A DNA stretch of 64,000 nucleotides, taken from Chitinophaga vietnamensis. GTDB taxonomy: Bacteria; Bacteroidota; Bacteroidia; Chitinophagales; Chitinophagaceae. This document shows positions 1-64,000 of the stretch, in pieces. A program made the position numbers and the translations under genes. The notes beneath the pieces are model-generated. The model was not told the DNA's origin and ran no database searches. It saw only the letters and a list, made by a program, of their open reading frames with translations. The stretch spans positions 310,001 through 374,000 of the forward strand of contig NZ_CABHMS010000006.1 of assembly GCF_902167635.1 (NCBI RefSeq). Reading direction: 5' to 3'. Numbering within the stretch: the first letter of the stretch is position 1; every line of letters begins with the position of its first letter.

Positions 1-3
1 CTG

Positions 4-3000
4 TTAAAAATTAATTTCCAGTCCGGCGAACCATTTGGTGGCATATGGATATTTCACACCGTTGATACCGCGATCGTCCACTTCAGGATCGATACCGGAG
101 AATTTGGTGAGCGTCCACAGGTTGTCGCCGCCAACCGAGATACGGGCGCCGCGGATGCGGGCGCGGTCGAGCCATGTTTTAGGCAGGCCGTAGCTCAGGT
201 TCACATTTCTCAGGCGCAGGTAGCTGCCGTCTTCCAGGAAACGGGAAGATGGTTTGTGTGAGTTGTGGTTACCATCCAGCACATATTTAGGATGGGTGGC
301 ATTGTCGCCGGGCTTCTGCCAGCGGCTCCAGCCTTTATCGAGCTGCATGAGGTTATACTGCGAGTAGGCGCCATCGTTATCCATCAGCTCACGGTTGCTG
401 TTATACACTTTATTACCGGAAACGAATGCGAAGAAGGCAGACAGCTGCCAGTTCTTGTAAGAGAAGGCATTGCGGATACCGCCAAAAAATTTAGGCGTAG
501 CAGTACCTACGATCTGCAAGGTAGCTTTGTTATAGTTGTTGGTGGCAGTACGTACTTCTTTGCCATTGGCATCGGTGGTAACCTGCTCCCACAGCGGATC
601 GCCGTTAGCCGGGTCTACGCCTAACCATTTACGCATGTAGAAGCTGCGCATATCTTGTCCCACCTGTAATTTGTAATAACCACTGGCAGGATCGGTGATA
701 GAATTTTGATCACCGTAGAGAGAGGTGATACGGTTTTTGTTGAAACCGATGTTGAAATCGGTGCTCCATTTAAATGCTCCTACGAGATTATCAGTGCTCA
801 GGTTGATCTCAATACCCTTGTTACGCACGGTGCCTACGTTCATCGGAATGAAGGCGTAGCCTACGGTGGCGGGCAAGGGTACGTTGAACAGCAGGCCTTT
901 GTTATCTTTCTGGTATAACTCTACTGTCAGGTTAATCCTGTTGAATAAACCGAGATCGATACCGAAGTTGGTGTTATAGGCTTTTTCCCATGACAGGTCA
1001 GGAACGCCCACGCGCAGCGGATAGGCGCTGGGAACGCCATTGTATTGCACATTGGCATAGTATTGCGCAATCGCCAGGTAGTCGATGATATCGGCATTAC
1101 CGGTGGTACCGTAACTCAGTCTCAGTTTCAGGTTGGAGATCGCTTTGATCTGTTTGATGAAAGCCTCTTCTGATGCGGCCCAGGAAGCGCCGAATGCAAA
1201 GAAATCGCCAAACTGTTTGTTCATACCAAACCTGGAAGAACCATCTCTTCTAAAAGAAGACGTGAAATAATATTTGTAATTGTAGTTATAGTTGGCTTGT
1301 ACAAAATAGGAATTGAACACCCGTTCTATCTTGTTACCACCAATGCCTACCGGTGCAGCGGTTACATCGAGTACATCTTTACCGGGCAGGATACCTTTAC
1401 CTTTTGCATAGATGTTATTCAGATTGGATGTCTGGAATTCCGCGCCCAGCAAGCCATCCAGGTGATGTACCTTATTGAAGGTATATCTTGCGCGCAGCAG
1501 GTTGGAACTGATGTAGGAGGCAGAATCTGCGTAGCCGTTGTAGAGGTTACCGAGATCATCGCCGCCGGAAGATGTTCTCACATCGCCGTTATATTCTTCA
1601 CGGTCGTGATAGTACTGCGCGCGGTTGGTGGTGCTGAACGTTAACCATTTGGTGATGTCGTATTCCAGTTTCAGCAAGCCTTCGAGCGATTGACGCTGGT
1701 GTTTGTCGTAGTTATATTGTTGATCGTAGAGGAAGTTGCTCGGGTCTCTGTTATACCACACAGCAGCTTTCTGCGGGTTTACCGGGCGGCCTTGCGCATC
1801 GTAGGGATTATCCCATGGCATGTTGGTATACACTTGGTACAGCGATCCGTTGGAATTATCGTGGTCGTTCTGTTGTACGCCGGCGAAGTTGGCGCTCAGG
1901 CGGAAACGCTCGTTGATATTATGGTCGATGTTCAGGCGTACGCTGTAACGCTCAACGCCGGTACCTCTTACGATGCCATCTTCTTTATAATAGTTACCGC
2001 CGAGATAGAACTTGGTTTTTTCGCTGCCGCCGCTCACGTTCAGTTCATAGTTCTGGTTGGATGCTTTCTGGAAGGCGAGATCTTCCCAGTTGGTATTCAG
2101 ATTTCTGATAGATGGATCGAGTTGCGCGCCAGCGGCCTTTTGCAGGTCGTACAGCTGGGAGCCGTTCATGAGGTGGAAGCGGCCATTGTTCACTTGTGCG
2201 GTTCCGATGTTGGTGCGGAAGTTCACTTGTGTTTTACCGGCTTTACCTCTTTTGGTGGTGATAACGATTACGCCGTTGGCGGCGCGGGCGCCGTAGAGTG
2301 TAGTGGCGGCGGCATCTTTCAGCACCGTTACGCTTTCTACATCGCTGGGGTTGGGCAATCCGCCTATTATGCCGTCTACTACTACCAGTGGCGCGTTGCC
2401 GGCGGTGAGGGTACCGTTACCGCGGATACGGATCACGGGAGCAGCGGCAGGATCGCCGGAGCTGTTACCAACGAAAACGCCGCTCACTTTACCTTGCAGC
2501 ATTTTGTCGACCGTGGTGGCGGTAACATCTTTCAGTTTAGTGGCGTTCACGGCTTGTGCGGCGCCGGTGAGGTTTTTCTGTGTGGTAGTGGTGTAACCCA
2601 TTACTACTACTTCATCCAGCTTTTTAGTATCGGCTTCCAGTTTGATGGTCAGGTCCGTACGGCCGCCCACGGCCACTTTCTGAACGTTGTAGCCTACATA
2701 GGAGAATACCAGCACACTGTTCTCAGAGGGAACGGTGATGGTGAACCGGCCATTGGCATCGGTAACGGTACCATTGGAGGTACCTTCTACGGTGATGGTT
2801 ACGCCGGGCAGCGGATCGCCGCTATGCGCATCGGTGATGCGGCCGGAAACCTTTAGCTGTGCTGCATTGGCAGCGGGAGTGATTACTACCAGGTCATTCT
2901 CCAGCACCCGGTAAGTAACACCGGAGCTGTTGAACAACATACCCATTACATCGTCTATCTTTTTATTCTTTACGTCAATGTTTACCGATCTGTTGAGGTC

Positions 3001-3228
3001 AGCAAAGTCTTCATTGTAGAAGAAACGGTATTTGCTGTTACGCTCAATTAACTTGAATACATCCTTTACACGCGTGTTTTCGGCGTGCAGCTCGAGCTTT
3101 TCCTGTGCATAGGTAGTTGCTGATACCTGTAAAAACCCTCCGAAAATCAGCAGACTCGTCATCTTCATCATTAGCAATAATTTTCGCCTGGGGCAGAGAA
3201 ATTCCGCCAGGTTTGGTGTGGATTTCAT
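4..3228 (-). CDS. SusC/RagA-family TonB-dependent outer-membrane receptor with STN signalling domain
   Basis: Outer-membrane TonB-dependent transporter that would import an oligomeric nutrient with a SusD-type lipoprotein. The 1074 residues show a signal peptide ending near residue 42 (..SATTYAQ), an STN domain (about 43-118), a carboxypeptidase-regulatory-like beta domain (about 125-200), a TonB-box-like stretch DEVVVMGY near 206, the plug (about 215-330) and a long beta-barrel ending in the terminal Phe expected for BAM targeting. The STN domain is known in this family to pass a substrate signal to a FecR anti-sigma factor, and fecR and an ECF sigma gene lie immediately upstream on the same strand. 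Initiation may instead be at the Met-Met around residues 20-21. No susD is visible because the gene ends at the window edge. The substrate cannot be read from the sequence. Confidence 0.95.
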   Translation of the reverse strand: MKSTPNLAEFLCPRRKLLLMMKMTSLLIFGGFLQVSATTYAQEKLELHAENTRVKDVFKLIERNSKYRFFYNEDFADLNRSVNIDVKNKKIDDVMGMLFNSSGVTYRVLENDLVVITPAANAAQLKVSGRITDAHSGDPLPGVTITVEGTSNGTVTDANGRFTITVPSENSVLVFSYVGYNVQKVAVGGRTDLTIKLEADTKKLDEVVVMGYTTTTQKNLTGAAQAVNATKLKDVTATTVDKMLQGKVSGVFVGNSSGDPAAAPVIRIRGNGTLTAGNAPLVVVDGIIGGLPNPSDVESVTVLKDAAATTLYGARAANGVIVITTKRGKAGKTQVNFRTNIGTAQVNNGRFHLMNGSQLYDLQKAAGAQLDPSIRNLNTNWEDLAFQKASNQNYELNVSGGSEKTKFYLGGNYYKEDGIVRGTGVERYSVRLNIDHNINERFRLSANFAGVQQNDHDNSNGSLYQVYTNMPWDNPYDAQGRPVNPQKAAVWYNRDPSNFLYDQQYNYDKHQRQSLEGLLKLEYDITKWLTFSTTNRAQYYHDREEYNGDVRTSSGGDDLGNLYNGYADSASYISSNLLRARYTFNKVHHLDGLLGAEFQTSNLNNIYAKGKGILPGKDVLDVTAAPVGIGGNKIERVFNSYFVQANYNYNYKYYFTSSFRRDGSSRFGMNKQFGDFFAFGASWAASEEAFIKQIKAISNLKLRLSYGTTGNADIIDYLAIAQYYANVQYNGVPSAYPLRVGVPDLSWEKAYNTNFGIDLGLFNRINLTVELYQKDNKGLLFNVPLPATVGYAFIPMNVGTVRNKGIEINLSTDNLVGAFKWSTDFNIGFNKNRITSLYGDQNSITDPASGYYKLQVGQDMRSFYMRKWLGVDPANGDPLWEQVTTDANGKEVRTATNNYNKATLQIVGTATPKFFGGIRNAFSYKNWQLSAFFAFVSGNKVYNSNRELMDNDGAYSQYNLMQLDKGWSRWQKPGDNATHPKYVLDGNHNSHKPSSRFLEDGSYLRLRNVNLSYGLPKTWLDRARIRGARISVGGDNLWTLTKFSGIDPEVDDRGINGVKYPYATKWFAGLEINF

Positions 3229-3311
3229 AAACTTGTATAGATTTTAGTTAAACGATTAATTACTACAGCTTGCCCGTCGCAAAGGCCGCTGTATACAGGT
3301 GATTGTCGTTG

Positions 3312-3337
3312 ATTGGGGTAAGTCGCATTACCCCAAT
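3312..3337. repeat. perfect 10-bp hairpin in the fecR-susC intergenic region
   Basis: Ten-base arms ATTGGGGTAA / TTACCCCAAT enclose a 6-nt loop. A T run follows on the plus strand only. The flanking genes are read on the minus strand, where no T run follows, so it is not a normal terminator for them. It could be an mRNA stabiliser or attenuator between the regulator and receptor genes. Confidence 0.5.
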
Positions 3338-3424
3338 TTTTTTAGTCGTTCATATCGTGCATTAAATTTGATACGTTGTTTTACAGGTGATAAAATTTGG
3401 TTGTGCTGCTACCGGCCGGCGCTG

Positions 3425-4540
3425 CTATTTCCCGGCCGCCTTTAGTATTGTTGTATATTTTTCTTTCAGTTCCTTGTCCACAGTAAGTTCCACCACGCCC
3501 TTGCTGATGGTGTATTTCAGCGGGGCGGTAAGCCGCAGGATGTTCAGTATCTGCTCAAGGGTTTCCTGACGGAAGGTGCCGCTGAATTTGTAATCTTTCA
3601 GTTCTTCATCTTTAATGATCACCTGTACATTGAACTTTCGTTCCATTGTCACTGCCAGCTCGCTCATGGTTTGGGCGGCTACTATCCAGCTGCCGTCTTT
3701 CCAGGCGGTGTATATTTCTGTATTGTTCACTTCACTGCTGATAACGGGCGCCGTTGCCGTGCTGCTGCCAGCGCCCGTTTTCGCAGGTTTCGTAGATACG
3801 TTACCGTTACCTGTTGTTGGTTTTTCATAAACCACATGTTCATGTGGTTTCATCATTTTATTGAAAGGATGTGGTGTTTGGCTACCATCGATCTTCACCT
3901 CGCCTTCTACTAGCGTGGTGACTACAGTCTGGTCTTCCGGGTAAGCCTTTACGTTGAAAGACGTGCCCAGCGCGAGGATGCGGAGGTCTGCGGCTTTCAC
4001 GGTGAAAGGCTTGTGCGGATCGGTATGTACTTTAAAGAAGGCTTCCCCTTCCAGTTTCACTTCCCGGCGCGCGGTGTTGTATGATTGCGCATACTGTAAC
4101 TTGCTGCCGGCGTTGAGCCATACTTCCGTACCGTCCGACAGCTCAATGCGGGTGGTGGCGCCTTTCGGGCTGGTGATGGTCACCATCGCAGGCTTATCTC
4201 CCGCATGCCCGCTGTGATGCCAGGCCCACATTACACCGCCGCCGATAACGAACGGCAACACATATGATGCCGCCAGATAGAGGTAACGCTTCCATTGGCC
4301 GCCACGTATCACTACCGGCGAAACCTGCGCCTGTAAAGCATCCCACGCGGCCTGTGTATCATAATTCCCCGCGCCGCGGGTAACTTGCCAGGCATCGCGC
4401 AGCTGTAGAAAATAAGCACGCTGCGCTTCACTGCCAGCGATCCATTCCTCCAGTCGGCGTTGTTCCGGCAGATCAGCCTGCCCCGACAAAAAACGGACGA
4501 TCAGTTCATCTACTTCTTCCTGTGAATAGTTAGCCTCCAT
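3425..4540 (-). CDS. FecR-family anti-sigma factor / sigma regulator
   Basis: Single-pass inner-membrane anti-sigma factor that holds its ECF sigma factor and releases it on a signal from the TonB receptor's STN domain. The 371 residues comprise a cytoplasmic N-terminal region rich in acidic residues, a membrane segment near residue 90 (VLPFVIGGGVMW), a FecR domain (about 115-215, with the family-typical phrases GTEVWLNAGS and GEAFFKV), a low-complexity Ala/Thr/Pro linker, and a C-terminal DUF4974 domain (about 290-360) resembling a secretin/TonB short domain. It sits between the sigma gene (82 nt upstream) and the SusC gene (196 nt downstream), all on one strand, the standard Bacteroidota arrangement. 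Confidence 0.95.
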   Translation of the reverse strand: MEANYSQEEVDELIVRFLSGQADLPEQRRLEEWIAGSEAQRAYFLQLRDAWQVTRGAGNYDTQAAWDALQAQVSPVVIRGGQWKRYLYLAASYVLPFVIGGGVMWAWHHSGHAGDKPAMVTITSPKGATTRIELSDGTEVWLNAGSKLQYAQSYNTARREVKLEGEAFFKVHTDPHKPFTVKAADLRILALGTSFNVKAYPEDQTVVTTLVEGEVKIDGSQTPHPFNKMMKPHEHVVYEKPTTGNGNVSTKPAKTGAGSSTATAPVISSEVNNTEIYTAWKDGSWIVAAQTMSELAVTMERKFNVQVIIKDEELKDYKFSGTFRQETLEQILNILRLTAPLKYTISKGVVELTVDKELKEKYTTILKAAGK

Positions 4541-4622
4541 ACGCGATAAACTTTACTATGACAACATTCATTGACCAACAGGGTGACAAAGCCCGGGGAA
4601 ATTTTTTGATTTTTTGATTTCG

Positions 4623-5207
4623 TTATTTTTTGATTGATTGGTCCGGACGTAAAAAAGGTAGTAACTCATCCCGGAGTTTTTGCAGGGCGCGGGTCATTTG
4701 CGTTTTAACCGTATTGACGGAGATGCCCAGGTGGCGCGAGATTTCAGGGTAGCTCAGTTGTTCAAACCTGCTGAGGCGGAACACATCCTGGCATTGCGGC
4801 GGCAGTTTGCGGATCGCCTTTTCTGCCAGCAATTCCAGCTCATTGTTCACCATCTTCTCTTCCGGCGAATGATCTGCCGGCATGCCCATCAGGTGTATCC
4901 TCGATTCCATCTGCTCCAGCAGATCGCTGCCATAGCGGGCCTTCACCCGCTCCTGCTTGATGAGGTTGAGACAATTGTTTTGTACCGCACGATAGAGATA
5001 AGCTTTTTCAGATACTTCAATACGGAGATCATCGAAGCGTTCCCATATTTTCAGGAAGGTATCTTGTACAATCTCCTCTGCCAGGTCACGCCGGTTTACA
5101 AAGTCGAAAGCATGAGCGCACAGCGGGTCATAGTACCTTTTGAATAAAGATTCAAAGGCCGGTAGCTGGCGGTAGTCAAGTTTAATATTTGAGATCGTTT
5201 CCTCCAA
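4623..5207 (-). CDS. ECF-type RNA polymerase sigma-70 factor (FecI-like)
   Basis: Extracytoplasmic-function sigma factor of 194 residues. Region 2 (about 15-85) contains the core-binding phrase AEEIVQDTFLKIWERF, and region 4 (about 125-185) contains the helix-turn-helix LSYPEISRHLGISVNTVKTQ. It pairs with the FecR gene downstream and presumably drives transcription of the adjacent SusC operon when the receptor senses substrate. The first Met, MEETISN, is preceded by a sequence close to a Bacteroidota -7 element (TATCTTTT on the minus strand), only a partial match. The family assignment is secure; the regulon is inferred from position. Confidence 0.95.
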   Translation of the reverse strand: MEETISNIKLDYRQLPAFESLFKRYYDPLCAHAFDFVNRRDLAEEIVQDTFLKIWERFDDLRIEVSEKAYLYRAVQNNCLNLIKQERVKARYGSDLLEQMESRIHLMGMPADHSPEEKMVNNELELLAEKAIRKLPPQCQDVFRLSRFEQLSYPEISRHLGISVNTVKTQMTRALQKLRDELLPFLRPDQSIKK

Positions 5208-5248
5208 TGTTCACTGTGGCGAAAAGATACGACAACTTACCATGAATA

Positions 5249-5280
5249 AAAAACGCGGACCGGCAACGGTCCGCGTTTTT
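5249..5280 (-). terminator. intrinsic terminator of the lptB-GH3-fabG operon
   Basis: Perfect 13-bp stem AAAAACGCGGACC / GGTCCGCGTTTTT with a 6-nt loop. On the minus strand it ends in a T run, 24 nt after the fabG stop codon. It also separates fabG from the sigma gene. Confidence 0.85.
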
Positions 5281-5303
5281 ATATAGCTGGTATTATATTA
5301 TCA

Positions 5304-6053
5304 CTACATACACAGGCCGCCACAGGCGCTGATTGTTTGGCCGGTAACGTAGGCGCTCATATCAGAGGCGAGGAACAGGCATACATTGGCGATATCTTCC
5401 GGCGTACCGAAGCGGGCCAGCGGAATTTTAGCAATGTAGTTAGCTGCGCCATCGCCATCTTTCAGGTAGCTGGTCATATCGGTTTCGATAAAGCCCGGCG
5501 CTACTGCATTACAGCGGATGTTACGGCTGCCCATTTCCTGTGCGATGGATTTGGTGAAGCCGATGATACCGGCTTTGGAGGCCGCATAGCTGCTCTGGCC
5601 GGCATTTCCCATGATACCGATCACGGAGCTCATATTGATAATGGAGCCGCTCTTTGCCTTCATCATCGGGCGGATCACATGTTTGGTCATATTGTACACG
5701 CTCTTCAGGTTGATGTTCATCACATCATCCCACTGGTCCTGGCTCATGCGCAGCAGCAGGTTGTCTTTGGAGATACCTGCATTGTTCACACAGATATCGA
5801 TCTTGCCAAATTCTTTCAACACTTCTGCTACCAGTGTTTCGCTCTGTTCGTAGTCGCCCGCATTGGATTTGTACGCCTTGGCCTTTACGCCCAGGGCACT
5901 GAGCTTTTCTTCCATGATCTTTGCTTTCTCATCAGAGCTCACGTATGTGAAAGCCACATTGGCGCCTTGTTCAGCAAATTTCAGTGCAATCGCTTCTCCA
6001 ATACCACGGCTGGCGCCAGTTACAATCGCTACTTTGTTCTCCAGTAATTTCAT
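5304..6053 (-). CDS. fabG: 3-oxoacyl-[acyl-carrier-protein] reductase (SDR family)
   Basis: NADPH-dependent short-chain dehydrogenase/reductase, most likely FabG, which reduces 3-oxoacyl-ACP in the first reductive step of fatty-acid elongation. The 249 residues carry the cofactor motif TGASRGIG (about 12-19), NNAG (about 90-93), the catalytic Ser in INMSSV and the Tyr/Lys pair in SSYAASK (about 153-159), then APGFIETDM. Length and motif spacing fit FabG. It is the last gene of a minus-strand run after lptB and a GH3-type gene (19-nt gap) and is followed by a strong terminator. Another SDR specificity cannot be excluded because the family is large. Confidence 0.88.
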   Translation of the reverse strand: MKLLENKVAIVTGASRGIGEAIALKFAEQGANVAFTYVSSDEKAKIMEEKLSALGVKAKAYKSNAGDYEQSETLVAEVLKEFGKIDICVNNAGISKDNLLLRMSQDQWDDVMNINLKSVYNMTKHVIRPMMKAKSGSIINMSSVIGIMGNAGQSSYAASKAGIIGFTKSIAQEMGSRNIRCNAVAPGFIETDMTSYLKDGDGAANYIAKIPLARFGTPEDIANVCLFLASDMSAYVTGQTISACGGLCM

Positions 6054-6072
6054 GTTATAGTTGATAGGTTAA

Positions 6073-7605
6073 TTAAGCATTCATTTCTGTGGCCGCAAAA
6101 CGCAGTATCTCTTCCAGGTAGTTGCGGTCGTTATTTAATCTGGGTACTTTGTGTTGGCCGCCCAGCTTGCCTTTGCTCTTCAGGAACTCGCAGAAGGTGC
6201 CCCTGGGCAGCACATGTATCACCGGCATGCGCAACGCAATATCTTTATGCCGCTTGGCTTCGTAATCCGAGTTGATGGACTTCAGTGTGCTATCGAGTAC
6301 TGTTGTGAATTTATGGAGATCATCCGGCATCACATCAAATTCCACCAGCCACTCATGGCCGCCATTGCCTTCGTCGCTGAAGTACACCGGGGCGGCGGTA
6401 TAGTCGTTCACCACAGCGCCGGTGGCTTCGCTGGCGCGGGCTACCGCAGTATCAGAATTTTCCACGATCACTTCTTCGCCAAATGCATTGATGAATGATT
6501 TGGTGCGACCGCTCACTTTGATCCTGAAAGGCGTCAGCGATACAAACTGGATAGTGTCTCCCACAATATATCGCCACAAGCCGCCATTGGTGCTGATCAC
6601 CAGGGCGTAGTTCTTGCCCAGCTCCACTTCCTGCAGCTGCAGGGTGCGCGGATTTTCTTTGCCCAGTTCCTCCATCGGCATAAATTCATAGAAGATGCCA
6701 TGGTTGAGGAAGAGCAGCAGGCCTTCTTCGCCCACTACATCCTGTGCGGCAAAGAAGCCTTCGGAGGCGTTGTAAGTCTCCTGGTAATACATCAGCGGCT
6801 TGCGGATCAGTTTTTTAAACTGTTCGCGGTAGGGCGTAAAGCTCACGCCGCCATGCATGTAGAGTTCTATATTGGGCCACACATCGGCGAGGTTATCCGT
6901 ACCGGTGAGCTCAAAGATACGTTTGATGAGGACGATCGTCCAGGTGGGCACGCCGGCAATGTTGGTCACATTTTCATGGATCACCGCATTGGCCATGCGT
7001 TCTATCTTCTCTTCCCATTCGTCCATCAGTGCGATCGAGAGATCGGGTGTGCGGATCATGTTGCCATAGAAGGGCATGTTCTGCAACATCACGGCACTGA
7101 GATCCCCGAAGTAGGAATCGCTGTCTTCCGAGAGCTTGTTCACCTGGTGGCTGCCGCCTATCACCAGTGATTTACCGGTGAGGAGGTCAGAGTCCGGAAA
7201 GTTATTATAGTAGAGTGATATTACATCGCGGCCGGAGCGGTAGTGGCACTCATCGAGGCTTTCCACCGTTACCGGGATGAATTTACTTTTATCTGCCGTG
7301 GTGCCGCTCGATTTTGCAAACCATTTGATAGGCGTGTTCCAGAGGATGTTTTGTTGTCCTTCCATTACGCGCTGTATATAAGGCTTAATGGTATCATAGG
7401 TATGTACCGGCACCCTTTGTTTGTATTCATCGATCTTGTAGATCTTCGAAAAACCATACTGCTTGCCGAACTCCGTATACTGGGCGGCACTGATAAGGTT
7501 CTGGAATACCTGCTGTTGCACTTGTACAGGGTATTGCATGAAATGCGCAATACGCCCCATACGTAATCGGGCCAGTTGTGATATTGCAGGACTTAAAATT
7601 CTCAT
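6073..7605 (-). CDS. GH3 auxin-responsive-promoter family protein (adenylate-forming acyl-amido synthetase-like)
   Basis: Member of the GH3 fold of adenylate-forming enzymes, which in plants join amino acids to acyl acids such as auxin or jasmonate. The bacterial substrate is unknown. Visible motifs are the ATP-binding loop AKSSGTTADKSKFIPVT near residue 90 and the C-terminal hinge VSGRTKSFINAFGEE. An in-frame Met lies 27 codons upstream at 7686, but that extension would overlap the lptB 3' end. I chose the Met at 7605 (MRILSPAISQL), 22 nt after the lptB stop, giving 510 residues. Being between lptB (lipid A transport) and fabG (fatty-acid synthesis) suggests an envelope-lipid role, an inference from position only. 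Confidence 0.85.
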   Translation of the reverse strand: MRILSPAISQLARLRMGRIAHFMQYPVQVQQQVFQNLISAAQYTEFGKQYGFSKIYKIDEYKQRVPVHTYDTIKPYIQRVMEGQQNILWNTPIKWFAKSSGTTADKSKFIPVTVESLDECHYRSGRDVISLYYNNFPDSDLLTGKSLVIGGSHQVNKLSEDSDSYFGDLSAVMLQNMPFYGNMIRTPDLSIALMDEWEEKIERMANAVIHENVTNIAGVPTWTIVLIKRIFELTGTDNLADVWPNIELYMHGGVSFTPYREQFKKLIRKPLMYYQETYNASEGFFAAQDVVGEEGLLLFLNHGIFYEFMPMEELGKENPRTLQLQEVELGKNYALVISTNGGLWRYIVGDTIQFVSLTPFRIKVSGRTKSFINAFGEEVIVENSDTAVARASEATGAVVNDYTAAPVYFSDEGNGGHEWLVEFDVMPDDLHKFTTVLDSTLKSINSDYEAKRHKDIALRMPVIHVLPRGTFCEFLKSKGKLGGQHKVPRLNNDRNYLEEILRFAATEMNA

Positions 7606-7627
7606 ATAGGATACTGTAGAATAATTT

Positions 7628-8389
7628 TTATTGTTTAGCTGCTTCGTCCAGGTAATTTTTACGGCGCAGGATGAAATTCTGGCCAAGATACACTTTTCTT
7701 ACCTGTTCATCCTCCGCCAGCTCTTCTGCCGAACCGGACTTCAGGATTTTTCCCTCAAACAATAAATATGCGCGGTCAGTGATCGACAGGGTTTCCTGCA
7801 CATTGTGATCCGTGATGAGGATACCTATATTTTTATATTTCAGTTTAGCTACAATAGATTGGATATCTTCCACTGCGATCGGGTCGATACCGGCGAAAGG
7901 CTCATCCAGCAAGATGAATTTGGGGTCTACGGCGAGCGCGCGGGCAATTTCGGTACGGCGGCGTTCACCACCACTGAGCACATCGCCGGGGCTTTTACGC
8001 ACGTGTTGCAGGCGGAACTCGCTCAGAAGGCTTTCGAGCTTCTCTTTCTGTTCGGCCTTTTTAAGGTTGGTCATTTCCAGTACAGCGGCGATATTGTCTT
8101 CCACACTGAGTTTCCGGAAAACGGAGGCTTCCTGCGGCAAATAACCGATCCCCATCTTGGCCCTTTTATACATAGGCAGCTTGGTAATATTCAGGTCGTT
8201 GAGGTACACATTGCCTTCATCTGGCTTGATAAGCCCTACCACCATATAAAAAGAAGTGGTTTTCCCTGCACCGTTAGGGCCCAGCAGCCCCACGATCTCG
8301 CCCTGCGACACCTCTACAGATACGTGATTTACCACCGTTCTGTTCCCATAGCGCTTTACCAGCTGGTCTGTATGTATTCTTAATGCCAT
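7628..8389 (-). CDS. lptB: LPS export ABC transporter ATP-binding protein LptB
   Basis: Cytoplasmic ATPase of the Lpt complex, which with LptF/LptG extracts lipopolysaccharide from the inner membrane. All ABC motifs are present: Walker [10 protein letters not shown]-loop YLPQE, signature LSGGERRR, Walker [14 protein letters not shown], and the switch His in TDHNVQ. From the Met at 8389 ([11 protein letters not shown]) the protein has 253 residues, close to known LptB. An upstream in-frame Met at 8425 would add 12 residues, but two Bacteroidota -7 elements (TAnnTTTG) lie within that extension, arguing for the shorter start. First gene of the lptB-GH3-fabG unit and divergent from metF. Confidence 0.93.
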
Positions 8390-8394
8390 ATGAT

Positions 8395-8411
8395 CAAACT
8401 TAGCAAAATTA
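8395..8411 (-). promoter_or_regulatory. two -7 promoter elements before lptB
   Basis: On the minus strand two matches to the Bacteroidota -7 consensus TAnnTTTG occur in tandem, TAATTTTG (8404-8411) and TAAGTTTG (8395-8402). No clear TTTG -33 box is seen at the expected distance. Their position supports translation starting at 8389. Confidence 0.4.
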
Positions 8412-8463
8412 AACATTTCATTCACTTGGCCTAGTTATAGTTATTTTTAATCCGGGGATATGT

Positions 8464-8471
8464 TATTTTTG
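8464..8471 (+). promoter_or_regulatory. -7 promoter element of metF
   Basis: TATTTTTG matches TAnnTTTG exactly and lies 18 nt before the metF ATG. A good -33 TTG is not visible. Confidence 0.4.
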
Positions 8472-8489
8472 CCCGCATAATTTTTAGTC

Positions 8490-9443
8490 ATGAAAGTAAC
8501 GGAGCATATTGCCCAGGCCAAGGATACGTTGATCTCTTTCGAGATACTTCCCCCGCTGAAGGGAAAGAGCATTGAGTCCATCTACGAGCACCTCGACCCG
8601 CTGATGGAATTCAAGCCAGCCTTCATCAATGTTACCTATCACCGCAGTGAGCATATGTTCAAGAAGAAGGCTGATGGCTCTTTCGATAAAGTGGAGATCC
8701 GCAAGCGCCCAGGTACCGTAGGCATTTGCGCCGCCATCATGAACCACTATACCGTTGATGCCGTGCCTCACCTTATCTGTGGCGGCTTTAGCCGGGAAGA
8801 AACGGAAAATGCGCTCATCGACCTCAACTTCCTCGGTATCGACAATGTGCTCGTACTGCGCGGCGACGCTCCTAAAAATGAAACGTTCTTCGAGCCCGAC
8901 CCTCATGGCCATAGCTATGCGATCGACCTGCTCGACCAGGTGGTCAATATGAACAATGGCATCTACCTCGAAAACGACCTCCAGAGCGGCGTTAAGACTA
9001 ATTTCTGCATCGGCGTAGCCGGCTACCCCGAAAAACATTTCGAGGCGCCCAATATGCAAACAGATATGAGCCACCTCAAACGTAAAGTGGAAAATGGAGC
9101 CGACTACATCGTTACCCAGATGTTCTTCGACAACCAGAAATTTTTCGATTTCGTGAAAAAGTGCCGCGAAATGGGCATCACCGTGCCTATCATCCCGGGG
9201 CTCAAACCGCTCACGTCCAAGAAACAACTCACCATCCTCCCCAGGATCTTCCATGTAGATATCCCCACAGATCTCTCTACAGAAATACTGAAATGCAAAA
9301 CAGACAAGGAAGTAGAACAGGTAGGAACTGAATGGCTGATCGCCCAGTCCAAAGAATTGAAAACCTTTGGCGTACCGGTATTACACTATTATACACTCGG
9401 CAAACCCAAAGTGATCAGAACGGCCGTAGAAGCCATTGTGTAG
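8490..9443 (+). CDS. metF: methylenetetrahydrofolate reductase (5,10-methylene-THF reductase)
   Basis: Cytoplasmic flavoprotein that reduces 5,10-methylene-THF to 5-methyl-THF, the methyl donor for methionine synthesis. The 317-residue barrel has family-typical features: ISFEILPPLKG near the N-terminus with the catalytic Glu, the phrase DNVLVLRGD, a DPHGHSYA region, and GADYIVTQMFFDN followed by PIIPGLKP. Length matches bacterial MetF without the eukaryotic regulatory domain. It stands alone and is divergent from lptB. A long AT-rich palindrome and an intrinsic terminator follow its stop codon directly. Confidence 0.95.
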   Translation: MKVTEHIAQAKDTLISFEILPPLKGKSIESIYEHLDPLMEFKPAFINVTYHRSEHMFKKKADGSFDKVEIRKRPGTVGICAAIMNHYTVDAVPHLICGGFSREETENALIDLNFLGIDNVLVLRGDAPKNETFFEPDPHGHSYAIDLLDQVVNMNNGIYLENDLQSGVKTNFCIGVAGYPEKHFEAPNMQTDMSHLKRKVENGADYIVTQMFFDNQKFFDFVKKCREMGITVPIIPGLKPLTSKKQLTILPRIFHVDIPTDLSTEILKCKTDKEVEQVGTEWLIAQSKELKTFGVPVLHYYTLGKPKVIRTAVEAIV

Positions 9444-9450
9444 ATTTGAT

Positions 9451-9519
9451 TATTTGATTATTTAGTTATTTGATTATTGGCCATTCGCACCAATAATCAA
9501 ATAATTAAATAATCAAATA
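9451..9519. repeat. AT-rich 30-bp inverted repeat downstream of metF
   Basis: Thirty-base arms (9451-9480 and 9490-9519) pair with a single mismatch around a 9-nt spacer. The arms are built from the repeated word TTTGATTATT. It begins 8 nt after the metF stop. It may act as a 3' mRNA stabiliser or belong to a dispersed intergenic repeat family. Confidence 0.8.
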
Positions 9520-9535
9520 GCTAAATATTAAGGAA

Positions 9536-9563
9536 GGGAAGGACGAATGTCTTTCCCTTTTTT
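9536..9563 (+). terminator. intrinsic terminator of metF
   Basis: Stem GGGAAGGAC / GTCTTTCCC (one G-T wobble) with a 4-nt loop, followed by six T. Confidence 0.8.
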
Positions 9564-9720
9564 GCTTTCTTTCATATAAAAAATGCCATCATGTAGATAC
9601 ATAGTGGCATATCCCTATAACTGTCACACTTTTAATTTAACTGTCCAATGATGGCGGCCAGTGATTTGTTGGCCACTATCACTAATAAGACGCCTGGAAA
9701 TAACTACTCCCCTATGCGTT
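9564..9720. other. non-coding gap between metF terminator and the opposing terminator
   Basis: Part of a 346-nt gene-free stretch between convergent genes. No credible reading frame was seen. It holds two weak short hairpins, around 9581-9610 (ATGCCA / TGGCAT) and around 9658-9680. Confidence 0.4.
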
Positions 9721-9721
9721 T

Positions 9722-9760
9722 TAAAAAAAATAAAAAATCCCCCCGCTCTCGCGGAGGGAT
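9722..9760 (-). terminator. intrinsic terminator of the outer-membrane protein gene at 9790
   Basis: On the minus strand a 10-bp stem ATCCCTCCGC / GCGGGGGGAT is closed by a GAGA tetraloop and followed by a run of T broken by one A. Confidence 0.88.
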
Positions 9761-9789
9761 CAATATGATAAAGCGGCCTGGGGAGATGA

Positions 9790-10485
9790 TTACCAGTCTT
9801 CCCTGTTAAAGATGAAACCCAGGGTAAGGCCCAGGTATTGATTTTTCATGCTGGCCTGCGATGTTTTGTCGATATCCAGCAGCCCCCAGCTATAGTTGGC
9901 GCCGATGGTCACATACCTGCTCAGTTCGAGGCTGGCCATCACATTCACGCCAACATCCCAACGTTGCAGCTGGAAATTAGAAGAGGAGACATTAGGGCCG
10001 GTACTGCTGAAGTCCACGTCGCGGGAATTGGTTTGTAATTGCTTTCCGCTGTTGTAAACCGTGAGGTCGTAACGCCCTTTTACACAATAGGCGGCATAAG
10101 GCCCGCCACCCAGCGCCAGGCGGCTGCTGCCTAACGGGATCATATATACGACATTGACCGGCAGCTCCAGGTAATGCAGCTTCAATTTGGTTAAACCCGC
10201 AGTGAAAGCATTCGGTGCGGCCGTTTCTTCACCGGACAACTTAGCGCCCTTGTTGATATAGTTCAATCCCGGCTGAAGATATAATTGCTTATACAAGGGC
10301 ACATCAAAATAAACGCCCGCCAGCCAGTTGTCCAACGCACTGGCATTTTTAGGCGAACCGGTGCCACCGGATTGGTTCAATTCAATATTTGAGTTGACAT
10401 AACCGCCTTTTACTCCAAGGCTGACCTGGGCGCTAACAGAGGCTGCGGCAAGTAAGGCCACGACAAAAATGACAAGATATTTCAT
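9790..10485 (-). CDS. outer-membrane beta-barrel protein (PorT-like family)
   Basis: Secreted 231-residue protein with a Sec signal peptide (about 1-19, ending ..SVSAQ) followed by VSLGVKGGYVNSN, the opening of the small outer-membrane beta-barrels annotated as porin family / OMP_b-brl_2. Alternating hydrophobic strands such as LHYLELPVNVVYMIPLG and RLALGGGPYAAYCVKG run to the C-terminus, consistent with an eight-stranded barrel. Two paralogues follow upstream at 10647 and 11408 on the same strand, each with its own spacing and terminator, so they look like separate transcription units from an old duplication. Ligand and role are unknown. Confidence 0.8.
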   Translation of the reverse strand: MKYLVIFVVALLAAASVSAQVSLGVKGGYVNSNIELNQSGGTGSPKNASALDNWLAGVYFDVPLYKQLYLQPGLNYINKGAKLSGEETAAPNAFTAGLTKLKLHYLELPVNVVYMIPLGSSRLALGGGPYAAYCVKGRYDLTVYNSGKQLQTNSRDVDFSSTGPNVSSSNFQLQRWDVGVNVMASLELSRYVTIGANYSWGLLDIDKTSQASMKNQYLGLTLGFIFNREDW

Positions 10486-10584
10486 TGTGATCTCGATTGA
10501 TCAGGATTTTTCTGGTTACTGCTATCAGGATATGTACCGAACTAACGAATTATTTGAGGTAAAGCTTCAGGGTATAAAAATAAT

Positions 10585-10615
10585 AAGACTGCCCAAAAAT
10601 AGGCAGTCTTTTTCT
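10585..10615 (-). terminator. hairpin terminator between two barrel-protein genes
   Basis: Perfect 9-bp stem AAGACTGCC / GGCAGTCTT with an 8-nt loop lies downstream of the gene ending at 10647. The plus strand has the better T run (TTTTTCT); on the minus strand the hairpin is followed by ATTATTTTTAT. It is probably the terminator of the 10647 gene. Confidence 0.65.
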
Positions 10616-10646
10616 AAAAACATAACAAGAAGTTCATGTAGCAGGA

Positions 10647-11267
10647 TTATCTGCCGCTGAACTTATATCCGATAGAAACACCAAAGGAGGTGTTTTTCAG
10701 GCTTCTGCCATTGTCTGTATTATCCATCTGGTTTACAAGGCCGAGGTCTGTATTCAGTCCGAAATACAGGCCCATAGGCATTTCATAACCAATGTTGATA
10801 CCGGCGCCGGCATCAAAACGTTTTTGTTTCAGTGGTCCGGCAGCATCATCGAACGCATTTACGTCGTTTCCACCGGTGTTTTTAAATTTACCACCTACGC
10901 CATATGCGATGTAAGGTCCGGCAGCCAATACCAGCCTGCCATTACCTACTTCCGGCTTGAACATAAAATTGATCGGCAGTTGCAGATAGGAAGTGGTCAG
11001 CTTAAGATCTGAATTCTTGAATTTACCACCCTTGCCTTCATACAGCAAGCCGGTACCGATAAAGAATTCGTCTGCCAACGGAATATCCACCGTAACACCT
11101 GCTCTCAGGTTAGTAATGAGTTTACTGGTTTCCTTACCACTGTTGAGGGTCAGGTTCTTGTAAGTAACGCTGGAAAAATTAGGTCCTGCTACAATGCCCC
11201 ATTTGGCCTGGCCAAAGGAAATACTAGCTACCAGTAATGCTGCAGCAGATAATAATAACTTTTTCAT
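10647..11267 (-). CDS. outer-membrane beta-barrel protein (PorT-like family)
   Basis: Second of three neighbouring small barrel proteins. An in-frame Met lies at 11300, but MKKLLLSAAALLVASISFGQ starting at 11267 is a textbook Sec signal peptide, so I start there (206 residues). The mature part opens AKWGIVAGPNFSSV and contains the family phrase TSYLQLPINFMFKPE followed by GRLVLAAGPYIAYGVGG, matching the strand pattern of the neighbour at 9790. It ends FGVSIGYKFSGR. Function is unknown; similar proteins are generic outer-membrane barrels of Bacteroidota. Confidence 0.8.
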   Translation of the reverse strand: MKKLLLSAAALLVASISFGQAKWGIVAGPNFSSVTYKNLTLNSGKETSKLITNLRAGVTVDIPLADEFFIGTGLLYEGKGGKFKNSDLKLTTSYLQLPINFMFKPEVGNGRLVLAAGPYIAYGVGGKFKNTGGNDVNAFDDAAGPLKQKRFDAGAGINIGYEMPMGLYFGLNTDLGLVNQMDNTDNGRSLKNTSFGVSIGYKFSGR

Positions 11268-11407
11268 TTGATGAGGTTTGATTTTAGGGAACAGAGCCAA
11301 CAGGCGTTGTAGCCCTCTTCCCGGTTTTATTGATTACTAATAAACAGCCTGTTTTTACTTGCCTGACTCTATATACAAAATCGATTATGATTTGTTCTCG
11401 TCAGGCA

Positions 11408-12124
11408 TTACTTTCCGCCAAACAGATAGCCCACAGAAAAGCTCAAAACACGGTTCTTGCCCTTGTCGTCGGTACTGTTATCCGTACCGGAACGGAGCTT
11501 TCCGAAGCCCAGCCCGTATTGAGCGGATACGATAAAGTTGTTGATCTCCGCGCCCAACATCAGGTTACCACCCCAGTCGAAGCGTTTCATTTTGTCGTAA
11601 CCCTTGTTAGGGTCACCAGAATTGAAAGGAGTATCGTCGTCCCATTTAATATTGGTAGAAGTGCTGATGGTGGTATTGGCAGCGGTTTTGAAGTCTACCT
11701 TGTTCTTACCCGCCACCCCAAAGGCCACGTAAGGGCCGATACCTGCAAAGAGGCTGGTATTGCCACCCAAAGGCAGCTTGCCTACAAAATTCAATGGAAC
11801 TTCTATGTAAGATGGGTTAGTGCTGATCTTCGTGTATGGATTGGTGATAGTTGGATTGTTTGGATCGCCTGATTCTAATTTAGACCCCTTGGTACTATAA
11901 AAAACGCCTGGCTGGAACGACAGTATCCGGGGCACCAGCGGCAGATCGGCTACCAAGCCGGCATGGAAACCCGGTAATATCTGGTTTTTATCAACATCGC
12001 CGGAATTGTTGACAGTGATGGTAGACAGGTTCAGACCGCCCTTAATACCCAGGCGGGCCTGAGACATCGCCGCAAAGGAAATACACATCGCTGCAATGGA
12101 GAGGATCATCTTCTTTTTAGACAT
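11408..12124 (-). CDS. outer-membrane beta-barrel protein (PorT-like family)
   Basis: Third paralogue of the cluster, 238 residues. The signal peptide MSKKKMILSIAAMCISFAAMS ends near residue 22. The mature protein begins ARLGIKGGLNLSTI, the same opening as its neighbours, and has the shared phrases SYIEVPLNFVGKLPLGG and SLFAGIGPYVAFGVAG. It ends FSVGYLFGGK. It is longer than the other two owing to inserted loop segments rich in Thr, Asn and Asp, which would be surface-exposed in a barrel. No enzyme motif is visible. Confidence 0.8.
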   Translation of the reverse strand: MSKKKMILSIAAMCISFAAMSQARLGIKGGLNLSTITVNNSGDVDKNQILPGFHAGLVADLPLVPRILSFQPGVFYSTKGSKLESGDPNNPTITNPYTKISTNPSYIEVPLNFVGKLPLGGNTSLFAGIGPYVAFGVAGKNKVDFKTAANTTISTSTNIKWDDDTPFNSGDPNKGYDKMKRFDWGGNLMLGAEINNFIVSAQYGLGFGKLRSGTDNSTDDKGKNRVLSFSVGYLFGGK

Positions 12125-12237
12125 ATACCTTGTTTTTGGTCCGACCGGCGAAATCCAAAGACTATGCCAAAAGATTGTTAAAATAACATAAGAAGATGAT
12201 CATCAACCATTAACAAGATGAAAAATTATTACATTCT

Positions 12238-13644
12238 CTACAATTTGGCCGATTTATCCTTTTCTGTTTGCTTATCCAGGAACTCATTCAGCTGTTCCAT
12301 TGCCAGCCTTTTTGCAACGATCCGCTTCTTTTCATCGAGCAGGTACACCACCGGCGTACTGTAAACATCATAGAGGCGGCGGTAATTGCTGGACGATTGC
12401 GGGTCCCAGGCATGCACCCAACCGCTGAGGTGATGCTCCTCGATGAAATGCAGCCATTCTTCCCGGGTGCCTTCTGTTTTAATGCCGATCATAGCCACCC
12501 CCTTGTTTTTCCAGCTGGCCTTGAAGGCCGAATCGAGACGGGGCAGCTCCACCTTACAGTGGCCGCAGGTGGGATCCCAAAAAACAAGGACTGTGTACTT
12601 TGCCTGTGTTTTATAAAGAGAAACCGGCTTGGCCGCAGTATCCTGCAATTCAAGCGGAGCAGCCTGCTGGCCGATCAAGTTAGGAGCAATGGCATAGGCC
12701 CGGTTCACAATCTTGTTGAGCTGCTCATCGGAGAGCCAGTAGGCTTCTCCCGGCACGTAATATTTTTCCACCAGGTGCACAAAAACCGCGTCCATGCCCA
12801 TGTAGGGAGAGGTTTCGTAGTTATAGGTGAGCCACCACAGCACGTATTTGAAGGTCTCTTTGTTTTTGCGGGTGCGGGCAATGAGGGCATCACAGTCGGC
12901 AATGATGGAGTCCGGCGTATTCAGTACTAACTGGGTGAAGTACTTTTTGAGTTTTCCTTCGAGGATAGGCGTCCTTACCAGTCGTTCATTGTCGAGGTCT
13001 ACCTCGTCCCAGTAATGTGCTTTGAAATAGCGGTAGGCAAAGGTGGAATCCTCTCCTGTAGGCTGTTTCGGCACTTCCGGCTCTTTCATGCTCCGGAAGA
13101 TCGTAGCGAGGATGGTGCCCGGGTGCTGGCTGGTCATTTCGTTACGGAACTGCTGGATCTTTTTCATCAGCTCCTGTTGCTGCGGCAATACTTTGGCGGA
13201 GTCGTCAGCCGTTTTAGCGGCTCTCAGCTGCTGCATAATGGCCTTGTTGGCGCCTTCCTGCTGATAGAGGAAACGGTTATAAGCCAGGAACAGCTCATTG
13301 TCGGGAGAGTTTTTGTAGGTGGTTTTGGTGATCAGGTCGGAAGTATCTATTGACACTTCAAATACCTGTTTTTTATCTATCAGTGTTTCGATATATCGTT
13401 GTTTGTCGGGCAATACGATCAGGTAGATGCCCGCCATCAGCGGGTTCTGGCCTTTCAGCACCGCCACGCCAGCCGGGCTGATATCAGCAGAATCGGTGAG
13501 GTAGGTATTTTTGCCCATATAATTGCCGAGGAACAATTTCCCGCCCCGGAAATTTTTCAGCTTCACGGTCACCTGGTAGCCCTGGGCCTGCAGGTGCAAC
13601 TGTAAGCAAAGTGTGGTAATCAGCAGTAAGAAAAGTTTGCGCAT
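12238..13644 (-). CDS. thioredoxin-like (TlpA/AhpC-type) protein with DUF4369/DUF5106-like N-terminal domains
   Basis: Exported thiol-disulfide protein, probably periplasmic. The 468 residues begin with a signal peptide (..LHLQAQG), then a beta-rich domain resembling DUF4369 (about 25-115), a helical middle resembling DUF5106 (about 140-320), and a C-terminal thioredoxin fold (about 330-460) with the redox motif WDPTCGHCKVELP. CGHC is a reducing-type active site, so it likely passes electrons to partner cysteines in the envelope. It stands alone between a barrel gene and the divergent rlmD. This architecture is common in Bacteroidota; the specific partner is unknown. Confidence 0.85.
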   Translation of the reverse strand: MRKLFLLLITTLCLQLHLQAQGYQVTVKLKNFRGGKLFLGNYMGKNTYLTDSADISPAGVAVLKGQNPLMAGIYLIVLPDKQRYIETLIDKKQVFEVSIDTSDLITKTTYKNSPDNELFLAYNRFLYQQEGANKAIMQQLRAAKTADDSAKVLPQQQELMKKIQQFRNEMTSQHPGTILATIFRSMKEPEVPKQPTGEDSTFAYRYFKAHYWDEVDLDNERLVRTPILEGKLKKYFTQLVLNTPDSIIADCDALIARTRKNKETFKYVLWWLTYNYETSPYMGMDAVFVHLVEKYYVPGEAYWLSDEQLNKIVNRAYAIAPNLIGQQAAPLELQDTAAKPVSLYKTQAKYTVLVFWDPTCGHCKVELPRLDSAFKASWKNKGVAMIGIKTEGTREEWLHFIEEHHLSGWVHAWDPQSSSNYRRLYDVYSTPVVYLLDEKKRIVAKRLAMEQLNEFLDKQTEKDKSAKL

Positions 13645-13707
13645 AGGATATCAGTAAGGGATTGTAAAAATAAGGCACAACTCTAACAAAATAACCAAAT
13701 CCCGGAA

Positions 13708-13737
13708 TTTCTAAATGCGCAAATCCAATTACCTTTG
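13708..13737 (+). promoter_or_regulatory. candidate rlmD promoter
   Basis: A -7 element TACCTTTG (13730-13737) matches TAnnTTTG. TTTC at 13708-13711 lies 18 nt upstream as a near -33 box. The predicted transcription start falls almost on the GTG start codon at 13743, implying a very short or absent leader. Confidence 0.45.
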
Positions 13738-13742
13738 CAGCC

Positions 13743-15158
13743 GTGAGGAAAAAAAATGTTGTTTTAGAAAACGTACCTGTAACTGCCTATGCGGCAGAAG
13801 GTAAAGCGCTGGCCCGGCAAGACGGCAAGGTCATTTTTATAGAAGGCGGCGTAGTACCAGGAGATGTGGTAGACGTAAGGCTGAGTAAAAATAAGAAAGA
13901 CTGGGCAGAAGGAAAGGCCGTGCACTTCCACTCCTATTCAGAAAAGCGTGTGCAGCCCTTTTGCCAGCATTTCGGCGTTTGCGGCGGATGTAAGTGGCAG
14001 ATGCTGCCCTACTCCCTTCAGCTGGAATACAAACAACAACAGGTAGCCGACCACCTGCAACGTATCGGCAAGTTGCAGCTGCCGAAAATGAGCCCCATAC
14101 TGGGTTCGGCCCATACGGAGCATTACCGCAACAAGCTCGAATTTACTTTCAGCAATAAAGCATACCTCACCAATGAGGAGATCAGGGCCAACGACGGGCT
14201 TATCCCGGTAAAACCGGCGCTGGGCTTCCACGTACCCAAGCTCTTTGATAAAGTACTGGACATCGACACCTGCTACCTGATGCAGGAGCCGGTGAACCTG
14301 ATCCGCAACACCATCCGTGAATATGCCATCCGGCACGAGCTCTCGTTTTACGATATCCGCCTGCAGGAAGGCTGGCTGCGTAACCTGGTGGTACGCCTCT
14401 GCACCACCGGCGAGATCATGGTAAACCTGGTGATACATCATGAAGACAAAGCCAACAGGGTAGCGTTGCTGGACCATCTCCTCCAAACGGTACCGGCCAT
14501 CACCACCCTGCTGTATACCATCAACCCGAAAAAAAATGATTCCATCTTCGACCTGGAACCCAGGACCTACTTCGGCAAAGGTTACGCAGAAGAGAAGCTG
14601 GAAGATTTTGTTTTCAAGATCGGACCTAAATCTTTCTTCCAGACGAACACTTACCAGGGAGAAGTGTTATACAAAGTCACCCGCGACTTTGCAGAACTCA
14701 GTGGTTCGGAAATTGTATACGATCTTTACTGCGGCACCGGCAGCATCGGCATCTTCGTATCTCGCAAGGCCCGCAAAGTAGTGGGCATTGAGCTGATCAA
14801 AGAAGCCATTGACGATGCCAAAGAAAATGCCGCCATGAATAATGTTACCAATGCCGAGTTTTTTGCAGGCGATGTGGTAGATATTTGTAATGATGATTTC
14901 TTTGCTCATCACGGGCAGCCTGATGTGGTGATCACCGATCCCCCACGGGCAGGGATGCACGAAAAACTGGTGAACAAACTCCTGGAAATAGCGGCGCCCA
15001 AAATTGTATATGTTAGTTGCAACCCCGCCACACAGGCCAGGGACCTGGCTTTGCTGGACCCGCTGTACACCGTGGAAAAGGTGCAACCCGTAGATATGTT
15101 CCCGCATACCCATCATATAGAAAATGTGGTATTGCTTAAAAAAAGAGCCAATAAATAA
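13743..15158 (+). CDS. rlmD: 23S rRNA (uracil-5-)-methyltransferase RlmD (TrmA/RlmD family)
   Basis: Methylates a uridine of 23S rRNA (U1939 in E. coli numbering for RlmD) at C5 using SAM. The 471 residues show an N-terminal TRAM RNA-binding domain (about 1-60), an iron-sulfur cysteine cluster CQHFGVCGGCKWQ (about 75-88), a SAM-binding region YDLYCGTGSIGIF (about 326-338), and the catalytic-Cys motif VSCNPATQARD. It starts with GTG; no in-frame ATG precedes the TRAM domain. Fourteen nt separate it from the rhomboid gene that follows. RlmD versus the related RlmC/TrmA is decided by the Fe-S cluster and TRAM domain, and is likely but not certain. Confidence 0.9.
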   Translation: MRKKNVVLENVPVTAYAAEGKALARQDGKVIFIEGGVVPGDVVDVRLSKNKKDWAEGKAVHFHSYSEKRVQPFCQHFGVCGGCKWQMLPYSLQLEYKQQQVADHLQRIGKLQLPKMSPILGSAHTEHYRNKLEFTFSNKAYLTNEEIRANDGLIPVKPALGFHVPKLFDKVLDIDTCYLMQEPVNLIRNTIREYAIRHELSFYDIRLQEGWLRNLVVRLCTTGEIMVNLVIHHEDKANRVALLDHLLQTVPAITTLLYTINPKKNDSIFDLEPRTYFGKGYAEEKLEDFVFKIGPKSFFQTNTYQGEVLYKVTRDFAELSGSEIVYDLYCGTGSIGIFVSRKARKVVGIELIKEAIDDAKENAAMNNVTNAEFFAGDVVDICNDDFFAHHGQPDVVITDPPRAGMHEKLVNKLLEIAAPKIVYVSCNPATQARDLALLDPLYTVEKVQPVDMFPHTHHIENVVLLKKRANK

Positions 15159-15172
15159 TCAAGTCAGCAACA

Positions 15173-15997
15173 ATGAACGAGTACAGGCCCGGTAGATTTC
15201 AGTTTTTGCCTCTGGTGATCAAAAACCTCCTGATCATAAATGGCCTTGTATGGCTATTGGAGATCACCTTATTGAAGTTCGGATACGATCTCAGCAACCT
15301 GTTTGCCCTGCATTACTGGGGGTCGGACCTGTTCAAACCTTACCAGTTTGTGACGCACCTGTTCATGCATGACCCATCGAATATCCTGCACCTTGCTTTC
15401 AATATGTTCACGCTGTGGATGTTTGGCGCTACCCTGGAAAACCTCTGGGGGCCCAAGCGTTTCCTCGTTTTCTATATGGTTTGCGGTGTAGGCGCGGCGC
15501 TGTGCCACATGGGCGTGCTCACTTATGAGAACATACACCTCACCCGCGATGCACATGCCTTCTATACCGATCCTTCCTTTAGCAATTTTGTAGTGCTGGA
15601 CAACAGGTACCACCTCAGCGAGATGTTCAACCTCGAAGGGCTGAAAGCTGGCCTGTCGGAGAATCCGCCGAATGAAAAAGCTATTGAGATCGCCAAGCTG
15701 GCAGTACACGAATTCATCAGCAAATACCGCAACGGCGCTACCCTCGGCGCTTCCGGCGCGGTATATGGCATCCTCTTCGCTTTCGGTTATCTCTTCGCCA
15801 ATACTTATATCTACCTCTACTTCATGATCCCCGTAAAAGCAAAATATTTTGTGGGCTTCCTGATCGTTATGGAGCTATGGGCGGGCCTTCAGAACTCTGC
15901 CGGTGATAACGTAGCGCACTTTGCCCACCTGGGAGGCGCGCTTTTTGCTTACCTGTTGTTGAAGAAGTGGAGCCGGAACAGAACGAATTTTTATTGA
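15173..15997 (+). CDS. rhomboid-family intramembrane serine protease (catalytically complete)
   Basis: Polytopic inner-membrane protease that cleaves transmembrane segments of its substrates. The 274 residues have about six membrane helices. Visible catalytic elements are HLAFNM in the second helix (His and Asn of the oxyanion hole), the nucleophile in LGASGAVYG, and the catalytic His in NVAHFAHLGG. A hydrophilic insertion of about 70 residues precedes the catalytic Ser helix (roughly residues 115-185). It lies 14 nt after rlmD and is followed by a second, degenerate rhomboid, an arrangement suggesting paired function. Substrates are unknown. Confidence 0.92.
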   Translation: MNEYRPGRFQFLPLVIKNLLIINGLVWLLEITLLKFGYDLSNLFALHYWGSDLFKPYQFVTHLFMHDPSNILHLAFNMFTLWMFGATLENLWGPKRFLVFYMVCGVGAALCHMGVLTYENIHLTRDAHAFYTDPSFSNFVVLDNRYHLSEMFNLEGLKAGLSENPPNEKAIEIAKLAVHEFISKYRNGATLGASGAVYGILFAFGYLFANTYIYLYFMIPVKAKYFVGFLIVMELWAGLQNSAGDNVAHFAHLGGALFAYLLLKKWSRNRTNFY

Positions 15998-16022
15998 CAC
16001 GAAGTATTAAGCCGTAAATTTG
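15994..16022 (+). promoter_or_regulatory. promoter of the second rhomboid gene
   Basis: TTG (15994-15996), an 18-nt spacer and TAAATTTG (16015-16022) form a good Bacteroidota promoter. It overlaps the end of the first rhomboid gene. Transcription would start near 16028, after the alternative TTG codon at 16025, so the ATG at 16043 is the real start. Confidence 0.6.
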
Positions 16023-16042
16023 TATTGAAAAATATTAGTACC

Positions 16043-16975
16043 ATGCATGCCCTGGAAAAAGAGAAACTACCCAACCTCTCTTTAGGAGAAGGAAGGAATA
16101 TGGTAACGCAATTACTGGTCATCAACCTCACCATTTTTATTTTCCTGTTCTTTACATTGGTGATATATCTGATGGAGAACGTTGGTGAGCCGCGTTTCCA
16201 TCAGGATATTATGACCTGGTTGCAGGTGCCTGGCGAGGCCTCACTGGTGCTCCGCCGGCCATGGACGCTGCTTACCTCGTTATTCACTCACATCGGCGTA
16301 TGGCAGGTGTTCAGTAATATGGTGTGGCTGTGGTGTTTCGGTACGCTGATGCAGCACCTGGCAGGCTATCAGCGCATTGTGCCGCTCTATCTTTTTGGCG
16401 GCTTCGTTGGTAATATTTTTTATGTGCTCGGCATGCAGTTCATCCCTGCCTTTCACGCCACTGCAGCCAATAGCGTGTCGCTGGGCGCCTCCGGCAGCGT
16501 AATGGCCATCGCGATAGGCGTTACTTCCATCGCCCCCCGTTACCGCATCTTCCCTTTGCTCGCTGGCGGCGGTATTCCGCTGTGGGTGATCACCCTGGTA
16601 TTTGCCGGCCTTTCAATAGGCACACATCTTTCTTCGGCCAATGGCATCACTTACCTCCCGCTGCTGGCTGGCAGCGCGCTGGCAGGCTTCATCTATATGC
16701 AGCAGTGGAAAAAAGGCAATGATTGGGGCGGCGGCTTCAACAGGCTTACCTTCAAGCTCACACACGTTTTTCACCCTGCTGATCAGCAGGTGAACCCTGC
16801 GGAAGTAAAAAAAACGCCGGGCACTAATACAGAAACGCCTCCCTTTAAAAAAGTAGGCAACGTGCCGGAATCAAAGATCAACGAAATACTTGACAAGATC
16901 AATGAAAACGGGCTCTCCTCGCTCACTTCCGAGGAAAAGGAAACACTCCTCAGAGCCAGTAAATCAGATAATTAA
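16043..16975 (+). CDS. rhomboid-family protein, predicted inactive (catalytic His replaced)
   Basis: Multi-pass membrane protein with the rhomboid fold, 310 residues from the ATG at 16043. The helix with the nucleophile is intact (SLGASGSVM), but where the active neighbour has AHFAHLGG this protein reads TYLPLLAG: the catalytic His is Tyr and the next His is Leu. HLAFNM is also changed to QVFSNM, losing the oxyanion His. This pattern matches iRhom-like pseudoproteases. A hydrophilic tail (about 235-310) ends in a helical segment ESKINEILDKINENGLSSL that could bind partners. A separate promoter lies in the gap after the active rhomboid and a strong terminator follows. Confidence 0.85.
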   Translation: MHALEKEKLPNLSLGEGRNMVTQLLVINLTIFIFLFFTLVIYLMENVGEPRFHQDIMTWLQVPGEASLVLRRPWTLLTSLFTHIGVWQVFSNMVWLWCFGTLMQHLAGYQRIVPLYLFGGFVGNIFYVLGMQFIPAFHATAANSVSLGASGSVMAIAIGVTSIAPRYRIFPLLAGGGIPLWVITLVFAGLSIGTHLSSANGITYLPLLAGSALAGFIYMQQWKKGNDWGGGFNRLTFKLTHVFHPADQQVNPAEVKKTPGTNTETPPFKKVGNVPESKINEILDKINENGLSSLTSEEKETLLRASKSDN

Positions 16976-16980
16976 AAAAA

Positions 16981-17009
16981 TCCCCCGCCAGTGCGGGGGA
17001 TTTTTTTTA
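16981..17009 (+). terminator. intrinsic terminator after the rhomboid pair
   Basis: Stem TCCCCCGC / GCGGGGGA with a CAGT loop, extended by A-T pairs and followed by nine T, 5 nt after the stop codon. Confidence 0.92.
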
Positions 17010-17033
17010 ATGTCTTATTTGTAATTTAACCAC

Positions 17034-18152
17034 ATGTTGGTTTTTATCCGTTCCCTTTTCCTATGGAGTAATGTGCTGCTGGCACTGTTGCTCTCCGCCA
17101 GCGCTTTCCTTACCTTCCTGAACCCCGGCCAGTACTGGATTGCAGGGTTTGCAGGCATGTTCTTTCCGCCCTTGTTCCTGCTGGCGTTGTTGTTCATTCC
17201 ATTGTGGGTATTGTACAAAAAGAAATATTATCTGATCTCGCTGGCGGCTACCTTACTGTGCGCAGGCCCTGCATTACATACCTGGGGCATCCATTTCTTC
17301 CAACGCAATGATGTGCAGCAAAAGGCCGATAGCAGCCAGTTTACGCTGATGACCTATAACACCAGCAGTATGGGGCTGCTCCACTATCAGGATGTGGCGC
17401 CGGTGCGCAACCAGGTGTATGCCGCCGTGAGGGCCGCCTCGCCCGATGTGCTGTGCCTGCAGGAGTTCTATACAAACGACAATCCCGCACTCGCCAATAA
17501 TATCGACAGCATCCGGCTGGCAGGCGATTATCCATGGCACTATTTCACCTGCGATAAATCGCATTGGGACACCTGGCATTATGGTATCATTCTTTTTTCG
17601 CGCTATCCTGTGGTGAAAGCGGAAAAGGTAGCCTGCGGCTTTAGTGCAGCCGGCAGCGGCAGCAGCTTCCTGCTGGCCGATCTTCGTATAGGCGCCGATA
17701 CCATCCGGGTGATCTCCGGGCAGCTAACTTCGTATATGTTTACCCGTAGTGACTTCAAGGAACTATACACCCTGCGCCGGCAGGGCATTACAGACACGGG
17801 AGGCTTCACTGCGCTGCTGATGAAGATGCGCCATACCTTTAGCCAGCGTGCGGCGCAGGCGCGGCAGCTGGCAGCGCTGGCTACCGCAAGTCCTTACCCC
17901 GTAATCGTTTGCGGCGACTTCAATGATACGCCGGTATCATTTACCTACCGCACTGTGAGCGCACATTTACAAGATGCCTTCCTGCAAAGATGCGCGGGCT
18001 GGGGACGTACCCTTTCTTATCTTTCCCCAACCCTGCGGATCGACTACATCCTGCCACAGGAGCGGTTTTACGTGCATGCCTGCCAGGTGTTAAAGGTGCC
18101 CCGGTCAGAGCATTTCCCGGTAATGGCCCGCCTGTCTTTGAAAAAACATTAA
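17034..18152 (+). CDS. endonuclease/exonuclease/phosphatase (EEP) family membrane protein
   Basis: Membrane-anchored metallo-phosphoesterase of the EEP superfamily (DNase I / sphingomyelinase fold), 372 residues. Two or three N-terminal membrane segments (within about 1-80) precede the catalytic domain (about 100-370). Motifs are LMTYNTSS near its start, LCLQEFY with the metal-binding Glu, VICGDFNDTP with catalytic Asp/Asn, and SEHFPV with the catalytic His at the C-terminus. Thirty nt upstream of a second EEP gene with the same architecture, so the pair arose by tandem duplication. The substrate (nucleic acid, phospholipid or inositol phosphate) cannot be told. Confidence 0.87.
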   Translation: MLVFIRSLFLWSNVLLALLLSASAFLTFLNPGQYWIAGFAGMFFPPLFLLALLFIPLWVLYKKKYYLISLAATLLCAGPALHTWGIHFFQRNDVQQKADSSQFTLMTYNTSSMGLLHYQDVAPVRNQVYAAVRAASPDVLCLQEFYTNDNPALANNIDSIRLAGDYPWHYFTCDKSHWDTWHYGIILFSRYPVVKAEKVACGFSAAGSGSSFLLADLRIGADTIRVISGQLTSYMFTRSDFKELYTLRRQGITDTGGFTALLMKMRHTFSQRAAQARQLAALATASPYPVIVCGDFNDTPVSFTYRTVSAHLQDAFLQRCAGWGRTLSYLSPTLRIDYILPQERFYVHACQVLKVPRSEHFPVMARLSLKKH

Positions 18153-18181
18153 CTTTATTGGTTCAACAAAGTGCATACGCG

Positions 18182-19324
18182 GTGCGATTTTTAAGACTTT
18201 TTACGAAGGGATTTTTTCTGATCATCAACTTCGCCGTGGTATTACTTTTCCTGGGAGCCTGCCTGGCGCCGTACGTATCGCCGGCATGGTTCTGGCCGAT
18301 CAGCTTTCTCACGCTGGCTTTTCCCTTTTTGCTGGGATTGCTGGTGATTTTCCTGATAGGCTGGCTGTTCTTTAATTACAAATATGCGCTGCTGTCGTTT
18401 ATCGCCATGTTGTTGGGCTGGAAATCGATCAACGCTTTTATCGCCTTTAACATGCCTTCCGGTAACAAGCCGGGGCCGCCGGATGCCACTATTACGGTGA
18501 TGAGCTACAACGTAAGCCAGTTCGGGCTTTACAGGGAACGCGACAGTAAATACAACCGGCAGGCTATGTTTGCGCTCATCAAAAAACAGGAACCCGATAT
18601 CGCCTGCTTCCAGGATTTTTATACGGCGGAAAGAAAAAATGATTTCAATAACCGGGAAGACATCTCCAAAGAGATGAATCTCCCCTATCGTTTTTTCTCC
18701 AGTGATTTTAATCGTAATGGCATGCAGCACTGGGGCTCTATCATCTACTCAAAATATCCGATCATCGCATCTGATAAAGTAAAGATGAGCGTGGGACCGC
18801 TGAGCGAAAGCCTGATCTATGCAGATATTGTACGGGAAGAAGATACGATCCGTATTGTAAATATGCACCTGGAATCTTATCGTTTCAACGAAAAGGATTA
18901 TAATGCGATCAGGAAGATCAAGAACCAGGAAGATACCGGCCTGGTGGCCACTAAAAGTATCGTGCAAAAAATGCGGGAAGCGTATATACGTCGCAGCCAA
19001 CAGGCCGATATTGTGGGTGACTTCATCCGCCAGAGCCCTTACCCGGTGATCGTTTGCGGCGACTTTAACGATACGCCCGCATCCTATACATATTTTACGA
19101 TCAAAGGCGGCCTGCAGGACGCTTTCCTGCAAAAAGGATGGGGCATAGGCCGTACCTTTGCCGGGCTGGCGCCCACGCTGCGGATCGACTATATTTTTGC
19201 GAGCACTGATTTTAAAGTGAATAGTTTCAGGAAGATCAACTCCGACCTGTCGGACCACTACCCTGTAATGGCCAATCTCAGCATCACCGGCAATGGCCGC
19301 GCCGAAGTAGAAGTAAATAAATAA
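18182..19324 (+). CDS. endonuclease/exonuclease/phosphatase (EEP) family membrane protein, tandem paralogue
   Basis: Second EEP-fold membrane phosphoesterase, 380 residues from a GTG at 18182. The open frame extends upstream to 17990, but that part lies inside the previous gene in another frame and reads as low-quality protein, so the GTG (reading MRFLRLFTKGFF) is preferred. It has membrane helices within about 10-90, then TVMSYNVSQFG, DIACFQDFY (here Asp takes the place of the usual Glu), VICGDFNDTPASYTY and SDHYPV. The repeated VICGDFNDTP block shows close kinship with the upstream copy. The Glu-to-Asp difference in the metal-binding motif may change activity. Confidence 0.83.
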   Translation: MRFLRLFTKGFFLIINFAVVLLFLGACLAPYVSPAWFWPISFLTLAFPFLLGLLVIFLIGWLFFNYKYALLSFIAMLLGWKSINAFIAFNMPSGNKPGPPDATITVMSYNVSQFGLYRERDSKYNRQAMFALIKKQEPDIACFQDFYTAERKNDFNNREDISKEMNLPYRFFSSDFNRNGMQHWGSIIYSKYPIIASDKVKMSVGPLSESLIYADIVREEDTIRIVNMHLESYRFNEKDYNAIRKIKNQEDTGLVATKSIVQKMREAYIRRSQQADIVGDFIRQSPYPVIVCGDFNDTPASYTYFTIKGGLQDAFLQKGWGIGRTFAGLAPTLRIDYIFASTDFKVNSFRKINSDLSDHYPVMANLSITGNGRAEVEVNK

Positions 19325-19391
19325 ACCTTGTAATCATTATGAAAATTTTAAATATCTTGATGTCTGACCGATGTTGTTGCCTGAATTTAAC

Positions 19392-19418
19392 TTGCGACAG
19401 AAACAATATTTATCTTTG
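19392..19418 (+). promoter_or_regulatory. candidate cysS promoter
   Basis: TTG (19392-19394), a 16-nt spacer and TATCTTTG (19411-19418), the latter a full match to TAnnTTTG. It lies 55 nt before the cysS ATG. The spacer is slightly short. Confidence 0.5.
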
Positions 19419-19472
19419 CCACCCCGACGTCCGACAGCAGGGCGCCGGATAAATTTCCGTTAATTACAGCAT

Positions 19473-20969
19473 ATGTCAGAACTCAGAATATACAACTCAT
19501 TACACCGTCAGAAAGAAGTATTTACCCCCCTGCATCCTGGCCACGTAGGCATGTATGTGTGCGGCCCCACCGTATCGGGCGAATCACACCTGGGCCACGC
19601 CCGCCCCTATATCACCTTTGATGTGGTATACCGTTACCTGCAATTTCTGGGTTATAAAGTACGCTACGTACGTAATATCACCGATGCCGGCCACTTTGAA
19701 GAAGAAGGTCGCGCAGCAGAAGATAAAATATCCAAAGGCGCCGTACTCGAGAAACTCGAGCCGATGGAGCTGGTACAGAAGTATACCAACCTGTATCACT
19801 GGGCCATGTTGCAGTTCGGCAACCTCGAGCCCAGCATAGAACCCACTGCCACCGGGCATATCATTGAGCAGATAGAAATGATCAAAAAGATCATGGAGAA
19901 AGGATATGCCTACGAAGTAGATGGAAGCGTTTATTTTGACGTGAAGAAATACGCCGCCAGCTACGATTACGGTATCCTCAGCGGTCGTGTGCTGGAAGAT
20001 ATGCTCGAAACCACCCGCGAACTGGAAGGCCAGGACGAAAAACATAACAAAGCCGATTTCGCCCTCTGGAAAAAAGCGCCGCCGGAACACATCATGCGCT
20101 GGCCAAGCCCTTGGGGCGAGGGTTTCCCGGGATGGCATATCGAGTGCTCCGCAATGAGCGCCAAATATCTCGGTACCCAGTTCGATATCCACGGCGGCGG
20201 TATGGACCTCCAGTTCCCGCACCACGAGTGCGAGATCGCACAGAGCGAGATCGCCCACGGCGAACTGATGGCCCGCTACTGGATGCACAATAATATGATC
20301 ACCATCAACGGCCGCAAGATGGGTAAGTCGTACGGTAATACCATCAAGCTCACCGAAATGTTCACCGGCGAAAACCCGCAGCTGGACAAGGCCTACAGCC
20401 CGATGACCATCCGCTTCTTCGTATTGCAAACGCATTACCGAGGCACGCTCGACTTCTCCAACGAAGCCCTGCAAGCCACCGAGAAAGGATTACAACGCAT
20501 GTGGGCCGCCTACGAAACGCTGCAAAAGCTCTCCTGGAGCGGCAATGGACAAGGTGTGAACGAAGAACTCGACAAACAGGTGCGTCAGTGGTGCGTGGAA
20601 ATACCCGAGTTCATGAACGACGATTTCAACACGGCTAAAGTGCTGGCCAACCTGTTCGAGCTTACACCGGTGATCAATTCCCTGAAAGGCGGACAGATAA
20701 AAATGCACGAGATCAGTGAAGATACTTTCCAACTGCTCCAATACACCTGGAAAACCTACCTGGTAGATATCCTGGGCGTAAAAATGGAAACGCTTGGCAA
20801 CGACGAAAGCAAGCTGGATGGCGTATTGCAGATGTTGATCACCATGCGCAAAGAGGCCAAGGCCCGGAAGGATTATGCTACTTCCGACAAGATCCGGAAT
20901 GAATTATTGTCTGTAGGTATTCAGCTGAAAGACGAAAAAGACGGTTCCGTTTCTTACAGCATTCAATAA
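19473..20969 (+). CDS. cysS: cysteinyl-tRNA synthetase
   Basis: Class I aminoacyl-tRNA synthetase that charges tRNA-Cys, 498 residues. The HIGH-like motif is in [10 protein letters not shown] and the KMSKS loop reads [10 protein letters not shown]. The zinc-site region [10 protein letters not shown] lies near residue 30 and GWHIECSAM near residue 220, with [10 protein letters not shown] after it. The C-terminal helical DALR-like domain ends with [17 protein letters not shown]. Its own promoter and an M28 enzyme gene 19 nt downstream indicate a two-gene transcript. All expected motifs are present; there is nothing unusual apart from Gly in the KMGKS loop. Confidence 0.97.
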
Positions 20970-20988
20970 AGCTAATTAACCGAAGATA

Positions 20989-21978
20989 ATGCGTAAAGCA
21001 CTGCTATTCCTTACAGCGCTGGCTCTCGTAGCCGGCGCTTGTCAAAACAACAAGACTGAAGATCATTCGGCCGACAGCACCGGGGCCAGCAAGGTGGCTA
21101 AAATAGAAACGCCGGTACCCGCGTTCCAGGCCGATTCCGCCTATGCTTACACTGCACAGCAGGTGAGCTTCGGGCCAAGGATACCGAACACGCCGGCACA
21201 ACAGAAATGTGCCGACTGGATGATCAGCAAACTGCGTCAGTGGGCCGATACCGTTTATGTGCAGCGCACCACCGTTACAGGCCCTAAAAAGGAACATCTC
21301 CCCTGTATCAATATCATCGCGAGTTTCAACCCGGCCGCCAAACAGCGCGTGCTGCTGCTCTCCCACTGGGATACACGCCCCTGGGCCGATGAAGATGCTT
21401 TCGACAAAACGAAAAAGCTCGATGGCGCTGATGATGGCGCCAGCGGCGTAGGCGTATTGATGGAAGCGGCCCGCCAGTTCCATCAGCAGAAACCGGAAGC
21501 GGGGATCGATATCCTGTTGGTAGATGTGGAAGATTATGGCGTGCCTTCACAGGAAAACACTTTCTGCCTGGGTACACAGTATTGGGCTAAAAATCCGCAT
21601 GTGCCGGGCTATAAAGCCAACTATGGCATCCTGCTGGATATGGTGGGCGGCCGCGGTTCGCAATTTTATATGGAAGGCTCTTCCAGGCAATATGCCGCCG
21701 CCCCGATGAAAATGTTCTGGGATGCGGGCAATAAGCTCGGATACTCCGATTTCTTCCGGTATGAAGATTATGGCTCCTTCATCACCGACGATCATATCTA
21801 TGTGAACACCATGGCGAATATCCCCACTTTCGATATCATCGCCTGGCAGCCAAGCGGTAATTTTGCGCCGCACTGGCACACGCAGAACGATAACATGAGC
21901 GTGATTGACAAAAGAACATTACAGGCCGTAGGACAAACCATCCTGCAGGTGGTATATGCCCAGCCATTCAGCTATTGA
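20989..21978 (+). CDS. M28-family zinc enzyme, glutaminyl-peptide cyclotransferase-like lipoprotein
   Basis: Exported zinc enzyme anchored by a lipobox (ALVAGACQ, Cys near residue 18), 329 residues. The M28 fold is shown by LLSHWDTRPWADEDAF, then GADDGASGVGVLMEAAR with a metal Asp, LLVDVEDYG with the catalytic acidic pair, and TDDHIYVN with a metal His. The combination of these phrases with LGTQYWAKNPH and ILLDMVGGRG recalls the mammalian-type glutaminyl cyclase of Porphyromonas, which forms N-terminal pyroglutamate on exported proteins after signal-peptide cleavage. An aminopeptidase is the alternative. Nineteen nt after cysS. Confidence 0.82.
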   Translation: MRKALLFLTALALVAGACQNNKTEDHSADSTGASKVAKIETPVPAFQADSAYAYTAQQVSFGPRIPNTPAQQKCADWMISKLRQWADTVYVQRTTVTGPKKEHLPCINIIASFNPAAKQRVLLLSHWDTRPWADEDAFDKTKKLDGADDGASGVGVLMEAARQFHQQKPEAGIDILLVDVEDYGVPSQENTFCLGTQYWAKNPHVPGYKANYGILLDMVGGRGSQFYMEGSSRQYAAAPMKMFWDAGNKLGYSDFFRYEDYGSFITDDHIYVNTMANIPTFDIIAWQPSGNFAPHWHTQNDNMSVIDKRTLQAVGQTILQVVYAQPFSY

Positions 21979-22032
21979 CCGCTGCGATAAGGGGTGTGGG
22001 TAGATGTAGCGTAATTTTTTAAATTGCATCTT

Positions 22033-22659
22033 ATGCCAAGATCTTCCAACACCCCGGCAACCGTTCATTATACGGTGCACCTCAGCAAAGACAAAAAGTT
22101 GGGTAAGCTCATTGCGGGACCACTAACGGAGCTGCCCGTACGAAAAAATATTGCGCTGAAGCTGATCGCCTCCATCATGTCGCAGCAGCTGTCTACCCGC
22201 GTGGCAGAGGTGATCTACGCCCGTTTTCTCGCCCTTTATGATAACCAGGAACCAACGCCGCAGCAGATCGTGGATACGCCGGCGGCCACCCTCCGCGGCA
22301 TTGGTTTGTCGAATGCCAAAGTTACTTACGTACATAATGTTGCCCGCTTTGTGATCGACGAAAAGCTGACAGATGCCCGTTTGAAGAAGATGAAAGATGA
22401 TGAGGTGATCGCTTATCTCACCCGGATCAAGGGAGTAGGCAGATGGACAGTAGAGATGTTGTTGATATTTTATCTGGGCAGGGAAGATGTTTTTTCTGCC
22501 GGCGACCTGAATGTGCAACAGGCAATGATCAAATTATACAAGCTGGACAGTACCGACAAAAAGCGCTTCCAGCAACAGTTACAGGAGATCTCGGCCCGAT
22601 GGTCACCCTATCGCACACACGCTTGCCGTTACTTGTGGGCATGGAAAGACGGAAAATAA
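22033..22659 (+). CDS. DNA-3-methyladenine glycosylase, AlkA-type (HhH-GPD superfamily)
   Basis: Base-excision repair enzyme removing alkylated purines. The 208 residues from the ATG at 22033 contain IMSQQLSTRVAEVI (the family's QQ segment), the helix-hairpin-helix IKGVGRWTVEMLL and, 20 residues later, the catalytic Asp in FSAGDLNVQQ, then WSPYRTHACRYLW. It lacks the N-terminal TBP-like domain of E. coli AlkA (282 residues) and matches the shorter form common in many bacteria. A TTG three codons upstream is an alternative start. It heads a run with an AlkB gene (58 nt later) and a SIR2-like gene. Confidence 0.9.
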   Translation: MPRSSNTPATVHYTVHLSKDKKLGKLIAGPLTELPVRKNIALKLIASIMSQQLSTRVAEVIYARFLALYDNQEPTPQQIVDTPAATLRGIGLSNAKVTYVHNVARFVIDEKLTDARLKKMKDDEVIAYLTRIKGVGRWTVEMLLIFYLGREDVFSAGDLNVQQAMIKLYKLDSTDKKRFQQQLQEISARWSPYRTHACRYLWAWKDGK

Positions 22660-22717
22660 TTTTAATAACCTAAGTCAATGCTAAATACATTGCGTAGCGC
22701 TGTACGAACTTTACGCT

Positions 22718-23338
22718 ATGAGCTTGCAGGGAAGATTTTTTGAGGAGGAGAATGCTGGTAATGAGATAACATTACCCAACGGAACACTTGTTTACTATCC
22801 GTGCTTCTTCAATGCTACGGAGCGCGATCAATTACTGTACACACTGAGAGATACGATAGCCTGGAAGCAGGAATCCATGCGGATATATGGCAAAGAAGTG
22901 CTGTTTCCGCGGCTGATGGCCTGGTATGGCGATGCAGCTACTTCCTACCGTTTTTCAGGCAATACGTTTGTGCCGCATGCGTGGACCCCGGCGCTGTTGC
23001 AGATCCGTGACCGTATCACCCCGGTGGCTGGCAGTATGTTCAACAGTGTGCTGTTAAATCTTTACCGCAATGGTAACGATTCGATGGGATGGCATGCAGA
23101 TGAAGAGCCGGAATTGGGCCAACACCCTGTGATTGCTTCTGTTAATTTTGGCGCAACCCGCCGCTTTTTATTACGATATAAAAGTGACCATCACCTGAAA
23201 CATGAGATGTTATTGCAGCATGGCTCCCTGCTGATTATGAAAGGCGCGCTGCAACATTATTGGGAACACCAGGTGCCCAAAACGAGCAAACAAACAGCGG
23301 AAAGGATTAACCTGACCTTCCGATTTATCCACCCTTAA
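22718..23338 (+). CDS. alkB: AlkB-like 2-oxoglutarate/Fe(II)-dependent DNA dealkylase
   Basis: Oxidative demethylase that repairs 1-methyladenine and 3-methylcytosine in nucleic acid. The 206 residues carry the iron triad His126-x-Asp128 (GWHADEE) and His184 (YWEHQVPK), and the oxoglutarate-binding arginines in RINLTFRF (196 and 202). The phrase SVNFGATRRFLLR is typical of the ABH2/ABH3-like subgroup rather than E. coli AlkB itself. It follows the AlkA-type gene, giving a two-enzyme alkylation-repair cassette, and is only 14 nt before the SIR2-like gene. Confidence 0.93.
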   Translation: MSLQGRFFEEENAGNEITLPNGTLVYYPCFFNATERDQLLYTLRDTIAWKQESMRIYGKEVLFPRLMAWYGDAATSYRFSGNTFVPHAWTPALLQIRDRITPVAGSMFNSVLLNLYRNGNDSMGWHADEEPELGQHPVIASVNFGATRRFLLRYKSDHHLKHEMLLQHGSLLIMKGALQHYWEHQVPKTSKQTAERINLTFRFIHP

Positions 23339-23352
23339 AAGCCAAGCCTACT

Positions 23353-24225
23353 ATGAAAAACCTCATCCTGTTAATTGGAAATGACATCAACAACATCTCC
23401 AAAGGACAAAGCTGGAAAGACCTGTTGCAGGATATCATCACCTTTTGTCATGCCGGCGACAGCGTTATCCTCGACGATAAGAAACCATTTCCGTTACTGT
23501 ACGAAGAAATATTCCTGACGGCTATACGGAGATTGAAAATAAGAGAAAGAGACCTGAAATCATTTATCGCCAGCAAAACAGCGGAGATACGTGGAAACGG
23601 CATCCATGCTGCGATCCGGGCATTAAAGCCGGCGCACATACTCACTACCAATTATGAGTTTACACTGGAAGGCCGTACCCCCTATGAAAACACCAGTCTG
23701 ATCAACGAAAAGTTCTATAGCATATTCCGGCGATACCGCATGGATGATATTAATTACTGGCATATTCATGGCGACTGCCTCAACCCGATGAGTATCAATC
23801 TCGGCTTTGAGCACTATGGCGGCCAGTTACAGCTGATGCGCAACTACGTCGTGAGCGGCACTTTCTATTCCAACAAAGAAGTGCCTAAAGCTTCCCTGCT
23901 GCGCCGCATCCATGCCAAACAAGTGTACGAACATTCGTGGATCGACTTCTTCTTCACCAAGGACGTTCACATCTTCGGGCTCTCGCTCGACTTCGTGGAA
24001 ACAGACCTCTGGTGGCTGCTCACCTATCGGGCCAGGCAGAAGTTCCATCACAAGAATATCTCTATTCCCAACGAGATCTTCTACTACATCCCGGAAGAAT
24101 ATATGCAAGCCGCCAAATTCAAGCTGGACCTGCTAAAGGCCAATGATGTTACTGTTGTGACCCTGCCGGGGAAGAATAAATTCGCCTACTATACTTCCAT
24201 CGTGGAAAGACTGGGCGCATTATAG
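23353..24225 (+). CDS. SIR2-like domain protein
   Basis: Protein of 290 residues with the Rossmann-type SIR2-like fold that binds or cleaves NAD+. The opening LILLIGNDINNI corresponds to the GAGxS nucleotide loop but is degenerate. ILTTNYEFTLE (Asn100) and WHIHGD (His139) match the catalytic Asn and His of SIR2 NADases, and VHIFGLSLDFVETDLWWLL matches the late glycine/asp motif. No second domain is present. Proteins of this type include NAD-depleting phage-defence effectors and deacetylases; which applies here is not known. It is 14 nt after alkB, so probably co-transcribed with alkylation repair genes, and is followed by a long perfect palindrome. Confidence 0.78.
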   Translation: MKNLILLIGNDINNISKGQSWKDLLQDIITFCHAGDSVILDDKKPFPLLYEEIFLTAIRRLKIRERDLKSFIASKTAEIRGNGIHAAIRALKPAHILTTNYEFTLEGRTPYENTSLINEKFYSIFRRYRMDDINYWHIHGDCLNPMSINLGFEHYGGQLQLMRNYVVSGTFYSNKEVPKASLLRRIHAKQVYEHSWIDFFFTKDVHIFGLSLDFVETDLWWLLTYRARQKFHHKNISIPNEIFYYIPEEYMQAAKFKLDLLKANDVTVVTLPGKNKFAYYTSIVERLGAL

Positions 24226-24230
24226 CGGAT

Positions 24231-24310
24231 TTTTCTCGCAAAGGCGCAGAGGAGCAAAGCAGCGAAGTTATAACCTCGCTGCTTTGCTCCTCTGCGCCTT
24301 TGCGAGAAAA
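24231..24310. repeat. 35-bp perfect inverted repeat (TTTTCTCGCAAAG family), copy 1
   Basis: Arms 24231-24265 and 24276-24310 are exact reverse complements around a 10-nt spacer, and A/T runs flank both ends, so transcription in either direction would meet a hairpin with a T run. The arm ends (TTTTCTCGCAAAG) recur in the palindrome at 33528-33598. It lies 5 nt after the SIR2-like stop codon and could serve as a bidirectional terminator. Confidence 0.95.
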
Positions 24311-24368
24311 AAAATCGCTCGTTGACCAGAAAGAAGTATTTTAACGGCCAGGAATACACGAAATTTCA

Positions 24369-24839
24369 ATGATACATCGCGTCGCTGCCCTGTACCTGTT
24401 ATGCTTGTCGGCCATCATCGGCTGTAAGGTGCAACGCCCTGCCGCCAATATTGCGCCCGCAGGCGCTTCACAGCCGGCGCCCGCCTATCAAACCATCCGC
24501 CCCATATATACCCTCGCTGATATTTTACCTTCCTATCCCGGCGGCGAAGAGGCCCTGCTGAAATTCTTAACAAAAAATTTTCATATACCATCTTTCTATA
24601 TAACAAACGGTTTATCCACCCGCCTGCACCTTTCCTTTGTAGTAGAGGCTGATGGCTCCTTAACGAACATTAAAGCGATCAGCCCCTCCGGCAAGATCAG
24701 TGAAAACCCTAATGCATTAGAGCAGGAAGGCATCCGCATAGTGAAGCTGATGCCCAAATGGAACCCCGGCAAGGTGAAAGGCAAGCCTGTAGCGGTTTTA
24801 TACGATTACCCTATCGCCTGTATCCTTCCGCAGGAATAA
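24369..24839 (+). CDS. lipoprotein with TonB C-terminal-like domain
   Basis: Exported 156-residue lipoprotein; the lipobox SAIIGC places the lipidated Cys near residue 19. After a Pro/Ala-rich linker the domain from about 55 to 152 matches the TonB C-terminal fold seen in Bacteroidota energy-transducer relatives: YPGGEEALLKFL, LSFVVEADGSLTNI, and EGIRIVKLMPKWNPGKVKG. It lacks the N-terminal membrane helix of true TonB, so it is probably not the Ton-complex energiser. An envelope interaction role is inferred. The gene stands alone after the palindrome. Confidence 0.8.
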   Translation: MIHRVAALYLLCLSAIIGCKVQRPAANIAPAGASQPAPAYQTIRPIYTLADILPSYPGGEEALLKFLTKNFHIPSFYITNGLSTRLHLSFVVEADGSLTNIKAISPSGKISENPNALEQEGIRIVKLMPKWNPGKVKGKPVAVLYDYPIACILPQE

Positions 24840-24932
24840 CACTTGGCAGCGTTTTTGTAAACTGGGGCGGTTGTAACAAAAATAGAACCCTAACGCTCTA
24901 TTTGTTGTTAATATGTTTTAAATCTATATTTT

Positions 24933-25970
24933 ATGTTATTCAAATTAGCTATCGCACTGGCGGCTACCGTGGTTACGCCGGTACAAAAAAAACAGCCCCC
25001 CAAAACACAGATCATGTACGTGAAAGAATCCAAGGAGCCCTGCACAGGAGTAGCTCCCATGGAGTGCTTACAGGTAAAGGGTGAAAAAGATACCGCATGG
25101 AGCAATTTATACACCAACATCAACGGATTTAAATATGTACCGGGCTACCGCTATAAACTGCTCGTTAGTGTTACCGATATCAAAAATCCTCCGGCCGATG
25201 CGCCTTCCGTAAAATATACGCTCAGAAAAATATTGCAGAAAAAGAAAGTGAGCGCCCAGTCCGGCTCTCCACTCTCCGCTGATAAAAAATGGACATTAGT
25301 GGAGATGAATGGGAAGAAACTCAACAAATCACTGATATGGATCCAGTTTGATCCGGCTACAAACCAGTACCATGGCCATGGCGGCTGTAATGGTCTTGGC
25401 GGCGCTTATACCTCCAAGGGCAACAGCATCACCCTGAAAATGGGTATGAGCACCATGATGGCCTGCCCTGATCAACAGGATATGGACAACGAAAACCAAT
25501 TCCACAAAGCGATCGGCGATCGCACCTATACCTATAAACAGGTGGGTGAGACACTGAATTTTTACCAGGGGAAAAAAGTAGTGCTGTCTTTCAAACTGGA
25601 TGCCGCACAGCCCGACCAATGGGCATTCATCGCGGGCAAAAGATGGGCATTGATCAAAATGGGCGATTCTACTTATAGCGATTCCCGCACCTGGCTGGAG
25701 TTTGACACCAGGACTGGCCGCTACCATGGCAAAAGCGGTTGCAACAATGTTACCGGCGCTTACAAAACCATTAAGAACACTATCACTTTCAATATGGGCG
25801 CTACTACCCGCATGGCCTGCCCCGAGCCAGGCATCATGCAAAGGGAACAAGCGTTTCTGCATACGATCAGCCAACAAACATTCAGGTATGATGTAGCTGA
25901 TCAAACACTGAACCTGTACAAAAACGGAAAGCTGGTGCTGATATTTGGTATGCAGGATAAAGAACAATAA
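24933..25970 (+). CDS. DUF4377 plus two META domains, exported protein
   Basis: Exported protein of 345 residues with three recognisable domains: a short signal (about 1-16), a DUF4377-like domain (about 25-105, with KEPCTGVAPMECLQVKG), then two META (HslJ-like) domains at about 112-225 and 230-342. Each META repeat has the family phrase GCNxxxGAY and a Met-Ala-Cys-Pro segment (TMMACPDQ, TRMACPEPG). META domains occur in heat-inducible HslJ and in secreted bacterial lipoproteins. A tandem META pair joined to DUF4377 suggests an envelope-stress or adhesion role, not established. No lipobox is seen. Confidence 0.83.
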   Translation: MLFKLAIALAATVVTPVQKKQPPKTQIMYVKESKEPCTGVAPMECLQVKGEKDTAWSNLYTNINGFKYVPGYRYKLLVSVTDIKNPPADAPSVKYTLRKILQKKKVSAQSGSPLSADKKWTLVEMNGKKLNKSLIWIQFDPATNQYHGHGGCNGLGGAYTSKGNSITLKMGMSTMMACPDQQDMDNENQFHKAIGDRTYTYKQVGETLNFYQGKKVVLSFKLDAAQPDQWAFIAGKRWALIKMGDSTYSDSRTWLEFDTRTGRYHGKSGCNNVTGAYKTIKNTITFNMGATTRMACPEPGIMQREQAFLHTISQQTFRYDVADQTLNLYKNGKLVLIFGMQDKEQ

Positions 25971-25983
25971 TCTTATTACGGCA

Positions 25984-26026
25984 GCACAACCTCTTTGCGC
26001 TCATGGAGCTTCCGGAGGGGTTGTGC
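25984..26026. repeat. hairpin between convergent genes
   Basis: GCACAACC (25984-25991) pairs with GGTTGTGC (26019-26026), with a smaller internal stem. It lies between the META gene and the AraC gene. No T run follows, so its use as terminator is uncertain. Confidence 0.4.
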
Positions 26027-26032
26027 GCCTAT

Positions 26033-26806
26033 TTATGATATCACCAGCGATTGCGGCGTGTAGCCCGCAAAGGCAGTAAATTCGCGGGTAAGATGTGAAT
26101 GATCGTAGAAACCATTATCCAGCGCCAGTTCCAGTAATGTTTGATGACGGCCTTGTTTCAATTGCTGCCGCACCGCCAGGAACCTCACCGTACGTGAAAA
26201 CATTTTCGGACTTACACCGGTATGTTGCAGAAAACACCGTTCATAATGCCGCCTGCTCATACATGCCATTGCAGCAAGATCGTCTATAGGCGCCGTGCCG
26301 GCGGTACTACGTATATGCGTTATCGTGGCATTGATGCGCTGGTGTATCACATTGGCGGATGGTAAATGCTGCAACAGGAAATGTTCAATATATTGTATCT
26401 TCTCTTCCATACTCTTCCCGCTGGACAATACCGGCGCCAACTTCGCTTCCCATTTTGTTGTTACATCCCGTAGTAATACCATGTCATCTGTGATCTCTTG
26501 CAAAGGCAGGCGGGTAAAGGCATTCAGGCCACCCGGCAAAAACCGGATACCGATCATGATGCATTGTGGCCGGTGTACCAGGTCCTGAAAGCGGGTCATG
26601 GTGCCGGCAACAAAAGCGTTGCCGGGCGCTATGCGCATTTTTTCAGGACAGGCATTGAAAGTATGTTGCCCTGCATTGAAAATAATATCAGCGCAGGTAT
26701 CGGGCAGGATGCGATTGGTAGACAGCCGTTCCGGTGCTGATGCCCAGAAGGCATCTACCCAGGTAGCGAGAGCAGGATGTGGCCGTATGGTGCGGAACAT
26801 ACACAA
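26033..26806 (-). CDS. AraC-family transcriptional regulator
   Basis: DNA-binding regulator of 257 residues. The N-terminal half (about 1-150) has a beta-rich sensor-like region beginning IRPHPALATWVDAFW, a type frequent in Bacteroidota AraC proteins. The C-terminal half (about 155-255) contains two helix-turn-helix units: IDDLAAMACMSRRHYERCF and ALDNGFYDHSHLTREFTAF, followed by GYTPQSL. Target and effector are not visible. It is convergent with the META gene and has no clear operon partner. Confidence 0.9.
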   Translation of the reverse strand: MCMFRTIRPHPALATWVDAFWASAPERLSTNRILPDTCADIIFNAGQHTFNACPEKMRIAPGNAFVAGTMTRFQDLVHRPQCIMIGIRFLPGGLNAFTRLPLQEITDDMVLLRDVTTKWEAKLAPVLSSGKSMEEKIQYIEHFLLQHLPSANVIHQRINATITHIRSTAGTAPIDDLAAMACMSRRHYERCFLQHTGVSPKMFSRTVRFLAVRQQLKQGRHQTLLELALDNGFYDHSHLTREFTAFAGYTPQSLVIS

Positions 26807-26812
26807 GTTTAC

Positions 26813-26849
26813 AAAAAATAAGGCTGCCCGGCAAAACCGGCGCAGCCTT
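26813..26849 (-). terminator. intrinsic terminator of the IPT/TIG lipoprotein gene
   Basis: On the minus strand AAGGCTGC-G-CCGG pairs with CCGGGCAGCCTT (one bulge) and is followed by ATTTTTTG. It lies about 40 nt beyond the stop codon at 26892. Confidence 0.75.
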
Positions 26850-26891
26850 CAACGGACGGGGAAGTCACTGTTATGATAGAACACTTAAACG

Positions 26892-27275
26892 CTATTCGTA
26901 AACTTCGTTGCCAATATTCCTGGCAACGGCCATCAGTTTACCTTTGGGGCTGTATTCAAACATCATGGCATTGGAGGTTGCTGATCCAACTGCCACTACT
27001 ACCGGTACAGTGCCTTCCACATGTGGCGGCACCTGCACCACCAGGTAATCAGCTGTGGCGTGCAGCACTTGTGCTGGTACCTTACCGAAAACCACCCTGT
27101 TCAGCGCTCTATCTTCGCTGAAGCCATGGCCGCGGATCATCAGAAAATTACCTGCATCACCTTTAACGGTAGTTACTTCTCCAGGTCCTTTCAACCTGTG
27201 TTCTTTTGGGGTGCACGCTATCATGCTTATCATTAACAATGCAAGGGGCACCACAAACAATTTCAACTTTTTCAT
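26892..27275 (-). CDS. IPT/TIG-domain lipoprotein
   Basis: Small envelope lipoprotein of 127 residues. From the Met at 27275 the sequence MKKLKLFVVPLALLMISMIAC is a lipoprotein signal with Cys at 21. The remainder (about 30-110) is an Ig-like IPT/TIG fold: FLMIRGHGFSEDRALNRVVF, then DYLVVQVPPHVEGTVPVVV. An in-frame Met exists at 27458 but would add 61 residues without a signal. IPT/TIG domains often bind glycans or proteins; the partner is unknown. It has its own terminator. Confidence 0.8.
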   Translation of the reverse strand: MKKLKLFVVPLALLMISMIACTPKEHRLKGPGEVTTVKGDAGNFLMIRGHGFSEDRALNRVVFGKVPAQVLHATADYLVVQVPPHVEGTVPVVVAVGSATSNAMMFEYSPKGKLMAVARNIGNEVYE

Positions 27276-27479
27276 CTTGCTTTTTTGGGGGTTACAAACC
27301 CTGTTATAAATATTGCCCGGGGTTACAAACCATCGCTGTACAACTCTTTCAGCAACAGCATATATTTTGGGGCTAAACGTATGCAAATTTATAACGGCGC
27401 TACGCAATAAATGTGCGTAGTGACAACATAAATAAAAATTGCGTAGTACTACGCACACGGCTATATGAAGAAATATGGC

Positions 27480-28226
27480 TTACTTCTTCATCACTTTGGC
27501 TTTGTTGTATTCCCAGTTCATGCGGGCAATATGCAGTACGGATATTTCCTGCGGGCACTCCACCTCGCAGGCTTCCGTATTGCTGCAGTGGCCAAAGCCT
27601 TCGGCATCCATCTGATCCACCATTTTCTGCACGCGTGCGGCCGCTTCTATTTTGCCTTGCGGCAACAGGGCCAGGTGCGTTATTTTCGCGCTGGTGAACA
27701 AGGCCGCGCTGGAATTTTTACAAACAGCCACACAAGCGCCGCAGCCAATACAAGCGGCAGCATCGAAAGCCGCTTCAGCAGTCGGATGACCAATGGGGAT
27801 ACTATTCGCCTCCGGCGCCTGGCCTGTATTCACGGAAATAAAACCGCCCGCCTGTATCACCCGGTCGAACGCGCTGCGATCTACTTTCAGGTCGCACTTC
27901 ACCGGGAAAGCCGCCGCCCTGAAGGGTTCTATGTATATCTCCGAACCATCGGCAAAGCTGCGCATATGCAGCTGGCAGGTAGTGGTATTCGGCAAAGGGC
28001 CATGGGCACGGCCGTTGATCATCATCCCGCATTGCCCGCAGATGCCTTCGCGGCAATCATGATCAAACTCTACAGGGCGCTCCCCTTGCTGCATCAATTG
28101 CTCATTCAGGGTGTCCAGCATCTCCAGGAAAGACATATGCTCACTGAGATTATCAAGGCTGTAAGCCGCCATCCTGCCGGATTTCTCTCCACTTTCCTGT
28201 CGCCATATTTTTAATCGTATATGCAT
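27480..28226 (-). CDS. sdhB: succinate dehydrogenase / fumarate reductase iron-sulfur subunit
   Basis: Electron-transfer subunit of complex II, 248 residues. It carries the [2Fe-2S] motif [10 protein letters not shown] (about 60-70), a [4Fe-4S] ligand set [12 protein letters not shown] (about 155-166) and a further set [12 protein letters not shown] (about 205-216) for the remaining clusters. It passes electrons from the FAD of SdhA to menaquinone at SdhC. It is the last gene of the porin - DASS - sdhC - sdhA - sdhB run, 24 nt after sdhA. The direction of catalysis (succinate oxidation or fumarate reduction) cannot be set by sequence alone. Confidence 0.96.
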
Positions 28227-28250
28227 ACACGATAGTTTTTAGATAGATGA

Positions 28251-30167
28251 TTATTTATAACTGCGCACAGTGGGTGTTACAAACTCGAAGTGCAGCGGTT
28301 CTTTATGCATGACCGGCATTTTATTCGTCCCTGGCCACTCCCAGGCGGATATAAAAGCGAAATCCTTATCGTTACGCAGCGCCTCGCCATCGGGCGTTTG
28401 GTACTCTTCACGGAAATGGGCACCGCAGGATTCGTTGCGGGTAAGCGCGTCGTAGCACATCAGCTCTCCCAATTCCAGATAATCCGCCACGCGACCGGCT
28501 TTCTCCAACTCAGTATTGATGCCATAACCACCGGGCACATACAGCTGATGATAAAACTGCGTACGCAAAGCCCCGATCTCTTTGATGGCGGCTTCCAGTC
28601 CTGTTTTGGAGCGCGAAAGGCCGCATTTATCATACAATACTTTTCCGAGCTGCCGGTGAAAATGATCTGCCGGTAAATTCCCTTGAATCGCCAGCAGCAG
28701 GCGCAATTGCGCCTGTACCTGTTCCTCTGCGGCGGCAAATGCAGCATGCCGTACATCTACAGGCCCGCTCTTGATCTCATCGGCGAGATAGTTACCAAGC
28801 GTATACGGCGCGATGAAATAGCCGTCCACACAGGCTTGCAGCAAAGAGTTAGCGCCGAGTCGGTTAGCGCCATGATCAGAAAAATTTGCTTCTCCCAAAG
28901 CAAATAGTCCGGGGATGGTGGTCATCAGTTCATAATCCACCCACAAGCCGCCCATAGAAAAATGCGCCGCCGGTGAAATGCGCATAGGCTCCGTATAGGC
29001 ATTTACGTTAGTGATCTTTTCGTACATGCGGAAAAGATTGCCATACTTCTCCCTGATCTTCGCCTCTCCCTGATCATGGATCGCTTTCGAAAAATCAAGA
29101 TATACGGCATTCTTCAGGGGGCCGATGCCATAACCTGCGTCTATGCGCTCTTTGGCGGCACGGGAGGCAATATCTCTGGGCGAAAGATTACCAAAGGCAG
29201 GATAACGGCGTTCGAGGTAATAGTCTCTTTCTTCTTCCGGAATATCCCTGGGCTGGCGTTGATCATCTTTATTTTTCGGCACCCATATACGGCCATCATT
29301 GCGCAGCGATTCCGACATGAGCGTGAGCTTGGATTGATACTCTCCCGACTGCGGCAGGCTTGTAGGATGTATCTGCGTCCAGCTGGGGCTGGCCATGAAC
29401 GCACCTTTCTTGTGCGCGCGCCAGATTGCAGAGCCATTACAGCCCATGGCGAGGGTGGAGAGATAATATATCTTGCCGAAGCCGCCGGTAGCCAGCACCA
29501 CGGCATGCGCGCCATGGCGCTCGATAGCGCCGGTATCCATATTACGTACAATGATACCGCGTGCCTTGCCATCGCTCACCACCAGGTCCAGCATTTCATG
29601 GCGTGCAAACAACTGCACCGAACCGGCGCTCACCTGCCGCATCAAGGCCTGATAAGCCCCTAACAGCAGCTGCTGGCCGGTTTGGCCGCGTGCATAAAAG
29701 GTGCGCGACACCTGCACGCCACCGAAAGAACGGTTGTTGAGGTACCCGCCGTATTCACGGCCAAAGGGCACGCCCTGCGCCACCGCCTGATCTATCAGGC
29801 TGGCGCTGCATTCTGCCAGGCGGTATACATTGGCTTCGCGCGCACGGAAGTCGCCGCCTTTGATCGTATCATAGAACATGCGGAACACACTGTCGCCATC
29901 GTTCTTGTAATTCTTACAGGCGTTTACGCCGCCTTGTGCGGCCACCGAGTGTGCACGGCGGGGCGTATCCTGGAAACAAAAGCTCTTCACACGGTAGCCC
30001 ATCTCGCCGAGAGAGGCCGCAGCAGCGCTTCCCGCCAGTCCGGTACCCACTACGATCACCTCCAGCTTGCGGCGGTTGGCAGGGTTTACCAGCTTCGCAT
30101 GTGCCTTGTAGTAACTCCACTTTTCTTCCAGTGGTCCCTCAGGAATTTTAGACTCCAGCATCGCCAT
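28251..30167 (-). CDS. sdhA: succinate dehydrogenase / fumarate reductase flavoprotein subunit
   Basis: Catalytic FAD subunit of complex II, 638 residues. The dinucleotide-binding motif [19 protein letters not shown] (about 39-57) is followed by the covalent-FAD His region [14 protein letters not shown]. Later motifs [10 protein letters not shown] and [18 protein letters not shown] belong to the active site and FAD domain. Its ATG directly follows the sdhC stop codon (TAG then ATG), so the two are translationally coupled. The large Bacteroidota/epsilon-type SdhA length and the two-subunit-plus-one-cytochrome layout indicate a menaquinone-linked type B enzyme. Confidence 0.97.
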
Positions 30168-30827
30168 CTATTTTAAAAAATGAACGTAAACCGGTATAAA
30201 TGCAAATCCCGCACTGATACCAACACTATATATCCAGCCGAATGCCTTGATCCATCGAACATATTTGGGATGATACACCCCCAGCGTTCTGGCCGCGCTG
30301 AAGAAGCCATGCAGCAGATGATAACAAAGCGCCACCATACAAATCACATACAGCGCCACATACCAGGTTTCGTTGTAAACATTCACCACCAGGGTGTAGA
30401 GGTCTTTGTGACCATTGGCGTCGATCGGCAGCTGGCCGAACTTGTACACATACCAGAAATCGCGGAAATGGATCACCAGGAATATCAGCAGGATCGTTCC
30501 CAGCAGACCCATGTTCCGGCTGTACCACTTGCTGGCAGTACCGCGGCGGTCATATCGATATTTCACTGGTCTCGCACGTGTATTCGTTAACGTTATTATC
30601 ACCGCGTATACCACATGCGCGATAATGCTGGCATAAAGAATATAAGAGATAATCTTGATGATGATATTCCCTGACAGCAGGTGCGAATAGGCGTTAAACT
30701 GTTGCCTGGACTGCTCTCCGGGCAACAACAATTGCAGGTTGCCCAGCAAATGGATCACCAGGAAGAAGCAAAGGAACAATCCTGTAAATGCCATCCATAT
30801 CTTTCTCGATAATGTTGTTTGCGCCAT
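30168..30827 (-). CDS. sdhC: succinate dehydrogenase cytochrome b subunit (b558 type)
   Basis: Membrane anchor of complex II, 219 residues with about five hydrophobic helices (for example MAFTGLFLCFFLVIHLLGNL and NIIIKIISYILYASIIAHVV). Histidines within helices (IHLLGN, AHVVYA, VIHFRD, YHLLHGF) are placed to bind two b hemes, as in the di-heme single-subunit anchors of type B enzymes. No separate SdhD is present, consistent with this type. Its stop codon abuts the sdhA start. The dicarboxylate transporter gene ends 18 nt upstream. Confidence 0.94.
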   Translation of the reverse strand: MAQTTLSRKIWMAFTGLFLCFFLVIHLLGNLQLLLPGEQSRQQFNAYSHLLSGNIIIKIISYILYASIIAHVVYAVIITLTNTRARPVKYRYDRRGTASKWYSRNMGLLGTILLIFLVIHFRDFWYVYKFGQLPIDANGHKDLYTLVVNVYNETWYVALYVICMVALCYHLLHGFFSAARTLGVYHPKYVRWIKAFGWIYSVGISAGFAFIPVYVHFLK

Positions 30828-30845
30828 AATCCTCTGTTTAAAATA

Positions 30846-32276
30846 TTACCAGATGCCCAATACTTTCCACCAGCCTGCGCCTACGCCCATCCATATTACA
30901 ATGAATGCGATACTGATGAGGAAACCGCATTTCCACCAGTCTTTCAGATCAACATAGGTACTACCAAAAAATACCGGCGCCGGGCCATGGCCGTAATGCG
31001 TCAATGTACCGAAGATGCCTCCGCAGAAACCCAATACCAGCGCGAGCAGCGTGCCTGGTATTCCCACAGAGATACCCACACCGAGGAACGCGGCGTACAT
31101 CGCGGCCACATGCGCCGTAGCGCTGGCGAAAATGTAATGGCTATAGAAATATACCAGTACGATAATAGGAAAGGCAGTGGTCCATTGCAGGCCGCCCACC
31201 TGTTTTTTAATCAGGTCGCTGAACCAGGGGATGAAGCCCAGCGAATTGAGGAAACTGGCCATCATCACCAATGCAGAAAACCATACAATCGTATCCCAGG
31301 CGCCCTTTTCAGATTTTACATCTTCCCAGGTAAGCACCTGTGAAAGCAGGAGGAACACCAGTCCTATCAAAGCCGTGGTGGTGGCGTCTATCCCGAACAT
31401 ATCGCCGGTGATCCAGAGGAACAGCAGGATCACGAAGGCGAGCAACATCAGCCATTCATTACGGCTTACAGGCCCCATCTCTTTCAGCTTTTCCGCCGCC
31501 ATGGCCGGGGCGCCGCCGGTGGATTTTATCTCCGGCGGATAGATGATGTATAACAGGTACGGCACTACGATAATCGACAATATCGCCGGCACCAGGGCTG
31601 CTGTAAACCACGACATCCATGAAATATCGATGCCGGCATTTTTTGCAAACTTCTGGCACATCGGGTTGCTGGCCGTTCCGGTGAGGAACATAGAAGATGT
31701 GATCAGGTTCATGTTATAGCTGCTCAACGTAAGATAGCCGCCCAGCTTGCGATGCGTGGCTGGTTCTTCCGGGATCGAGCCGAAGTTCATCGCCATGGAT
31801 TTCATGATCGGGTAAATGATCCCTCCTCCTCTTGCAGTATTGCTCGGCACGGCCGGCGCCAGTACCAGGTCGGCCAGACCAAGCCCATAGGCCAGTCCCA
31901 GCGAACTACGTCCGAAGATGCGTATGAACAGATATGCAATACGCTTGCCCAGCCCCGTTTTGATAAATCCGCGTGCAATGAAGAAAGAGATACCGATCAG
32001 CCAGATCACTTTATCGCCAAAGCTGGAAAGCGCCAGGGTAATGGATTTGCCGGGATTGCCCGGCGCCAGTACGCCGGTTAATGCCACGAGTGTAATAGCC
32101 AGCATGGACATGGTGCCCATGGAAGCGGCTTTCATGATAATGCCAAGGATGGTAGCCAGGAAGATGGCCAGCAGGTGCCAGGCTTCCGGATGCACTCCTT
32201 CCGGCGCAGGAATAAACCAGATGATCAGGCCAAAGGCCAGCGTGATAGCGAGTTGTGGGTACTTGATCTCTTTCAT
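30846..32276 (-). CDS. DASS-family (SLC13) sodium-dependent anion/dicarboxylate symporter
   Basis: Inner-membrane transporter of 476 residues with about 12 hydrophobic segments. Two SN(T/P)-type hairpin motifs characteristic of the divalent anion:Na+ symporters are visible: PAVPSNTARGGG (about 150) and TGTASNP (about 202), plus a late FASATAHVAAMYAAF region. The CitT-like subgroup transports citrate, succinate, fumarate or malate. Gene order (porin 9 nt upstream, sdhCAB 18 nt downstream) supports C4-dicarboxylates as substrates. That specificity is inferred from context. Confidence 0.92.
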   Translation of the reverse strand: MKEIKYPQLAITLAFGLIIWFIPAPEGVHPEAWHLLAIFLATILGIIMKAASMGTMSMLAITLVALTGVLAPGNPGKSITLALSSFGDKVIWLIGISFFIARGFIKTGLGKRIAYLFIRIFGRSSLGLAYGLGLADLVLAPAVPSNTARGGGIIYPIMKSMAMNFGSIPEEPATHRKLGGYLTLSSYNMNLITSSMFLTGTASNPMCQKFAKNAGIDISWMSWFTAALVPAILSIIVVPYLLYIIYPPEIKSTGGAPAMAAEKLKEMGPVSRNEWLMLLAFVILLFLWITGDMFGIDATTTALIGLVFLLLSQVLTWEDVKSEKGAWDTIVWFSALVMMASFLNSLGFIPWFSDLIKKQVGGLQWTTAFPIIVLVYFYSHYIFASATAHVAAMYAAFLGVGISVGIPGTLLALVLGFCGGIFGTLTHYGHGPAPVFFGSTYVDLKDWWKCGFLISIAFIVIWMGVGAGWWKVLGIW

Positions 32277-32285
32277 AAGTTGATG

Positions 32286-33455
32286 TTATAGTCTGCACTG
32301 TATCTGTACAATCATCAGATTGCTGTTATGCGTTTTGGTTCCGGGGATATCTCTTTTGTAATCATCTATCTGCATCCCAAGCTGGATGCGGCCTCCATAG
32401 TCTTTCAGGAAAGCCAGGCTGATCATCGGTATGTAGGAATTCCGGGCATTGCCATCATGTCTGTAATCTTCATTAAAATATTCATATCTCATAGAAAACT
32501 CTATGGACGTGAGTTTATGATAATTGATCTTATACTTGAAGTTGGGCAATACATAGATACCATTCATGACATACCTGCTCAGCGGGTCTGTCCGCATGGA
32601 GTCGGGCAAGGCGTAATAGTAGCGGTGATCGGTGCCTTGCTTGTATTCAGATTGCAGTTCCAGGTCTATCTTGGGCGATAGTGGAATAACGGTGCTCACA
32701 TCTACCCCCATGGCATATACGTTTTGTTGCTTTACGGAGCCAAAGCCGCCATTGAGGCCGAGTGAGAATTTATTCATATTGCCAAATTCGAGACGACCGG
32801 TGGCCAGTTTGCCATTATCATCATCGGAAGGCTGGTTACGGTTATTGCCGTTCACCACCGACAATGCATATTTCATCGGGATGGCTTTGTCCTGGTTGAA
32901 GGCGCCGAACATAGACACTCCCAGCTGAAAGCTTTGCCAGCCGTTATTACCAAAGGCGGTGTATTGGTTAGAGAAATCCATGGATTTGATGATATCCACC
33001 GGGTAGAGGTCTTCCAGCCCGAACGATGGCCGGAACTGGCCTACCGTAAAGTTGACAGCATCATTCCATTTGTAGGATACAAAGGCGTTTTCGAGCACTT
33101 TGCCTTTAGGGTCGGAGGCAAAATCGGCGAGATTCACCAGTACCTGTGCGGAGAAGCGGTCGCTCACCTGCGCCTTTACCTGCAAACGCGCGCGCTTCAG
33201 GCTGAAGCTGTTGCGGACCACCTCGGAGGCATTGGGTTGGTGCGTGCCATTCACATCTACATCATGGTGCAGGGATACAGTATAACGGGCCTGGAATACA
33301 CCGCCCAGCGTGATCTTTTTGAGGAAGCCAGTCACCCGCTGCAGGGCAGAATCCTTGGCTGTACTGTCTTTCACAGGATCGATGCGGATAATGGCAGCAA
33401 CATTTCCGGCAAACAGGAAGAGAATAATGAATAGGAGTAAACTTCGTTTATGCAT
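32286..33455 (-). CDS. outer-membrane porin (phosphate-selective porin O/P-like)
   Basis: Outer-membrane channel of 389 residues with a signal peptide ending near residue 22 (..FAGNVAA). The body is a 16-strand-type porin: GVFQARYTVSLHHDVD, a strand with FSLKRARLQVKAQVSDRFSAQ, and VNFTVGQFRPSFGLEDLYP are typical of OprP/OprO-like and DcaP-like porins, which admit anions including dicarboxylates. It ends in a beta strand LMIVQIQCRL. First gene of the five-gene run with the DASS transporter and sdhCAB, so probably the outer-membrane entry route for their substrate. Confidence 0.85.
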   Translation of the reverse strand: MHKRSLLLFIILFLFAGNVAAIIRIDPVKDSTAKDSALQRVTGFLKKITLGGVFQARYTVSLHHDVDVNGTHQPNASEVVRNSFSLKRARLQVKAQVSDRFSAQVLVNLADFASDPKGKVLENAFVSYKWNDAVNFTVGQFRPSFGLEDLYPVDIIKSMDFSNQYTAFGNNGWQSFQLGVSMFGAFNQDKAIPMKYALSVVNGNNRNQPSDDDNGKLATGRLEFGNMNKFSLGLNGGFGSVKQQNVYAMGVDVSTVIPLSPKIDLELQSEYKQGTDHRYYYALPDSMRTDPLSRYVMNGIYVLPNFKYKINYHKLTSIEFSMRYEYFNEDYRHDGNARNSYIPMISLAFLKDYGGRIQLGMQIDDYKRDIPGTKTHNSNLMIVQIQCRL

Positions 33456-33527
33456 GCACGATGGTATTTATCCGATAACAACGTGCAGGAGGAAAAAGTT
33501 CAACAAGCGCAGTGAACGGAGCGGTAT

Positions 33528-33598
33528 TTTTCTCGCAAAGACGCAAAGCAGCAAAGGATCGAAGCGATCCTTTGCTGCTTTGCGTCTTTGCGAGAAAA
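33528..33598. repeat. 34-bp perfect inverted repeat (TTTTCTCGCAAAG family), copy 2
   Basis: Arms 33528-33561 and 33565-33598 are exact reverse complements with only a 3-nt loop. The outer 13 bases are the same as in the palindrome at 24231, and both contain AAAGCAGC inside. It lies 19 nt beyond the stop of the S46 peptidase gene and upstream of the porin operon, where it could end peptidase transcription. Confidence 0.95.
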
Positions 33599-33617
33599 TA
33601 ACTCGCCGGTCTTCGCT

Positions 33618-35780
33618 TTATTTCACGAGCTTCAGCTCATTGATAATATTTTTGGCGCCACCGAGTTTTTCGATGCACCACAGCACATAACGTACATCCA
33701 CGCAGATGGTACGGTTGTATACTGCGTCAAACTGGATCTTGTGGCTGAGCGCTTCGTAGTTGCCATCGAAGGCCAGGCCGATCAGTTCGCCGTTGGCGTT
33801 GATCACAGGCGATCCTGAGTTTCCGCCGGTAATATCATTGGTAGTGATGAAGCAGGTTACCACATCGTTACGTTTGGCATCTTTATATTGACCGAAATCT
33901 TTTTTCTTGTAGAGATCAACATAATTGGCAGGCAGGTCAAATTCGTAATCACCGGGCACATATTTTTCCAGCACGCCTTTCATGGTGGTTACATAGTCGT
34001 AGTACACCGCATCGCGTGGTGTGTAAGGCTTCACCTGACCATAAGTAACGCGCATGGTGAAGTTCGCATCCGGATAGCGGTTAGCATTAGGCGACATTTC
34101 CATTACGCCTTTGAGGTACTTGCGGCCGAGGTCATTATTCTTTGCCACGAACTGTGAATACAGCGGCAGGTATTTACCGGTGAAGTTCTTCAGGAATGCG
34201 CTGGCGTAAGCAAAGGCAGGATCGTTCTGCAATGTTACTGCGTCGGGATTGGCTACGAAGGCTTTCCATTTGGCATCATCAAAGATGAAGGTGTTAGACA
34301 TCACGCCGGTGGCCCAGAGGCGGTAGGTGTTCTCATCATCGAGGCTGCCGTATTTTGCTTTCACGCCATCGTAGAAGCTGGCGGGCTGCTGGTCTTTGGG
34401 CACATCGGTGTAGAACATATGGCAGGTAGCGGCAAGAATTTTCTGGTCGCTGGCTTTATTTTCATCCTGCAGGAAAGTGGCGCGTGCCTTGTTAGCCGCT
34501 TCCACGGCCTTTTGCAGCTCTTCTTTTGGCGTGTTGGGCGTTACCAGCGCTTTCTCGAGAATGGAGAGGTTAGCAGCGAAGGCAGCGAGCGGCGAGCCAA
34601 GGATACCTTCTGTCAGGTATACACGGCCTTTCGCATAAGGCGACCAGGCTTTATAGTTAGCGGCGTAGTCGTTGAAGAGGTTGGCGTATTCAGGTTTGCC
34701 GGCGGCCCATTTCTGGAAAGCGGCTTCCTGGGCCTGTTTCTCTTCCAGTACATGATGCTGTTCCAGCTGTTTTGTTTCGCCATCGAAGAATTTCCAGTAG
34801 TTGGCAATGCTGGCATAAGAAGAAGCCAGTTGCAGTTTCACTGCCGGGTCTTTCTTCATCTGCTCAAACATCGCTTTCAATCTTACGTCGCGGAGATTGA
34901 CCAGGGAAGGGTTGTCCACCGTGGTTTTCAGCTGCACGCCATAAGAAGTTTCGTAACGGTTGGTACCGCCGGGATAACCGAAGATCATGGCGTAATCATT
35001 TTCCTTGATGCCTTTGATAGATACCGGCAGGAAATGTTTAGGCTTCAAGGGAACGTTGTCGGCCGCATAGGGAGCGGGTTTGCCGTTCTTGTCGGCATAT
35101 ACGCGGAATATGGAGAAGTCGCCGGTGTGGCGGGGCCATTCCCAGTTGTCGGTATCGCCGCCGAATTTGCCCACGCTTTCAGGCGGGGCGCCTACGAGGC
35201 GGATATCTTTATAACGCTCGTACACGAAAAGCAGGTACTGGTTGGCTTTGTACATGGGTACCACTTTGGCTTCGTAGCCGGTGTTGGCAGTAGCTTTGGC
35301 AATGATATCGCCGTAGGCGGCCTGTTCTTTCTGGCCTCTGGCGGCGCCATCGAGGCCTTGCAGCGCTTCTTCCACCTGTTTAGTCACATCTTCCACTTTC
35401 ACGAGGAACTGAACAGATAATTTAGGTGCGGGAATTTCCTGTTGTTTATTCAGAGCATAGAAACCATTTTTGAGATAGTTGTGCTCTACGCTGCTGGCGG
35501 TAGCGATGGCATCGTAACCGCAGTGGTGGTTGGTAAAGATGAGCCCTTCGTTGCTCACGATTTCGCCGGTACAGCCGCCGCCGAAGATGATGATCGCGTC
35601 TTTCAGCGATGCTTTGTTGATACTGTACAACTGCTCTTTCGTCAATTTGAGGCCTTTCTTCACCATGTCGTTGTACGTTTGCTGCCCCAGTAAATAAGGC
35701 AGCCACATGCCCTCATCTGCTTTTGCCCATTTAATGCTGGCGCAGAGCAGGAGTAGCAAAACCACTAAATTTTTTCTCAT
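33618..35780 (-). CDS. S46-family dipeptidyl-peptidase, DPP7-type
   Basis: Exported serine exopeptidase releasing dipeptides from the N-terminus of oligopeptides, 720 residues with a signal peptide (about 1-21). The triad is visible: His in FTNHHCGY (85-86), Asp in the WPRHTGDF region, and Ser655 in TGGNSGSP. Residue 673, which sets specificity in this family (Arg in DPP11 for acidic P1, Gly in DPP7), is Gly here in AFDGNYEA, so hydrophobic/broad P1 specificity is expected. The first mature residues DEGMWLPYL are conserved because the N-terminal Asp-Glu region forms the substrate amine site. Single gene. Confidence 0.95.
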   Translation of the reverse strand: MRKNLVVLLLLLCASIKWAKADEGMWLPYLLGQQTYNDMVKKGLKLTKEQLYSINKASLKDAIIIFGGGCTGEIVSNEGLIFTNHHCGYDAIATASSVEHNYLKNGFYALNKQQEIPAPKLSVQFLVKVEDVTKQVEEALQGLDGAARGQKEQAAYGDIIAKATANTGYEAKVVPMYKANQYLLFVYERYKDIRLVGAPPESVGKFGGDTDNWEWPRHTGDFSIFRVYADKNGKPAPYAADNVPLKPKHFLPVSIKGIKENDYAMIFGYPGGTNRYETSYGVQLKTTVDNPSLVNLRDVRLKAMFEQMKKDPAVKLQLASSYASIANYWKFFDGETKQLEQHHVLEEKQAQEAAFQKWAAGKPEYANLFNDYAANYKAWSPYAKGRVYLTEGILGSPLAAFAANLSILEKALVTPNTPKEELQKAVEAANKARATFLQDENKASDQKILAATCHMFYTDVPKDQQPASFYDGVKAKYGSLDDENTYRLWATGVMSNTFIFDDAKWKAFVANPDAVTLQNDPAFAYASAFLKNFTGKYLPLYSQFVAKNNDLGRKYLKGVMEMSPNANRYPDANFTMRVTYGQVKPYTPRDAVYYDYVTTMKGVLEKYVPGDYEFDLPANYVDLYKKKDFGQYKDAKRNDVVTCFITTNDITGGNSGSPVINANGELIGLAFDGNYEALSHKIQFDAVYNRTICVDVRYVLWCIEKLGGAKNIINELKLVK

Positions 35781-36002
35781 GATTGTGCAGATTTTGTTTA
35801 AAGGACCTCAAACCTAGGTAATTTTTTGTAAACTGTCGTCGCCAAACTGTGACAGGTGGCGCATTCCAGTGATAGCCCGGTTGCACATCTGTAAAATAAT
35901 GTCATATGAACCGAAAACTGGAATATGTTTTGATAAAGGGAGGCTGCAAACTGGCCATGCCAGAAAGGATACCCTATTCTAAAATTTTTAAAACTGCTGA
36001 TT

Positions 36003-36443
36003 ATGAGAAAAATGTTTTTATTGATCGGAATGGCCGCCTGCTTCGCTTGTAACGAAACCGCTACCCAGCAGGAAAAGAAAGAAGATATCAAAGACAGCAT
36101 ACAAAAGGCCGGGGAAGAGCTGAAATCCGCCGCCAACAACGCCGGGGATTATCTCTCTGAACAAAAACAACAGGCTGAAGAAGCCATCGACAAGCGTATC
36201 AAAGAAATAGACCAAACCACCGAAGAGCTCAAAAAACAAGGCACCGAGCAAAGTGAAACAGCCCGTAAAAAACTGGAAGCGCTGAAAGTACAGATGAAAA
36301 AAGAAATGCAGGAAGTGAAGAAGAGCAGCGCCGCCACCTGGGACAGTACCCGCAAAGCCGCGGATGAACTGATGAAAAAATCCGATAAGGAATGGACAGA
36401 TTTCAAACAGGATTTTAAAGATCTGTTCAAGAATAACAACTAA
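36003..36443 (+). CDS. small coiled-coil lipoprotein of unknown function
   Basis: 146-residue lipoprotein: MRKMFLLIGMAACFAC gives a lipid-modified Cys at 16. The rest is almost entirely charged helix (Lys, Glu, Gln, Ala) with heptad-like spacing, for example KQQAEEAIDKRIKEIDQTTE, so a long coiled coil or an amphipathic apolipoprotein-like rod is likely. No catalytic motif. Similar helical lipoproteins occur widely in Bacteroidota as hypothetical or YtxH-like proteins. No operon partner: 150 nt to rnhB. Confidence 0.75.
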   Translation: MRKMFLLIGMAACFACNETATQQEKKEDIKDSIQKAGEELKSAANNAGDYLSEQKQQAEEAIDKRIKEIDQTTEELKKQGTEQSETARKKLEALKVQMKKEMQEVKKSSAATWDSTRKAADELMKKSDKEWTDFKQDFKDLFKNNN

Positions 36444-36497
36444 AAATAATTTTAGATTTTTTTATGTCGGCGATTTAGCTATTTTGTTGATGTATAT

Positions 36498-36517
36498 TAG
36501 TTTTGCCAGCGGCAAAA
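36498..36517 (+). promoter_or_regulatory. -7 element and short hairpin before rnhB
   Basis: TAGTTTTG (36498-36505) matches TAnnTTTG; TTTA 20 nt upstream is a weak -33. The overlapping palindrome TTTTGCC AGC GGCAAAA (36501-36517) would form at the 5' end of, or just before, the transcript. Confidence 0.35.
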
Positions 36518-36595
36518 TATCTAAATCACCAAATAAGAAAATCGGAAAATATTGGTGTAATTTTACCCGGCTTATAACACTAAACAGATTAGGAT

Positions 36596-37237
36596 TTGCT
36601 ATTATCTCATTATCAGGACGCGCTAGTGGAGGCAGGCTGCGATGAAGCCGGGAGAGGATGCCTTGCCGGGCCGGTATTCGCGGCCGCAGTGATCCTGCCG
36701 CCCAGGTTCCGTCATCCGCTGTTGAATGATTCCAAGCAGATGAAACCGGAACACCGGGAGAAGCTGCGCAAAGTGATCGAGAAAAAAGCCATCTGCTTTG
36801 CAGTGGCCAGTGTGGACAATGTAGAAATAGACAAGATAAATATTTTAAAAGCCTCCTTCAAAGCCATGCACCTGGCTTTGGAGCAACTGAGCAGGCAACC
36901 GGAATTTATACTGATAGATGGCAACAGGTTTGTCCCTTACAGAGAAATACCGCATGCCTGCATCATCCAGGGAGATGGAAAATATGCTTCGATAGCCGCC
37001 GCTTCTGTGCTGGCCAAAACCTACCGCGATGAATATATGCAGCAATTACACGCTGCTCATCCGCATTTTGGCTGGAACACAAACATGGGCTACCCGACCA
37101 AACAACATCGCGATGCAATTCGTGAGTTTGGCGAAACACCCTATCACCGCGTATCTTTCCGCCTTCTCCCCGATCAGCCGGAGCTGGATTTTGATCTTGA
37201 TATGGATCCCGCGCCGGATAACAACATTGAACAATAG
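36596..37237 (+). CDS. rnhB: ribonuclease HII
   Basis: Removes ribonucleotides and RNA primers from RNA-DNA hybrids, 213 residues. The signature [14 protein letters not shown] (about 14-27) supplies the first two catalytic acids; others lie in LNDSKQ and in the [13 protein letters not shown] block. The start is TTG at 36596: an in-frame TAG sits at 36590-36592 and no ATG precedes the DEAGRG motif, so the only alternative is a GTG at 36626, which would leave almost nothing before the active site. An AGGA sits directly before the TTG. Followed 36 nt later by rpoN. Confidence 0.94.
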
Positions 37238-37273
37238 CCATTCACCCGTCACTAAAAATGATTGGGAACAGAT

Positions 37274-38764
37274 ATGTTAAAACAAACACAACAACAAAAG
37301 TTATTACAAAAACTCTCGCCTCAACAGATTCAGCTCATGAAACTGTTGCAGGTGCCCACTGTCAATCTCGAAGAAAGGATCAAGGAAGAACTGGAAGAAA
37401 ATCCGGCGCTGGAATACGGTGAAGAAGCGCATGACGACGAGTTCAAGGAACAGGAAGAGTTTGACGCCGCCGATAATGAAGACGAAGAGTTTGAACCAGA
37501 TGGCAGCGAAACTGATTACGACAATATCGATATCTCCGAATATGTAAGTGACAGTGATGATGATGTGGCAGATTATAAACTGCGTGATGATAACTACCCC
37601 GACCCGGATGAAAGCAACAAAACCATTCCGGTAAGAGTAGAAACCTCTTTTCACGAACACCTGCTCAGCCAGCTCGGCATGCTGGAACTGGACGACCGCC
37701 AAACCGCCATCGCCGAACAGATCATCGGCTCTATCGACGACGACGGCTACCTGCGCCGCGAAGTAAGCGCCATCGTAGATGATCTCTCCTTCTCACAAAA
37801 TGTATCTACCGATGAAGCCGAAATCAATGAGCTCATTAAAAAGATACAGGAGTTCGATCCGCCAGGCGTATGCTGCACCGATCTGAAACAATGTCTCCTG
37901 CTACAGCTGAAACGCAAGCCACAGGACGATCCCGGCGTACATACCGCCTATCAGATCCTCGAAAACTATTTCGACGAATTTACCAAGAAACATTACGAGA
38001 AAATACAAAAGGCACTAGGCCTCTCGGATGAAGCACTGAAAGAGTCCATCAATCAGATCATCAAGCTCAATCCCAAGCCCGGCGGCAATTACGCCTCTAT
38101 CAACAAAGCGGAAAGTTATGTGCTGCCCGACTTCTTCATCCTGAACAACGGCGGCAAACTGGAGCTCACGCTCAATTCCCGCAATGCGCCTGACCTCCGC
38201 ATCAGCGGCGGTTACCGCGAAATGCTCAAGGAATACGACCGTGGTGATAAAAAAGATAAACGCCAGAAAGAAGCGGTGCTGTTCATCAAACAAAAGATCG
38301 ACGCCGCCAAATGGTTCATAGACGCTATCAAACAAAGGCAACATACCCTGCTCTCCACCATGGAATCCATCATGGACTATCAACGTGAGTTCTTCCTCAC
38401 CGGCGATGAAACCACCATGAAACCCATGATCCTGAAGGATATCGCCGACCGCACCCAACTGGATATCTCCACGGTGAGCCGCGTTGCCAACAGCAAATAC
38501 GTACAAACGGAGTTCGGCACTTTCAAACTGAAGTTCTTCTTCTCCGAATCCCTGTCTACCGACAGTGGCGAGGAGGTATCTACCAGGGAGGTGAAAAAGA
38601 TCCTGTCCGACCTTATTGAAGCGGAAAACAAACGCAAACCATTAAGCGACGAGAATCTCACGAAAATGTTGCAGGACAAGGGTTACAACATTGCACGCCG
38701 TACTGTGGCCAAATACAGGGAACAATTGAATATCCCTGTGGCGCGCTTACGTAAAGAACTATAA
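37274..38764 (+). CDS. rpoN: RNA polymerase sigma-54 factor
   Basis: Alternative sigma factor that needs AAA+ activators, 496 residues from the ATG at 37274 (a TTG four codons earlier is a poorer start). The N-terminal activator-interacting region shows QKLLQKLSPQQIQLMKLLQ, followed by a very acidic segment (about 45-110). The core-binding domain follows, then the helix-turn-helix LKDIADRTQLDISTVSRV and the diagnostic RpoN box ARRTVAKYRE near the C-terminus. Nine nt separate it from the PAP2-like membrane gene. Target promoters in the window were not identified. Confidence 0.97.
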   Translation: MLKQTQQQKLLQKLSPQQIQLMKLLQVPTVNLEERIKEELEENPALEYGEEAHDDEFKEQEEFDAADNEDEEFEPDGSETDYDNIDISEYVSDSDDDVADYKLRDDNYPDPDESNKTIPVRVETSFHEHLLSQLGMLELDDRQTAIAEQIIGSIDDDGYLRREVSAIVDDLSFSQNVSTDEAEINELIKKIQEFDPPGVCCTDLKQCLLLQLKRKPQDDPGVHTAYQILENYFDEFTKKHYEKIQKALGLSDEALKESINQIIKLNPKPGGNYASINKAESYVLPDFFILNNGGKLELTLNSRNAPDLRISGGYREMLKEYDRGDKKDKRQKEAVLFIKQKIDAAKWFIDAIKQRQHTLLSTMESIMDYQREFFLTGDETTMKPMILKDIADRTQLDISTVSRVANSKYVQTEFGTFKLKFFFSESLSTDSGEEVSTREVKKILSDLIEAENKRKPLSDENLTKMLQDKGYNIARRTVAKYREQLNIPVARLRKEL

Positions 38765-38773
38765 AAACAGATC

Positions 38774-39469
38774 ATGCAAGAACAAATCGTATTGAACCGC
38801 GACGGGCATTTACAAGAAGAGCCTGAGTTTTCACCTGCCATGCGTAGTATTGCGCAGGTGATCTCTTATGTGGCGCATCCCTTGTTTATCCCGCTGCTGG
38901 TTACTTTCCTGGTATTGCAATCGCTGCCGGAATATTTTGTATCGTTCAAGCAGATCAGCAAGCGCTTCCCGTATGATATGCTGTATTTCAGGGTGGCGAT
39001 CATCAGTCTGTTCTTTCCCTTGCTCACGGTGGCACTGGCCAAGTTGCTGGGATTCATCTCTTCTATATATATGAATACGCAGCGCGACCGCATCATTCCT
39101 TATGTGGCCGTGATCGTATATTATTTCTGGGCATTCTATACTTTTCTGGCGGAGGGCGTGGCGCCAAAGTTCTACACAGCTTTTTTCTTCGGCACTTTCC
39201 TGGCGATCTCGCTGTCTTTTGTTTCCAATAATTTCCTGAAAACGAGCATGCATACGGTAGGCTGGGGCGGTGTGATCGGCTTTTTGCTGTCGCTCATGTG
39301 GGGCATGCATATGAATGTATCCTTACCCCTCGTGATCACATTTTTTGTGGCGGGCATTGTGGCTACTGCAAGACTGGTATTAAAGGCGCATACGCCTGCG
39401 GAAGTATATATCGGATTTTTTATCGGGATCATTACCCAATTAGCGGCCTGCTGGATATTGGTGGTTTAA
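38774..39469 (+). CDS. PAP2-like integral membrane protein
   Basis: Membrane protein of 231 residues with about six helices. Phrases SMHTVGWGGVIGF (about 159-171) and ARLVLKAHTPAEVYIGFFIG (about 200-219) resemble the second and third motifs of PAP2 phosphatases (SxHT..G and R....H....D..G), with Glu where Asp is usual and no clear first KxxxxxxRP motif; TQRDRIIPY may be its remnant. It could be a lipid-phosphate phosphatase acting at the membrane surface or a degenerate relative. It follows rpoN at 9 nt. Confidence 0.65.
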   Translation: MQEQIVLNRDGHLQEEPEFSPAMRSIAQVISYVAHPLFIPLLVTFLVLQSLPEYFVSFKQISKRFPYDMLYFRVAIISLFFPLLTVALAKLLGFISSIYMNTQRDRIIPYVAVIVYYFWAFYTFLAEGVAPKFYTAFFFGTFLAISLSFVSNNFLKTSMHTVGWGGVIGFLLSLMWGMHMNVSLPLVITFFVAGIVATARLVLKAHTPAEVYIGFFIGIITQLAACWILVV

Positions 39470-39511
39470 AGCCTGTTTCAAGCCTGTTTCAAGTATGGAT
39501 AAAGCCTGTTT
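39468..39511 (+). repeat. three direct copies of AAGCCTGTTT
   Basis: AAGCCTGTTT occurs at 39469, 39480 and 39502, starting at the stop codon of the PAP2-like gene. Too short for a named repeat class. Confidence 0.6.
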
Positions 39512-40106
39512 AAGCGCTGATTAACTATCACCCAGTGTTCCTTGTTCCTGCTGCTTTCCGCAGCAACAGAACAAGGAATCGGGAGACAGGGAATACAGAA
39601 TGGCGGTAAAAGAGTTTTTGGGGTTTTACCTGTTAAGCCAGTCACTTCACTGGTTACGGTAACGCTGGATGTAAAGGCCATAAGGCAGGCTAACAAACAA
39701 TTTAACTTAACAAACAAACATTGGGGAACTTTCAACAACTAATTTGACAATACAAAAATCACATATTCCCGGCTGATACTCAAGCGTATAACTACGCTTT
39801 TTCAAAAAGCAGTATTTTCCCCCACTTCTTTACAACATTTTTTAAAAGATTTTTTGAGGAAGATGTTTACGCACATCCAATGCGTAATGCCTTCCGATCT
39901 TTGTTTTGCCATTGAGCATTAACCCCTTCGGATCTGAGATTTTCGTACCGGGTGAGCTGGTAAAAATACCCGGGCATTAAAAAGATAGCCGGCTGGCCAG
40001 GTGCGAAAATTTCAAGATTCCGACACCAAGATATTTAGCAATAAAAAATAAAAAATGCTAAAAATTTTAGGAAAATTGAAAATTAGGTTATAATTTAGCA
40101 ATCCAG
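39512..40106. other. long gene-free region upstream of recA
   Basis: About 680 nt separate the PAP2-like gene and recA, the longest gene-free stretch outside the island. No convincing protein is encoded; short open frames on both strands lack any recognisable character. It contains a long imperfect hairpin at 39538-39576 (outer arms TTCCTTGTTC / GAACAAGGAA), a second at 39605-39630 (GGTAAAA / TTTTACC), and a third around 39638-39653 (CCAGT / ACTGG). These three consecutive hairpins could be a structured RNA. The rest is AT-rich with a small palindrome GCTTTTTCAAAAAGC near 39798. Confidence 0.4.
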
Positions 40107-40135
40107 TTAGTGACGATTGCTTTCGTTTAAATTTG
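40107..40135 (+). promoter_or_regulatory. candidate recA promoter
   Basis: TTA (40107-40109) in place of TTG, an 18-nt spacer and TAAATTTG (40128-40135), a full -7 match, 16 nt before the recA ATG. No obvious LexA-like operator was recognised. Confidence 0.5.
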
Positions 40136-40151
40136 TAAAAAACTTACTTAT

Positions 40152-41162
40152 ATGTCTACAGCCAATGCAGAAAAATTAAAGGCGCTCCGCCTTACGATGG
40201 ACAAGATCGAGAAAGATTTCGGTAAGGGATCTGTGATGATGATGGGAGAAAAGGCAGAAGCACCCATGGAAGTAATTTCTACAGGTTCTTTAGGTCTGGA
40301 TATCGCGCTGGGAATTGGTGGTTTTCCTAAAGGAAGGATCATCGAAATATATGGACCTGAATCATCCGGTAAAACTACCGTGGCCATACATACTATTGCA
40401 GAAGCACAAAAGAAAGGTGGTATCTGCGCAATCATAGATGCGGAGCATGCTTTCGATAGCAGCTATGCAAGAAGACTGGGAGTAGATGTAGATTCTCTCC
40501 TGATCTCTCAACCGGATCACGGTGAACAGGCATTGGAAATTGCCGATCGTTTGATCCTCTCCGGCGCCGTTGATGTAGTCGTGATCGACTCCGTAGCTGC
40601 ACTGGTACCCAAAGGTGAGCTGGAAGGCGAAATGGGCGAAAGCAAAATGGGCTTACAGGCCCGCCTGATGTCACAGGCATTGCGTAAACTCACCGCTACC
40701 ATTGCCAAAACAAACTGCTGCTGCATATTCATCAACCAGCTGCGTGAAAAAATTGGTGTAATGTTCGGTAACCCCGAAACGACTACCGGTGGTAATGCAT
40801 TGAAGTTCTACGCCTCCGTGCGACTGGATATCCGCCGCATGAGCCAGATCAAAGATGGCGACGAAGCCGTAGGTAACCGCGTAAAAGTGAAAGTGGTGAA
40901 AAACAAAGTAGCTCCTCCTTTCCGTCAGGCAGAATTTGATATCATCTACGGTCAGGGTATCTCCAAAATGGGTGAGATCATCGACATGGGCGTAGAATAT
41001 GGTATCATCCAGAAAAGCGGTAGCTGGTTCAGCTACGACAGCAACAAACTGGGCCAGGGTCGCGATGCAGTGAAACAACTGCTCAGCGATAACCCCGAAC
41101 TGTCTGCCGAGATTGAAGGCAAGATCAAAGCAAAACTGGCGGAACAAGCAGAACAGGCATAA
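40152..41162 (+). CDS. recA: recombinase RecA
   Basis: DNA strand-exchange ATPase for recombination and repair, 336 residues. Walker A is GPESSGKT, Walker [12 protein letters not shown], and the DNA-binding loop region reads [20 protein letters not shown] followed by [13 protein letters not shown] and [19 protein letters not shown]. The C-terminal acidic tail is short, as usual in Bacteroidota. Monocistronic with a promoter and a downstream terminator. Confidence 0.99.
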
Positions 41163-41281
41163 TCGCCATCCGCTGAAACGCCCGGCCAGGGCGCACTTGA
41201 TCGAATCAAATCAGAAAGTGTTATATAGTTATATAAACCAAACTTAGTTTTAGTTTTAGTAAGCATTGGGTTAGTATGCAC

Positions 41282-41313
41282 TCCCCGCCTTTTCCTGGGC
41301 GGGGATTTTTTTT
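41282..41313 (+). terminator. intrinsic terminator downstream of recA
   Basis: Stem TCCCCGCC / GGCGGGGA with an 8-nt loop and eight T. It lies about 120 nt after the recA stop and 12 nt before the next ATG. Confidence 0.88.
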
Positions 41314-41324
41314 AAATTAGTAGT

Positions 41325-41816
41325 ATGGAAACCATCGCCTTCACCACATTCATACCCGCTTACGAGCAGCAGGTAGCTACTCTTATCACCAATATCCAGC
41401 AAAAGGAATTTGGTGTTCCCATCACATTCGCCGATCAACCCGACCTTAGCAACATCCCCTCCTTTTATCAGCAAGGCAAGGGAAACTTCTGGTGCGCACT
41501 CAATCAGCAATCCGAAGTAGTTGGTACCATTGCACTGATCGATACCGGCAGTAATATTGGCGCCATCCGCAAAATGTTCGTAAGGGCCGACTATCGCGGC
41601 AAAGAAAAAAATGTGGCTGCACAACTGCTGCAAATACTGGAAAGCCATGCACAAAACAAAGGGCTCAAACAACTTTATCTCGGCACCGTGCCCCTGCTCA
41701 AGGCCGCACTGCGCTTCTATGAAAAGAACGGCTACGAACCGGTAGCAGAACAAGACCTGCCGCCACAATTCCCGAAAATGGCGGTAGACACTGTCTTCTT
41801 CAAAAAAATACTGTAA
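41325..41816 (+). CDS. GNAT-family N-acetyltransferase
   Basis: Acetyl-CoA-dependent acyltransferase of 163 residues. The core acetyl-CoA loop is in IRKMFVRADYRGKEKNVAAQ (about 86-105, with R-x-x-x-G-K spacing), followed by the LYLGTVPLLKAALRFYEKNGYE block typical of the last strands and helix. Substrate unknown. It begins 12 nt after the recA terminator and converges on typA, with a shared hairpin between. Confidence 0.9.
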   Translation: METIAFTTFIPAYEQQVATLITNIQQKEFGVPITFADQPDLSNIPSFYQQGKGNFWCALNQQSEVVGTIALIDTGSNIGAIRKMFVRADYRGKEKNVAAQLLQILESHAQNKGLKQLYLGTVPLLKAALRFYEKNGYEPVAEQDLPPQFPKMAVDTVFFKKIL

Positions 41817-41825
41817 AAAGAAAAA

Positions 41826-41848
41826 GCCACCAGATTGTATCCGGTGGC
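41826..41848 (-). terminator. terminator of typA (convergent gap)
   Basis: GCCACC / GGTGGC stem. On the minus strand it is followed by TTTTTCTTTTT, 26 nt past the typA stop. It may also work for the opposing GNAT gene. Confidence 0.7.
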
Positions 41849-41873
41849 CTTCTATATTTTCTGCCTAATAATA

Positions 41874-43682
41874 TTAAGCTTCTGCTTTCATGATCTTTGC
41901 ATTTTTCTTGCGCTCTTCTTCATCCAGGATGGTTTTACGCATACGGATAAAGTTAGGCGTTACCTCGATACACTCATCCTGCTGAATGTATTCCATACAC
42001 TCTTCGAGTGTCATCAGTGTTTTAGGTGCAATGTTGGTAGCAGCATCACTTCCGCTTGCGCGCATGTTGGTCAGCTTCTTACCTTCATTGGCGTTCACCA
42101 CCAGATCGCCTGGCTTGTTGTTCTCACCAATGATCATACCCTTGTACACCTCTTCTCCCGGATCCACAAAGAAGAAACCTCTGTCTTGCAGTTTATCCAG
42201 AGAGTAGCCGGTAGTAGTACCTGCTTCTTTCGCGATGAGCACACCGTTGTTACGGCCGGGGATAGGGCCTTTCCAGGCTTTATAGTCCATAAAGCGGTGC
42301 GCCATTACAGCTTCACCGGCAGTGGCAGTCAGCATCTGCGTACGCAGACCGATCAGGCCACGGGAAGGAATTTCAAATTCGAGGTGCTGCATTTCACCTT
42401 TGGTTTCCATGATCAGCATCTCACCTTTACGGCGTGTAACCAGGTCGATCACCTTGCTGGCAGATTCCTGCGGAACGTCTACCACCAGGGTTTCATACGG
42501 TTCACATTTTTTACCATCAATTTGTTTGATGATTACCTGCGGCTGGCCTACAGTCAGCTCATAACCTTCACGGCGCATGGTTTCGATCAATACGCCCAGG
42601 TGCAGGATACCGCGGCCATATACGAGGAAGCTATCAGCGTTATCAGAATCTACCACGCGCAGCGCGAGGTTCTTCTCGGTTTCTTTCATCAGGCGATCGC
42701 GCAGGTGGCGGGAAGTAACGAACTTACCATCTTTACCAAAGAACGGCGAGTTGTTGATACCGAACAGCATGTTCATGGTAGGTTCATCCACACTGATGAC
42801 TGGCAGGGCTTCCGGCGCTTCTGCATCAGCGATGGTATCACCGATGTTGAAATCTTCAATACCTACTACAGCGCAGATATCACCTGCTACTACTTCGGTT
42901 ACCTTTCTCTTACCTAATGCTTCAAATATATACAGTTCGCGAACTTTCTGTTTTTTAGAGGTACCATCGGTCTGCATCAGGGTTACCCATTGGCCTTCCT
43001 GGATGGATCCGCGGGTTACTTTACCTACAGCGATACGGCCAAGGAAGGAAGAGTAATCCAGTGAGGTGATCTGCAATTGCAGGTTACCTTCTGTTACTTT
43101 CGGCTCTGGAACATATTCCAGGATACCATCCATCAGCGGCGTAATATCTTCGCTGGGCGTTAATGAAGAGTTGAACCAGCCATTCTTACCGGAACCGTAG
43201 AAGGTCGGGAAGTTCAGCTGCTCTTCTGTTGCATCGAGGTTGAAGAACAGTTCGAATACGGCATCATGCACTTCGTCGGGGCGGCAGTTGGCTTTATCCA
43301 CTTTGTTGATTACCACGATCGGCTTCAGGTTCAGCTGCAGCGCTTTCTGGAGCACGAAACGGGTCTGCGGCATCGGACCTTCAAAGGCGTCTACCAGCAG
43401 GATCACACCATCGGCCATTTTCAATACCCTTTCTACCTCGCCACCAAAGTCGGCGTGGCCCGGAGTATCGATCACATTAATCTTGGTGCCTTTGTACTCA
43501 ACAGATGCATTCTTACTGAAAATGGTAATACCACGCTCTCTTTCAAGATCGTTACTGTCCATGATCAGCTCGCCGGATTCCTGGTTCTCACGGAATACGT
43601 TGGTCTGGTGAAGAATTTTGTCCACCAGGGTAGTTTTACCGTGGTCTACGTGTGCAATGATTGCAATATTACGAATATTCAT
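41874..43682 (-). CDS. typA: ribosome-associated translational GTPase TypA/BipA
   Basis: EF-G-like GTPase acting on ribosomes in stress adaptation and large-subunit assembly, 602 residues. G motifs are AHVDHGKTTL (G1), RERGITI (switch I), DTPGHADFGG (G3) and NKVDK (G4). Domain II, the EF-G-like domain V, and a TypA-specific C-terminal domain (GYSLDKLQDRGFFFVDPGEEV, then IEVTPNFIRMRK) follow. A full -7 element precedes it. Monocistronic. Confidence 0.98.
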   Translation of the reverse strand: MNIRNIAIIAHVDHGKTTLVDKILHQTNVFRENQESGELIMDSNDLERERGITIFSKNASVEYKGTKINVIDTPGHADFGGEVERVLKMADGVILLVDAFEGPMPQTRFVLQKALQLNLKPIVVINKVDKANCRPDEVHDAVFELFFNLDATEEQLNFPTFYGSGKNGWFNSSLTPSEDITPLMDGILEYVPEPKVTEGNLQLQITSLDYSSFLGRIAVGKVTRGSIQEGQWVTLMQTDGTSKKQKVRELYIFEALGKRKVTEVVAGDICAVVGIEDFNIGDTIADAEAPEALPVISVDEPTMNMLFGINNSPFFGKDGKFVTSRHLRDRLMKETEKNLALRVVDSDNADSFLVYGRGILHLGVLIETMRREGYELTVGQPQVIIKQIDGKKCEPYETLVVDVPQESASKVIDLVTRRKGEMLIMETKGEMQHLEFEIPSRGLIGLRTQMLTATAGEAVMAHRFMDYKAWKGPIPGRNNGVLIAKEAGTTTGYSLDKLQDRGFFFVDPGEEVYKGMIIGENNKPGDLVVNANEGKKLTNMRASGSDAATNIAPKTLMTLEECMEYIQQDECIEVTPNFIRMRKTILDEEERKKNAKIMKAEA

Positions 43683-43746
43683 ATACTTGTTTCTTTAGCT
43701 ATCAGCCATTAAGCATTTTAGCGCCAATAGCCACAAAATGAAGGCG

Positions 43747-43754
43747 CAAAGGTA
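43747..43754 (-). promoter_or_regulatory. -7 promoter element of typA
   Basis: On the minus strand TACCTTTG matches TAnnTTTG, 65 nt before the typA start. Only a weak TTC lies at the -33 position. Confidence 0.45.
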
Positions 43755-43843
43755 CGAAAACCTGACGAGAATGAAGGAAACGGGCTTTAAATAAATGTAA
43801 TCATTTGGTCACGATGGGTTTTGCCCTCATAATCGACTGGTTA

Positions 43844-46075
43844 TCAATAGTTCATAATTTTCACTACATAGTCGAATGCGCTTTGGTTGGTAGGATTGTC
43901 TAAGGCATGAATGATGTCAAGTTTTTCGCGGGAAGTGAGATGCCACGACAGAGCCGCCGCCTTATCCTGGCGTTGCGGCACATATTGAAAAATAACACGG
44001 TGAAATTTATCCGGGAAATAGGCTTCCATATAATTCACCAGGTCATCCTGGTCAAAGTCCTGCATGGCGCTCCAATGCTGCTGCATGGTGAACAGCGGCT
44101 CAAAGAGCAGATCGCCGAGGTCCTTGGTTTTCTTGATGGGAGAAATATCATTCTTCCTGGTATCACGCACCTGTATATAAATGATCCCGCTGGTATTTTC
44201 ATTGATCCACTGCTGGAAAGTATAGAGATAACGCAGCGTTGTTTGCTGGCCGAAGTTATCGCGGATACCGGCATCCATCACATCCACAATGGGATTGGTG
44301 GGCAGGAAGGCATTCGGCAATACATAAGGAAAGGTAGCGCACATGCGGATCGCGCTGGTAACGCGCAAATCCATCGCATCCTGTCGAGCGAAGTACTGAC
44401 CAAAGTCCACCCCATCGATATCACGTACCTGCCGCGTCGGATATTTGTATTGTGGTGAGCACAGGTAACTCACCGGCATGGGTGAAATAATGAGCCGGCG
44501 GCCATCTGCATTGATCGTTGCGTTCCATATCAGCATGGGTATCTGGGCTTCTTCTTCCGGCTGGCGATAGGCCTGTAATGTTTTATTGAAAGCCTTATCA
44601 GTGTTCTGATTGAGCTGCATTTCAAAGGCATAGCCCCTGTCCTTTGCATAAATATTCCGTCCGATATGGAAGCTCCTGAATGGTGTGATAAAGTCGTTCA
44701 CTGCCATCGCAGAGAACACAGGATTGAGCAGATCGCGGGAGATCTTCTCTGCATAAATGCTATCGGTGAGATGCACCGGCTTGCCTTGCTTTTGCTGGTA
44801 ATACAGTTCGCGGAAATAAGTAGCGCCCATCATACCGCCGGAGGCGCCGGTCATGAGTACGGTATGTTTCATCAAATGCCCGTGCAGCAAGGTATCCAGG
44901 CGTTGCAGCACATTCACCGACCAGGTGGCGGAACGGCTGCCGCCGCCGCTGAAGTTCATCACGATCAGTGGTGGTTTCTTGTTGGCCGGGAATTGTGCCC
45001 GCCAGCGTTCCAGTATTTTCAGCGTACGCACTTTGTCTGTCTCCAGTTTTTCTTTCGTGAAAAACTGTTGCAGCGCCTGCGGACTGTACTCCGGTCGTCC
45101 CTCTTTCTGGCGATAATTAAGACCGTAAGCCTTGTTCCTGTTGTCAACAATATTGTGTTCTACGAGCCAGTTCAACCCGAACATCATCACGAGCAAAACT
45201 GGTATGGACCAGGTTTGCAGCAGATAGGAATATGCGCCGGCCACACCGATCAGGAAGGCAAAGAACACCAGCACGCTGGCGCCGGCAGGGATCCTGAATA
45301 CGTTGTAATCCATGAGGTAGGCCAGTATTACAAGAAATATCAGGGCGCAGCCCACGGTGATCATGGCGGCAAAGTGATGCTGTTTGAGAATGCTGTCGAG
45401 ATAATGTTTGTTATAGTGATCTACATTCCTTGCACGACGGATGCGGAAGGGCGTGGAGAAATAATTATGAACAGGCAATGCGTTTTCATCGGGCTCCTGC
45501 GTAGGCTTCATGATTGTGCGCAGGAAATTGCGCGGGTTGCCGAAACGCCGTTCCAGCCTGCGTCCTATGTTCTTATCTGCATTAAAGAAATAAAAAAAAC
45601 TGAAGAAAATGATAAACAGTACCCCGCATATATATCCTTCTCCCAACAACAAAATATCTGTAATGGCCGCCAGTTGTTCATAACGCTGGTACTCCCATCC
45701 GCGGTAAAGCAGGCAGATGATAAACGCCAAAGGAATGATGGAGTTATTAAGACAATATCTGAAAAAGGGCTGAGAAGTGGTGGCCAGGAATTTAAACCGG
45801 CCGGTATGCAAAATGAACGTGGTGATATGCCAGCTCATGATGAAAGTGCCTGTAGCAAGGCCCAGGATGGCGGTACTGTAGAAATTCACTTTCCCCAGAT
45901 ATTCAGGCGCGAGAAACAGTGCATCGCCACCAAAAACTTTTGCGAACCCTCCGTTAATCGTACTGAAAAGGATCACCCAAAAGACGAGCAGCACCTGGTA
46001 TTTCCTGAAATGCAGCAACAGTAGCTGTATAGGGAAAGAATAGTAAGTTTTTACAAGCAATAATTTCACCTTCAT
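43844..46075 (-). CDS. multi-pass membrane protein with patatin-like phospholipase domain
   Basis: Predicted acyl hydrolase of 743 residues from the Met at 46075; an in-frame Met at 46147 would overlap ctaA. The first about 330 residues hold roughly seven hydrophobic helices (VLLVFWVILFSTIN, IIPLAFIICLLY, GVLFIIFFSFFYFF and others). The cytosolic patatin domain (about 370-740) has the oxyanion loop NFSGGGSRSA, the nucleophile motif GASGG, and the catalytic Asp in MDAGIRDNFG. Patatins release fatty acids from phospholipids. The fusion to a large membrane region suggests action on the cell's own membrane. 58 nt from ctaA on the same strand. Confidence 0.87.
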   Translation of the reverse strand: MKVKLLLVKTYYSFPIQLLLLHFRKYQVLLVFWVILFSTINGGFAKVFGGDALFLAPEYLGKVNFYSTAILGLATGTFIMSWHITTFILHTGRFKFLATTSQPFFRYCLNNSIIPLAFIICLLYRGWEYQRYEQLAAITDILLLGEGYICGVLFIIFFSFFYFFNADKNIGRRLERRFGNPRNFLRTIMKPTQEPDENALPVHNYFSTPFRIRRARNVDHYNKHYLDSILKQHHFAAMITVGCALIFLVILAYLMDYNVFRIPAGASVLVFFAFLIGVAGAYSYLLQTWSIPVLLVMMFGLNWLVEHNIVDNRNKAYGLNYRQKEGRPEYSPQALQQFFTKEKLETDKVRTLKILERWRAQFPANKKPPLIVMNFSGGGSRSATWSVNVLQRLDTLLHGHLMKHTVLMTGASGGMMGATYFRELYYQQKQGKPVHLTDSIYAEKISRDLLNPVFSAMAVNDFITPFRSFHIGRNIYAKDRGYAFEMQLNQNTDKAFNKTLQAYRQPEEEAQIPMLIWNATINADGRRLIISPMPVSYLCSPQYKYPTRQVRDIDGVDFGQYFARQDAMDLRVTSAIRMCATFPYVLPNAFLPTNPIVDVMDAGIRDNFGQQTTLRYLYTFQQWINENTSGIIYIQVRDTRKNDISPIKKTKDLGDLLFEPLFTMQQHWSAMQDFDQDDLVNYMEAYFPDKFHRVIFQYVPQRQDKAAALSWHLTSREKLDIIHALDNPTNQSAFDYVVKIMNY

Positions 46076-46133
46076 CAGACGATTATTACCAATAAACTTA
46101 CGAGAAATTTCGATATCTGGCCTTCGAAAATCC

Positions 46134-47183
46134 TTATTTCGCAGCAAGGCCTCTGCTGAGGTAGAGGGTCCACATCAGCGAAAGCAGCAGCAGCATGCCT
46201 ACGCATTGATGCAGTATACCAAATGTAAGCGGGATATGTGTACGGCTGTTGAGCAAGGTAAGTACGCCGAGCAGCACCTGCAGCAACACGAGCATCATTG
46301 GCAGATAGCGGATCGCGTGCAACATACTGTTGGCGGGCGTTTGCGCGGCCTTCCACCACCAGATGGCAATGAGGATCGTGATCAGGTATGCCAGGCCGCG
46401 ATGGATGAATTGTATGGTGATAGGATTGTGCAAGATATCAGCGAAGAAGCCGCCTTGTATAAACATGCCTCCGGGTATCCAGGCGCCATTGATATCAGGC
46501 CAGGTATTGGCCACCAGCGCGGCATGCAGGCCGGCCATAAATGCGCCATATATCAACTGCACCGTTACGAGCGCCAGCAGCCACACGTTGAGCTTGCGCA
46601 ACTGCGGCGCCGGCAATATTTCCACAGGGCGGATGCTTAGTTTCAATGCAAACCAGAACACATAACACAACAGCACCAGCGCAGAAATAAAATGGATTGC
46701 CAGGCGGATATGATTCACATACAGGTTCTCTTCATTCAGCCCGCTCATCACCATGATCCAGCCAATCAGCCCCTGGAGCGCGCCCAGCAGGAAAAGGATG
46801 ATCATCGGGTTCACCATCGAGCGGTTGATCTTTTCCTTTATAAGAAAATAGATAAATGGCACAATGAATACCAATCCCATCAAACGGGCCCAGTCGCGAT
46901 GCAGCCATTCCCAGAAGAAAATGAATTTGAAATCAGATAAGGTGAAATGATTGTTCACATATTTATACTGTGCGATCTGTTTATACCCGTCAAATGCTTT
47001 CTGCCACGCAGCCTCATTCATAGGCGGAAATGCGCCCAGCAAGGGTTGCCACTCCGTGATAGACAAGCCCGAACCTGTTAAACGGGTAATACCTCCTAAA
47101 AGTACCTGTACGATCAACATGCCCACGCCTATATATAACCATATGGCCACCGGGCGATTATTTCTAATTGTGACTGTTTCCAT
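46134..47183 (-). CDS. ctaA: heme A synthase (COX15/CtaA)
   Basis: Inner-membrane enzyme that oxidises the C8 methyl of heme O to give heme A for cytochrome c oxidase, 349 residues with eight helices in two four-helix halves. The opening LGGITRLTGSGLSITEWQP and HRDWARLMG, and histidines in NHIRLAIHF and FIHRGLAYL, are family ligands or conserved motifs. There is no cysteine pair in the first outer loop, so it is the COX15-like subtype and not the Bacillus type. It implies an aa3-type oxidase elsewhere in the genome. Confidence 0.95.
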   Translation of the reverse strand: METVTIRNNRPVAIWLYIGVGMLIVQVLLGGITRLTGSGLSITEWQPLLGAFPPMNEAAWQKAFDGYKQIAQYKYVNNHFTLSDFKFIFFWEWLHRDWARLMGLVFIVPFIYFLIKEKINRSMVNPMIILFLLGALQGLIGWIMVMSGLNEENLYVNHIRLAIHFISALVLLCYVFWFALKLSIRPVEILPAPQLRKLNVWLLALVTVQLIYGAFMAGLHAALVANTWPDINGAWIPGGMFIQGGFFADILHNPITIQFIHRGLAYLITILIAIWWWKAAQTPANSMLHAIRYLPMMLVLLQVLLGVLTLLNSRTHIPLTFGILHQCVGMLLLLSLMWTLYLSRGLAAK

Positions 47184-47364
47184 AAACGATGCGAAATTAG
47201 GACAGAAATCAACAACACCCGTGCATATTTCTCACATTATTTTAACAATCGGGTAATATTCAGTTAACGCAACGTGCTGATCTTTGCGGCGGAAAATAAA
47301 AGGTACCATTGTATTAGCTAATACGGCCCTGATTAAAAAAGCTCAACATTAAAAAATTAATGTC

Positions 47365-47826
47365 ATGAAACTCGTAAGAATTGTTTTAGCGCCCAAAGCA
47401 GTAATGATTGTATTAGCCGCTATCCTGTTTGGTTCAATGCACACATCAGCTCAGGAAAAGGCTTTTGCTTACAACGCCGCCCGTGTTTTTGCTAAAGAGC
47501 AACCCGGCAAGGCAGTAAACAAAGAGATGTTCTCTATGCAAATCACACAACCGGAAAAGGATTCCCTGCTTTTCAATATCTCTATCGAAAATCCTAACAA
47601 CGAAAAGCTGACGCTCTACATCAGAGATAACAACAACAACACACTTCACCGCGAAGCACTGCCGGCAAAACAGCACTATGTAGCTCGTTACAACCTGCAA
47701 TCACTGGATGATGGTCAATACGTTGTTGAGATCAGAAGCGGTAAAAACCTGCTGGGTGAAAAGGCGATCGGCATCAGAACACAGACCACTGTGAACAGGA
47801 ATGTGTCTATCGTTGACCAGGAGTAG
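47365..47826 (+). CDS. secreted beta-rich protein of unknown function
   Basis: 153-residue exported protein; the signal peptide ends near residue 29 (..MHTSAQEK). The mature part has the alternating pattern of an Ig-like beta sandwich, for example LLFNISIENPNNEKLTLYI and DDGQYVVEIRSGKNLLGEK, resembling the beta sandwich of T9SS sorting domains and DUF3244-type proteins, but it has no trailing sorting signal and is not fused to an enzyme. A repeated Asn stretch (DNNNN) sits in one loop. A very strong bidirectional terminator follows. Function unknown. Confidence 0.75.
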   Translation: MKLVRIVLAPKAVMIVLAAILFGSMHTSAQEKAFAYNAARVFAKEQPGKAVNKEMFSMQITQPEKDSLLFNISIENPNNEKLTLYIRDNNNNTLHREALPAKQHYVARYNLQSLDDGQYVVEIRSGKNLLGEKAIGIRTQTTVNRNVSIVDQE

Positions 47827-47852
47827 TACGATTCATCCCCTCTTATTATTAT

Positions 47853-47901
47853 AAAAGAAAACGTCCACGTGTATGTAGAAATACAGTGGACGTTTTCTTT
47901 T
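47853..47901. terminator. bidirectional intrinsic terminator
   Basis: A perfect 16-bp stem AAAAGAAAACGTCCAC / GTGGACGTTTTCTTTT with a 17-nt loop lies between the stop codons of convergent genes (47826 and 47916). T runs lie on both strands. Confidence 0.92.
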
Positions 47902-47915
47902 TTATAACAAGCAGC

Positions 47916-50897
47916 TTAGTCTTTCTTTCTCATTGCCTCGTAGAAGACGTCCATTATCTTTCCACGGGTATTGAGGGTAGATAATTTCGTATTGGCGCCA
48001 CCGTTAGGGTATACGCGGTTGCTGAGGAAGATGAACACCAGGTTGCTGGCGGGATCAGCCCATACGCAGGTACCGGTAAACCCGGTATGGCCGAAAGTGG
48101 CCCCTGAAGCGTATTTCGCAGGATAAGGCTCTGATCTGGATACATTATCTTTCTCCGGTTTGTCGAATCCCAGTCCGCGGCGGCTGATACCGGAATTATA
48201 TGCCGTGAAGAATTTAACGGTCTCTGGTTTCAGGTACTGTTTACCATTGTAAGTGCCGCCATTGAGCAGCATCTGCATGATCACGCCCAGGTCTTGCGCA
48301 TCGGAGAAAAGGCCGGCATGTCCGGCTACGCCGCCAAACATGGCGGCAGCGGGGTCGTGCACATCGCCACGCAACTGTTGTTCCCTGAAGTTGTGCTCAA
48401 ATTCGGTAGGCGCTATCTGCGAGAGCGGAAACCGCTCCCTCGGCAAAAAGCCGGTGGTGGCTAATCCCAGCGGGGTATAAAAAGTTTCCTGCACATATTC
48501 ATTCAGTTTCTTTCCTGTGATCGTTTCCACGATCTTTCCCAGGAAGATAAAATCCAGATCGCTGTAAACATAGCCCTGGCGTGGCGATAGCTTGCTATCG
48601 AGGATCACTTTCCAGAGCGTATCGATATAGCGGTTGTCCAGGTAGAGATGATCTGCTACCCTTACATGGTGCTGTTCATCGGGATTGGCGCGGTATAGCG
48701 CGGTATCCGGATGGCCGGCGGCATCGATCGTTTCTTTATAGAAAGGTATCCATGCTACGAGACCTGCCTGGTGTAATAATATGTCGCGTACTTTCAGTCC
48801 GGCTTTGTCGCTGCCTTTCACGAAAGGCAGGTATTCGCCCAAAGTGCCTTCCAGGCTCAGTTTCCCTTCATCGTAGAGGCGCATTACCGCCAGTGTGGTG
48901 GCGCATATTTTGGTAACGGAAGCCATATCATAAATAGCGTTGGGCGTTACCGGTTCCTGTTTGTTGTATTCAAAATGTCCGAAGCAGCGGTTGAATATCA
49001 CTGCGCCATTGCGCATGGCCAGCACTTCACAGCCGGGGGCTGCGCCGCGGGAGATCATGTCTTCGGCGATCGCATCTATTTTGAGCAGCACTTGCGGATC
49101 GAGGCCGGCTACGGCAGGATCAGCGGCCGGCAGAGAAGTATATTTATTCACTTCATACGTTACGCCTGTACCGGAAGGATAGGCCGGGCAAACCGTTACT
49201 GGCAGCTTTCCTTGTGCGCCCAGATTGCCAAAGAGTAGATCGGCTGCCGCACGTTGCGTGGTGCTGTCATCTTCATAAGCAGCAATAATATTGGGCGCTT
49301 CGCAGAAATACTGGATCGCATATGGATTGCCGAAAACTACCGTGGCAGAAGGCATTTCTTTTTGCAGCTGGCGAACGAGCAAGCGCTCGGCGAGCGACAG
49401 CCCGAAGTTACCCGCCGGCCTGCGGCTGTAGTTCTGCAAGCCAATGATCACCGCTTTATAATCCCGTTGGATGCGTGATACAATTGGCGCTACCTGCTCA
49501 ACGCTCTGGCGGCTGGTGAAGATGAACGCATCGGTGCCGGGCTTGTATGCTTTGATGGCATCAATGAAAGTATTGTTCACATCCGCGCCCACGGCAACCA
49601 CCGCCAGCTTCTGCTGCGTCATGGCCGGCGAGAAAGGAATCAGTTTATTTTCATTTTTTAATACGGTGAGCGCTTTTTCTGCAATGCGGCGGCGCAGCGC
49701 ATCTGTTTTCGCATTGATATCTTCCGTGATGTGATTTACATCAATATGTTGCGGCTGCCACAGGCCCAGGTTATATTTCGCACGCAGCACTTTCTTCACA
49801 CGGGTATCTACTTCGTTCTGGTCTATCAATCCTTTTTTAATGGCTTTCCGGATCGCTTCCACGCTGCCGGCGGCGGTGGACGGGAGTATCATGAGATCGT
49901 TACCGGCGAGCAGCGACTGCAAGGATTCCTGACCATTAGTGTAAAATTTGGCGATCCCTTTCATTTCAAGTGCATCGGTAACGATCAGGCCTTTGTAGCC
50001 CAGCTCCTCTTTCAGCAGTTTGGTAACGGCTTTATAAGAGATGGAGGTAGGCGTATTGGGCTTGTTGTCAATGGCCGGTATATAAAGATGTGCGATCATC
50101 ATAGAGCCTACGCCCGCTTTGATGGCTTCGCGGAAGGGATAGAGCTCCAGGGAGTCGAGTTGTTGTCTGGTTTTATTGATCGTGGGGAGATCAAGATGAG
50201 AATCCACATTGGTATCGCCATGGCCGGGGAAGTGTTTGGCGCAGGCCATGATGCCGGCATCCTGCATACCGTGGATGGTGGCAACGCCCATGCGGGCTAC
50301 CTGGTATTTATCTTCACCGAAGGAGCGGTCGTTGATAACCGGATTGTTCGGGTTATTGTTGATATCCATATCGGGGGCATAATCCACGTGGATGCCGAGG
50401 CGGCGGCATTGTTCGCCCATGACGCGGCCGGCCTCATAGGCGAGCGCGGTGTCTTGTGTGGCGCCGAGCATCATTTGGCGGGGCAATGAGATAACACTGT
50501 CGAGCCGCATGCCGAGGCCCCACTCGCCATCGATGGCGATCATTAAAGGTACTTTGGAGATCGACTGGTAATAATTGGTGAGATTGGCTTGCCTTACGGG
50601 CCCACCCTGGAAGAAGATGAGGCCTCCTACTTTGTTCTCGCGGATGTCTTTCACGACCGCATCGATATGATCCTGCCCGAGGTTGGAGTGGGCCCTGATC
50701 ATGATGAGCTGTGCGATCCGTTCTTCCGGTGTGAGCGATTGGAAAACGCTGTCGGCCCATGCCGATGCTTTGTCTTGTGGAATTGTGTGTGCAACCTTTT
50801 TGTTTTTCTTCTTGTTGAATACCGAGTGCGGCTTGGGAATTGCGCTGCCCGTCATCAACAAACCTGTTAGTCCAGCAACCAGTAATTGTTTCATCAT
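47916..50897 (-). CDS. fusion of GH3 beta-N-acetylhexosaminidase (NagZ-like) and beta-lactamase-fold serine hydrolase
   Basis: Exported 993-residue two-enzyme fusion. After a signal region, the glycoside hydrolase family 3 domain (about 45-380) has the NagZ-type acid/base loop KHFPGHGDT (221-229) and nucleophile Asp308 in VTDALEMKG. A GH3 C-terminal domain follows (about 405-570). The last 400 residues are a class C beta-lactamase/AmpH-like domain with Ser660-x-x-Lys663 (ASVTK), Tyr-Ser-Asp (YVYSDLDF) and HTG (FGHTGFTG). NagZ removes GlcNAc from peptidoglycan fragments, and AmpH-like domains cut peptides, so the fusion likely degrades muropeptides. No membrane helix besides the signal. Confidence 0.93.
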   Translation of the reverse strand: MMKQLLVAGLTGLLMTGSAIPKPHSVFNKKKNKKVAHTIPQDKASAWADSVFQSLTPEERIAQLIMIRAHSNLGQDHIDAVVKDIRENKVGGLIFFQGGPVRQANLTNYYQSISKVPLMIAIDGEWGLGMRLDSVISLPRQMMLGATQDTALAYEAGRVMGEQCRRLGIHVDYAPDMDINNNPNNPVINDRSFGEDKYQVARMGVATIHGMQDAGIMACAKHFPGHGDTNVDSHLDLPTINKTRQQLDSLELYPFREAIKAGVGSMMIAHLYIPAIDNKPNTPTSISYKAVTKLLKEELGYKGLIVTDALEMKGIAKFYTNGQESLQSLLAGNDLMILPSTAAGSVEAIRKAIKKGLIDQNEVDTRVKKVLRAKYNLGLWQPQHIDVNHITEDINAKTDALRRRIAEKALTVLKNENKLIPFSPAMTQQKLAVVAVGADVNNTFIDAIKAYKPGTDAFIFTSRQSVEQVAPIVSRIQRDYKAVIIGLQNYSRRPAGNFGLSLAERLLVRQLQKEMPSATVVFGNPYAIQYFCEAPNIIAAYEDDSTTQRAAADLLFGNLGAQGKLPVTVCPAYPSGTGVTYEVNKYTSLPAADPAVAGLDPQVLLKIDAIAEDMISRGAAPGCEVLAMRNGAVIFNRCFGHFEYNKQEPVTPNAIYDMASVTKICATTLAVMRLYDEGKLSLEGTLGEYLPFVKGSDKAGLKVRDILLHQAGLVAWIPFYKETIDAAGHPDTALYRANPDEQHHVRVADHLYLDNRYIDTLWKVILDSKLSPRQGYVYSDLDFIFLGKIVETITGKKLNEYVQETFYTPLGLATTGFLPRERFPLSQIAPTEFEHNFREQQLRGDVHDPAAAMFGGVAGHAGLFSDAQDLGVIMQMLLNGGTYNGKQYLKPETVKFFTAYNSGISRRGLGFDKPEKDNVSRSEPYPAKYASGATFGHTGFTGTCVWADPASNLVFIFLSNRVYPNGGANTKLSTLNTRGKIMDVFYEAMRKKD

Positions 50898-51135
50898 GTC
50901 ATAAACTTACAAATATTCAGGCAGTAATTCGAGCGGATGATCTGTATATCAACTAATTATTAATATTGATTATATGATTTTGTCAAATACAAACTTTATA
51001 ATTAAATTAGGGTATGCCGTTAAAGATATTTTAGAAATATCTCTTTAAAATTAAAATATCTTTATTATTTTTCTAAAACTTTACAGTTTATTCAATCAAT
51101 TGTAATTTTAATTACCAATACATTCAACTGTTTGT
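50898..51135. other. AT-rich divergent intergenic region between the GH3 fusion and adk
   Basis: A 278-nt divergent gap, strikingly AT-rich between 50940 and 51130. It holds the adk -7 element at its right end; no coding frame was found. Confidence 0.4.
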
Positions 51136-51143
51136 TATATTTG
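51136..51143 (+). promoter_or_regulatory. -7 promoter element of adk
   Basis: TATATTTG matches TAnnTTTG, 32 nt before the adk ATG. No TTG at the expected -33 position. Confidence 0.45.
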
Positions 51144-51175
51144 CAACCTTGCGAGTAAGTTAGATTTAAATAAAC

Positions 51176-51763
51176 ATGGTCAATCTCATTTTATTTGGCC
51201 CTCCCGGCAGCGGTAAGGGTACTCAAAGTGCTAAGATTATTGAAAAGTACGGGCTGATTCACCTGTCTACCGGCGATTTGCTTCGCAGTGAGATTGGGGA
51301 GAAGACGCCTTTAGGACTGGAAGCGAAGAAGTTCATGGACCAGGGTTTGCTGGTGCCGGACGAAGTGGTGATAGGTATGATCAGTTCCAAGCTGGACGCT
51401 AATCCGGAAGCACGGGGCTTTATCTTCGACGGTTTTCCGCGCACGACAGCGCAGGCGGAAGCGTTGGACAAGCTGCTGACATTGAAGAAGACGGCTATCT
51501 CAGTGGTACTGTCTTTGGAAGTTCCTGAGGAAGAGCTGATCAAACGTTTGCTGAACCGAGGTTTGACCTCCGGCCGCAGCGATGATGCTTCTGAAGATGT
51601 AGTGAAAGCACGTATCGTGGAATATCATAGCAAAACTGCTCCTGTAGCGGATCACTATGCCAAATTCGGCAAGTTCAAAAAGGTAAAAGGCGATGGTACT
51701 GTTGACGCCACCTTTGAACTGCTCTCCAAAGAACTGGATGAACTGATTGCCGAGAAAGTGTAA
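51176..51763 (+). CDS. adk: adenylate kinase
   Basis: Phosphoryl transfer between ATP and AMP, 195 residues. The P-loop is GPPGSGKGTQ (about 7-16), the AMP-binding segment LSTGDLLRSEI, then GFIFDGFPRTTAQAEAL. The LID is the short form without zinc cysteines (GLTSGRSDD), which explains the length of 195 against about 215 for E. coli. Single gene with its own promoter; obgE follows after a 163-nt structured gap. Confidence 0.98.
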   Translation: MVNLILFGPPGSGKGTQSAKIIEKYGLIHLSTGDLLRSEIGEKTPLGLEAKKFMDQGLLVPDEVVIGMISSKLDANPEARGFIFDGFPRTTAQAEALDKLLTLKKTAISVVLSLEVPEEELIKRLLNRGLTSGRSDDASEDVVKARIVEYHSKTAPVADHYAKFGKFKKVKGDGTVDATFELLSKELDELIAEKV

Positions 51764-51885
51764 TCCCGCACTGGCAAAGGCTTTCATCATCTTTTTACAC
51801 AACGCAAAGATTGTAAGTTACCGGTAGTTAGTACCTGTTATGTACTAATTAACCCAAACTTCACGATCTTTGCGTTTTATTTTAG

Positions 51886-51912
51886 GGTCCTTCCTTCGGG
51901 CAGGGCCTTTTT
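51886..51912 (+). terminator. UUCG-capped terminator-like hairpin just before obgE
   Basis: GGTCCTTCC TTCG GGCAGGGCC (one internal mismatch) is closed by the very stable C(UUCG)G tetraloop and followed by five T. It ends 15 nt before the obgE GTG. It may end adk transcription or act as an attenuator in the obgE leader. Confidence 0.75.
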
Positions 51913-51926
51913 AAAATCAGGGAAAA

Positions 51927-52958
51927 GTGGAAAAAGCGAACTTCGTAGATTATATCCGTGTATTTTGTAAATCAGGAAAAGGCGGCGCCGGCAGCATGCA
52001 CTTCATGCGTACCAAATTCAATGCGCAAGCCGGTCCTGATGGTGGCGACGGTGGCCGTGGCGGCCATGTGATCCTGCGCGGTAATGCCCAGCTCTGGACC
52101 TTACTCCACCTCCGCTGGCATAAAAATCTGCTTGCAGAAGATGGAGAGAATGGCAGTGGCGATAATTGCACCGGACGCTTTGGAAAGGATATCATCATTG
52201 AAGTACCGCTTGGCACACAGGCCAGAGATGAAGAAACCGGCGAAGTTGAAGCAGAGATCCTGCACGACGGGCAGGAAGTGATCTGGCTTCCAGGTGGCCA
52301 GGGAGGCCGCGGCAACGCCTACTTCAAATCCCCCACCAACCAAACTCCCGAATATGCCCAGCCCGGCATGCCCGGCATCGAAGGCTGGAAAGTAGTAGAG
52401 CTGAAAGTATTGGCAGACGTAGGCCTGGTAGGATTTCCCAATGCCGGCAAATCCACCCTCCTTTCTACCATCACCGCCGCCAAACCTAAAGTAGCCGACT
52501 ACGCCTTTACCACCCTCACCCCCCAACTGGGCATGGTAGCGTACCGCGATAACAAATCGTTTTGTATAGCCGATCTTCCCGGTATTATTGAAGGCGCGCA
52601 CGAAGGAAAAGGATTAGGCCATCGATTTTTGCGACATATTGAAAGAAACGCCGTATTATTATTCCTGATTCCAGCCGACAGCCCCGATCATCGTAAAGAG
52701 TTCGAGGTGCTGGTGAATGAGCTGGAACAATATAATCCCGAATTGCTGGACAAACAATTCCTGCTAGCCATCAGCAAGAGTGACATGCTCGACGATGAAT
52801 TGAAAACCGCTATCTCAGCAGAATTGCCGGAAGATGTACCCCATGTGTTCATTTCTTCCGTGACCCAACAGGGCCTGAGTGAACTGAAAGATATGCTATG
52901 GAAAGCCCTGAACGAGGATAAAAAAGTGGATTCTGCCGGATCTGCCACCGCAGAATAA
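51927..52958 (+). CDS. obgE: GTPase Obg/CgtA
   Basis: Essential ribosome-assembly and stringent-response GTPase, 343 residues. The glycine-rich Obg fold (about 1-160: [29 protein letters not shown]) precedes the G domain with P-loop GFPNAGKST, switch [16 protein letters not shown], and SKSDM as G4. It ends with a short charged tail and no TGS domain. The start codon is GTG at 51927 preceded by CAGGGAAAA. The upstream gap carries inverted repeats and a terminator-like hairpin. Confidence 0.97.
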
Positions 52959-53025
52959 CCTTGCCAACCAGGCAATGAGAGGGGAAGTAATAAAGCCAAT
53001 GTTCGTTTTATAGGACCCGCATACC

Positions 53026-53745
53026 ATGAAAAGATTATTCTCATTAGCAGCGCCCATGCTGGTGCTGCTGGCATGCCACTCACCCGCCAAACCCAAGCAG
53101 GAAAGGCCTGTACAGATTGACACCATGTTGTTGATTGCACCGCCTGCGCACGCCGCCACCAAAGTAGCATCCAACGAAGTGTCGGTTGTCAACAAAGACA
53201 GCGTTACGTATATCCGTTTCGGTGATTGTTACTTTTCGCTCGACTGGATCTATCCTGATGCACAGCGCAATGATTTCGAACTCCATCCCGACACGCTCTT
53301 TTTCAAGCTGGCCTACAAACACACCATCGAAGGGCAGATGCTCGCTATTACTGCCGGTGCCAACGAGAAAATGAAAGTATGGCAACGCTATGAAACCAGC
53401 GCCATCATTGAAGGCTCCCCCACCCTGGCACTATTACAATGGAAACATCATCGCTCCGATTGGGAAGCGCTCAAAGAAGAAGCGAGTAATTTCTATCTCT
53501 GTAAAAAATATACTCCTGAAGAAAAGCAATTATTCCCCGAAGCCAACATCAATGAATTACGTCAGCAGATAAAACAGCATTTCGGACGGCTGGCACTTTC
53601 ACGGATCGCAGGCCTCTGCTCATTTCCTTCCGGACCCGCCAAAGTGGCCATCAGCCGCTATTTCCTGAAGGTGTCCGGCACATTGAACCACTCTGCCGAC
53701 AAGATCAACAAACTACTCGTGATCGATGTTGCCTTCAAAGGATAA
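53026..53745 (+). CDS. lipoprotein of unknown function
   Basis: 239-residue predicted lipoprotein; MLVLLACHS places the lipidated Cys near residue 17. The mature sequence is a mixed alpha/beta protein with aromatic-rich strands (DCYFSLDWIYPDA) and a helical segment EEKQLFPEANINELRQQI. No known domain or catalytic signature was recognised. It follows obgE by 67 nt and precedes another unknown lipoprotein by 45 nt; all three run in the same direction, so read-through is possible. Confidence 0.65.
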   Translation: MKRLFSLAAPMLVLLACHSPAKPKQERPVQIDTMLLIAPPAHAATKVASNEVSVVNKDSVTYIRFGDCYFSLDWIYPDAQRNDFELHPDTLFFKLAYKHTIEGQMLAITAGANEKMKVWQRYETSAIIEGSPTLALLQWKHHRSDWEALKEEASNFYLCKKYTPEEKQLFPEANINELRQQIKQHFGRLALSRIAGLCSFPSGPAKVAISRYFLKVSGTLNHSADKINKLLVIDVAFKG

Positions 53746-53790
53746 CCAGCAGTCAGTGTTCATTCATTATCTTTATAAAAAAATATCCCT

Positions 53791-54564
53791 GTGAAATTAT
53801 TCATTATCTCATTGTTCACCGCCGCCCTGCTGGTACAGGCCTGCAAACCTGCTGTCAACAGTGCTGCTATTACTGCTGACAGTACCCAGGCAGATACCAT
53901 GCTGAAACACATTGCCGGTTCTTACAAAGGCGATTTCGACGGCAGCCCCATTTATATTACCATCAACTTTATTAACGGCAAACAAGTAGCCGGATACAAT
54001 GTCCACAAGGGTTTGCGCCGCAACCTTCATGGCGATGTAAGCATGGATGGCAGCAACTATGTGCTCCACCTTGCCGAACCAGGCGATCATCCTTTTGATG
54101 GTAAATTTGTGCTCACCCTGATGAATAACCTCCAAAGCGGCAGTGGTAGCTGGGCGCCAGTGAATACTCCTTCCCTTAAAGAGAAGAAATTCCAGCTGGC
54201 GAGGGTAGACGCAAAAGATTACAACAAAAGCAATGATGCCGACGGCATGAACAGTATAGCCAACTTCTTCGCGGACGATGTGCGCCACAGCACGCTCGAA
54301 ACCAAAGAAGACGGCAGCTGCCAGCTCAAATATTATCCACAGATCACTGATTCCACTTTTGAAGAACAGGCCGTTGTTGTAAGAGGTACCTGGAAAGTAA
54401 GCAACGACAAAAAATATATTACCGTCAACTGGCAACCCAACGAACGCTTCAATAAAAAAGAATCACAGTTCACCATCAACTATCACAAACCGGAAACGGA
54501 AGATGATGGCTTATACATAGAAAGCGTAACTGGCGAGGGTTTCGAGTTCCATGGCATGCCATAA
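53791..54564 (+). CDS. lipoprotein of unknown function
   Basis: 257-residue predicted lipoprotein starting with GTG at 53791; the lipobox is LLVQACKP (Cys near 18). The mature part repeats short beta motifs around IAGSYKGDFDGSPIYI and the tail VRGTWKVSNDKKYITVNW, reminiscent of lipocalin-like or copper-resistance-like small barrels, but no family can be named. The downstream DUF2306 gene begins 1 nt after its stop codon (from the Met at 54566), so they are probably translated together. Confidence 0.65.
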   Translation: MKLFIISLFTAALLVQACKPAVNSAAITADSTQADTMLKHIAGSYKGDFDGSPIYITINFINGKQVAGYNVHKGLRRNLHGDVSMDGSNYVLHLAEPGDHPFDGKFVLTLMNNLQSGSGSWAPVNTPSLKEKKFQLARVDAKDYNKSNDADGMNSIANFFADDVRHSTLETKEDGSCQLKYYPQITDSTFEEQAVVVRGTWKVSNDKKYITVNWQPNERFNKKESQFTINYHKPETEDDGLYIESVTGEGFEFHGMP

Positions 54565-54565
54565 G

Positions 54566-55231
54566 ATGCGAAGGTTCAAGAAGATATTATGGATACTAAC
54601 GGCCACGGCTATACTCTATGCGTCCTGGCTGATGATACTGCTGAGTATCCCCTACCTCGCATTTAACCGGTATACCAATTTCCTGATGACCAAGCAGATC
54701 GCCTGGCATGTACAGCATTGGCGCATCAGTTTCTATACACATGTTTTTATCAGCAGCGTGGTGCTGATAGCGGGGTTGTTCCAATTCAGCAGCTATATGC
54801 TGCATCGGCATCCGCGGCTGCACCGCGCGCTGGGAAAAACTTATGCCGGAGTGGTGATCAGCATCAGCGGGCCAACAGGTCTGGTGATGGCCTTTTACGC
54901 CAATGGCGGATGGCCGGCGCGGATCAGCTTTGTGATCCTTTCTGCATTGTGGATCGCCTTTACGGCGACGGGATGGAAACGCGCTATGCAACACCGTTGG
55001 GAATCACATAGCGCGTGGATGTTGAGAAGTTATGCATTGACCTTATCGGCCGTTACGCTTCGTTTTTATGCTTACCTGCTCGGCCTCATGCACATGCCGC
55101 TGAAACCTGCGGCAGCTTATATCACCGTATCCTGGCTCAGCTGGACCTTGAACTTACTGATAGCAGAACTGTTCCTGAAACGGGCCGTGCTGAAGCTATT
55201 GGCGCCCGGCTACCGCCAGCGGCTCTCCTGA
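54566..55231 (+). CDS. DUF2306 integral membrane protein
   Basis: Membrane protein of 221 residues from the ATG at 54566; an ATG at 54551 overlaps the previous gene. It has about six to seven helices. The pattern WRISFYTHVFISSVVLIAGL, then HPRLHRALGKTYAG and HRWESHSAWMLRSYALT is characteristic of DUF2306, whose spaced histidines suggest heme or metal binding. Function is unproven. Its last 36 nt overlap the 3' end of the convergent TPR lipoprotein gene at 55196. Confidence 0.82.
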   Translation: MRRFKKILWILTATAILYASWLMILLSIPYLAFNRYTNFLMTKQIAWHVQHWRISFYTHVFISSVVLIAGLFQFSSYMLHRHPRLHRALGKTYAGVVISISGPTGLVMAFYANGGWPARISFVILSALWIAFTATGWKRAMQHRWESHSAWMLRSYALTLSAVTLRFYAYLLGLMHMPLKPAAAYITVSWLSWTLNLLIAELFLKRAVLKLLAPGYRQRLS

Positions 55232-56329
55232 TTTGTGTGTAAAGTGTCCATCATCGCTGATCGTGTAATAATCCCGCTTGATCTCCTTACTGGACACCTC
55301 CTTATTATCTTTGAAGCCTTCTTTCTGCGGATCTTTTTCGTATTCAATCTTGTAATCTGTCAACGCAATCTCTCCATTAGCGTTGATCATACCTACACGG
55401 TAAGGATCATCATCTTTTATCTGTCCGCCTACCAATAATTTATCGATCAATTTACCGGTAGGAGAATAACTTACGAGATAATAATACGGGAAATTATATC
55501 CTTCGATCTCTTTATCATTCACTGCATATACCAGTGTTTTGTAGGTTTCGGCAGCTTTTACCAGCCCCACAGAATAGAAGGTGCTGCCTACTTCGCGGGA
55601 AAATTCAGCATCACGCATCTCGGGTACATATCTTTCAAAATCGTAGGGAATATTCCTGTCGTCTGAAAGTTTCTCTGCATAGGATTTGTCGAGCGTAACC
55701 GGCAACGGTAGCGATTTGAACTCGCGGGCAAACAGCGTCCATTGCAGTTTGTCGGGATCTCCTGCGCCGCTCAGCGTCTCGGTAACGGCTCTACGAAAAC
55801 TATATTCATTTGTGGATCTCACATATAACAGGTCTGGATCTTTCATGATGTTATCCACATTACCGTAGCCAAATTCAATGGCCGATACCAGGAAATACAG
55901 CGAGCTGTCCACCTGCTGATTATGCGAATATGCGCAGGCTTTATTGTACAATACTTTTGACAGTGGCTGGTAGCTGAGCAGCTCTGCCATATTGTAAGCG
56001 CCGATGGCTTCTGAATACTTGCCGTTATCCATGAGGGCATTGCCCAGTTCATAATATGCTTTGCCCTGTGGCCGCAATAAGATGGAACTTTTGAACAGGG
56101 CCACGCTGGCATCTGCATGTTTTTTGTTCCGGTATTGGTCTATTGCTGCCAGGAATTTCTTTTCCGCGGCGTTCACATTTCCTCTGGAAGTGGCTACTGC
56201 GGCCTTTACGGAGTCGGGGTTATAGATAGAGTTGGCCGTCAGGGTAACTTTTTCCTGTGTTTTGTTACTGCCGGTTTCATGGCAGGCAGCAAACAAGGCC
56301 AGAGAAGCTAACAAAAGTAAAACACGCAT
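55196..56329 (-). CDS. TPR-containing lipoprotein
   Basis: 377 residues from the Met at 56329 (MRVLLLLASLALFAAC, Cys at 16); an in-frame Met at 56362 would add 11 residues before the signal. The region about 45-170 contains tetratricopeptide-like helices, including QGKAYYELGNALMDNGKYSE and KVLYNKACAYSHNQQVDSS. The C-terminal half is a beta-rich domain of unknown family. TPR lipoproteins scaffold envelope complexes. The gene's 3' end overlaps the DUF2306 gene on the opposite strand by 36 nt, and its 5' end is divergent from a small membrane protein gene. Confidence 0.75.
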   Translation of the reverse strand: MRVLLLLASLALFAACHETGSNKTQEKVTLTANSIYNPDSVKAAVATSRGNVNAAEKKFLAAIDQYRNKKHADASVALFKSSILLRPQGKAYYELGNALMDNGKYSEAIGAYNMAELLSYQPLSKVLYNKACAYSHNQQVDSSLYFLVSAIEFGYGNVDNIMKDPDLLYVRSTNEYSFRRAVTETLSGAGDPDKLQWTLFAREFKSLPLPVTLDKSYAEKLSDDRNIPYDFERYVPEMRDAEFSREVGSTFYSVGLVKAAETYKTLVYAVNDKEIEGYNFPYYYLVSYSPTGKLIDKLLVGGQIKDDDPYRVGMINANGEIALTDYKIEYEKDPQKEGFKDNKEVSSKEIKRDYYTISDDGHFTHKSGEPLAVAGRQ

Positions 56330-56364
56330 AGAATAGGAATTTAACCTCCTAAAGATACACAAGT

Positions 56365-56892
56365 ATGTTTATGGAAAAATATCAGGCCTGCATCTTATCA
56401 CAAATCTATTCTATGACGGATAATTATAACTGCCAGTCGCTCAACCACGATGACACCTTTATCCTGAAAAGTAATCTTGCCGCCAAGTACAACCAAATTA
56501 GCAAGATGTCTTTATTCTTTGGCGGTATTACGCTCTTCGGTTTCTTTCTTATCATGTTGCGCATCCAGTCTTTACAGCCAGGATACTTTTTTCTGGCCGT
56601 AGCGGTATTGTACTGTTCCTTCTTTCTTGCCTTCTGGTTCAGCACCATCGCGCGTTTGAAGCGGGACCTGAAAGAAAAGAAAAAAATAGTGCTCACGACG
56701 AGGATTAAAAATAAATCCAGCACCAATGAACTGGGTATCAGGGAACATTACCTGTTGCTGGAAGACAATCCATTTGGATTGAAGAAGATAGATGTAACGC
56801 CGGAGATATTTGCCCGGATACCATTGCACACGGAGCTGAAGATCACTGCAACCCTGCATTCCGGTACTTTTCTGCAATGCGAGATGGAATAA
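56365..56892 (+). CDS. small two-helix membrane protein of unknown function
   Basis: 175 residues (159 if translation begins at the Met at 56413, which leaves more room for a promoter in the narrow divergent gap). Two adjacent hydrophobic segments (MSLFFGGITLFGFFLIML and FFLAVAVLYCSFFLAFW) are followed by a basic stretch LKRDLKEKKKI and a soluble C-terminal domain of about 75 residues. No family recognised. Confidence 0.65.
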   Translation: MFMEKYQACILSQIYSMTDNYNCQSLNHDDTFILKSNLAAKYNQISKMSLFFGGITLFGFFLIMLRIQSLQPGYFFLAVAVLYCSFFLAFWFSTIARLKRDLKEKKKIVLTTRIKNKSSTNELGIREHYLLLEDNPFGLKKIDVTPEIFARIPLHTELKITATLHSGTFLQCEME

Positions 56893-56908
56893 CGTAAACG
56901 GTTATACG

Positions 56909-57310
56909 CTATTTTATTTCGAATGAGAGTACACAATATTTGTCGATGGTGGGTGATACCTTGATGTAAATGGTATGCTTGCCATTACGTAAGGTGGTGG
57001 CAGGCGGTAAGGGTGGCGTGCCACAATAACCCATGGGAACGATGGTCCTGTCGGCATCGGCATTGCCGGAAGCGGAGAGCAATGCGCTGTTACCCATCAC
57101 GTAGATACTGTCGATCGGAAAGTAGTTGGTGGTAACATTTTGCGGCAGCCTGCCGATATCCAGATTACCGATCTTCAGGTTACTGAACCAGGATTCGCTC
57201 TTATTTACAAATCTCACCATCAGGGGGCCTGACTGGCTCTCATGGTCTTTTTTGCAGGCGATGAAAAGCGCGGCTACTGCGATACAGAAAAGGCATAAAG
57301 ATCGCTTCAT
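56909..57310 (-). CDS. lipoprotein of unknown function
   Basis: 133-residue predicted lipoprotein: the lipobox VAALFIAC gives Cys near 19, followed by Lys-Lys-Asp, an outer-membrane sorting context. The mature part (about 28-130) is beta-rich, with VRFVNKSESWFSNLKIGNLD and GKHTIYIKVSP reminiscent of DUF4397-like Ig folds, which I cannot confirm. It lies downstream of the YwqK-like gene on the same strand (61-nt gap). Confidence 0.65.
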   Translation of the reverse strand: MKRSLCLFCIAVAALFIACKKDHESQSGPLMVRFVNKSESWFSNLKIGNLDIGRLPQNVTTNYFPIDSIYVMGNSALLSASGNADADRTIVPMGYCGTPPLPPATTLRNGKHTIYIKVSPTIDKYCVLSFEIK

Positions 57311-57370
57311 GGAAAAGTGATTTATCGTGAAGCGCGTTAGTGTCCTGGTTTGTTACACGACAAGTTAAGC

Positions 57371-57733
57371 CTATTCTGTAGGGGGCAGAAAGTCTTTTCG
57401 TTTGGGTGGACTTTCTTTATCCGGCACATAATACAATACTTCATCGAGCTTGTCGAAAATGTATTTGAAAGTAGCGAGGTGTTCTTCCTCAGAAGAAAAG
57501 AACTTCGCCTGTCCATGCAGCCTGTTTTGCTCGAAAGTCAGGATCATGCGGAGTTTGCCGGCATCATCAAAAAAATATCCGCGGCCCTGCCTGGCGCCGT
57601 GTACATATTGCACAGATCTTTTCAGCAACTTGTTTTCATAACAATGCCAGAAACCTTCCCGCAATCCGTTTTGCTCATATCCCGCCCAGAGTTGCTCCTG
57701 CTGCGGTACTGTACGGAAATTGTATTCGTTCAT
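57371..57733 (-). CDS. YwqK/MORN-repeat protein, possible immunity partner of the DUF4157 protein
   Basis: 120-residue soluble protein without a signal peptide. Short repeating units such as GLREGFWHCYENK, GARQGRGYFFDDAGKLR and RLHGQAKFFSSEEEH match the MORN-like repeats of YwqK proteins, which are known as antitoxins/immunity proteins for secreted toxins in Bacillus-type systems. It begins 6 nt after the stop codon of the DUF4157 gene, so the two form an operon. Immunity is an inference from this pairing; MORN repeats also occur in unrelated scaffolds. Confidence 0.72.
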   Translation of the reverse strand: MNEYNFRTVPQQEQLWAGYEQNGLREGFWHCYENKLLKRSVQYVHGARQGRGYFFDDAGKLRMILTFEQNRLHGQAKFFSSEEEHLATFKYIFDKLDEVLYYVPDKESPPKRKDFLPPTE

Positions 57734-57739
57734 AGCTGT

Positions 57740-58945
57740 TTATCTGACGATCTTGAGTTCTGATTTGATAATATTTTCTTTTGTTGCCCCGGCTACGATC
57801 GGTTGCGTGAAGATGTATTTCACATCGGTGAAATCAAAATAGTAATCGATAGAGCCATCGTTGGAGCCGTTTACTTTCCTGGTGCTTTCGTCAAATCCTT
57901 CGCCTATATATTTGATCGTTTTGGTAGGATAGGTTTCTTTCAGGAATTTTTCCTGTGATTCATGCCCGGCCTGGTGTGCCTTTTTAAAGTCGTCTTTAGA
58001 AGCGCTGGCTTTGTTCTTTTCATAATCTTTGATGGCAAATCTTTCCACCACGAAATGCAGGAACCAGCTTCTGAAGATGGGCGATGAAAGATTGAGGGTA
58101 TCATCGGTATCTACATCTCCGGTGGCGAAGCTGTCGATGAACTTGGTATCTGATTTCGGGATAAGGTTCAGATTAACGGTTTGTGCGTCGTTAATGGCTT
58201 CGAGCATTTTTTTGGCATATTCATCTTTGCCGGTAGCTTTGGGATCGGTGGCTTTAATGTTACCGTCGGCTTCCATTTCCATTGCTACGCTGGAGCCATC
58301 GTTCATTTTGGCGAGGAACTTTTTGCGGGTCGCTTCGTCGGTGCCGGTGAGTTTCATTTTCCGCTGGATGCCAGTACCGCCGCCGCTTTGCTGTATCACA
58401 TGCGTAAGCTCATGTGCCAGCAGGTGTTTGCCTTCATTGGATTCAGGTGCAAAGCGGCCGCTGTTGAAATAGATGTCCTTACCTACCGTGAAGGCTTCCG
58501 CTTGCAGGTCGTCCGACAGCCGGGTGGCGTAAGACCCGGTGTGGATACGTACATCTACAAAGCTTTCGCCGAAGCGGCTTTCCATGAAATCGCGGGTGCC
58601 TTCCGGCAGGGGATGCCCGCCACCGCGAGAGCTGTCGATAGCGCTGGAAGTAGCATCACTGGCGGGTGCTGATCCGCCGGCAGCCTGACGTTGGATAAAT
58701 CCGGGCTGCGGGCTGCGCTGGGCCAGGTTTTCCTCTTCTTCACAATGTGCGCATTTTCTTTGTATCAGGCCTGGTTGGGGCATGCGCATGATATGATCCG
58801 CCGTGGCATCGGCTTGCGTTTCCTGGGCGGCATTTGCCCGACTGGTAGCGGATTTGCGGCGAAGGATGTTGTTGGCCACATGACTGCTGCTGCTGTTGGA
58901 AGAGGCTTCCTCACGCCGGCGCGCATAAACATTTGAGGTGCTCAT
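57740..58945 (-). CDS. DUF4157 (eCIS-core) protein with an HExxH motif and an unknown C-terminal domain
   Basis: 401 residues from the Met at 58945 (MSTSNVYARRREEAS); an in-frame Met seven codons upstream is less likely. The N-terminal 110 residues are low-complexity with the paired phrases QPGLIQRK and QPGFIQRQ around a CAHC motif, typical of DUF4157 proteins. The DUF4157 core (about 112-190) ends in LLAHELTHVIQQ, with His178-Glu-Leu-Thr-His182 as a zincin-like site. DUF4157 marks cargo or associated proteins of extracellular contractile injection systems. The last 200 residues are unlike any family I recognise and contain a His/Glu-rich helix (KKAHQAGHESQEKF). No injection-system genes are in this window. 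Confidence 0.88.
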   Translation of the reverse strand: MSTSNVYARRREEASSNSSSSHVANNILRRKSATSRANAAQETQADATADHIMRMPQPGLIQRKCAHCEEEENLAQRSPQPGFIQRQAAGGSAPASDATSSAIDSSRGGGHPLPEGTRDFMESRFGESFVDVRIHTGSYATRLSDDLQAEAFTVGKDIYFNSGRFAPESNEGKHLLAHELTHVIQQSGGGTGIQRKMKLTGTDEATRKKFLAKMNDGSSVAMEMEADGNIKATDPKATGKDEYAKKMLEAINDAQTVNLNLIPKSDTKFIDSFATGDVDTDDTLNLSSPIFRSWFLHFVVERFAIKDYEKNKASASKDDFKKAHQAGHESQEKFLKETYPTKTIKYIGEGFDESTRKVNGSNDGSIDYYFDFTDVKYIFTQPIVAGATKENIIKSELKIVR

Positions 58946-58989
58946 AAACAAGGGGTTTGGGGTCAATAACTTTATTTACTAAAGTTAAG

Positions 58990-59016
58990 ATAATCCCTGC
59001 GGAAAGAGGGGATTAT
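58990..59016. terminator. hairpin next to the island's outer att copy
   Basis: ATAATCCC / GGGATTAT with an 11-nt loop, followed by TTTTC on the plus strand. It lies between the DUF4157 promoter region and the tRNA fragment; it may be the ancestral tRNA-Thr terminator displaced by the insertion. Confidence 0.5.
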
Positions 59017-59034
59017 TTTCGGGCGATATACTAC

Positions 59035-59083
59035 TGAGCCAACCATGGGACTCGAACCCACGACCTGTTATTTACGAAACAAC
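59035..59083 (-). pseudogene. 3' fragment of tRNA-Thr(CGT); distal attachment-site copy
   Basis: 49 nt identical to 62499-62547. They contain the 3' 47 nt of the intact tRNA-Thr (anticodon arm, variable region, T arm, acceptor 3' strand and discriminator) in the same orientation. The identity stops at the 5' end of the anticodon stem, and the following DNA is unrelated to a tRNA, so the piece is not functional. Confidence 0.93.
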
Positions 59084-59490
59084 ACCTGCCCACTTATTGA
59101 AGTTTTGCGTTCTTTGTGAAAATATAGCAAAGTTTAGTCAGATGGTCGATTTATTGAAGTTCACTGACATTTCAATTGCAGCGTTTACGGTCTACAAAAA
59201 GGGCAGAATTTACCGAAATTCATTCCAGCTTTATTAGTGCATTTTTGAAGCACGATTGGCAAGGTTTACGATGAATTTTTGGACATATTTTCGGGGCATA
59301 ACAAGCTTTTATTAGTGTCACATTATGATTGAACGTTTTCTATAAACTTATCAAGGATAATAAAAAATAGAGAAATCAATAATTGAAAATTAAATTTAAT
59401 AAGCAATAACCACGATGTTCGGCAGTATAATCTTCGATGATTTTTGATAGCCCTTTTTATTAAACCCTTAACCCAATTAAATCGAAGCCC
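59084..59490. other. AT-rich non-coding left end of the island
   Basis: 407 nt without a credible gene. Two copies of the 11-mer TTATTGAAGTT (59094-59104 and 59151-59161) lie next to the att core and may be integrase arm-type sites. The promoter for the downstream lipoproteins should lie at the right end of this stretch; no clean TAnnTTTG was found. Confidence 0.5.
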
Positions 59491-60015
59491 ATGAAAAGTA
59501 AATTTCCTTTGTATCTATTTCTTTTTGTTATGATCTGCATGGCAATAAATGCCTGTCGAGATAAGAACCAGGTAGCCCCGCAAGATTCTATCATTGGCCG
59601 AATAGAGGGCAACAGTATTACTGCTATTCCATCCAACGATATGCTTCCGGAAGCTATAGGGGTGAAATATATAGCATTTGTCAAACAAAACTTGCAGGCC
59701 GAGCATTTCCGCGTTATAAACAAATCTGTTATTAAAGCAGACAACTTTTATTATTTAAAGACCACAGTTGAAACCAGTTCCTCTAAGGTAAGAGATGTCT
59801 ATGTTTCCCTTAAGCAACTTAGTGGTACAAATTCATTGGCTGCAGATACAACCATTGTTACCTGTGAGGCGATGACTTGCAACCAATGTGGCATTTATCT
59901 CAACCGAGTGACAGGTGTTATATCTTGTGTGTGCGGATTCCCAAACGGAGGAACTTGTAAAAAAATCGTTACAGCCCCCCCAAAAGATACGCCCAATATA
60001 GCTGCTTTACATTAA
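59491..60015 (+). CDS. six-cysteine lipoprotein, copy 1 (unknown family)
   Basis: 174-residue predicted lipoprotein; MAINACRDK places the lipidated Cys near residue 22. About 100 residues of mixed alpha/beta sequence (IGVKYIAFVKQNLQAEHF, then VIKADNFYYLKTTVE) precede a cysteine-rich tail: C-x4-C-x2-C-x12-C-x-C-x7-C, ending KIVTAPPKDT. The next gene encodes a paralogue of identical length with the same cysteine order and the same tail word. Six closely spaced cysteines outside the cytoplasm suggest disulfides or a metal site; the TlpA-type thioredoxin encoded downstream could serve them. I cannot name a family. Confidence 0.8.
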   Translation: MKSKFPLYLFLFVMICMAINACRDKNQVAPQDSIIGRIEGNSITAIPSNDMLPEAIGVKYIAFVKQNLQAEHFRVINKSVIKADNFYYLKTTVETSSSKVRDVYVSLKQLSGTNSLAADTTIVTCEAMTCNQCGIYLNRVTGVISCVCGFPNGGTCKKIVTAPPKDTPNIAALH

Positions 60016-60031
60016 TTAACCCTTAAAAAAT

Positions 60032-60556
60032 ATGCAAATGAAACCTCCTCTAATTATTGCTTTATTTTTAATGCTAACCGTGGTAATACTGTTGAGCTGC
60101 CAGAAACAAATGATCCCATCTAAGCAAGAAGGTTTAGCAATGGAAACAAATGGGAAGCTCATTGAAAATGAGATTTCGCTACACTCGTTGAAAGATCAGC
60201 TTGGAGCCGGATATGCAAGATTTATCAGAGAGAATTTTACACAAAAAGACTTTGAAATTATTGACAAAAAGGTTATCAAGGGAAAGTATCACTATTATCT
60301 TATGACAAGGGCACAGATAGATGCAAATAATACGGTAGATATTTACACTGAGCTGGTTAAAAGGGGAAATGAACTAAGCCTTGTCTCCATGGCTTCAGAT
60401 TCCACTATTCACTACAATTGCACAAGAGTAAACTGTAGTGGCTGTAAATTTGATATTAACTCTCAATCTGCTTTATGTTATTGCCCGGACCCAGACAATT
60501 CAAAGGTCTGTAAGTTGATTGTCACGACTCCCCCTAAAGATACCATTAAGCCATAA
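60032..60556 (+). CDS. six-cysteine lipoprotein, copy 2 (paralogue of the preceding gene)
   Basis: 174-residue predicted lipoprotein (VVILLSCQK, Cys near 23), 16 nt after its paralogue. It aligns along its length with copy 1: LGAGYARFIRENFTQKDF corresponds to IGVKYIAFVKQNLQAEHF. The tail has C-x4-C-x2-C-x10-C-x-C-x8-C followed by KLIVTTPPKDT. The two have diverged strongly apart from the cysteines and the PPKDT end, so the conserved features are the likely functional ones. A 14-bp hairpin follows in the gap to the next gene. Confidence 0.8.
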   Translation: MQMKPPLIIALFLMLTVVILLSCQKQMIPSKQEGLAMETNGKLIENEISLHSLKDQLGAGYARFIRENFTQKDFEIIDKKVIKGKYHYYLMTRAQIDANNTVDIYTELVKRGNELSLVSMASDSTIHYNCTRVNCSGCKFDINSQSALCYCPDPDNSKVCKLIVTTPPKDTIKP

Positions 60557-60566
60557 GATAAGTATT

Positions 60567-60608
60567 TCCAACACAGTACTGTTTCTTTGTCATAAGTACT
60601 GTGTTGGA
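60567..60608 (+). repeat. 14-bp perfect hairpin inside the island operon
   Basis: TCCAACACAGTACT (60567-60580) pairs with AGTACTGTGTTGGA (60595-60608) around a 14-nt loop. No T run follows, so it is more likely an mRNA processing or stabilising element between cistrons than a full terminator. Confidence 0.75.
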
Positions 60609-60625
60609 GTATAAACTGCGATTCA

Positions 60626-61099
60626 ATGAAAATGAAATCACCTATTCGTCAACTCATTGGAATAATAGTCTTATTTACTGCCTTGATAATAGCTTCGTGC
60701 TCTCAGCACAGCAAATCTCGTGTACCTATAACAGAATACAGTTTTCCATCACTGACAAACGATATCAAACAGGACTCTGAACATCTTCCAGCAATAAAAT
60801 TTAGAGAATATTCTTATAACTTCGGAAATGTAAAGAAGGGGGCAAAATTGGTTCATATCTTCAGATTTGTAAACAATGGGGCAGCTCCTGTCGTAATTAA
60901 TGACATTAAAGCTCACTGTGGGTGCGTTGTAACCAATTTTAGCAAAGAACCGGTTAACAAAGGAGATTCTGGAAGCGTGGAGATATCGATTAAAACTGGA
61001 GATTTATCCGGACAAATAGAAAAAGTAATCAGTGTCTTTAGTAATACTGCTCCTGTTCAAACCGATCTGTTTGTCCAATCTGAAATCAGAAATGAATAG
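60626..61099 (+). CDS. DUF1573-domain lipoprotein
   Basis: 157-residue predicted lipoprotein (IIASCSQ, Cys near 25). The domain from about 55 to 150 matches DUF1573, an Ig/ASPM-like fold: IKFREYSYNFGNVKKGAKL, then FRFVNNGAAPVVINDIKAHCGCVV, with the family's paired Cys in HCGC. DUF1573 proteins are common in Bacteroidota beside thioredoxin-like and peptide-associated genes. The following TlpA-type gene starts inside its last codons (ATG at 61092, stop at 61097-61099), an 8-nt overlap that indicates translational coupling. Confidence 0.88.
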   Translation: MKMKSPIRQLIGIIVLFTALIIASCSQHSKSRVPITEYSFPSLTNDIKQDSEHLPAIKFREYSYNFGNVKKGAKLVHIFRFVNNGAAPVVINDIKAHCGCVVTNFSKEPVNKGDSGSVEISIKTGDLSGQIEKVISVFSNTAPVQTDLFVQSEIRNE

Positions 61100-62297
61100 C
61101 TGGCAAAATATGATATCAAAGTGGTTTGTAATTGTTGCCTACCTAATTGGAATAGGTATGGGGGAATGTCGTGCGAGAACACAAAATGAAATCGAAGGAC
61201 GCGCATGGCTTGAGAAATGTCACCAGCGCCTGAAAGGCGTTCGCAGTGGTTCATTTAATGTTTTTGTAAAGAACAAGATGATATTAACACCAGATACTGT
61301 CAGAGCCAGTGCAGTATGCGTTTTCAAGAATGAAGGCAATAAACGTTATATATATATCCAAAAAAGTGACGATAGTTCTTTTCTTATTTCATCCCCCAAG
61401 TCGTTGATTTTGGGAACGCCTGGGACAAAACAGGCTGTTAGCTTTAACATACGTCAACAGCAAGCGCCTGACGCGCTGTCTAATGTGTTTCATGACCTTT
61501 TCTTTGAACCATTACTGACCGATAGCTTTTATAGTAGAATATTGAACAATGCAAATATTAAAATATATGTCGAGCGTAACGGGACCCGAACAATCTTATT
61601 GAAAGTCAGCTACCCGGATCGAGGTGACGTAACCCGTATGTATAGTCTTTTAACGATCGATAAAGAGGAGTTGTTAATAACAAAAGAAATTTTTTTTGCA
61701 AATGCTTTTAATGATCAACAAATCACGGAGGTAAGCATACATCATCCAAGATTGAACCATGCGCACATAAATGACAATCTATTTGATATAGACTATCAGC
61801 TGGCAAAGAATCGTTTGCAACTCAGGTCTTTGGAAGAACTATACAAAGAGAATGATCCAGGTCTGACACTTACATCCGGAAATCCTGCACCAGCCTGGAG
61901 CCTTACTAATGTTGACAAAAAGGTGTTTCAACTGGATGATTATCGCCGCAAGATCATTATACTTGACTTTTGGTATATGTCATGTTATCCATGCCTCAAA
62001 ACAATTCCGGTTTTGAATCAGCTTTATCAAAAATATAAGGCTGGGGACAAGATAGAAGTACTTAGCATAAATACCGACAAAAAGCATACAGAGTTACTAC
62101 CAGGATTTATTGATAGTAAGCACATAAAGTACCCCGTGTTGCTTGGCGGTGACACTATCGCGCACGAATATCATGTTAGATCATATCCAACTCTATTTAT
62201 TATTAACAAGGGCATTATTGCCCATGTTGAAGAGGGATATTATGATGGGCTTTTAGAGAAGATAAGCCGTATAGTTGATTCTCTACTAACAAAATGA
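61092..62297 (+). CDS. TlpA-family thiol-disulfide oxidoreductase with large N-terminal domain
   Basis: Exported redox protein of about 401 residues from the ATG at 61092 (an upstream GTG at 61032 lies within the DUF1573 gene). A hydrophobic segment WFVIVAYLIGIGMG (about 11-24) is the signal or anchor. The middle region (about 35-260) resembles outer-membrane lipoprotein-sorting-like folds but is not assigned. The C-terminal thioredoxin domain (about 265-400) has ILDFWYMSCYPCLKTIPVL with a CYPC active site, then RSYPTLFIINKG with the cis-Pro loop. It is the likely thiol reductant or isomerase for the island's cysteine-rich lipoproteins, an inference from operon structure. Confidence 0.87.
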   Translation: MNSWQNMISKWFVIVAYLIGIGMGECRARTQNEIEGRAWLEKCHQRLKGVRSGSFNVFVKNKMILTPDTVRASAVCVFKNEGNKRYIYIQKSDDSSFLISSPKSLILGTPGTKQAVSFNIRQQQAPDALSNVFHDLFFEPLLTDSFYSRILNNANIKIYVERNGTRTILLKVSYPDRGDVTRMYSLLTIDKEELLITKEIFFANAFNDQQITEVSIHHPRLNHAHINDNLFDIDYQLAKNRLQLRSLEELYKENDPGLTLTSGNPAPAWSLTNVDKKVFQLDDYRRKIIILDFWYMSCYPCLKTIPVLNQLYQKYKAGDKIEVLSINTDKKHTELLPGFIDSKHIKYPVLLGGDTIAHEYHVRSYPTLFIINKGIIAHVEEGYYDGLLEKISRIVDSLLTK

Positions 62298-62500
62298 GAA
62301 CCGATTGTTTATATTTTTGAGATTAATTAGTTACCGTTATTCACTAAAAAACTCTTTCATATCGACTCCAAGGGCACTAATTACGCTATCTCTGAATTTT
62401 GGGTTAATGCAAGTCTTTCACATGAAAAAGTGTATCAAATCACGTATCAAGTAAATCCGTTTGAAAAACGATTATCCTCATAACTAGTTCACTTCCATTG
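62298..62500. other. non-coding right end of the island
   Basis: 203 nt between the TlpA-type gene and the tRNA. A frame open from 62331 to the stop at 62481-62483 lacks a normal start and may be a gene relic. GTATCAA occurs twice about 15 nt apart near 62430-62450. No integrase remnant was recognised. Confidence 0.35.
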
Positions 62501-62573
62501 AGCCAACCATGGGACTCGAACCCACGACCTGTTATTTACGAAACAACTGCTCTACCGACTAAGCTAGGTTGGC
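62501..62573 (-). tRNA. tRNA-Thr (anticodon CGT)
   Basis: A 73-nt cloverleaf can be folded by hand: acceptor GCCAACC/GGTTGGC with discriminator T, TA linker, D stem GCTT/GAGC, anticodon stem GTTGT/ATAAC with loop TTCGTAA (anticodon CGT, reads ACG), variable AGGTC, T stem GTGGG/CCCAT with loop TTCGAGT. CCA is not encoded. Its 3' part is supplied by the island's att copy, and the original 3' end lies at 59035-59083. Confidence 0.95.
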
Positions 62574-62614
62574 TGATAAAATGTATCCGAAGATAAAAAA
62601 ATAAACCGGCAATA

Positions 62615-63211
62615 TCAATGCATCGCCGGTTCGTGTATGGTCAAAAGTGGGCTTGTTTGTTCTTCCTTCAGCAGAGGGTCGAACAACATGGCAGTACAAA
62701 GGCAGTTTTTGAATCCTTTGGCCACCAGCACAGGATAGTTTACGCAACTCTTACAGCCATCCCAGAATTGTGGGTCGTGCGTGATCTCGTTATAAGTGAC
62801 CGGCTCAAAACCCAGGCGGCTGTTCAGTTTCATCACGGGCAGGCCGGTAGTGATACTGAATATTTTTGCAGATGGATACAGCAGGCGGCTCAGTTCAAAT
62901 ATTTTTTGCTTGATGGCCGCCGCCACTTTTTTACCGCGGAAATTGGGAGAAACGATCAATCCGCTGTTGGATACGAACTCGCCGTTTTCCCAGGACTGGA
63001 TATAGGAAAATCCCGCCCATACTCCCTCGCGGCTGAAGGCAATCACCGCTTTTCCTTCCAGTATCTTTTTCCTGATATCAGCAGGATTTCTTTTGGAGAT
63101 GCCGGTGCCCCGTGCTTTTGCAGAGGCTTCCATCTCTGCTACGATCGGTATTGCAAAATCAACGTCTGTGGCTACTGCCAACCTGACGACGATGTCATCA
63201 TCTGTTTCCAT
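62615..63211 (-). CDS. GNAT-family N-acetyltransferase (arginine-cluster type)
   Basis: 198-residue acetyltransferase. Core motifs are SNSGLIVSPNFRGKKVAAAIK (acetyl-CoA loop) and FSITTGLPVMKLNSRLGFEP. The phrases EMEASAKARGTGISKR and FWDGCKSCVNYPVL...KNCLCTAML, with clustered cysteines, are to my knowledge those of the GNAT encoded in arginine-biosynthesis clusters of Bacteroidota, where it is thought to be an N-acetylglutamate synthase. No other arg gene lies in this window, so the role is tentative. Its ATG overlaps the stop codon of the upstream gene by 1 nt (TAATG). Confidence 0.85.
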   Translation of the reverse strand: METDDDIVVRLAVATDVDFAIPIVAEMEASAKARGTGISKRNPADIRKKILEGKAVIAFSREGVWAGFSYIQSWENGEFVSNSGLIVSPNFRGKKVAAAIKQKIFELSRLLYPSAKIFSITTGLPVMKLNSRLGFEPVTYNEITHDPQFWDGCKSCVNYPVLVAKGFKNCLCTAMLFDPLLKEEQTSPLLTIHEPAMH

Positions 63212-63585
63212 TATTGCTGGTTTGTACGTTTGTTAAAGTTGAGTTGTTCTTGTATGAAGAGGCTGTATATAGATCCCGGGATCATGGAATATACCCTGAT
63301 ACGGTTCATCCCGTTGGTGATCGGTACGGCGCATAAGGCCGGCAGGAACACCCGCGTGATAGCTCCTTTTACCACCTCGTTGCCGCGCTCATAGAGCTTT
63401 CCGGCCAGCGACAGGCATTTGCCTGCCACATTAAAATTCTCTTCCCGCAGCTGTGTGCCGGTGTATTCACTGAAACAGCTAACGGTGTCGTATATATGAA
63501 ATACGGCAGGGAACTGGTGTAAGGCTTTTTTAAGTGCCGGTATATTGTCTTCAATATAGGCCGGCACTTCGTATTGGTTTATCAT
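63211..63585 (-). CDS. protein of unknown function
   Basis: 124-residue soluble protein with no signal peptide, MINQYEVPAYIEDNIPALKK at the start. It is mostly helical (HQFPAVFHIYDTVSCFSEYT, AGKCLSLAGKLYERGNEVV) with a short beta/Pro segment at the C-terminus. No motif recognised. It is translationally coupled to the GNAT gene (stop and start share one base) and lies 15 nt downstream of a 37-codon membrane-peptide ORF, so the three probably form one operon. Confidence 0.75.
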   Translation of the reverse strand: MINQYEVPAYIEDNIPALKKALHQFPAVFHIYDTVSCFSEYTGTQLREENFNVAGKCLSLAGKLYERGNEVVKGAITRVFLPALCAVPITNGMNRIRVYSMIPGSIYSLFIQEQLNFNKRTNQQ

Positions 63586-63600
63586 GGCTTAGCGGATTAA

Positions 63601-63714
63601 TTAGCGCCTGCTGGAAATGACCAGTTCGGCGAGCACAGAGATCAGGATGGCTCCTAGTACGATGTAATAAAAGAACCTTCCTTGTGGTACGGGCGGTTTC
63701 GGATATACTCGCAT
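63601..63714 (-). CDS. 37-residue single-helix membrane peptide
   Basis: A small ORF, ATG at 63714 and TAA at 63601-63603. The peptide begins MRVYPKPPVPQGR, then has one hydrophobic helix FFYYIVLGAILISVLAELVI, and ends in Ser-Ser-Arg-Arg. The Pro-rich cytosolic or periplasmic start, the single helix and the basic end look like a genuine small membrane protein. It precedes the unknown gene at 63585 by 15 nt on the same strand. The upstream DNA contains a near-consensus promoter (TTTTTG, then TAACATTTG with one extra base). Function unknown. Confidence 0.6.
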   Translation of the reverse strand: MRVYPKPPVPQGRFFYYIVLGAILISVLAELVISSRR

Positions 63715-63857
63715 AGTGATAATGTTTTATTACTGTTCAGATGCCAAATGTTATTCCAGCTATACAAAAAGAAATGCTAAAAACGATTATTTCGGCCATG
63801 AATAACGGTTTGCGGGGAGATTCAGGGGATTTTAAGAAGAGATGCCAACACAAAAAA

Positions 63858-63877
63858 GCCTTTCATTTCTGAAAGGC
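63858..63877 (-). terminator. intrinsic terminator of the right-edge gene
   Basis: GCCTTTCA / TGAAAGGC stem with a 4-nt loop, followed on the minus strand by six T, 30 nt after the stop of the partial gene at 63907. Confidence 0.85.
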
Positions 63878-63906
63878 CTATGCAAAAAATGTAAATGACT
63901 TGTTAT

Positions 63907-64000
63907 CACGCAGCTACAACGGTGGGAGTTTGCCGTTTGTTCCGGATGCTTTTTTGCTGCTTGCGTGTTCTGTTGATCCACATGATCGTACCGGTAACCG
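63907..64000 (-). CDS. C-terminal end of a gene cut by the window edge
   Basis: The frame open to the window edge ends with TGA (63907-63909). The visible 30 residues run from VTGTIMWINRTRKQQ to TPTVVAA and are strongly basic, following what may be the end of a hydrophobic segment. A terminator follows. Frame choice rests on the terminator position and residue composition; the product cannot be named. Confidence 0.5.

Follow-up and report, generated by a model that had tools for sequence, protein, structure and literature searches.

A four-gene island at a tRNA-Thr gene of Chitinophaga vietnamensis places two six-cysteine lipoproteins beside a DUF1573 and a TlpA-type gene

Gene content and setting of the island

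The window, by which we mean the whole 64,000-nucleotide stretch of DNA analysed here, contains a short segment bounded by two copies of the 3' end of a tRNA-Thr gene. Its features, in window positions, are the following.

59035..59083, no strand assigned: first of the two 49-bp tRNA-Thr 3'-end copies (left, att-like), exact direct repeat
59491..60015, plus strand: P0001, lipoprotein 1, 174 aa (ORF; lipobox judged by eye)
60032..60556, plus strand: P0002, lipoprotein 2, 174 aa, paralogue of P0001 (ORF; lipobox judged by eye)
60567..60608, plus strand: hairpin with perfect 14-bp arms (inverted repeat), in the gap between P0002 and P0003
60626..61099, plus strand: P0003, DUF1573 lipoprotein, 157 aa, HCGC (C98, C100), lipid site C25 (PF07610; lipobox by eye)
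61092..62297, plus strand: P0004, 401 aa, signal or anchor, N-terminal region and TlpA/ResA-type domain with CYPC (C298, C301)
62499..62547, no strand assigned: right 49-bp copy, within the intact tRNA gene, exact direct repeat
62500..62573, minus strand: tRNA-Thr (anticodon CGT), whole gene, the insertion site

The two 49-bp copies match at 49 of 49 bp, lie 3464 bp apart in direct orientation and have no third counterpart in the window when up to 5 mismatches in 25 or 14 in 49 are allowed. Between the repeats the GC content is 0.369, as against a mean of 0.488 outside, which places the island 6.9 standard deviations under the mean of 557 overlapping, island-sized windows taken outside it (mean 0.488, standard deviation 0.017, minimum 0.452). 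The 3.46 kb carry four co-directional genes, all on the plus strand, and these are the sole plausible coding sequence there in the ORF list; repeats, GC content and ORF list thus agree with an earlier note on this DNA, which had proposed the four genes as the entire cargo of a tRNA island, and the island looks foreign. No recombinase or integrase gene was seen inside the island, either in the ORF list or by Pfam searches with the four encoded proteins, so that present-day mobility would require a recombinase from elsewhere. PADLOC gave no match at E 0.1. A scan for sigma-70-type promoters found 16 against 12.1 expected and one for terminators 3 against 2.9 expected; a Bacteroidota promoter pattern found nothing.

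In three congeners (G314, G308 and G298) the same tRNA gene, free of the island, sits between homologues of the window's TPR-protein and acetyltransferase-like genes; these genomes also lack the window genes from 56.4 to 59.0 kb, which masks the exact junction. Within about 10-12 kb 3' of the tRNA, none of 20 further congeners has a second copy of the repeat, an ORF with a tyrosine-recombinase motif or similarity to the island cargo. Since the compared congeners are without it, the island is either recent or rare. It is a tRNA-integrated island by its tRNA 3'-end repeats, its atypical composition and its absence from the compared relatives, and it has no integrase of its own.

The lipoprotein pair and its cysteine tails

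The signal peptides of the first two proteins end, as judged by eye, in lipobox-like sequences, INAC22 in P0001 and LLSC, with lipid site C23, in P0002. BLASTP aligns the two over their full length with 55 of 173 positions identical (32%, E 3e-24); the tails alone are 42% identical, and all six tail cysteines of P0001 (C125, C130, C133, C146, C148, C156) align with those of P0002 (C130, C135, C138, C149, C151, C160). Given this end-to-end identity and the six aligned cysteines, we regard the proteins as full-length paralogues. Both tails fit C-x4-C-x2-C-x10-12-C-x-C-x7-8-C, a pattern that in its strict form occurs, in a six-frame translation of the window, solely in these two genes. ORFs, BLASTP and pattern match therefore uphold the coordinates, paralogy and tail pattern given in the earlier note; its statement that the rest of the two sequences has diverged is overstated in view of the full-length alignment, and the IVTxPPKDT motif in which both tails were said to end is present in each but is followed in P0001 by seven residues, PNIAALH. 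Pfam searches were negative for both whole proteins (E 1) and for the tails (E 10), and the NCBIfam rows of both proteins are at E 0.049 or worse, far under the cut-offs. For P0002 and P0003, PHROGs returned weak rows only (0.036-0.052).

A low-confidence model of P0001 predicts a body of helix and beta-sheet followed by the six-cysteine tail; its pLDDT is 61.9, with 37.7-44.4 for the other four models and 49.7 for P0002. Cystatin-like or PepSY-like small alpha+beta folds are candidate likenesses for the modelled body. Among solved structures the sole sequence match of query A1 was LuxS, at E 0.77, and the tail profile gave as its best match a disulfide-rich growth-factor-binding protein (0.027), as well as putidaredoxin (E 0.29), neither of them significant. 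Set against the cysteine spacing of EGF-like domains, whose disulfides run 1-3, 2-4 and 5-6, the tails share the C4-x-C5-x7-8-C6 portion, together with a predicted tail hairpin, the likeness being one of cysteine spacing only; the C2-C3 gap is shorter, however, and there is no EGF-type Pfam match at E 10. NVEALA-type loci of Bacteroidota encode cysteine-rich exported products, as P0001 and P0002 are predicted to be, but the latter are 174-residue lipoproteins rather than short peptides and show neither a PF14055 match nor the motif. That the island has no NVEALA motif had already been noted, and the lack of any Pfam match for P0001, P0002 or their tails agrees. The companion suggestion, that DUF1573 and TlpA genes accompany NVEALA loci, found no support in the genomes covered: PF14055 matched in none of seven, from one other family (the control of the search matched in 1 of 14 named genomes), and the literature searched yielded nothing on NVEALA.

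Surface lipoproteins of Bacteroidota bear signals after the lipid cysteine, given in PMC5080379 as K-(D/E)2 or Q-A-(D/E)2 in Capnocytophaga and as SDDDD- or SDDFE-like stretches in Bacteroides and Flavobacterium. Residues +2 to +6 are RDKNQ in P0001, QKQMI in P0002 and SQHSK in P0003, and the paired D/E signals cited here from PMC5080379 are absent from all three. The lipoproteins had previously been called surface proteins; with no known export signal after the lipid cysteine, we infer that a periplasm-facing position is likelier for P0001, P0002 and P0003, which is a lean and not proof, the signal not being defined in this bacterial family.

Search for relatives of the lipoproteins

A profile built from the two sequences was run against family, genus and class draws of genomes (294, 60 and 395, overlapping). 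At the family level it matched in 9 of 294 genomes at E <=0.01, comprising the own genome and eight weak rows (1.9e-4 to 0.00965); at the genus level in 3 of 60, the own genome and two weak rows; and at the class level in 1 of 395 at E 0.001, again the own genome. Inspection covered the ORF of one weak row (L009) in detail and the first 200 bases of one other locus among the ten; the L009 protein has 306 residues, and its match starts at the signal peptide. A regular-expression scan found a six-cysteine tail at none of the loci of all ten weak rows. Applied to 7276 open frames of 254 loci, a relaxed form of the tail expression recovered P0001, P0002 and one 70-residue frame (in L065), which is taken for a chance match.

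Several narrower scans depend on short exact peptides or close identity, and distant relatives could escape them: tail-pattern scans gave no relative in 87 stretches of genome contigs or in 89 and 36 stretches of viral contigs, a longer tail pattern was found 0 times in viral contigs, and tblastn of P0002 against plasmids and phages had no match at E 0.1. The DNA pattern for IVTxPPKDT, subject to the same limit, picked out 11 genome-contig and 26 viral-contig stretches, all 37 of which were translated and none of which encodes a six-cysteine tail. There is, then, no convincing relative of P0001 or P0002 outside their own genome in the family, genus and class draws or in the narrower scans, and on sequence grounds the two look like a new orphan lipoprotein family. 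Among the papers listed by our literature searches, none describes the four-gene set.

The DUF1573 and TlpA-type proteins

P0003 matches PF07610 at 1.7e-24, with 86.1 bits against a gathering cut-off of 26.1, and has its CGC motif at C98 and C100, so that the earlier DUF1573 assignment is confirmed. Its score against NF041425, the OS_HP2 (seleno)protein model, is 61.6 bits, under the cut-off of 100, and no solved structure matches at 0.01. DUF1573, which Pfam describes as of 'unknown function', is very common in Bacteroidota: 193 of 195 family genomes have one match or more. The tables of two reviews of prokaryotic selenoproteins include DUF1573 proteins whose motif reads UGC instead of CGC (PMC9312934, PMC13188914), which suggests that this cysteine is of the redox type.

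The P0004 gene overlaps that of P0003 by 8 nt. The protein matches PF00578 at 2.2e-16 over residues 263-378 (about 262-379 overall) and ResA structures, the best being 4nmu at 3.4e-15, while PHROGs places it with a thioredoxin family at 0.0069. PF00578, the C298-Y-P-C301 site and the ORF coordinates bear out its prior description as a TlpA-type oxidoreductase with a CYPC active site and an 8-nt overlap. With the TlpA/ResA/CcmG-type oxidoreductases (PF00578, PF08534; 4nmu, 1st9) P0004 shares the CxxC followed by a YP-T loop, but it differs from them in its CYPC site, in a long N-terminal region for which Pfam gave nothing at E 5 (residues 1-259), and in NCBIfam scores under the cut-offs of every model matched (among them 74 of 170 bits for NF002854 (ResA), 36.8 of 230 for NF047696 and 12.8 of 123.15 for TIGR00385). 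Because the curated ResA, TlpA and DsbE models are not reached, P0004 is filed only as having a TlpA/ResA-type domain. A LolA-like character of the N-terminal region was an impression that found no Pfam support and was set aside. Contig C4 of the same genome encodes a second protein of this architecture, aligning at 26% over 376 columns that include the N-terminal region.

Pairing of DUF1573 and TlpA elsewhere

As a pair we counted a DUF1573 gene that has a recognised thioredoxin-fold gene no more than 1.5 kb away on its own strand. In the first sample, 40 well-scoring DUF1573 loci drawn from 195 family genomes (in rank order, skipping the own rows, G159:C72, G192:C3:540610, G153:C20 and G099:C3), none had a thioredoxin match anywhere in the stretch; sensitivity was incomplete, the script recognising the DUF1573 ORF at 36 of these 40 loci. 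From 296 genomes of the phylum, another 40 loci (36 near rank order, rows already seen being skipped, and 4 from further down) gave one with a same-strand thioredoxin of 105 residues, 1046 bp away, and one further thioredoxin on the opposite strand, again at incomplete sensitivity (DUF1573 ORF recognised in 35 of 40). These counts speak against DUF1573-TlpA as a widespread pair. P0003 is an ordinary DUF1573 member in exceeding the curated cut-off and having the CGC motif, but differs in that its gene adjoins a TlpA gene, and this adjacency is unusual.

Two other DUF1573 genes of the same genome lie amid apparent housekeeping genes, with no recognised TlpA-like ORF nearby. Of eight DUF1573-matching plasmid records, four annotated ones list no TlpA, cysteine-rich or NVEALA gene near DUF1573, the PLSDB tables being incomplete. 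Around P0004-like proteins, a DUF1573-like or lipoprotein-like ORF was found in none of 12 neighbourhoods, the own C4 paralogue included; the 19.9 kb scanned about that paralogue contains no DUF1573-like or six-cysteine neighbour. The rarity of the adjacency favours a dedicated function over background, and by the same token leaves the module without a second confirming example.

The hairpin between the two gene pairs has a folding energy of -23.2 kcal/mol (z -4.73 against 200 shuffles), is followed by no T-run and is absent from the list of the terminator scan. It could either uncouple the two gene pairs or set their ratio, and owing to its position the four genes may not form one transcript.

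Proposed mechanism and alternatives

We tentatively hypothesize, at somewhat less than even confidence, that disulfide-closed, periplasm-facing lipoproteins with six-cysteine tails are the product of the island and that TlpA and DUF1573 are their thiol-exchange equipment. The six tail cysteines of each lipoprotein would pair into three disulfides, as we infer from their even number and from a spacing that is kept while two thirds of the residues have changed. TlpA would exchange thiols directly through its CYPC site, with electrons supplied by an inner-membrane donor of the host; DUF1573 would relay to the tails, or hold them, through its redox-type CGC pair; and together they would correct or reduce mispaired tail cysteines. 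The lipoproteins would be the functional product, binding some ligand, and the redox pair the maturation equipment. This keeps the earlier note's idea of a redox enzyme that would serve the cysteine-rich lipoproteins, which we still prefer over the alternatives. A pairing as rare as DUF1573-TlpA, standing here beside cysteine-rich proteins, favours the view that the genes act as a set.

As to a single module, the genes keep the same-strand order, include the 8-nt overlap and are confined to one island missing from the compared relatives, all of which speaks for it. On the other side of the main model are the hairpin between the gene pairs, the failure of our searches to find a homologous operon, the C4 TlpA-type paralogue, which stands without such neighbours, and the low quality of the structure models.

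The cysteines could instead be metal ligands. CxxC and CxC pairs are usual in that role and TlpA/ResA/CcmG-type enzymes are usually reductases, so that tails acting as zinc, copper or iron sites, with DUF1573 and TlpA keeping their thiols reduced for loading, would fit the conservation of all six cysteines between P0001 and P0002. We consider this rather unlikely, however, as no metal-protein profile matched, the island lacks histidine-rich stretches and genes for transporters or regulators of metals, and the tail-profile matches to putidaredoxin (E 0.29) and the growth-factor-binding protein (0.027) are both non-significant. Slightly less probable still, in our judgement, is that the cargo is unlinked, with orphan lipoproteins travelling next to a general redox pair of the periplasm that has no functional tie to them. 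Shared residence in one island could be accidental; the hairpin parts the lipoprotein genes from the redox genes, the set as a whole occurs in none of the relatives, and the related TlpA in the same genome has no such neighbours. Yet the four genes are co-directional with nothing else in 3.4 kb, DUF1573-TlpA adjacency is rare elsewhere, and cysteine-rich proteins adjoining thiol-exchange proteins would be a meaningful coincidence.

Tails that switch between oxidised and reduced states through a DUF1573/TlpA relay, and so signal stress in the envelope or act on a partner, would accord with the redox-type CGC seen in the selenoprotein relatives tabulated in PMC9312934 and PMC13188914, and the extra N-terminal region of P0004 could take an input; since the island encodes neither a regulator nor a sigma/anti-sigma pair nor a kinase, we hold such a sensor to be improbable. 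A bolder conjecture, to which we give little credence though somewhat more than to the sensor, is that the island represents a new type of mobile cargo, in which redox-switchable paralogous lipoproteins travel with their own DUF1573-TlpA relay on an integrase-less tRNA island moved by an outside recombinase, the lipoproteins being sensors or receptors that would bind their ligand according to whether the tail is oxidised or reduced.

Conclusions

TlpA, DUF1573 and tRNA islands each belong to a known class, and it is their setting that is unusual here, not categorically new. The orphan lipoproteins P0001 and P0002 would define a new family, and the four-gene island offers a minimal genetic setting in which to ask whether DUF1573 carries thiols in the periplasm, and for which clients.

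Flanks and internal features of the tRNA-Thr(CGT) island

Features of the island, its flanks and a related locus
56365-59034: flank gene block including the eCIS_core protein, seemingly missing in three congeners (blastn)
57740-58966 (-): eCIS_core-domain protein (PF13699, 7.2e-32)
60567-60608: perfect inverted repeat, 14-bp arms (inverted-repeat search and RNA folding)
62615-63211 (-): putative acetyltransferase-like protein (our reading)
L015:9164-10303 (-): second protein with N-terminal region and TlpA-type domain, own genome

Between the two gene pairs of the island, the inverted repeat shows strong RNA folding (z -4.73) and has no T-run. The architecture of P0004, an N-terminal region plus a TlpA-type domain, recurs in a second protein of the same genome, at L015, where the 19.9 kb scanned around the gene contained no DUF1573-like or six-cysteine ORFs.

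The tRNA adjoins the acetyltransferase-like gene, whose product has no Pfam match at E 0.01; DNA resembling this gene occurs at multiple sites in many congeners, and also at C1:967189-967653 in the genome studied here.

The left island end adjoins the gene for the eCIS_core protein, a domain that marks cargo of extracellular contractile injection systems. No repeat bounds the 56.4 to 59.0 kb block containing this gene. Since the TPR-protein gene homologue lies only 256-875 bp from the tRNA in the three congeners (blastn), the block, too, appears to be absent from them.
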